Below, one piece after another: positions 1 through 20,740 of a stretch of DNA of 20,740 nt. The position numbers and the translations under genes were made by a program. Under the pieces are notes generated by a model. That model was not told the DNA's origin and ran no database searches. It worked only from the letters and a program-made list of their open reading frames with translations. Positions within the stretch are counted from its first letter, which is position 1. Each line of letters begins with the position of its first letter. The stretch is taken from IMG/VR virus record IMGVR_UViG_3300045999_004609, positions 1 through 20,740 of that record; one strand, given 5' to 3'. The stretch is from a virus.

Positions 1-1
1 A

Positions 2-112
2 GGCGCGCCGAGCAAGGACGACCTCTACCAGATGGTGGCCGACCCCCGCTACAAAACTGACGCAGCCTATCGCCAGAAGGTCGAGAAGCTGTTTAGCGCG
101 ACGATTCGCTGA
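2..112 (+). CDS. Capsid scaffolding/assembly protein, C-terminal end (partial)
   Basis: Only the last 36 codons are inside the window. They end in TGA at 110-112, and the reading frame is open to the left edge. The visible segment contains MVADPRYKTDAAYRQKVE, a helical, charged tail. This kind of ending (D-P-R-Y-K-T-D followed by an amphipathic helix) is known from phage scaffolding proteins of podovirus type, where the C-terminal helix binds the capsid subunit. The position directly before the major capsid gene agrees with that role. The scaffold would direct prohead assembly and then leave or be lost. The assignment rests on a short tail plus gene order, so a different head-assembly protein cannot be excluded. 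Confidence 0.7.
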   Translation, partial: GAPSKDDLYQMVADPRYKTDAAYRQKVEKLFSATIR

Positions 113-142
113 GTTTTCTCCAGGGTTGGGAAGCCGACCTTT

Positions 143-168
143 GCCCCACTTCGGTGGGGCATTTTTTT
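143..168 (+). terminator. Intrinsic terminator after the scaffold gene
   Basis: A perfect 7-bp stem, gccccac (143-149) with gtggggc (154-160), closes on a TTCG tetraloop and is followed by seven T residues at 162-168. The C(UUCG)G loop is exceptionally stable, and this is the textbook architecture of a Rho-independent terminator. It lies 31 bp after the scaffold stop codon and before the promoter-like sequence, so it should separate scaffold transcription from capsid transcription. Confidence 0.93.
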
Positions 169-185
169 GTCCAAACGCCACCCTG

Positions 186-213
186 TTGCGTTTTGTACAA
201 ACTCCCCTACAAT
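186..213 (+). promoter_or_regulatory. Probable sigma70-type promoter for the capsid gene
   Basis: TTGCGT at 186-191 and TACAAT at 208-213 are separated by 16 bp. The -10 element matches the consensus at five of six positions and the -35 at its first three bases. It lies between a strong terminator and the capsid gene, leaving a leader of about 135 nt with no ORF of note, so a new transcript here makes sense. It is called from the sequence pattern only. A phage-encoded polymerase promoter in the same leader is not excluded. Confidence 0.5.
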
Positions 214-356
214 CTGGATAAGGCATATCGGGCAACCGACCCTGACCGCAGTGGATGCTGACGAGTGGCTGACGTAAACAGCAAGCTAACGGCCCAGGCT
301 TCTGGCTCACCGCAGCGACAAACCTGTTTTTTCAATCAACCGAATGAGGTAATCAA

Positions 357-1202
357 ATGAGCGTTTCTCTCTCCAACGCCTTTGTGACGCTCTTCGACGC
401 TGAAGTCAAACAGGCTTACCAGGGCAAAGCCCAACTGGTAGGCGCTGTGCGTGCGCGTCGAGGTGTCGAAGGTGCAACCGTCAAATTCCCCAAAGTGGGC
501 CGTGGCGTTGCCACTCCTCGCATCGCTCAAACCGATGTGACTCCCCTGAACGTGGGCTTCAACAGCGTCACGTTGAACTTGTCCGACTGGAACGCCGCTG
601 AGTACAGCGACATCTTCAGCCAGGCCAAGGTCAACTTCGACGAGCGCCAAGAATTGGTGCAAGTGGTTGCCGCCGCGATGGGTCGCCGTCAAGACCAGCT
701 GATCTTGGACGCGCTCGCCGCTTCCAGCACCAGCCTGACCGTTGCCAACAGCATCGGCGGTGCAACGACCAACCTGAACGTGGCCAAGCTGCGTGAAGCC
801 AAGCGTTTGCTGGACAAGAACAACGTGCCATTTGATGGCCGTCACATCATCGTTCACGCCAACGGCATCTCCTCGCTGCTGTCCGAGACCGCTGTGACCT
901 CTTCCGACTTCAACACCGTCAAGGCGTTGGTGCAGGGCGAGATCAACACGTTCCTGGGCTTCCAGTTCCATGTCTTGGGCGATCGCTCCGAAGGTGGCCT
1001 GGCCATCGACGGTTCCTTGGACCGCACCTGCTTCGCCTTCCACTCTGCCGCCATCGGCTACGGTGAAGGCATCGGCATGCGCACCGAGATCAACTACATC
1101 CCCGAGAAGACCAGCTGGCTGGTCAACGAAGTCTTCAGCGCTGGCGCCATCGCCATCGACGCCGAAGGTATCGTTTCGATCACCTGCCGCGAAACCGCTT
1201 AA
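357..1202 (+). CDS. Major capsid protein (HK97-fold type, podovirus)
   Basis: This 281-residue protein would form the icosahedral shell. Near the N-terminus it has an extended arm (LSNAFVTLFDAEVKQAYQ), then a beta-rich stretch with GATVKFPKVGRG and TPLNVGFNSVTLNL. A helical spine-like segment follows (DERQELVQVVAAAMGRRQDQ, about residues 96-115), and the C-terminal part is a beta-domain ending in AIDAEGIVSITCRET. This order of arm, strands, long helix and beta domain is typical of phage capsid subunits of this size. GAGGT at 346-350, six bases before the ATG, supports the start. The gene sits between the scaffold and adaptor genes and has its own upstream terminator and promoter, as expected for the most abundant virion protein. 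Codon use is strongly C-ending. Family placement is by pattern and gene order. Confidence 0.85.
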   Translation: MSVSLSNAFVTLFDAEVKQAYQGKAQLVGAVRARRGVEGATVKFPKVGRGVATPRIAQTDVTPLNVGFNSVTLNLSDWNAAEYSDIFSQAKVNFDERQELVQVVAAAMGRRQDQLILDALAASSTSLTVANSIGGATTNLNVAKLREAKRLLDKNNVPFDGRHIIVHANGISSLLSETAVTSSDFNTVKALVQGEINTFLGFQFHVLGDRSEGGLAIDGSLDRTCFAFHSAAIGYGEGIGMRTEINYIPEKTSWLVNEVFSAGAIAIDAEGIVSITCRETA

Positions 1203-1213
1203 GGAGAACCAAC

Positions 1214-1492
1214 ATGGCATTTTCTAGCACTGGCTTTTCCACCATCGGCGCATCCAAAGCGGGCAATGCCCCTTCGATGTACACCTACAGCACAGCTGAC
1301 GCCATCGGCGATGTGAATACCGCAGGGTATTTCAACTCCGTGGCTGCTTTGCTCAAGGTCGGCGACATCATCTTCTGCTACACATCGACTGGCGGCACTC
1401 CTGCCATGTCCATCGTGTATGTGAACGCCAACAGCGGCACCGTTGTTGACGTTACAGATGGTCTGACTGTGACTGCAACCGACTCCGATTAA
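1214..1492 (+). CDS. Small capsid-associated protein, possible head decoration protein
   Basis: This 92-residue, Ser/Thr/Gly/Ala-rich, acidic protein has no membrane segment. It contains a recurring pattern of phage structural proteins found just after the capsid gene: SKAGNAPSMYTYSTADAIGD, then a small domain with AGYFNSVAALLKVGDIIFCY, and a beta-rich C-terminus. AAGGAG at 1201-1206, which overlaps the capsid stop codon, gives a strong ribosome site seven bases before the ATG, so it is made from the same message as the capsid. Its position and size suggest a decoration or head-fibre protein stabilising the shell. The function is inferred, and a purely structural protein of another kind is possible. 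Confidence 0.65.
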   Translation: MAFSSTGFSTIGASKAGNAPSMYTYSTADAIGDVNTAGYFNSVAALLKVGDIIFCYTSTGGTPAMSIVYVNANSGTVVDVTDGLTVTATDSD

Positions 1493-1509
1493 TCGGCAGT
1501 CAACAGGCT

Positions 1510-1543
1510 GGGCCAGCTTCTGGGGATTCTCGGAGGCTGGCCC
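1510..1543 (+). terminator. Strong hairpin between decoration and adaptor genes (attenuator-like)
   Basis: Arms gggccagc (1510-1517) and gctggccc (1536-1543) pair perfectly, and the stem can be extended inward with a T-G, a T-A and a C-G pair. It is followed only by TTCTC rather than a true T-tract, so it is probably a partial terminator or an mRNA-stabilising 3' end. Either role would give much more capsid/decoration mRNA than downstream tail mRNA. Confidence 0.55.
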
Positions 1544-1564
1544 TTCTCACATTGAGAGGTTCAA

Positions 1565-2179
1565 ATGGCTGCTGGTGATACTGGAATTTCAATCTGCTCT
1601 GATGCGCTCATCATGCTGGGCGCAAAGGCCATCTCATCGTTCAACGATGGCACAGACGAGTCCAGCACCTGCGACCGTCTGTACCCCGACATCCGTGATG
1701 CCCTGCTGGTTCAGTACCCCTGGAGCTTCACGCTCAAAAAGGTCAAGCTGGCCCGCTTGGTGACTATCCCAGGCTCTGTGTGGCGGTATGAGTACCAGCT
1801 GCCTGGTGACCGTCTTGGCAACCCCCGCGCTGTGTACAACCGCGCCAACCCCGGCTCGCCAGTCCAGAAGGATTGGGAGATCCAGGGCGACAAGCTGCTG
1901 ACCAACCTGGACGAAGTCTTCATCGACTACCAGTACCAGACGCCCGAGTTCGCCATGCCGCAGTACTTCGTGCAGCTGCTCAAATATCACATGTCATGGC
2001 ACCTGGCCATGCCCATCACCGAACAGATGGACAAGGCCCAATACTGGCAAGGCATCGCTGTCGGTGGCGGCAACGAGAACGGTCGCGGCGGCTACTTCCG
2101 CACAGCGGCCAACATCGACGGCCAAGGCCAGCCGACCCGTGTCATCGAGGACTACAGCCTGATTGCTGTGAGGAACTGA
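1565..2179 (+). CDS. Tail adaptor protein (T7 gp11/tail tubular protein A-like)
   Basis: This 204-residue protein is close in size to T7 gp11 (196). It opens with a helical segment (GISICSDALIMLGAKAISSF), followed by DRLYPDIRDALLVQYPWSF. The pattern of an N-terminal helix, then LYP-RD-LL--YPW-F, then a beta-rich middle with a WRYEYQLP segment is typical of the podovirus adaptor. The adaptor ring joins the portal to the nozzle. GAGG at 1556-1559 precedes the ATG by five bases. It is directly followed by the nozzle gene, as in T7-like phages, which strongly supports the call. Confidence 0.85.
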   Translation: MAAGDTGISICSDALIMLGAKAISSFNDGTDESSTCDRLYPDIRDALLVQYPWSFTLKKVKLARLVTIPGSVWRYEYQLPGDRLGNPRAVYNRANPGSPVQKDWEIQGDKLLTNLDEVFIDYQYQTPEFAMPQYFVQLLKYHMSWHLAMPITEQMDKAQYWQGIAVGGGNENGRGGYFRTAANIDGQGQPTRVIEDYSLIAVRN

Positions 2180-2181
2180 CG

Positions 2182-4173
2182 ATGGCGCGATTCACCAGCA
2201 TCATGACCAACTTCAGCACGGGCGAACTCGACCCGCTGCTGCGTTCGCGTGTTGACCTCGACCAGTACAACAACGCACTGGCCAAGGCGACCAACGTCCT
2301 GATCCAGCCCCAGGGTGGCCTGCGCCGCCGCCCAGGCACCAAGCACATCCTCGAGCTGCCCAACAGCAGCACCCCAAGCGCGGGCAACGGCGTGCGCCTG
2401 GTGGCCTTCCAGTTCTCTGTGACCGACAGCTACATGCTGTGCTTCACGCATCAGCGCATGTACGTCATCAAGAACGGCGCTGTGGTGGCCAACATTAACG
2501 GCTCCGGCAACAACTATCTGGCCATCTCCAGCCTGACCAGCGACATGGTGGACGACATGTGCTGGACGCAGTCGGCTGACACGCTGATCGTGGTGCATCC
2601 AGACCTGCAGCCGCTGCGCATCACACGCACCACAGACTCGGCCTGGACCGCCACCACGGTGACGTTTGACAGCGTTCCGCAATACGCCTTCACGCTGTCA
2701 ATCACCACACCCACGGTTGGCCACTTAACGCCCAGCGCTGTGTCTGGAAATGTGACGTTGACATCGCAAAACTCACTTTTCAATTCGACTTATGTCGGGC
2801 AGTACATCAACGCATCTCCGCAGGGCCGAGCCAAGATCGTCGCTGTGGACTCTGCAACAACTGTGCGAGCAATCACAGAGTACCCATTTTTCAACACCAG
2901 CAACATCCCACAGGGAAGCTGGGAGGTTGAGTCTGGCTACGAGAACGCCTGGTCCAGCACCAAAGGCTGGCCGCGCAGTGTGACCTTCCACGAAGGCCGT
3001 CTGTACTTCGGCGGCTCTAAGTCGCGCCCGTCCACCATCTGGGGCAGCAAGATCGGGCTGTTCTTCGACTTCGTGCCCAGCGAGTCGCTTGACGATGACG
3101 CTGTCGAGGCAACGCTGGACACCAACGACCTGAACATCATCACAGACATCATCAGTGCCCGCGACTTCCAGGTGTTCACCACGGGTGGCGAGTTCTTCGT
3201 GCCCCAAGCTGGCACCGACCCGATCACGCCCCTGACATTCACCTTCAAGAACGTGAGCCGCAACGGCATCAAGCCGGGCACTCGCGTGCAGTCTGTCGAG
3301 TCTGGCTCGGTCTACATCCAGCGCCAGGGCAAGTCGCTCAACGAGTTCGTCTTCACCGACACTCAGGCCACCTACATCACGCAGCGCATCTCGCTGCTGT
3401 CTGGTCACCTGATGAAGAACCCGCAGCGCGTGGCTCTGCGCAGGGCGTCCAACACAGAGGAAGCTGACCTGCTGCTGATGACCAACACCGATGACGGAAC
3501 CATGGCCGTCTTCAGCATGATGCGTGCGCAGAGCATCACCAGCCCTTCCGAGTTCACCACCGATGGCCAGTTCATCGACGTTGGCGTGGATGTCAACAGC
3601 ATCTATGCGGTGACCAAGCGCACATTCAACGGCACGATCCGCTACTTCGTGGAGCTGTTTGGCTTCGACTATTTCACCGACTGCGCGTTCGTTGGCGGGT
3701 CTGCTGGTGGCGTTGGCTCTGGCCTGCCGCACATCGGCAAGTCGCTAAACGTCATCTGTGACGGCGTGCCACAGTCCAATGAGACTGTGAGCGCTGGCGG
3801 CGCGGTGACCTTTGACCGCGAGGCTGTGACCAGCTACGAGGTGGGCCTGCCCATCAACGTGTTCATCAAGACGATGCCGGTGGAACTCAAGCTGCAGACC
3901 GGTTCGCGTCTGAGCCTGAAGAAGCGGATTGTGGAGATCAACGCTGTGGTCAACGAGACACAGCACATGCTGATCAACAACCAGCCCGTGGCGTTCAGGC
4001 TATTTGACAACCCGATGCTTGACCTGCCAGAGCCTGAGTTCACAGGCATCAAGCGCGTCAACGGCGTGCTGGGTTACAGCCGCGAACAGGCCATCGAGGT
4101 GAGCCAAAATTTGCCTCTTAAAATGAACCTGCTCGGTCTTGATTACCGGGTGGCAGTTCACTCTGGGACTTAA
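2182..4173 (+). CDS. Tail nozzle protein (T7 gp12/tail tubular protein B-like)
   Basis: The protein has 663 residues, counted from the ATG at 2182. The open frame runs further upstream, but there it only overlaps the adaptor gene, and GAGGA at 2170-2174 sits seven bases before this ATG. The N-terminus, with TNFSTGELDPLLRSRVDLDQ and then a PQGGLRRRPGTK motif, is a hallmark of this family. The remainder is long, beta-rich and low in cysteine, consistent with the propeller-like nozzle at the end of the short tail. It is shorter than T7 gp12 (794 residues). The adaptor ends two bases before this gene starts, so the two are co-translated. No enzymatic motif is visible. Confidence 0.88.
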   Translation: MARFTSIMTNFSTGELDPLLRSRVDLDQYNNALAKATNVLIQPQGGLRRRPGTKHILELPNSSTPSAGNGVRLVAFQFSVTDSYMLCFTHQRMYVIKNGAVVANINGSGNNYLAISSLTSDMVDDMCWTQSADTLIVVHPDLQPLRITRTTDSAWTATTVTFDSVPQYAFTLSITTPTVGHLTPSAVSGNVTLTSQNSLFNSTYVGQYINASPQGRAKIVAVDSATTVRAITEYPFFNTSNIPQGSWEVESGYENAWSSTKGWPRSVTFHEGRLYFGGSKSRPSTIWGSKIGLFFDFVPSESLDDDAVEATLDTNDLNIITDIISARDFQVFTTGGEFFVPQAGTDPITPLTFTFKNVSRNGIKPGTRVQSVESGSVYIQRQGKSLNEFVFTDTQATYITQRISLLSGHLMKNPQRVALRRASNTEEADLLLMTNTDDGTMAVFSMMRAQSITSPSEFTTDGQFIDVGVDVNSIYAVTKRTFNGTIRYFVELFGFDYFTDCAFVGGSAGGVGSGLPHIGKSLNVICDGVPQSNETVSAGGAVTFDREAVTSYEVGLPINVFIKTMPVELKLQTGSRLSLKKRIVEINAVVNETQHMLINNQPVAFRLFDNPMLDLPEPEFTGIKRVNGVLGYSREQAIEVSQNLPLKMNLLGLDYRVAVHSGT

Positions 4174-4175
4174 TC

Positions 4176-4814
4176 ATGGCAACAGCGCCAGCATCAACAC
4201 CACCAGCTTCTTCGGGTGCGGCAGCCGCTGGGTACGCCACGGCTGGCGCAGCGATCCTGGGCGCATACGCATCTGGTCAGCTCGGACAGGCGGCTGCGAT
4301 CAACCAGCAAACTGGTTCGCTCCTGCAGGCCCGCAACAACCTGGCCATCTCCGAGGTCCGTGCCGACTACTCCGAGCAGTACGCCGCCATCCAAGCCGGT
4401 CGCACGCTCAAACGCGCCGAGATCGAGGCCACCAACTACAAGATCGCAGGCAATCAGCTGCTGCGCAACCTGCGCTCGACCAATGCGTCTGCGCGTGCGC
4501 GTGCAGCGGCCAATGGCGTGCAGCTGGGGTCTGGCTCAATTGAGGCCCTGCAGCGCGAGAACACAGCAGCAGCCATGAGCGATGTGCAGATGGCCGACTT
4601 CAATGCGCTGTCTGCTCGAGTCTTTGGCTTTGAGGACGCAAGCGCCATGCTGGAGTCCAGCCAGATCCAAAACATCATGGACATGTACGCAGCAAAATCC
4701 GGGGCGCAACAGATGGAGCTGGCAGGCTCTGCCGCTGTCAGAAACGCTGGCTTGCTGTCCAACGCAAAACTCTCTGACGCTGCGATCACAGCACTCCGAA
4801 CCGTGAAAAGATAA
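4176..4814 (+). CDS. Small internal virion (ejection) protein, T7 gp14-like position
   Basis: This 212-residue protein has an Ala/Gly-rich hydrophobic segment near the N-terminus (about residues 14-40, including AAGYATAGAAILGAYASG). The rest is an almost entirely helical, Ala/Arg/Gln-rich body with coiled-coil character. In T7-like phages the protein after the nozzle is a small ejection protein of about this size that inserts in the host envelope to start the DNA translocation channel. The hydrophobic stretch plus helical body fits that. It begins two bases after the nozzle stop codon. The ribosome site is weak (GGGA in the preceding codons), so translation may be coupled. Sequence identity with gp14 is not evident, and the call rests on order, size and composition. 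Confidence 0.65.
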   Translation: MATAPASTPPASSGAAAAGYATAGAAILGAYASGQLGQAAAINQQTGSLLQARNNLAISEVRADYSEQYAAIQAGRTLKRAEIEATNYKIAGNQLLRNLRSTNASARARAAANGVQLGSGSIEALQRENTAAAMSDVQMADFNALSARVFGFEDASAMLESSQIQNIMDMYAAKSGAQQMELAGSAAVRNAGLLSNAKLSDAAITALRTVKR

Positions 4815-4823
4815 GGCAAGACC

Positions 4824-6569
4824 ATGGCAACACAGCGAATCGAATCGGGTCGAGTGCAGATGCGTGGCGTGGGCGGTGTTCCGATGCAGCAGGTCACGCC
4901 GCGCCAGGTTGACTTCATGCAGGCGAGCAACGTCCAGGCGCAGGGTGCAAACCAGCTGGCGCAGATGGTCGACCGCATGAGCCAGAGCGCCTTCACCATG
5001 TCTGGCCAACTCTTCCAGCAGGCCGCTGTCGAGGACGTGGCCAGCAACCCGCTGACCCTTGAGCAGCTCGAGATGGCCAAGAACGGCGACATGAGCCAGC
5101 TCGGTGTGGGCGGTAGCCCGCTCAACATCTATGACGCCGCCGTGCGCAAGGCCCGCAGCTTTGAGCTGGCCAGCGCGTTCGACACCGAGGCCAAGGCTGA
5201 AGTGGTCAAGATCCTGTCGGATGTTGAGAACGGCACGGCGACCAGCAAGTCTGCAGCAGACAAACTGAACACCATGACCCGAGGCTTCAGCCAGTCGCTG
5301 GCCCAGGTCGATCCTGACGCCGCTCTGAAGTTCAAGGCGTCCATGGGAGTCTACGCCAACACGGTGATGGCCGAGGCCTACAAGACCGAGCAGAAGCGCA
5401 CCAAGGAAAAGCAGGGCCTGCTGCTCGAGAGCAACTTTGCCAACAGCATCAGGCTGGTGGAGCCTGCCTTGGCGCAGGGCTTCTACGTTGACGCAGACGG
5501 CAAAGAGCAGCCCATCGAGCCGATGCTCGAGGTGTACCGCAAGAACGTGTCGGACACTGCCTTTGCAGCCGGTGGCCTGCAGATGGCCAACCAGTACCTG
5601 GTCAAGTTCGACAAGGCCGTGGCTGACGCGAAGATCAACGCCGCCACCAAAGTGGCCCTGGGCGACGACTACATGGCCGACCCCGTGATGGGCCTGCAGC
5701 GCCTCATGAAGGGCGACTTGGGCCGCATGTCTGGCGTGTTCATGACGATGCCCCAGGACGACAAGGGCAAGGTCATCGCCAACTACATGGTGGCCATCAA
5801 CCAGCGCGACTCAGCTGAGAAGGCTGTGCTGGAAGACCAGAAGCAAGCAGCCATCAAGGAGTTCGTGCCGCTGTTCAACCAGGCGGTGGCCCTGCCTGAC
5901 AGCAGCCCCAAGCGCAAACAGCTGGTGCTGCAGCTCACAGCCATCTCAAACAGCAACCCGAGCGCTGTGCCTCTGTCGGTGATGAGCAGCTTGCTGACTC
6001 CTGACAAAGAGGGTGCGGGTGACGCCATGGTCGAGTTCAACATCATGGCCGGGATTTACAACGGCACGGTGACCGACCCCAGCCAGATCTATGCGCGGGT
6101 GGGCAAGGGCCTGACCGGCAAGCAGGCGGTGTCTCTGCTGGGCAAGCTGGTGAGCGAAGACCGCCGCGACCAGGGCGACCTTGATCGCGGCATCTCGCAG
6201 CTGGCAGGCATCCCTGTGGTGCCCGGCCAGGTGGTGGTCATCGACCCCAAGGGCCAGGAGTTCCAGCGCCGCCAGCGGCTGTCGGCAGACGCCGAGCAGA
6301 TCCGTGGTGAGGCCGCTGCGCAAGGCAAGATCCTGTCGCCCCGCCAAGTGCTGCAGGAGCTGACCAAGCAGATCGAGGCCAAGCGCAACAGCGAAGGCGC
6401 GAAGCAAGCCCGCGCCTCGCTCGAAAGAATGGCGACAAAGGAATGGATCAACGGCCCGATCACCCGTGACAGCCTGCCCGCCCTCGAGCGTAAGGCAGGC
6501 AATGACAAGGCGAAACTGCGGGATGTTGACCAAGCTCGCAAGTTGTTGCACACAGCAGAAGGGAACTGA
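4824..6569 (+). CDS. Internal virion (ejection) protein, T7 gp15-like position
   Basis: This 581-residue protein has no signal peptide or membrane segment. It is soluble and nearly all helical, with charged heptad-like stretches (for example around AEAYKTEQKRTKEKQG and near the C-terminus) and a Gln/Met-rich N-terminus. Such proteins form the tube segment ejected between cell envelope and capsid in T7-like virions. T7 gp15 has 747 residues, so this one is shorter. It lies between the small ejection protein and two further large virion proteins, all closely spaced. AAGG at the end of the upstream gene gives a moderate ribosome site. No catalytic motif is recognised. The exact role within the ejection complex is inferred from position. 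Confidence 0.65.
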   Translation: MATQRIESGRVQMRGVGGVPMQQVTPRQVDFMQASNVQAQGANQLAQMVDRMSQSAFTMSGQLFQQAAVEDVASNPLTLEQLEMAKNGDMSQLGVGGSPLNIYDAAVRKARSFELASAFDTEAKAEVVKILSDVENGTATSKSAADKLNTMTRGFSQSLAQVDPDAALKFKASMGVYANTVMAEAYKTEQKRTKEKQGLLLESNFANSIRLVEPALAQGFYVDADGKEQPIEPMLEVYRKNVSDTAFAAGGLQMANQYLVKFDKAVADAKINAATKVALGDDYMADPVMGLQRLMKGDLGRMSGVFMTMPQDDKGKVIANYMVAINQRDSAEKAVLEDQKQAAIKEFVPLFNQAVALPDSSPKRKQLVLQLTAISNSNPSAVPLSVMSSLLTPDKEGAGDAMVEFNIMAGIYNGTVTDPSQIYARVGKGLTGKQAVSLLGKLVSEDRRDQGDLDRGISQLAGIPVVPGQVVVIDPKGQEFQRRQRLSADAEQIRGEAAAQGKILSPRQVLQELTKQIEAKRNSEGAKQARASLERMATKEWINGPITRDSLPALERKAGNDKAKLRDVDQARKLLHTAEGN

Positions 6570-6571
6570 GC

Positions 6572-8440
6572 ATGGCATTAAGCCCAATCGAAGACCGTTA
6601 TCTTTCGGCGCTGACCGAGCGGGAGTTCCCGACCTTCACGCCCGAGGAGTCGGCAATGGCCGCGCCCGAGGGTGTGGACGGCATGCAGCTGGCCGCTGGC
6701 CCCTCGCAGACGGTGTCTGACGCTGGCGGTGGCATGGGCGAGATCAAGCCAACACCACGCAACCCGGTGATGGGCGGCGTGGCTGACTTCGTGCGCGGTG
6801 TGCGTGACCTGGCCAACCAGTACGAGATCAAGAACTTCGTGCCCCTGCTGGGCGGCATGGGCGTGGGCGATCTGTTGCTTGGCAAGTCGCCAGAGGAACT
6901 CGAGGAGTGGGCCTACGGAAACGCGCCCATGACGATGCCGCCAAGCGGCACGGGTGGCTTTGTGCCGGTGATGAAGACTGGCCGCAAAGAGCAGCTGGCC
7001 GACACCCTGTTCTTGGGTGCTGACGTTTCTGGCTTGGGCAAGGGAGTTGGTGTGGCTGGCAAAGCACTTGCCAAGGAGACAGGCCAGCAGCTGAACCGCG
7101 CCATCCTTGACGGCACAGGCCCGCTGGCCAAGATCGTGCCGCAGTCGGCCAGGCCGCTGTTTGCTGTTGAGCCAAGCAAATTCAATCCGAAGGTCGAGCT
7201 GCCAAAAGCGGTGGACATTGTCGCTGCAGACCCGAACCTGAATGTTTACTTGCCGCAAGCACAGCGAGCGCCATCTGTTGCTCTGCGTTTGGCCAAGCCT
7301 GAGATTCAAGGCACCGGCGACAAGGGCACACTGACCGTTGGCGACATTGGCACAGTGCTTGAAAAGTCTCAGCTGGCCATGAACAAAGGCAAGCCACTTG
7401 ACCCGACAAAGCCCAAAGACTTGGTCAAAATGGTTGACTCTGCAACAGCAGAAGCTGAATATCAGATGTCTCAGCCAATCAGCGGAGCGACATGGTACGA
7501 GGACGACGTGGCCCAGGCATTCGCTTTGGGTTCCAAGATCGTGCCAGAGTTGGCCACAGATGAACCGTTGCGAGTGGTCACCACAGCGTTTGCTGCATCG
7601 ACAAGCTACAACAAGCGCGCCGGTGAGAACTGGTCGGTGGCGATGAGAATTGCTGAAGACTTGATGAAGACGGGCAAGGTTGCATCTCGCAACCCTGACA
7701 ACGGCAAACTGTGGGGCGGTACGACAGGCCCGATCATGGAGCAACAGCTCAAACTGCACCAGTACATGATCGACAGAATGGGCATGGATGGATATTCCGA
7801 ATGGCTGTTGACGCCTCACACCGTCAAAGAAATCAGCGATATGAAGGCCGCCTCTGGTTTGTACAAAACGCCAGGAATCCCCGGCAAAGCGACAGACATG
7901 AAAATGGGCTCGTTTATTTTGGGCGAGAAGGGCGGCGCGTTTTTCTTGAACTTGAACGGCATCAAGGAAACGACAGCAGACAAGTGGTTCACCCGAACCT
8001 ATAACCGCCACACTGGAACCCTGACATCAGGCCCAGTGAGCGAGCAAGGTTTGGTTGATGCCCCACGCAACGAAACCGAACGCTCGGTGATGAAAGTTTG
8101 GAACCGTTCGGTGGCCGAAAACATGGGCCTGGACGAGCAAGCAAACCAAGCTGTTTTGTGGTACTACGAACAGAGTCTGTATTACAATTTGGGCATCAAG
8201 TCAGCCAGATCGGAGAGTTTCTCAGATGGAGCCAAAAACCTACTCAATGCAAGAGGAATCCCCTTCACCGATGCCGACCTCGCTGGAGCTAGAGGCCGCA
8301 GCAATGCGGGTCAAGCTGCAGCAGAACCGCGAGGCACAGCAGAAGGAGGGAATCCAGTCGGCGTCGGAGAAGTTGCGCCAAATGCAGCGCCAGCCACAGT
8401 AACAGGGGGCCGCAGCGCTCCAAAAAAAGGAGCTAAGTAA
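6572..8440 (+). CDS. Virion-associated protein with a cargo-like C-terminal domain of unknown function
   Basis: The protein has 622 residues. GGGA lies seven bases before the ATG, and the start is two bases after the upstream stop codon. Residues 1-200 are Gly/Pro-rich and resemble a recurrent phage virion module, with RNPVMGGVADFVRGVRDL at 63-80, a glycine-rich PLLGGMGVGDLLLGKSPEEL at 91-110, and LDGTGPLAKIVPQSARP at 179-195. Residues about 302-553 form a separate compact domain. Its marked features are ISGATWYEDDVAQAF (303-317), a basic helical stretch with SYNKRAGENW (345-354), LNLNGIKETTADKWFTR (459-475) and QAVLWYYEQSLYYNLG (526-541). I have seen related segments in phage and mobile-element proteins but know no proven activity. 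Codon use in this half is visibly less C-ending than in its neighbours, suggesting exchange. The last 70 residues look unstructured and are overlapped by another ORF. It may be an injected effector. Confidence 0.75.
   Translation: MALSPIEDRYLSALTEREFPTFTPEESAMAAPEGVDGMQLAAGPSQTVSDAGGGMGEIKPTPRNPVMGGVADFVRGVRDLANQYEIKNFVPLLGGMGVGDLLLGKSPEELEEWAYGNAPMTMPPSGTGGFVPVMKTGRKEQLADTLFLGADVSGLGKGVGVAGKALAKETGQQLNRAILDGTGPLAKIVPQSARPLFAVEPSKFNPKVELPKAVDIVAADPNLNVYLPQAQRAPSVALRLAKPEIQGTGDKGTLTVGDIGTVLEKSQLAMNKGKPLDPTKPKDLVKMVDSATAEAEYQMSQPISGATWYEDDVAQAFALGSKIVPELATDEPLRVVTTAFAASTSYNKRAGENWSVAMRIAEDLMKTGKVASRNPDNGKLWGGTTGPIMEQQLKLHQYMIDRMGMDGYSEWLLTPHTVKEISDMKAASGLYKTPGIPGKATDMKMGSFILGEKGGAFFLNLNGIKETTADKWFTRTYNRHTGTLTSGPVSEQGLVDAPRNETERSVMKVWNRSVAENMGLDEQANQAVLWYYEQSLYYNLGIKSARSESFSDGAKNLLNARGIPFTDADLAGARGRSNAGQAAAEPRGTAEGGNPVGVGEVAPNAAPATVTGGRSAPKKGAK
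8226..8402 (+). CDS. Putative small overlapping gene, 58-residue charged helical protein
   Basis: An ATG at 8226 opens a 58-codon frame, +1 relative to the host gene, ending in TAA at 8400-8402. The product has an acidic/Pro-rich start and then a charged, Gln-rich helix (MRVKLQQNREAQQKEG), with coiled-coil character. Its codons are the phage-preferred ones (CAG, GAG, AAG, CTG, CGC). In the same DNA the frame of the 622-residue protein uses many AGA, CGA, GGA and GCA codons that are rare elsewhere in the window. GGAG at 8212-8215, ten bases upstream, can serve as a ribosome site. An internal ATG at 8247 is an alternative start. This suggests the small frame is the selected one here. Function is unknown. 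It could be a virion or scaffold-type accessory protein. Confidence 0.45.
   Translation: MEPKTYSMQEESPSPMPTSLELEAAAMRVKLQQNREAQQKEGIQSASEKLRQMQRQPQ
8427..8432 (+). promoter_or_regulatory. Strong ribosome binding site of the large ejection protein
   Basis: AAGGAG lies eight bases before the ATG at 8441, inside the last codons of the upstream gene. It fixes this ATG as a genuine initiation site even though the stop codon TAA directly precedes it in the same frame. Confidence 0.75.
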
Positions 8441-11287
8441 ATGGCCATCCAACCCCTCGACCAACGCCTGAACAGCCTGCTGCCTGCCGCGCCAGAGATG
8501 GCCGCGCCAACTGAGACGCAGCTGGAGCCGATGCCTGCGGAGGGCGTCACAGACACCACAGAGCCGATTACATCGGAGCCTGGCACGCCAAGCATGGAAG
8601 AGGGTGTGCAGGTTGCTGGGCCTATTGACGCCGCCCTGCGCAAGCTGGTGACCAAAGCGGCCACCAAGGCCGAGCGCAACTTGGTGCCTGACGCAGCCCG
8701 CGCCGTTGACGGCGAGCTGCCGACCCCCGTCAAAGAGGGCCGCTTCAAGATCATCCCCGAAGCTGACCAAACCCTGACAGACCAGGTCGGGGCCGCAGTC
8801 ACTCGCCGCCAGACCTTTGGCGTGACTCAGGGTAAACCCGGAGGCGTGCCCGACGAGCCGTTCAACTTGTCGCGCTACCAAACCGAAGACGCCGCCGCTG
8901 TTGTCGGTGGTGTGGCTGACGCGCTGAACATCAAGACTAAGGCTGTGACCTTTGACGAAATCAAGGCCAAGGCCGCAGAGAACGGCATCAGCGAGAACTT
9001 CCTGTCTCGCCTGGTGGGCAATGACGGCAAGATGATGGCCAACGCTGTCGAGACCTACAAGGCCCTTGAGGTGCTGGAGTCCAGCGCCAACGAACTCGAC
9101 AACCTGTTCAAGCTGGTCAACGGCGGCACGGCCACCGATGTGGACAAGCTCAAGCTGCGCCAGCAGATCGCCTTCCATGGCCTGATCCAGAAGGGCGTCA
9201 AGGGCATGCAGACCGAGACAGCCCGTGCGCTGGCCGTCTTCCGCATCCCCCGCGAGGGCAACGCTGCCGCCGTGCGCCAAGTGCTGGACGACTTCGGTGG
9301 TGACGCCGCGCTGCAGGACATGGCCAAGTCCTACCTGTCGCTCGAGACCCGCGCCGCCAAGAACGCCATGGTCGAAAAGTCCATGATGTCTGGCGTCAAG
9401 GACATCTGGTTCACCACCTACATCAACGGCCTGCTGTCCTCGCCTGTGTCGCACGCCAAGAACATTGTGGGCAACGCGACCTTCGGCCTGTACCAGATCC
9501 CCGAGCGCATGATCGCCTCGCTGTACAGCAACATGCTGCCGCCAGGCGTGCGTTCGTGGCGTGCCCTGGTGCCCGGCACCGAGGCCGAAAAGATCGGCTT
9601 TGACGAGGCCCTGACCATGACGCAGTCGCTGCGCAACGGCCTGACCGAAGGCCTGCAGCTCGCGGCGAAAGCCTGGAAGACCGACATGCCCAACGACCTG
9701 ATGAGCAAGGTCGAGATGCAGCGCGGTGGCCAGGAGAGCATGGGAGCCACGCTGCAGGCCATGACGGGCCAAGGCCAGGACACTTGGCTGGGCAAGGCCC
9801 TGGACTACTACGGCACCGCAGTGACCCTGCCGGGCCGCGCTCTGATGACCGAGGACGAGTTCTTCAAGGGCGTGCTGTACCGCATGGAACTGAACACCCA
9901 GATCACGCGCCGCGCCAAGACTGTCTACCGCGAGGGCATCGAGGCTGGCATGGACGAACCCGCTGCGCTGGCCAAGGCCGAGGCTGAGGCTGCAGACCTG
10001 TTCGCCAACCCGCCAGGTGATCTCGACCAGCAGGCGCTTCAGTTCGCACAGAAGGGCACCTTCACCAGCGAGCTGCCCCCTGCCCTGGCCAACCTGCAGA
10101 AGGTCTTCAACCACCCTGCCCTCAAGGTGGTGGTGCCGTTCTTCAAGACCCCAGCCAACATCGGCTTGAACGTGATCGAGCGCACCCCCTTTGCCCCGCT
10201 GTCATCGCAGTGGCGCGAGGAGATCGCCAAGGGCGGCGTCTACCGCGACATGGCCCTGGCCAAGGTCACGCTCGGCTCTGGCATCCTGGCGACCTTTGCC
10301 GCGGCCTCTGCCGAGGGTCGGATCACTGGCCGTGGCCCTGGCCGCAAGGCCGACCGCGAGGCGCTGATGCGTACCGGCTGGCAACCGTACAGCATCAAGG
10401 TGGGCGACAGCTGGTACTCATACACCGGCCTCGAGCCGATGTCTGCCTTGATGGCCATCGCAGCCGATTACTCAGAGTACGCCCAGCACGAACCCGATGC
10501 CGACAAGATCGAAGAGGTGTTCCTGGGCGCGACCTACGGCCTCTATGAGTACCTCAAGGAGCAGCCCTACCTGCAGGGCATCGCCGAGGTCTCGCGCCTG
10601 ATCGGCTCCAACCAGATGGGCGAAGTGGACGGCAAGAAGATCGTGGACGGCCTGACCAAGATGGCCGGTGGCTTCATCATTGGTGGCTCGCCTGCCGGGG
10701 CTTACAGCTCGCTGGTGGCCAGCATCGAGCGCTTGGGCAACCCCAACGCCAGCGACACCCGTGCAACGCCAGACCTGCCCATGGGCGTGCGTGGCTTTGT
10801 CGAGTCCTTCAACCGCTACAAGTCGCGCCTGCCCTACTTTAACGAGTCGCTGCCCACGCAGCTGAACCTGTGGGGCGACGAGGTCAAGCAGGGCCAAGGC
10901 AAGGTCTACGAGATGGTGCTGCCAACCCGTGTGACCCGCGACCAGTTCTCTGATGTTGACGACCTGCTGGTGCGCATGGGTTCGCCTGTCGGCATGCCCG
11001 AGAAAAAGATCAAGGGCATCGAGATGGACGCCGTGCAGTACAACCGCCTGCTGACCATCTACGGAAAGGAACTCAACGCCAAGGACGCGCTGCTGTCAGT
11101 GATGACCGGCCCAGGCTTTGACATGTTGAGCCTGGACGACCAGCAGAAAATGACCCAACGCATTCACTCTCAATACATGGAGCTGGCCCGCAATCAGCTG
11201 CTGGCTGAGTTCCCCGAGTTGGGCATGAAGATCGGCGACCTGGACGAGGCACGCAAGGCCCAGGGCCTCTATTACAAACCCGACTAA
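8441..11287 (+). CDS. Large internal virion/ejection-type protein
   Basis: This 948-residue protein fills the place of T7 gp16, the largest ejection protein, just before the tail fibre. The N-terminal 130 residues are Pro/Glu/Ala-rich and probably flexible. A motif around residues 325-345, with YINGLLSSPVSHAKNIVGN, recurs in large phage virion proteins. Around residues 560-640 there are weakly hydrophobic helical stretches (KVVVPFFKTPANIGLNVIE and LAKVTLGSGILATFAAASAE) that could insert in a membrane. The C-terminus is helical and charged. No lytic transglycosylase signature (the E-S-x-x-N type seen in T7 gp16) was found, so the murein-degrading function may be absent or placed elsewhere. Codon use is strongly C-ending, like the capsid gene. 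The exact homology is unverified. Confidence 0.7.
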   Translation: MAIQPLDQRLNSLLPAAPEMAAPTETQLEPMPAEGVTDTTEPITSEPGTPSMEEGVQVAGPIDAALRKLVTKAATKAERNLVPDAARAVDGELPTPVKEGRFKIIPEADQTLTDQVGAAVTRRQTFGVTQGKPGGVPDEPFNLSRYQTEDAAAVVGGVADALNIKTKAVTFDEIKAKAAENGISENFLSRLVGNDGKMMANAVETYKALEVLESSANELDNLFKLVNGGTATDVDKLKLRQQIAFHGLIQKGVKGMQTETARALAVFRIPREGNAAAVRQVLDDFGGDAALQDMAKSYLSLETRAAKNAMVEKSMMSGVKDIWFTTYINGLLSSPVSHAKNIVGNATFGLYQIPERMIASLYSNMLPPGVRSWRALVPGTEAEKIGFDEALTMTQSLRNGLTEGLQLAAKAWKTDMPNDLMSKVEMQRGGQESMGATLQAMTGQGQDTWLGKALDYYGTAVTLPGRALMTEDEFFKGVLYRMELNTQITRRAKTVYREGIEAGMDEPAALAKAEAEAADLFANPPGDLDQQALQFAQKGTFTSELPPALANLQKVFNHPALKVVVPFFKTPANIGLNVIERTPFAPLSSQWREEIAKGGVYRDMALAKVTLGSGILATFAAASAEGRITGRGPGRKADREALMRTGWQPYSIKVGDSWYSYTGLEPMSALMAIAADYSEYAQHEPDADKIEEVFLGATYGLYEYLKEQPYLQGIAEVSRLIGSNQMGEVDGKKIVDGLTKMAGGFIIGGSPAGAYSSLVASIERLGNPNASDTRATPDLPMGVRGFVESFNRYKSRLPYFNESLPTQLNLWGDEVKQGQGKVYEMVLPTRVTRDQFSDVDDLLVRMGSPVGMPEKKIKGIEMDAVQYNRLLTIYGKELNAKDALLSVMTGPGFDMLSLDDQQKMTQRIHSQYMELARNQLLAEFPELGMKIGDLDEARKAQGLYYKPD

Positions 11288-11320
11288 GTTCGTACAATAT
11301 CCAACAGCAAGGAATGAATC

Positions 11321-13942
11321 ATGGCTGATTACGCAATTTCCAACGTGCCCCGCAGGGTTGTTTATGCCGCCTCTGGTGTCGGCCCTTATGCGTTCACGTT
11401 TGAGATCCTGGTCAACACAGACGTGGCCGTCTACAAGGACGATGCGCTGCTGACGTTGACCACGGACTACACCGTGACCATTGCGGCCAACGGCACCGGC
11501 TCGATCACGCTGGTGGCCACGCCGACCGGCGCGACCCAGATCGCCATCGTCGGCTCGCGTGCCATTCAGCGCACCAGCGACTTCGTGACCGGCGGCGACT
11601 TCTTCGCCAACACCGTCAACGACGAGCTGGACAGCCTGACCATCTTTGCCCAGCAGAACGCCGAGGCTGCTGGTCGCGCCCTGCGTGCCCCGCAGACGGA
11701 CCCGACCAACATCGACATGACGCTGCCACGCGCAAGCGTGCGGGCCAACAAGACGCTGGCGTTTGACTCAAACGGTGACCCCACCACAGGCGAAGTGATC
11801 GGTGACAACCGTGGCAACTGGGCCTCTGGCACTGCGTACAACAAGCGCGACATCGTCAAGGACACCAGCAACGGCAACGTCTACTACGCCAACACCTCGC
11901 ACACATCGAGCGGCTCGCAGCCGATCTCGAGCAACGCTGACAGCGCCAAGTGGGACTTGCTGGTGGACAACGCCAGCGCTGGCGCATCGGCGACTGCTGC
12001 CGCCGCGAGCGCTACGGCTGCTGCTGGCTCGGCCTCTGCCGCCAGCACATCGGCCACGAACGCCGCCTCAAGCGCGTCTGCGGCCTCGACCTCTGCGTCC
12101 GGTGCCGCGACCTCTGCGACCAACGCTGCCTCGTCTGCGACCGCCGCCGCTGGCTCTGCTACAACCGCCAGCACGCAGGCAACCAATGCAAGCAACAGCG
12201 CAACCGCTGCGGCCACATCGGCAACGAACGCGAGCAACAGCGCCAGCGCGGCCAGCACATCGGCAAGCAATGCGTCCAGCTCTGCGTCTGCTGCCAGCAC
12301 AAGCGCAAGCAACGCCAGCACATCGGCCACCAACGCTGCGAACAGCGCGACCAGCGCCAGCTCTTCGGCTTCGACTGCGACGACCCAGGCGACCAACGCA
12401 GCCTCAAGCGCAACAGCTGCTGCAGGCAGCGCAACGGCTGCAGCTGGGTCTGCCACCACGGCAAGCACACAAGCCACCAACGCATCCAGCTCTGCGACCG
12501 CCGCTGCCGCATCGGCTGCTGCCGCTGCCGCATCGCTGGACAGCTTTGATGACCGCTACCTCGGCCCGAAGTCTTCTGACCCGACTGTCGACAATGACGG
12601 CAACGCGCTGGTGACTGGTGCGCTGTACTACAACACCACCTCGCAGACCATGAAGGTCTATGACGGCGCGACCTGGATCACAGCGACAGCCGCTGGCACC
12701 ACCGCGATGTCGCGCTACCGCTATGTGGCCACTGCTGGCCAGACCACATTCAGCGGCGCTGACGCCAGCAGCCTGACTCTGAGCTACACCAGCGGCAACA
12801 TCGTGGTGAACCGCAACGGCTCCACGCTGGACACCGCTGAGTACACCGCAAGCAACGGCACAAGCGTGGTGCTGGCTGTCGCTGCCGGTGTCGGTGATGT
12901 CATCGACATCGTGGCGTTCAAATCATTCACCGTGGCCGACACATACAGCATCGCTGGCGCTGATGCTCAGTTCTTGACCAAGGCCAACCCGTCTTACACC
13001 GGCACCCTCACAGGCGGCACAGGTGTCGTCAACTTAGGCTCTGGGCAGTTCTACAAGGATGCCAGCGGCAACGTGGGTATTGGGACTGCGTCACCATCGT
13101 ATAAGGTTGACGCTGTAACTGGCGCTTTAGGCACTACGGCGGGTAATCAGCAATCCATCTATCGCGGAACCACCAGCACCGGAAACACTGACGCTTACGA
13201 AGTTTTGTATGACCGCACAAGCAGCGCGTCTGGATGGACAGCTGCCGATCTTGTTATTCGTAGAAACGTAGATGGCTCTGCCGGTCAAAGTCAAATTCGT
13301 TTTGGCTCAGGAAACTTCACATCTTTTTGGACAAACAGCGCAGAACGCGCCCGTATCGACTCCAACGGTAACTTCAGAATCGGGACAACCGGGTACTCCG
13401 CATCAGACAACTCCCGGCTGTTTGTTTCAGGAACTGGCACAGGTCCTTGGGACAAACGAATTATTACTGTTGAGCATACCGGCGCAGATCAACCGGCTAT
13501 CGGGTTTCACGCCCCGTCAGCAATTTCAGCAGGGGTTTTTAAATACTATGGCCCAGGCGCAAGATTTGAGTGCAGATCAGGAGATGACACCACTTTTGTT
13601 TCAATCTCTGCCAGTGCGTTCAACGTATCTTCAGACTACCGCATCAAAACGGAAGTCACTGATTTCAGCAATGCACTGCAAAACGTCATTGCGCTGCGTC
13701 CTGTCAATTACAAGAAAGACGGAAGCAATGCGCGTGAATACGGCCTGATTGCGCATGAGGCAGCAGAGCATTTGCCTGACCTTGTGCGTGGTGAAAAAGA
13801 CGCAGTTCAAAGTGACGGAAACATGGAGCTTCAGACGATTGACTACATGGGCCTGACCGCTGTGCTGGTCAAAGCCATCCAAGAACAGCAAGCCATCATC
13901 ACCGCTTTGACCGCCCGAGTTGAAGCACTGGAAGGAAACTAA
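11321..13942 (+). CDS. Tail fibre with Ala/Ser/Thr shaft and S74 intramolecular chaperone domain
   Basis: The protein has 873 residues. AAGGA at 11309-11313, seven bases before the ATG, supports the start. Residues 1-150 resemble the T7 gp17 N-terminal head-binding domain (NVPRRVVYAASGVGPYAFTF, then a SRAIQRTSDF segment), which attaches the fibre to the tail. Residues about 217-405 are almost only Ala, Ser, Thr and Asn. A small domain with DSFDDRYLGPKSSDPTVDND and VTGALYYNTTSQTMKVYDGA follows, then beta-rich receptor-binding segments with a GIGTASPSYKV motif. Residues about 770-873 are a Peptidase_S74 chaperone, with SSDYRIK (Ser771-Asp772 at the expected self-cleavage point), ALRPVNYKKDG, YGLIAHEAAEHLPDLV and a final helix. 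This domain trimerises the fibre and then cuts itself off. The region after about 13050 is less GC-rich, as expected for an exchanged host-range domain. Confidence 0.9.
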   Translation: MADYAISNVPRRVVYAASGVGPYAFTFEILVNTDVAVYKDDALLTLTTDYTVTIAANGTGSITLVATPTGATQIAIVGSRAIQRTSDFVTGGDFFANTVNDELDSLTIFAQQNAEAAGRALRAPQTDPTNIDMTLPRASVRANKTLAFDSNGDPTTGEVIGDNRGNWASGTAYNKRDIVKDTSNGNVYYANTSHTSSGSQPISSNADSAKWDLLVDNASAGASATAAAASATAAAGSASAASTSATNAASSASAASTSASGAATSATNAASSATAAAGSATTASTQATNASNSATAAATSATNASNSASAASTSASNASSSASAASTSASNASTSATNAANSATSASSSASTATTQATNAASSATAAAGSATAAAGSATTASTQATNASSSATAAAASAAAAAASLDSFDDRYLGPKSSDPTVDNDGNALVTGALYYNTTSQTMKVYDGATWITATAAGTTAMSRYRYVATAGQTTFSGADASSLTLSYTSGNIVVNRNGSTLDTAEYTASNGTSVVLAVAAGVGDVIDIVAFKSFTVADTYSIAGADAQFLTKANPSYTGTLTGGTGVVNLGSGQFYKDASGNVGIGTASPSYKVDAVTGALGTTAGNQQSIYRGTTSTGNTDAYEVLYDRTSSASGWTAADLVIRRNVDGSAGQSQIRFGSGNFTSFWTNSAERARIDSNGNFRIGTTGYSASDNSRLFVSGTGTGPWDKRIITVEHTGADQPAIGFHAPSAISAGVFKYYGPGARFECRSGDDTTFVSISASAFNVSSDYRIKTEVTDFSNALQNVIALRPVNYKKDGSNAREYGLIAHEAAEHLPDLVRGEKDAVQSDGNMELQTIDYMGLTAVLVKAIQEQQAIITALTARVEALEGN
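11965..12540 (+). repeat. Degenerate Ala/Ser/Thr codon repeat in the tail fibre
   Basis: About 190 codons of nearly pure Ala, Ser, Thr and Asn with repeating blocks such as gccagcacatcggc (near 12042, 12249 and 12313). The periodic ATNAS/SASAAST pattern is typical of phage fibre shafts. Such DNA can change length by recombination and will assemble poorly. Confidence 0.85.
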
Positions 13943-13944
13943 TC

Positions 13945-15063
13945 ATGGGAAAAACTGCATCACTGGCCAGCCTGGGCAGCATCGCTGACACCTCGCTTGG
14001 CTTCCGCAACCGCATCATCAACGGTGACATGCGGATTGACCAGCGTAATGCTGGGGCGAGTGTGACGATTACTACTGGAGGGGGCTATATCTACCCAGTG
14101 GATCGCTTTGGCAACTTCAACAACTCTGGAACGAACTACACCGCCGAGCAGGTGGAGGACGCCCCCGCAGGCTTTTACCAGTCCACAAGACTCACGTTTG
14201 GTTCAGCCATATCCCTCACCACACAAAACGAAGCCACCTTCTTTCAAATTATTGAAGGTTTCAACGTGGCTGACTTGGGTTGGGGCGCGGCGGGAGCGCA
14301 GGCCATCACTGTAGGTATGTGGGTCAAAGCATCGTTCACAGGGACTTTTAGTATCGGCTTCTGCAATGACGGCGGAACGCGAGTTTATGCGACCACCTAC
14401 ACAATCTCTGCAGCCAACACTTGGGAGTACAAGACTTTCAATATTCCGGGGGACACATCTGGAACTTGGCTAAAGACAAACGGCGCTGGTTTGTTTGTCA
14501 GATGGAACATTGTCGCGGGTAGCAACTTTAACGTTGCGTCAAACAACGCATGGGCAACCCGCACAGGAGCGTACAACGCCGCTGACGGTATTTATGGCAC
14601 CAAAGCAATCGGCTCTGCTACGAGTATTTCCGCTGGGTCAACTTGGCAGATCACCGGCGTACAGCTTGAAGCTGGCAGCGTTGCTTCCCCGTTTGAGCGC
14701 AGGGACTACGGGCGTGAGCTGATGATGTGTCAGCGGTATCTGCCTGCTTTCTTGGGTGGCTCAAACGCATTCTTTGGATCGGCTTTAAATTCCACGCAAC
14801 AGTATGTTTCTGTGAATTTCCCGGTTCAGGTCCGTGCAGCTCCCACTGGATTAGTTGTTTCTTCAGCCAGTCACTTTACGGCTGGTGACTACATTAGTTC
14901 GGCTGGCCCGTGTACGTCACTTGTATTGAGTATTGCCGGTTTGAACAACGCATCCATTGTTGCAAACGTCACGTCCCCAACCACTCTGACACAAGCCAGA
15001 CCGGGGAACATGTCTGCAAACTCTGCGTCTGCAGTTCTTTATTTCACGGGATGTGAGTTATGA
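13945..15063 (+). CDS. Second tail fibre/receptor-binding-like protein
   Basis: This 372-residue protein starts two bases after the first fibre, and AAGGA at 13932-13936 gives a ribosome site. The N-terminus contains FRNRIINGDMRIDQRN (residues 20-35), a motif common at the start of phage fibre or sugar-binding modules. A beta-sandwich-like body follows, with LTTQNEATFFQIIEGF, GAQAITVGMWVKAS and TWEYKTFNIPGDTSG, in the style of carbohydrate-binding domains. Then comes WQITGVQLEAGSVASPFERR and a MMCQRYLPAF segment, a closing motif often seen in such fibre proteins. It probably binds a surface sugar or forms the fibre tip. GC content is lower than in the virion genes, consistent with exchange. 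No catalytic residues are evident, so a depolymerase role is not supported. Confidence 0.75.
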   Translation: MGKTASLASLGSIADTSLGFRNRIINGDMRIDQRNAGASVTITTGGGYIYPVDRFGNFNNSGTNYTAEQVEDAPAGFYQSTRLTFGSAISLTTQNEATFFQIIEGFNVADLGWGAAGAQAITVGMWVKASFTGTFSIGFCNDGGTRVYATTYTISAANTWEYKTFNIPGDTSGTWLKTNGAGLFVRWNIVAGSNFNVASNNAWATRTGAYNAADGIYGTKAIGSATSISAGSTWQITGVQLEAGSVASPFERRDYGRELMMCQRYLPAFLGGSNAFFGSALNSTQQYVSVNFPVQVRAAPTGLVVSSASHFTAGDYISSAGPCTSLVLSIAGLNNASIVANVTSPTTLTQARPGNMSANSASAVLYFTGCEL

Positions 15064-15227
15064 GCCAACCGATTTGGAAACTGATGCCAATTCTGACCAT
15101 GCAGACAACGCAAGTTGTGTGGCGTGAGTGGCCTGATGGCCGTCAAGAGTCCTGCCTTGTGACTGCCACCGAGTACCTGAAATGGCTGGCCGAGGGCAAC
15201 GAGCCATTGGCTGCTGATGAAAGTTGA
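15060..15227 (+). CDS. Small fibre-associated protein, 55 residues
   Basis: The ATG overlaps the stop codon of the second fibre (ATGA at 15060-15063), which signals translational coupling. The product contains VVWREWPDGRQESCLV and ends in a TEYLKWLAEGNEPLAADES segment. The ending EYL-WL-EGN-PL-AD is a familiar feature of short proteins coded just after phage fibre genes, where they may help fibre assembly. The function is not proven. There is no membrane segment. It ends two bases before the next gene. Confidence 0.7.
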   Translation: MSQPIWKLMPILTMQTTQVVWREWPDGRQESCLVTATEYLKWLAEGNEPLAADES

Positions 15228-15229
15228 GC

Positions 15230-15460
15230 ATGGCAGAGCATGACATCACACACCGCGAGATCTACGACAGGCTTGTAAACCTCGAGACCAAGGTTGATCG
15301 CATAGAGACAAACACCAAGGATGTGGTCTCTGCGTTCAACGCTGCAGCTGGCGCGTTCACCGTCCTTGAGATGCTTGGCAAAGTCGCCAAGCCTCTCTTG
15401 TGGATTGGTGGGTGCGTCACAGCTGTCGGCATTCTCTGGCAGAACTATCGCGTGAAGTAG
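15230..15460 (+). CDS. XhlA-like small membrane protein, candidate lysis accessory
   Basis: The protein has 76 residues from the ATG at 15230. An in-frame TTG at 15224 is possible but poorly placed. Residues 4-32 form an amphipathic coiled coil (HREIYDRLVNLETKVDRIET), and residues about 53-71 form a single membrane span (AKPLLWIGGCVTAVGILW), followed by a short basic tail. This coiled-coil plus C-terminal span is the build of haemolysin XhlA-type proteins, which act with holins or at the membrane in several phages. It opens the lysis/envelope cassette that ends with the endolysin. Whether it is a holin, an antiholin or only membrane-associated is unknown. Confidence 0.65.
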   Translation: MAEHDITHREIYDRLVNLETKVDRIETNTKDVVSAFNAAAGAFTVLEMLGKVAKPLLWIGGCVTAVGILWQNYRVK

Positions 15461-15468
15461 GGGTCAGC

Positions 15469-15963
15469 ATGATCGACCCGTTTACGGCGCTCGCGGCAGT
15501 TACGTCTGCAGTCAACCTGGTCAAGAAGGCCGTCAAGACTGTCGATGACGTGCGCAGCCTCGGCCCTGTGCTGGGTAAATACTTCGACGCCAAGGCCGAT
15601 GCGGTCAAGGTGCTTGAGGAGGTCAACAAGGGCGGCTTCAAAGGCTCCAACATGGGCAAGGCCGTGGAGCTGGAGCTGGCCATTGAGAGCGCCCGCCAGT
15701 TTGAGGAACAGGTCAAAGGCTTGTTCTTCCCGAACAACATGGACGTGTGGGAAAAGATCGTCAACCGCCGCAAGCAGATGGACGAGGACGACAAGGCCCA
15801 GCGCCGCCGGGCAGCAGACGCAGCGAAGCAAGCCCTGAAGAAGCGCAAGGAAGACCTCGAGCTGTGGACTGCCATCACGCTGGCCACCATCGTCTTTGTA
15901 GTGCTGATGTGGATTGGCGTCGAGATCGTCTACTACTGCCGGGAGGTCAAATGTGGAAGCTGA
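15469..15963 (+). CDS. Tail-anchored coiled-coil membrane protein of unknown function
   Basis: The protein has 164 residues from the ATG at 15469. The frame is open further upstream, but AGGGG just before this ATG and the end of the preceding gene at 15460 favour it. The N-terminus (MIDPFTALAAVTSAVNLVKK) is weakly amphipathic. Residues 64-132 are charged and helical, with a very basic/acidic stretch (RRKQMDEDDKAQRRRAADAA, about 100-119). Residues 134-156 are one membrane span, followed by YYCREVKCGS. Positive charge before the span predicts a cytoplasmic N-terminus. Similar proteins recur in aquatic phages next to a small Cys-rich lipoprotein, as here. Its last 13 bp overlap the lipoprotein start. 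The topology does not match a normal inner-membrane spanin, which has an N-terminal span and a periplasmic coiled coil. No function is known to me. Confidence 0.75.
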   Translation: MIDPFTALAAVTSAVNLVKKAVKTVDDVRSLGPVLGKYFDAKADAVKVLEEVNKGGFKGSNMGKAVELELAIESARQFEEQVKGLFFPNNMDVWEKIVNRRKQMDEDDKAQRRRAADAAKQALKKRKEDLELWTAITLATIVFVVLMWIGVEIVYYCREVKCGS

Positions 15964-16163
15964 TCATCCCTGTGCTGCTGCTGGTGGGCTGCGATGAGCA
16001 GTACCGCTACTTCTGCCAAAACCCTGACAACTTCCAGAAGCTGCAGTGCCAGAAGCCCCGGTGCCAGTTCACGCAGACCTGCCCTGAGTACTTAGTCGCG
16101 CCCGTCTTGGAGAAGCAAATTGAACACACCAAACCAACCGACGAGCCAACGCCTGTCCGCTGA
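15951..16163 (+). CDS. Small cysteine-rich lipoprotein of the lysis/envelope cassette
   Basis: The protein has 70 residues. The ATG at 15951 is preceded by GGGAGG at 15941-15946, a strong ribosome site, and it overlaps the end of the coiled-coil gene. A signal sequence (MWKLIIPVLLLVG) ends in a lipobox L-V-G-C, with Cys14 as the predicted lipidated residue. The mature part is short, with four further Cys (22, 33, 38, 44) and QYRYFCQNPDNFQ and CPEYL motifs; the tail is Pro/Thr-rich. The Q-Y-R-Y-x-C-Q-x-P pattern recurs in lipoproteins of aquatic phages. Asp15 at position +2 would, by the E. coli rule, keep it in the inner membrane. An outer-membrane spanin role is the obvious alternative but is not clearly supported. 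Confidence 0.75.
   Translation: MWKLIIPVLLLVGCDEQYRYFCQNPDNFQKLQCQKPRCQFTQTCPEYLVAPVLEKQIEHTKPTDEPTPVR
16109..16112 (+). promoter_or_regulatory. Ribosome binding site that supports a TTG start
   Basis: GGAG, followed by AAGCAAA, lies seven bases before the TTG at 16120. No ATG or GTG occurs in that frame until within the first membrane span, so this site decides the start of the 99-residue membrane protein. Confidence 0.6.
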
Positions 16164-16419
16164 ACAACTCAAGGTCCGCATTTGGGCCTTTGTTGTCGTC
16201 GCGGTGACGCTGATGCTGACCTTCATTGTGTTCGCGCTGCTGTACTCGGTGACGTTCGTGACGCAGCCGATCAAGGCGATGGCACCGATTGACCAGGCAT
16301 ACACCAAGATGCTCAACGACATCGTGCTGCTGATCGTCGGCGGCATCGGCGGGATCATGGGCGAGCGTGCCATGAGTTCTTCCACCAAAGAGAAACCCGA
16401 AACAGAGGAGTCCAAATAA
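16120..16419 (+). CDS. Two-span membrane protein, candidate holin, TTG start
   Basis: The protein has 99 residues, starting at TTG 16120 with a good ribosome site (GGAG at 16109-16112). It begins 44 bp before the lipoprotein gene ends. The N-terminus is polar (TPNQPTSQRLSAEQLKVR). Span 1 is about residues 21-47 (IWAFVVVAVTLMLTFIVFAL), and a weaker glycine-rich span 2 is about 65-82 (MLNDIVLLIVGGIGGIMGE). The C-terminal tail is charged (KEKPETEESK). Two spans and polar ends with a charged tail match class II holins in size. The cassette also holds another holin candidate, so which one makes the lethal hole is open. The rare TTG start would keep its level low. The following gene overlaps its stop codon by one base (TAATG). 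Confidence 0.68.
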   Translation: MNTPNQPTSQRLSAEQLKVRIWAFVVVAVTLMLTFIVFALLYSVTFVTQPIKAMAPIDQAYTKMLNDIVLLIVGGIGGIMGERAMSSSTKEKPETEESK

Positions 16420-16898
16420 TGCTGCCCATTGTCGCTTCCATTGTGAGTGGCCTGATCTCCAACGGCCTGCCCAAACTGGCTGACGCCGTGATGGACAAGG
16501 GCGTCGAGTACGTCGAGGAGAAGACGGGCCTTAAGCTTAAGCCAGAGGGAGAGGCCACGCCAGAGGATTACGCCAGGCTCAAAGAGGCGGCGATGAAGCA
16601 TGAGGAGTTCTTGGTCGATGCCGAGATCAAGGACAGGGCCAACGCCCGCGACATGGCCAAGGCCGCGATGCAGTCCAGTGATCCCTTCGTGCGCCGCTTC
16701 ACCTACTACTTCATCACGGTGTGGTCGATCTTTGCGATGACCTACATCCCCCTGATTACCTTCAGCAACATCCCGACCGAAAACGTGCGCTTCGCTGACA
16801 CCATCCTGGGCTTCATGCTGGGCACGGTGATGGCGTCGATGTTCTCCTTCCTGCTCGGCTCGAGCTTTGGCAGTCGCCTGAAGGACGACAAGAAGTGA
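16419..16898 (+). CDS. Holin-like membrane protein (3TM/GTA-holin style)
   Basis: The protein has 159 residues. Its ATG overlaps the upstream stop codon (TAATG at 16417-16421). An N-terminal hydrophobic helix (MLPIVASIVSGLISNGLPKL) is followed by an amphipathic, charged middle (residues 40-92), and then two spans at about 94-114 (FTYYFITVWSIFAMTYIPLI) and 128-148 (TILGFMLGTVMASMFSFLLG). The tail is basic. The layout, including the phrase ARDMAKAAMQSSDPFVRRF just before the first strong span, is seen in the family of three-span phage and gene-transfer-agent holins. It lies directly before the endolysin, as a holin usually does, and is therefore the best holin candidate in the window. Lethal activity is not shown by sequence. 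Confidence 0.72.
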   Translation: MLPIVASIVSGLISNGLPKLADAVMDKGVEYVEEKTGLKLKPEGEATPEDYARLKEAAMKHEEFLVDAEIKDRANARDMAKAAMQSSDPFVRRFTYYFITVWSIFAMTYIPLITFSNIPTENVRFADTILGFMLGTVMASMFSFLLGSSFGSRLKDDKK

Positions 16899-17560
16899 AG
16901 CCGGGCATCGACCAGCTGATGGCTGCGGGCATCAAGCGCGAGGCGGCAGAGCGCTGGCTTCCCCATGTCCAAAATGCAATGGCACGTTTTGGTATAGAGA
17001 CCGAGCGCCAGGTCGCTGCATGGCTCGCGCAGACCGCGCATGAGTCTGGCGGGTACACCGCGCTGGTGGAGAACCTGAACTACTCAGCAGACACCATGGC
17101 CGTGGTCTGGCCCAAGCGCTTCGCTGAGTACGGTCCAGACGGCAAGGTCAAGAAGGACGCCAAGGGCAAGAGCATCCCCAACAGGTTCGCCCTGGCCCTG
17201 CACCGCAAGCCAGAGCTGCTGGCCAACGTGGTCTACAGCTCGCGCATGGGCAACGGCCCGGTCGAGTCTGGCGAGGGCTGGAAGTATCGGGGGCGCGGCC
17301 TCAAGCAGCTGACCGGCAAGGACAACTACACCCGGTGCGGCAAGGCGCTCGAGCTGGACCTGGTAGGCAACCCTGACCTGCTGCTGCAGCCAGAGGGCGC
17401 GGCGCTGTCTGCTGCCTGGTTCTGGGTGACCAACCAGTGCGGGCCGCTTGCTGATGCAGGTGACTTCGTTGGCCTGACCAAGAAGATTAACGGCGGCACC
17501 ATCGGCCTGGAAGACCGACAGCGCCGCTACAAGGCCGTGCTGGCCTCACTGGGTTACTGA
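16895..17560 (+). CDS. Endolysin, glycoside hydrolase family 19
   Basis: This 221-residue protein would cleave the glycan backbone of peptidoglycan. The start is GTG at 16895, overlapping the holin-like gene's stop codon (GTGA). AGGA at 16882-16885 is the ribosome site. There is no signal peptide, so release would depend on a holin. GH19 features are AAWLAQTAHESGGYTALVEN, where Glu50 is the likely general acid and Glu59 a likely partner, NLNYSADTM, and EGWKYRGRGLKQLTGKDNY in the second half. The C-terminus, with INGGTIGLEDRQRRYKAVLA, is the usual end of these enzymes. The length matches single-domain phage GH19 endolysins, and no separate cell-wall-binding domain is apparent. The stop-codon end overlaps a convergent gene by 7 bp. 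Confidence 0.93.
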   Translation: MKPGIDQLMAAGIKREAAERWLPHVQNAMARFGIETERQVAAWLAQTAHESGGYTALVENLNYSADTMAVVWPKRFAEYGPDGKVKKDAKGKSIPNRFALALHRKPELLANVVYSSRMGNGPVESGEGWKYRGRGLKQLTGKDNYTRCGKALELDLVGNPDLLLQPEGAALSAAWFWVTNQCGPLADAGDFVGLTKKINGGTIGLEDRQRRYKAVLASLGY

Positions 17561-18639
17561 GCAGCGCCGAGCGCCGCCAGGCGCTTGCTGTAGGCCGCTG
17601 TGTGCCGCAGTCGCTTGACCGTGTCCACCCGGTGCAGCGTGTCACCGTTCACCTCCTTGAACTCTCGCAGGATGGTCATGCGCTCGCGTGCTGGCCGTCT
17701 GCCTGCCCTGGCGATCTTGTCGGCCATGTCCTCGTAGGCGTCCTGCCAATCGTCCAGGCTGGCATGCACGCTGGCCGGGTCATCTTTGCCAGGCACGAAC
17801 ACGGCGAAGCCATCGGTCACCGTCATGGTCTGGGCCACCGGTTCATCGTCTTCACCGGGCACGCGCTCTGGCATCTCGGCCACCGGCTCTGGCTGTTGCA
17901 CTTCCACCACAGCCTCTGTCACCTGCGCGACTTCCGGGATGTCCACCACTGCGGTGCCAGGCATCACCACGGCGTCCAAGGTGTCGGCCATCAGGTCTTC
18001 GATCTGGGCACGGTCGCTGGTCACTTCGATGGCTGGCTTGGCCACCAGGTCGAGCGGGTTGCGCGGCTTCTCCTGCTTCACGGCTGGCGCTGGCGCATCG
18101 TCTTGCCCTGTGGTGTCCCAGGCTTCTTCGATGGTCAGCAGACCCTTGAGGACATCAGCGAACTGATCGCGCAACGCAAAGCCTCTGGCACGCATCTGCA
18201 GCATCCGCTTGGGGTATGCCTGCCACGGGCCACCCTTGCCCCACAGGCCAGCACGCTTGGCATCCTCGACGCTAAACCGAGCGATGACAGGCTTGCGGCC
18301 CTTGCGGTGGGCGATACACACAGCGACAGGGTTGACCGTCCCCTCGTTCTCCAAACACTCCTCGATGCCTTCGCACTGTGGGCTGGCCTGCACCAGCGCC
18401 ATCATTGCGTCACCGTACACGCTGGGCTTGCCGTTGATCACGGCGATGTTCTGCAGCGCCTGCATGGGGGCCAGGCCGATCTCTTGGCCCCACTGCACGC
18501 AGACCATGATGTCTTGGGGTTTACCCTGGTATTGCTTGGGCACCATGCTGCTGTCGGCCAGCATCTTGCTGAACTCCATGGCTTCGGTGATGGTGGCTGG
18601 GGCAAAGCCCTGGCGGTTAGTTACTGTAAGAGCTGACAT
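17554..18639 (-). CDS. RecT-family single-strand annealing protein with C-terminal extension
   Basis: The protein has 361 residues, starting from the ATG at 18639. The frame is open upstream, but GAGGAAG just before this ATG decides the start. Residues about 1-175 are a RecT-type core, with ATITEAMEFSKMLADSSMVP, YQGKPQDIMVCVQWGQEIGL, LQNIAVINGKPSVYGDAMMA and YPKRMLQMRARGFALRDQF. Proteins of this family coat single-stranded DNA and anneal it to complementary strands. A Pro/Val/Glu-rich linker (about 176-275) leads to an extra basic helical domain (about 276-361) containing SLDDWQDAYEDMADKIARAG and RERMTILREFKEVNGDTL. The extension may be specific to this phage group. The exonuclease of the same operon is the expected partner. 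The TAA end overlaps the endolysin stop-codon end. Confidence 0.92.
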   Translation of the reverse strand: MSALTVTNRQGFAPATITEAMEFSKMLADSSMVPKQYQGKPQDIMVCVQWGQEIGLAPMQALQNIAVINGKPSVYGDAMMALVQASPQCEGIEECLENEGTVNPVAVCIAHRKGRKPVIARFSVEDAKRAGLWGKGGPWQAYPKRMLQMRARGFALRDQFADVLKGLLTIEEAWDTTGQDDAPAPAVKQEKPRNPLDLVAKPAIEVTSDRAQIEDLMADTLDAVVMPGTAVVDIPEVAQVTEAVVEVQQPEPVAEMPERVPGEDDEPVAQTMTVTDGFAVFVPGKDDPASVHASLDDWQDAYEDMADKIARAGRRPARERMTILREFKEVNGDTLHRVDTVKRLRHTAAYSKRLAALGAAQ

Positions 18640-18808
18640 TGGTTTCTTCCTCTTCGATATACGCTTGCATGGTGGTGAAAATGAGCTGGGCCATGGCGTC
18701 GACAAACGCCTCGGCCTGCTCTTCGGTGGTGTCTGGGTGGGCGTTGAGCAGCGCGACGACCGCTGTCTCATACGCCGCCCTGATGGCGGGTCGGTCGGGC
18801 AGGTTCAC
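18617..18808 (-). CDS. Small acidic helical protein, unknown function (GTG start)
   Basis: This 63-residue product starts at GTG 18808, which overlaps the stop codon of the 39-residue membrane protein (GTGA), and a GGGGG stretch upstream serves as ribosome site. The frame continues further upstream, but only into DNA already used by other genes. The protein is helical and acidic (AAYETAVVALLNAHPDTTEE, then FVDAMAQLIFTTMQAYIEEE), with no membrane span and no motif I recognise. It ends 23 bp inside the annealing-protein gene, so the two may be translationally coupled. Its place between the nuclease and annealing genes suggests an accessory of replication or recombination, but that is inference only. 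Confidence 0.65.
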   Translation of the reverse strand: MNLPDRPAIRAAYETAVVALLNAHPDTTEEQAEAFVDAMAQLIFTTMQAYIEEEETNVSSYSN

Positions 18809-18924
18809 AGCAGCCCCCAACCGAACATGAAGACCTCGGTGAAGACGCGCATCACGAACCCGGTGATGACCAGGGAACCCCCGGCCAGCGAGACAATCAC
18901 AAGCCAGTCGAGCATGACTTTCAT
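18805..18924 (-). CDS. 39-residue single-span membrane protein
   Basis: The ATG at 18924 overlaps the nuclease stop codon (ATGA), and AAGGAG lies eight bases upstream of it. The TGA stop overlaps the next GTG. Both junctions therefore support this very short gene. The product (MKVMLDWLVIVSLAGGSLVI and so on) has one long hydrophobic helix at about residues 6-33 with a single basic residue near its end. It resembles no family I know. A membrane protein inside a recombination operon is unexpected. It could modulate the host membrane or superinfection. Confidence 0.65.
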   Translation of the reverse strand: MKVMLDWLVIVSLAGGSLVITGFVMRVFTEVFMFGWGLL

Positions 18925-19877
18925 GGCTGCAGCTCCTTGATCGAGAGGCTGGACTGCCTGATGCTGTAGGCTTCCTTGGCAGCAACCAATCGCTCCGATT
19001 GGGCTTTGTAGTTGCGCATGGGCCATGAGATCACGAAGCTGCCAGCGCGGCCCTTCTCGGCCTGGCCCAGCTGCTCCTTGATCAGCTTCTCGGCTTCCTC
19101 GATGCTGCCCTCGGCTGCGCGGATCGCTGCCTTGTTGGCCATGATTCCCTTGGCCAGATCGGCCACCGTGGGCGGCAGCTCGATCTCGTCCTTGATGGCG
19201 TTGGGGTAGATCCGATCCAGCTCTTTGCTGCTGGCCGGTGGGAACCAGTCGATGGCCCCGGTCTGGCGGTAGGTCTCGAGCCGGGTCTCGAAGTCCTGCA
19301 CCGCCTTGATGATCGCGCCCTGGGTCTCCTTGTGCGGGGCGAACAGGAACACGCGCAGCTCGATGCCCTGGTACAGCACGCAGACCGCGCCCCACTTGTG
19401 GCCAGTGACCAGCATCTGGCCTTGCAGCTGGATGGGTCCACGCGCCAGGTGCGGCACATCCTCTGGCATGGTCTTGGTCAGCTTGGCCTCGAGGACGCCT
19501 GGCCCGTTCAGCACGATGCTGTCCTGACCGACAACATAGATGCCCTTGCCGGGGTCTGTGGTGATCTCCTGCCCAAGCCCGAAGCCGATGCCGTCCAGAC
19601 TGCACTGCAGCGCAATGTCGCGGTGCTTGTATGGCTCGGTGATCTCGGTGTTGAAGTCCTCGATGCCCAGGCGCTGCGCTGCCTGCTGCAGGATCACCGG
19701 CTCGAGGGTGTTGCCCCAGGCCATGGCCTCGTTGCCAATGTCTGGGCGCTCCTTGCCGTCGATGGCGTTGATGCTGAACTGCAGCTCGTCATTGGGCGTG
19801 CTGTACCTGCTGAAGCCCATGAGGCCAGGCAGGCGCGAGGCAGACATCTCGCGGTCATCAGTGAGTTTTCCGGCCAT
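18921..19877 (-). CDS. YqaJ/lambda exonuclease-family DNA nuclease (PD-(D/E)XK)
   Basis: The protein has 318 residues. AAAGGAG, about six bases before the ATG at 19877, is a near-perfect ribosome site. It would degrade one strand from double-strand DNA ends and leave single strands for the annealing protein. Catalytic features appear in family order: SASRLPGLMGFSRYSTPNDE (12-31), GNTLEP with Glu59, CSLDG with Asp95, GVLEAKL with Glu130 and Lys132 (the E-x-K of the PD-(D/E)XK fold), and PIQLQGQM with Gln150, 152 and 154, which matches the conserved Gln helix. The C-terminal third is a charged helical extension that could mediate oligomerisation or partner contact. Lambda Exo has 226 residues, so this is longer, as YqaJ-type phage nucleases often are. 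Confidence 0.93.
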   Translation of the reverse strand: MAGKLTDDREMSASRLPGLMGFSRYSTPNDELQFSINAIDGKERPDIGNEAMAWGNTLEPVILQQAAQRLGIEDFNTEITEPYKHRDIALQCSLDGIGFGLGQEITTDPGKGIYVVGQDSIVLNGPGVLEAKLTKTMPEDVPHLARGPIQLQGQMLVTGHKWGAVCVLYQGIELRVFLFAPHKETQGAIIKAVQDFETRLETYRQTGAIDWFPPASSKELDRIYPNAIKDEIELPPTVADLAKGIMANKAAIRAAEGSIEEAEKLIKEQLGQAEKGRAGSFVISWPMRNYKAQSERLVAAKEAYSIRQSSLSIKELQP

Positions 19878-20076
19878 CGCTGGCTCCTTTCAGTTTGTAG
19901 CTGGCGATGTGTTTGCCAGTGGTGGTGGTGATGGTCTCCGTGAGAATTTCGTGACCCTCTGCGCGAAGGTCAGCGATGCGGGCTGCAAGTCGGAAGCAGC
20001 CAGCCTGGTCGAGCGCGTCCATGGCAGTGACAGGGCCACGCTTGAGCATGTCGAGTATCTGCGCGGCCTGGCTCAT
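19858..20076 (-). CDS. Small winged-helix DNA-binding protein
   Basis: The protein has 72 residues. Its ATG at 20076 overlaps the preceding stop codon (ATGA), and its 3' end overlaps the nuclease start by 20 bp. A helix-turn-helix is visible at about residues 5-42 (AAQILDMLKRGPVTAMDALD, then FRLAARIADLRAEGHE). A beta-wing at 43-63 follows (ILTETITTTTGKHIASYKLK). The set of I-L-x-x-L-K-x-G, then F-R-L-A-A-R-I-x-x-L-R, then G-H-x-I matches small HTH proteins found in phage replication operons. It probably binds DNA as a regulator or replication accessory. The target site cannot be seen. Its position just before the nuclease suggests it is made in step with it. Confidence 0.82.
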   Translation of the reverse strand: MSQAAQILDMLKRGPVTAMDALDQAGCFRLAARIADLRAEGHEILTETITTTTGKHIASYKLKGASDGRKTH

Positions 20077-20258
20077 GACGCGATCCCCCGGCTGACAGAC
20101 ATGGGGTTGAGGCGTTGCATGGCCTGCTGCTGGGCCTCACGGCTGGGAGGAACCCAGCCAAAGTTGAGCCAGGTTTTGGCCACATCAGTGGCAGCGGACG
20201 GTGTGTAGGGTCGACCACCCAGCAAGCTCTCGGTCGGATTGACTCTCTTGGCTTCCAT
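20073..20258 (-). CDS. 61-residue conserved-looking phage protein, unknown function
   Basis: The ATG at 20258 has GAGGGG six bases upstream, which is better than the further in-frame starts. The stop codon overlaps the winged-helix gene start (ATGA). The product contains PTESLLGGRPYTPSAATDVA, then FGWVPPSREAQQQAMQ. The Y-T-P-A-A-T-D-V and G-W-V-P-P-S motifs recur in short proteins of phages of Burkholderiales-type hosts, as far as I recall. No membrane span and no known activity. Confidence 0.65.
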   Translation of the reverse strand: MEAKRVNPTESLLGGRPYTPSAATDVAKTWLNFGWVPPSREAQQQAMQRLNPMSVSRGIAS

Positions 20259-20260
20259 GA

Positions 20261-20350
20261 TCAACCCCTCCACGCCAGCATGACACCCATGCAGGCGAAC
20301 AAGACGATGGTGGCCACGGCACACAAACGGTCTTTTGTTTTTTCACTCAT
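20261..20350 (-). CDS. 29-residue single-span membrane protein
   Basis: The ATG at 20350 is preceded by GGAGAAAGCA, giving GGAG six bases from the start. The frame runs to TGA at 20261-20263, only two bases before the next gene begins. The product (MSEKTKDRLCAVATIVLFAC plus nine residues) is a basic N-terminus and one hydrophobic helix at about 9-26. It overlaps the upstream gene's end by 8 bp, in keeping with all its neighbours. It is too short for homology, but start, ribosome site and packing all agree. Confidence 0.55.
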   Translation of the reverse strand: MSEKTKDRLCAVATIVLFACMGVMLAWRG

Positions 20351-20525
20351 TGCTTTCTCCAAGTTTTTGCGCACTGGCGAAGGACTCGATCAGAGCTGCG
20401 CGCTTCTCTGCCGATTTTTTGTCGCGGCGCTTGAGCCACACAGGCCCGAACACCACGACAAGGAACTGGGCTGCTATGCCAACGCCAACAGCGATGGCCA
20501 ACAGGACGGTGTGCACCTCGCTCAT
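20343..20525 (-). CDS. 60-residue single-span membrane protein
   Basis: The ATG at 20525 overlaps the stop codon of the upstream recombinase-like gene (ATGA). No clear ribosome site precedes it, so translation is probably coupled to the gene before. One hydrophobic span at about residues 6-31 (TVLLAIAVGVGIAAQFLVVV) is followed by a basic, positive-inside tail with LKRRDKKSAEKRAALIES. This predicts a short outside N-terminus and a cytoplasmic helical tail. I recognise no family. Together with the 29- and 39-residue proteins it makes three small membrane proteins in this operon. Confidence 0.65.
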   Translation of the reverse strand: MSEVHTVLLAIAVGVGIAAQFLVVVFGPVWLKRRDKKSAEKRAALIESFASAQKLGESNE

Positions 20526-20740
20526 GCGCGAGCCATGATGTTGCTAACCTGGCTGGCGTGCCAGACGCTACCACCGCGGGCGGTTTGAATGCCGCGGCTG
20601 GACAGCTCTGCTGCGATCTCGCGCATGGTGCCGAACCCTTGGGCTTTGATCTTCTCAATGACTGGCAGCACACGGGCGGCGAAGGCATCAGCACGGGCCT
20701 GAATGCGCTCATTGCCAGCGGCGCTGCCCTTGCTGGGGTC
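20522..20740 (-). CDS. Probable serine recombinase/resolvase, C-terminal end (partial)
   Basis: Only the last 72 codons are in the window, and the gene runs off the right edge. The visible part, with ADAFAARVLPVIEKIKAQG, then MREIAAELSSRGIQTARGG and VWHASQVSNIMARA, is the pattern at the end of many resolvase-family proteins. It has a helical linker, then a small DNA-binding unit built of I-A-x-x-L-x-x-R-G-I-x-T-A-R-G-G and W-x-x-x-x-V-x-N-I. The active-site Ser region would lie outside the window. If complete, it could be a site-specific recombinase (resolvase or integrase) pointing to a temperate or dimer-resolving element. A stand-alone DNA-binding protein with the same motif is the alternative. 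Confidence 0.65.
   Translation of the reverse strand, partial: DPSKGSAAGNERIQARADAFAARVLPVIEKIKAQGFGTMREIAAELSSRGIQTARGGSVWHASQVSNIMARA

Follow-up and report, generated by a model that had tools for sequence, protein, structure and literature searches.

A Four-Cysteine Lipoprotein and Its Two-Span Membrane Partner in the Lysis Cassettes of Uncultured Aquatic Phages

Introduction

Overlapping genes for a coiled-coil membrane protein (CC) and a small lipoprotein (LP) in a virus genome recall the Rz/Rz1 spanins, and raise the question of whether the two proteins form a spanin pair or whether the lipoprotein belongs to another membrane system. A preliminary description of the locus had treated CC and LP as a pair, had doubted that they were an ordinary spanin, and had suggested that a different membrane system was involved. 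The window analysed here is the whole 20,740-base stretch of one virus record, a linear fragment that carries structural and recombination-like genes.

Results

Gene Layout of the Locus

The lysis genes of the window were arranged as follows.

15230-15460, plus strand: small C-terminally anchored protein, with a weak match to the holin family phrog_689 (E 1.2e-4)
15469-15963, plus strand: CC, a helical protein with a C-terminal span (ATG start, 164 aa; phrog_32327, annotated "unknown function")
15951-16163, plus strand: LP, a four-Cys small lipoprotein with lipobox LVGC (ATG start, 70 aa)
16120-16419, plus strand: TM2, a protein of about 99 aa with two membrane spans, predicted N-in/C-in (TTG start; phrog_25359, "unknown function")
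16419-16898, plus strand: P0004, a probable multi-span holin-like protein with two C-terminal spans (phrog_1544, unknown function)
16895-17560, plus strand: canonical GH19-type endolysin without an N-terminal span (PF00182, E 8.9e-14; phrog_181)

The overlap of the CC and LP genes, as first described, was confirmed; the genes lie in different frames and share 13 nt. Both are real genes, because homologues were found in IMG/VR stretches (151 for CC and 477 for LP) and the differences from relatives were mostly synonymous, with 45 synonymous and 17 non-synonymous codon differences between CC and its counterpart in L012, and 12 and 8, respectively, between LP and a relative. The TTG start of TM2 sits where relatives have ATG, with a 44-nt overlap with LP in both; across the loci, the start/stop overlaps of LP and TM2 were mostly 1-8 nt. 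On the minus strand, at 17554-19877, genes for a RecT-like protein and a YqaJ-type exonuclease, identified by eye, adjoin the lysis genes. A tail-fibre-like protein with a long repetitive Ala/Ser/Thr-rich stretch (SAT/ASS repeats) is encoded at 11321-13942.

Pairing and Co-Inheritance of LP and TM2

Loci were collected through seeded scans of IMG/VR, from which 80 of the 151 CC relatives and 80 of the 477 LP relatives were kept. Further loci came from a diverse LP alignment (80) and from genome contigs (8), some of them chance matches. The sequences are mostly metagenome contigs, often incomplete, and the gene, span and Rz/Rz1 calls were rule-based. A match in Pantoea phage Phynn (H10/L168) was rejected as an antisense chance match; L165 was discarded as a chance match within a bacterial gene, and L166 was discarded because its module is disrupted.

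There were 121 dereplicated LP clusters, 116 of which had enough sequence to score TM2. Among the matches listed, TM2 directly followed LP in 113 of these 116 loci, and no TM2 locus without LP was found among the CC/LP-seeded loci listed. As this first set had been chosen by CC and LP, a search by TM2 alone was added. LP lay just upstream in 129 of the 130 dereplicated loci found in this way (among the matches listed), and the sole exception, L308, also carries the LP module.

A survey of CC/LP co-occurrence, proposed in the preliminary description, gave a divided answer. Among the matches listed, CC was located upstream of LP in 86 of 110 dereplicated LP clusters; it was upstream in 60 of the 117 clusters found by the TM2 search, and 43 CC loci had no LP. 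The CC frequencies vary with the query because the first LP clusters came from CC or LP queries. CC is thus a frequent, not an obligate, neighbour, and is exchangeable relative to LP-TM2.

The pairwise identities of LP correlated more closely with those of TM2 (r = 0.87) than with those of CC (r = 0.65; bootstrap difference 0.105 to 0.371). For the 36 loci in which a GH19 endolysin gene was present as well, the correlations were 0.93 for LP-TM2, 0.15 for LP-CC and 0.57 for LP-endolysin. A pair of loci was scored as discordant when one protein was more than 85% identical and the other less than 50%. Within the same 36 loci, no LP-TM2 pair was discordant (0/630), compared with 289/630 for LP-CC and 56/630 for LP-endolysin; the locus pairs are not independent, so these counts should be read as a pattern, not as numbers of events.

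A sister contig, L002, shows the exchange directly. Relative to the window, its CC is 98% identical, its LP 41% and its TM2 28%. The DNA similarity of the two extends over 15469-16032, is lost over the remainder of LP and over TM2, and returns exactly at 16419, the end of TM2, so LP and TM2 were replaced together, as a unit. Physical linkage alone does not explain the contrast between LP-TM2 and LP-CC, because the CC and LP genes overlap likewise. We conclude with high confidence that the near-obligate partner of LP is TM2, and that the two are inherited together and independently of CC. The idea of CC and LP as the pair was therefore not borne out, while the proposal of a different membrane system was supported, with TM2, which had not been named, as the partner.

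Conserved Features of LP and TM2

Besides the lipobox LVGC, followed by Asp at the +2 position, LP contains four other Cys, and its sequence marks it as an exported protein. The family shares the module YRYxCQ[DN]Px[NH][FW]..C..P.C..C, in which nine residues of the mature part (R19, Y20, C22, Q23, P25, C33, P36, C38 and C44) were invariant across 37 diverse members. The Cys spacing was constant in 119/120 and 124/126 clusters among the matches listed. Among the lipobox members listed, the +2 residue was E in 54, D in 27, S in 9, Q in 8, G in 8 and N in 7 of 117; in a largely independent set of 92 members, likewise among the matches listed, it was E in 46, S in 10, K in 8, Q in 7 and D in 6. 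The Asp to which the preliminary description had given weight, the mark of inner-membrane lipoproteins in E. coli, is present in the window LP, but it is not conserved in the family (27/117 and 6/92) and makes a weak argument.

No lipobox was recognised by pattern in 34 of 126 TM2-found loci among the matches listed. Some of these are pattern misses, such as L297 with LHGC. Most of the lipobox-negative LPs listed belong to one clade with a hydrophobic N-terminus, e.g., L368 (MNDKKLFKYLLFLLVLPIGLAIFGGDRFRYPCQDP), which suggests an inner-membrane location. LP had no PDB relative, and its model (mean pLDDT 70, moderate confidence) had no structural match. Nothing convincing was found in PHROG, and no family was assigned.

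TM2 consists of two spans joined by a short loop, predicted to be external, with the motif FVTQPxxxxAPxD. The residues Y42, F46, V47, Q49, P50 and D58 are invariant, and the second span has conserved Gly-x3-Gly positions. The core is consistent with a class II holin (two spans, ~65-95 aa, N-in/C-in), as far as crude hydropathy calling goes and with some tails being long. No Pfam family or PDB relative was found for TM2, and its best match among the curated holin families was Phage_holin_3_6, under the cut-off at E 0.02. Weak Pfam matches to SLATT_fungal (E 2.7e-4) and ABC2_membrane were set aside as under the cut-off and scattered. No known holin or antiholin was found to be homologous to TM2 or LP. 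In L085 (6170-6697) and many relatives, TM2 has a long Pro-rich cytoplasmic tail that terminates in a conserved NPELDESWTPGPPPTTPPEH segment.

Topology of CC

CC has a single hydrophobic span near residue 128, and the basic residues AADAAKQALKKRKED precede it. In the AlphaFold2 model, CC is helical throughout, and one uninterrupted helix (91-160) passes through the span (mean pLDDT 71, moderate confidence). Because the span is C-terminal, with KKRKED before it and a tail of about 10 residues (YYCREVKCGS) after it, the N-terminal 130 residues most likely lie in the cytoplasm. CC is thus most likely a protein with a cytoplasmic N-terminus and a C-terminal anchor, in agreement with the first reading of the coil. 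An N-terminal span followed by a periplasmic C-terminal coil, the layout of a type II i-spanin, was not found in CC.

The CC tails contain either two Cys (YYCREVKCG, as in the window at 15931-15960) or none (MYGMKP, TYIRK, EATAQGK). Tail Cys were found in 19 of 55 loci with LP and in 10 of 15 loci without it. A disulfide between the CC tail and LP was not supported, as the tail Cys are at least as frequent where LP is lacking. In betaproteobacterial and related loci (L159 7070-7989, L160 7062-7999 and L173 5224-6086), CC is longer, and between CC and LP there is an extra overlapping protein that has a single span and a short coil.

Hosts and Distribution

Fifteen records, picked chiefly because their LP resembles the one in phage DSL-LC01, were compared with 15 other LP-TM2 records as controls. 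WhiB was above the cut-off in 9 of the 15 DSL-LC01-like records, with a tenth weakly matching, and in none of the 15 controls. WhiB is an accepted actinophage marker (PMC6802176; PMC10202952), and the predicted host of DSL-LC01 belongs to the Actinomycetia (PMC10611076). The WhiB-bearing LP-TM2 contigs are presumably actinophages, whose hosts would lack a Gram-negative outer membrane. Some Actinobacteria possess a mycomembrane. Some of the WhiB-bearing contigs have LP-TM2 without CC. Three of the WhiB-bearing contigs, L196, L208 and L226, have small membrane-span genes on one side of LP-TM2 and a CHAP-type endolysin on the other; the CHAP family match was checked for L208.

LP-TM2 is abundant in uncultured aquatic phages, with at least 600 matches in pattern scans. 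Among 50,697 GenBank phage records, it was found in only 4; each is an environmental genome for which the record indicates no isolate. No description of the pair was found in the part of the literature that was covered.

Spanins in LP Cassettes

A check for a conventional spanin had been recommended in the preliminary description. The window holds no Rz/Rz1-like pair, whereas 37 of 101 LP cassettes have one under the rule of an Rz-like gene with an overlapping Pro-rich lipoprotein gene. These pairs mostly lie 300-600 nt after LP, i.e., just past TM2. PHROG spanin families were matched in the examples checked, by the Rz of L085, L159 and L189 and the Rz1 of L082, L159 and L189. Members of the P0004 family were present in 22 of 101 LP cassettes, in none of which an Rz/Rz1-like pair was found. 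P0004 and the Rz/Rz1-like pairs are therefore alternative occupants of the slot that follows TM2 and precedes the endolysin.

An unconventional two-component spanin made of CC and LP would agree with the overlapping genes, with the combination of a lipoprotein and a coiled-coil membrane protein in a lysis cassette, with the lack of an Rz/Rz1-like pair in the window, and with the other topologies left open by the spanin survey (PMC6139136). This reading is nevertheless highly improbable. The lipoprotein and the membrane component of a spanin should be co-inherited, and LP is exchanged independently of CC and is absent from the 43 CC loci noted above. The tail Cys of CC are unlinked to LP, and the basic residues ahead of its span predict a cytoplasmic coil. 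A spanin would also be expected in a host with a Gram-negative outer membrane and in a cassette with no second spanin; LP cassettes also carry Rz/Rz1-like pairs, and WhiB-bearing contigs have LP-TM2 without CC. Because of these two observations, CC-LP is very probably not a spanin, and the doubt expressed at the outset about an ordinary Rz/Rz1 spanin was well placed. One of the reasons first given for it was less secure. The four extra Cys are present in LP in place of a Pro-rich domain, but they do not alone exclude an o-spanin: 35 of the o-spanins in the spanin survey contain four Cys, and a Pro-rich region is missing from the T4 type (PMC6139136). LP resembles the Rz/Rz1 spanins in being a lysis-cassette lipoprotein with periplasmic cysteines whose gene overlaps a neighbour; it differs in that its partner is TM2 rather than a type II coiled-coil protein, and in that LP-TM2 coexists with Rz/Rz1-like pairs and occurs in WhiB-bearing contigs.

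Endolysins and Holin Candidates

In 72 of 83 clusters, an endolysin domain was found within ~3 kb of LP-TM2, with five endolysin types represented. LP-TM2 was not found adjoining an endolysin gene in two large contigs, L220 and L240. In L240 (6476-9697), a WhiB-bearing contig, a 1073-aa secreted-looking protein with more spans near its C-terminus directly follows LP-TM2.

The GH19 endolysins had no hydrophobic N-terminal segment in 99/99 homologues and, as they are without such a span (no SAR segment), they need a holin. Across 29 Rz-type cassettes, the span calling gave a single multi-span ORF besides TM2, apparently a spurious one. TM2 is thus the obvious holin candidate in these cassettes; crude start calling gave it two spans in only 20 of the 29. 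A single-span holin like T of T4 may operate there, and CC or an XhlA-like gene could serve. Other candidates in the window and in some cassettes are P0004, a relative of which matches GTA_holin_3TM below the threshold, the XhlA-like gene and, in the WhiB-bearing contigs, the small span genes.

Discussion

The position of LP-TM2, its predicted topology and the elimination of other readings lead us to favour, tentatively and at close to even odds, a holin-type lysis module in which TM2 would be a pore-forming or gating hairpin and LP its external regulator. This preference is based on the proximity to endolysins, the need of the GH19 enzymes for a holin and the lack, in the Rz-type cassettes, of another multi-span ORF that looks genuine. 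Points against it are the absence of homology to known holins and antiholins, the other holin candidates in the window and in some cassettes, and the two large contigs in which no endolysin gene was found beside the pair.

The main rival is a superinfection-exclusion module, in which LP and the TM2 loop would block the entry of DNA from related phages late in infection. Exclusion systems are typically small membrane proteins and lipoproteins, which is what LP-TM2 comprises; T4 Imm/Sp and T5 Llp are exclusion systems that act by other means. T5 Llp is the subject of PMC9586334. The allelic replacement of LP-TM2 between close relatives would suit a determinant of exclusion or immunity specificity, and exclusion would also agree with the occurrence of the pair in both presumed Gram-negative phages and WhiB-bearing contigs. 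Nearly constant placement beside endolysin genes is against it, and a single tiny invariant module across very different hosts fits a conserved partner, TM2, better than a receptor or an injection machine. The sole match to an exclusion family, phrog_1119 (Cor), is limited to residues 1-28 of LP, the signal peptide. Homology to Cor was rejected, as the match does not reach the mature domain. LP is like Cor (phi80/N15) and T5 Llp in being a phage lipoprotein of ~70-80 aa, and is distinguished by its invariant Cys module and near-obligate membrane partner. On this balance we regard an exclusion function as unlikely.

A non-lytic accessory of the late envelope, such as a membrane-protection, virion or assembly factor, would be linked to lysis by operon position only. 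The lack of a catalytic or known domain in LP-TM2 would be in keeping with this, as would the two large contigs that carry the pair away from endolysin genes; chance operon position explains poorly the linkage to five endolysin types in diverse phages, and we consider such a role improbable to much the same degree as exclusion.

In the holin-type module that we prefer, the four-Cys module of LP, presumably disulfide-bonded, would be displayed at the external side of the cytoplasmic membrane, anchored by lipid or, in one clade, by the hydrophobic N-terminal segment. The external loop of TM2 (FVTQP..AP.D) is the likely docking site; contact between the two proteins is suggested by their co-inheritance. 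TM2 would form or gate the membrane lesion through which the cytoplasmic endolysin is released, and LP may set the timing by restraining or triggering TM2 from the external side, in the way that the T4 antiholin RI acts on the holin T from the periplasm. CC would be an optional accessory on the cytoplasmic side. There is precedent in T4, where periplasmic RI and cytoplasmic RIII act on T (PMC8385771). Like T/RI/RIII, the proposed module would control lysis through a membrane protein, a small exported protein at the outer face and, optionally, a further partner in the cytoplasm. The differences are that T crosses the membrane once and has a large periplasmic domain, that RI does not belong to the lipoproteins, and that neither LP nor TM2 has a detectable sequence relation to the T4 proteins. 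TM2 is also like the class II holins (phage 21 S type) in its short two-span hairpin with predicted N-in/C-in topology, the small-residue motif in its second span and its place adjoining the endolysin. Unlike TM2, these holins have no obligate lipoprotein partner; they also show no sequence match to it, and many TM2 proteins carry long Pro-rich cytoplasmic tails.

A more specific possibility, which we hold to be rather doubtful, is a lysis-control device of an undescribed kind. It would be a membrane switch of two proteins, with an external four-Cys sensor in obligate control of a two-span pore, perhaps sensing superinfection or the redox state at the cell surface. Phages of both Gram-negative and Gram-positive aquatic bacteria would share such a switch and exchange it as an allelic cassette.

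If LP-TM2 is a holin-type switch, it would account for the holin that is missing from many freshwater lysis cassettes, and would represent a lysis regulator active at the outer surface of the cytoplasmic membrane in cells of both types. In any event, a misleading spanin-like reading gives way to a precise and testable LP-TM2 pair.
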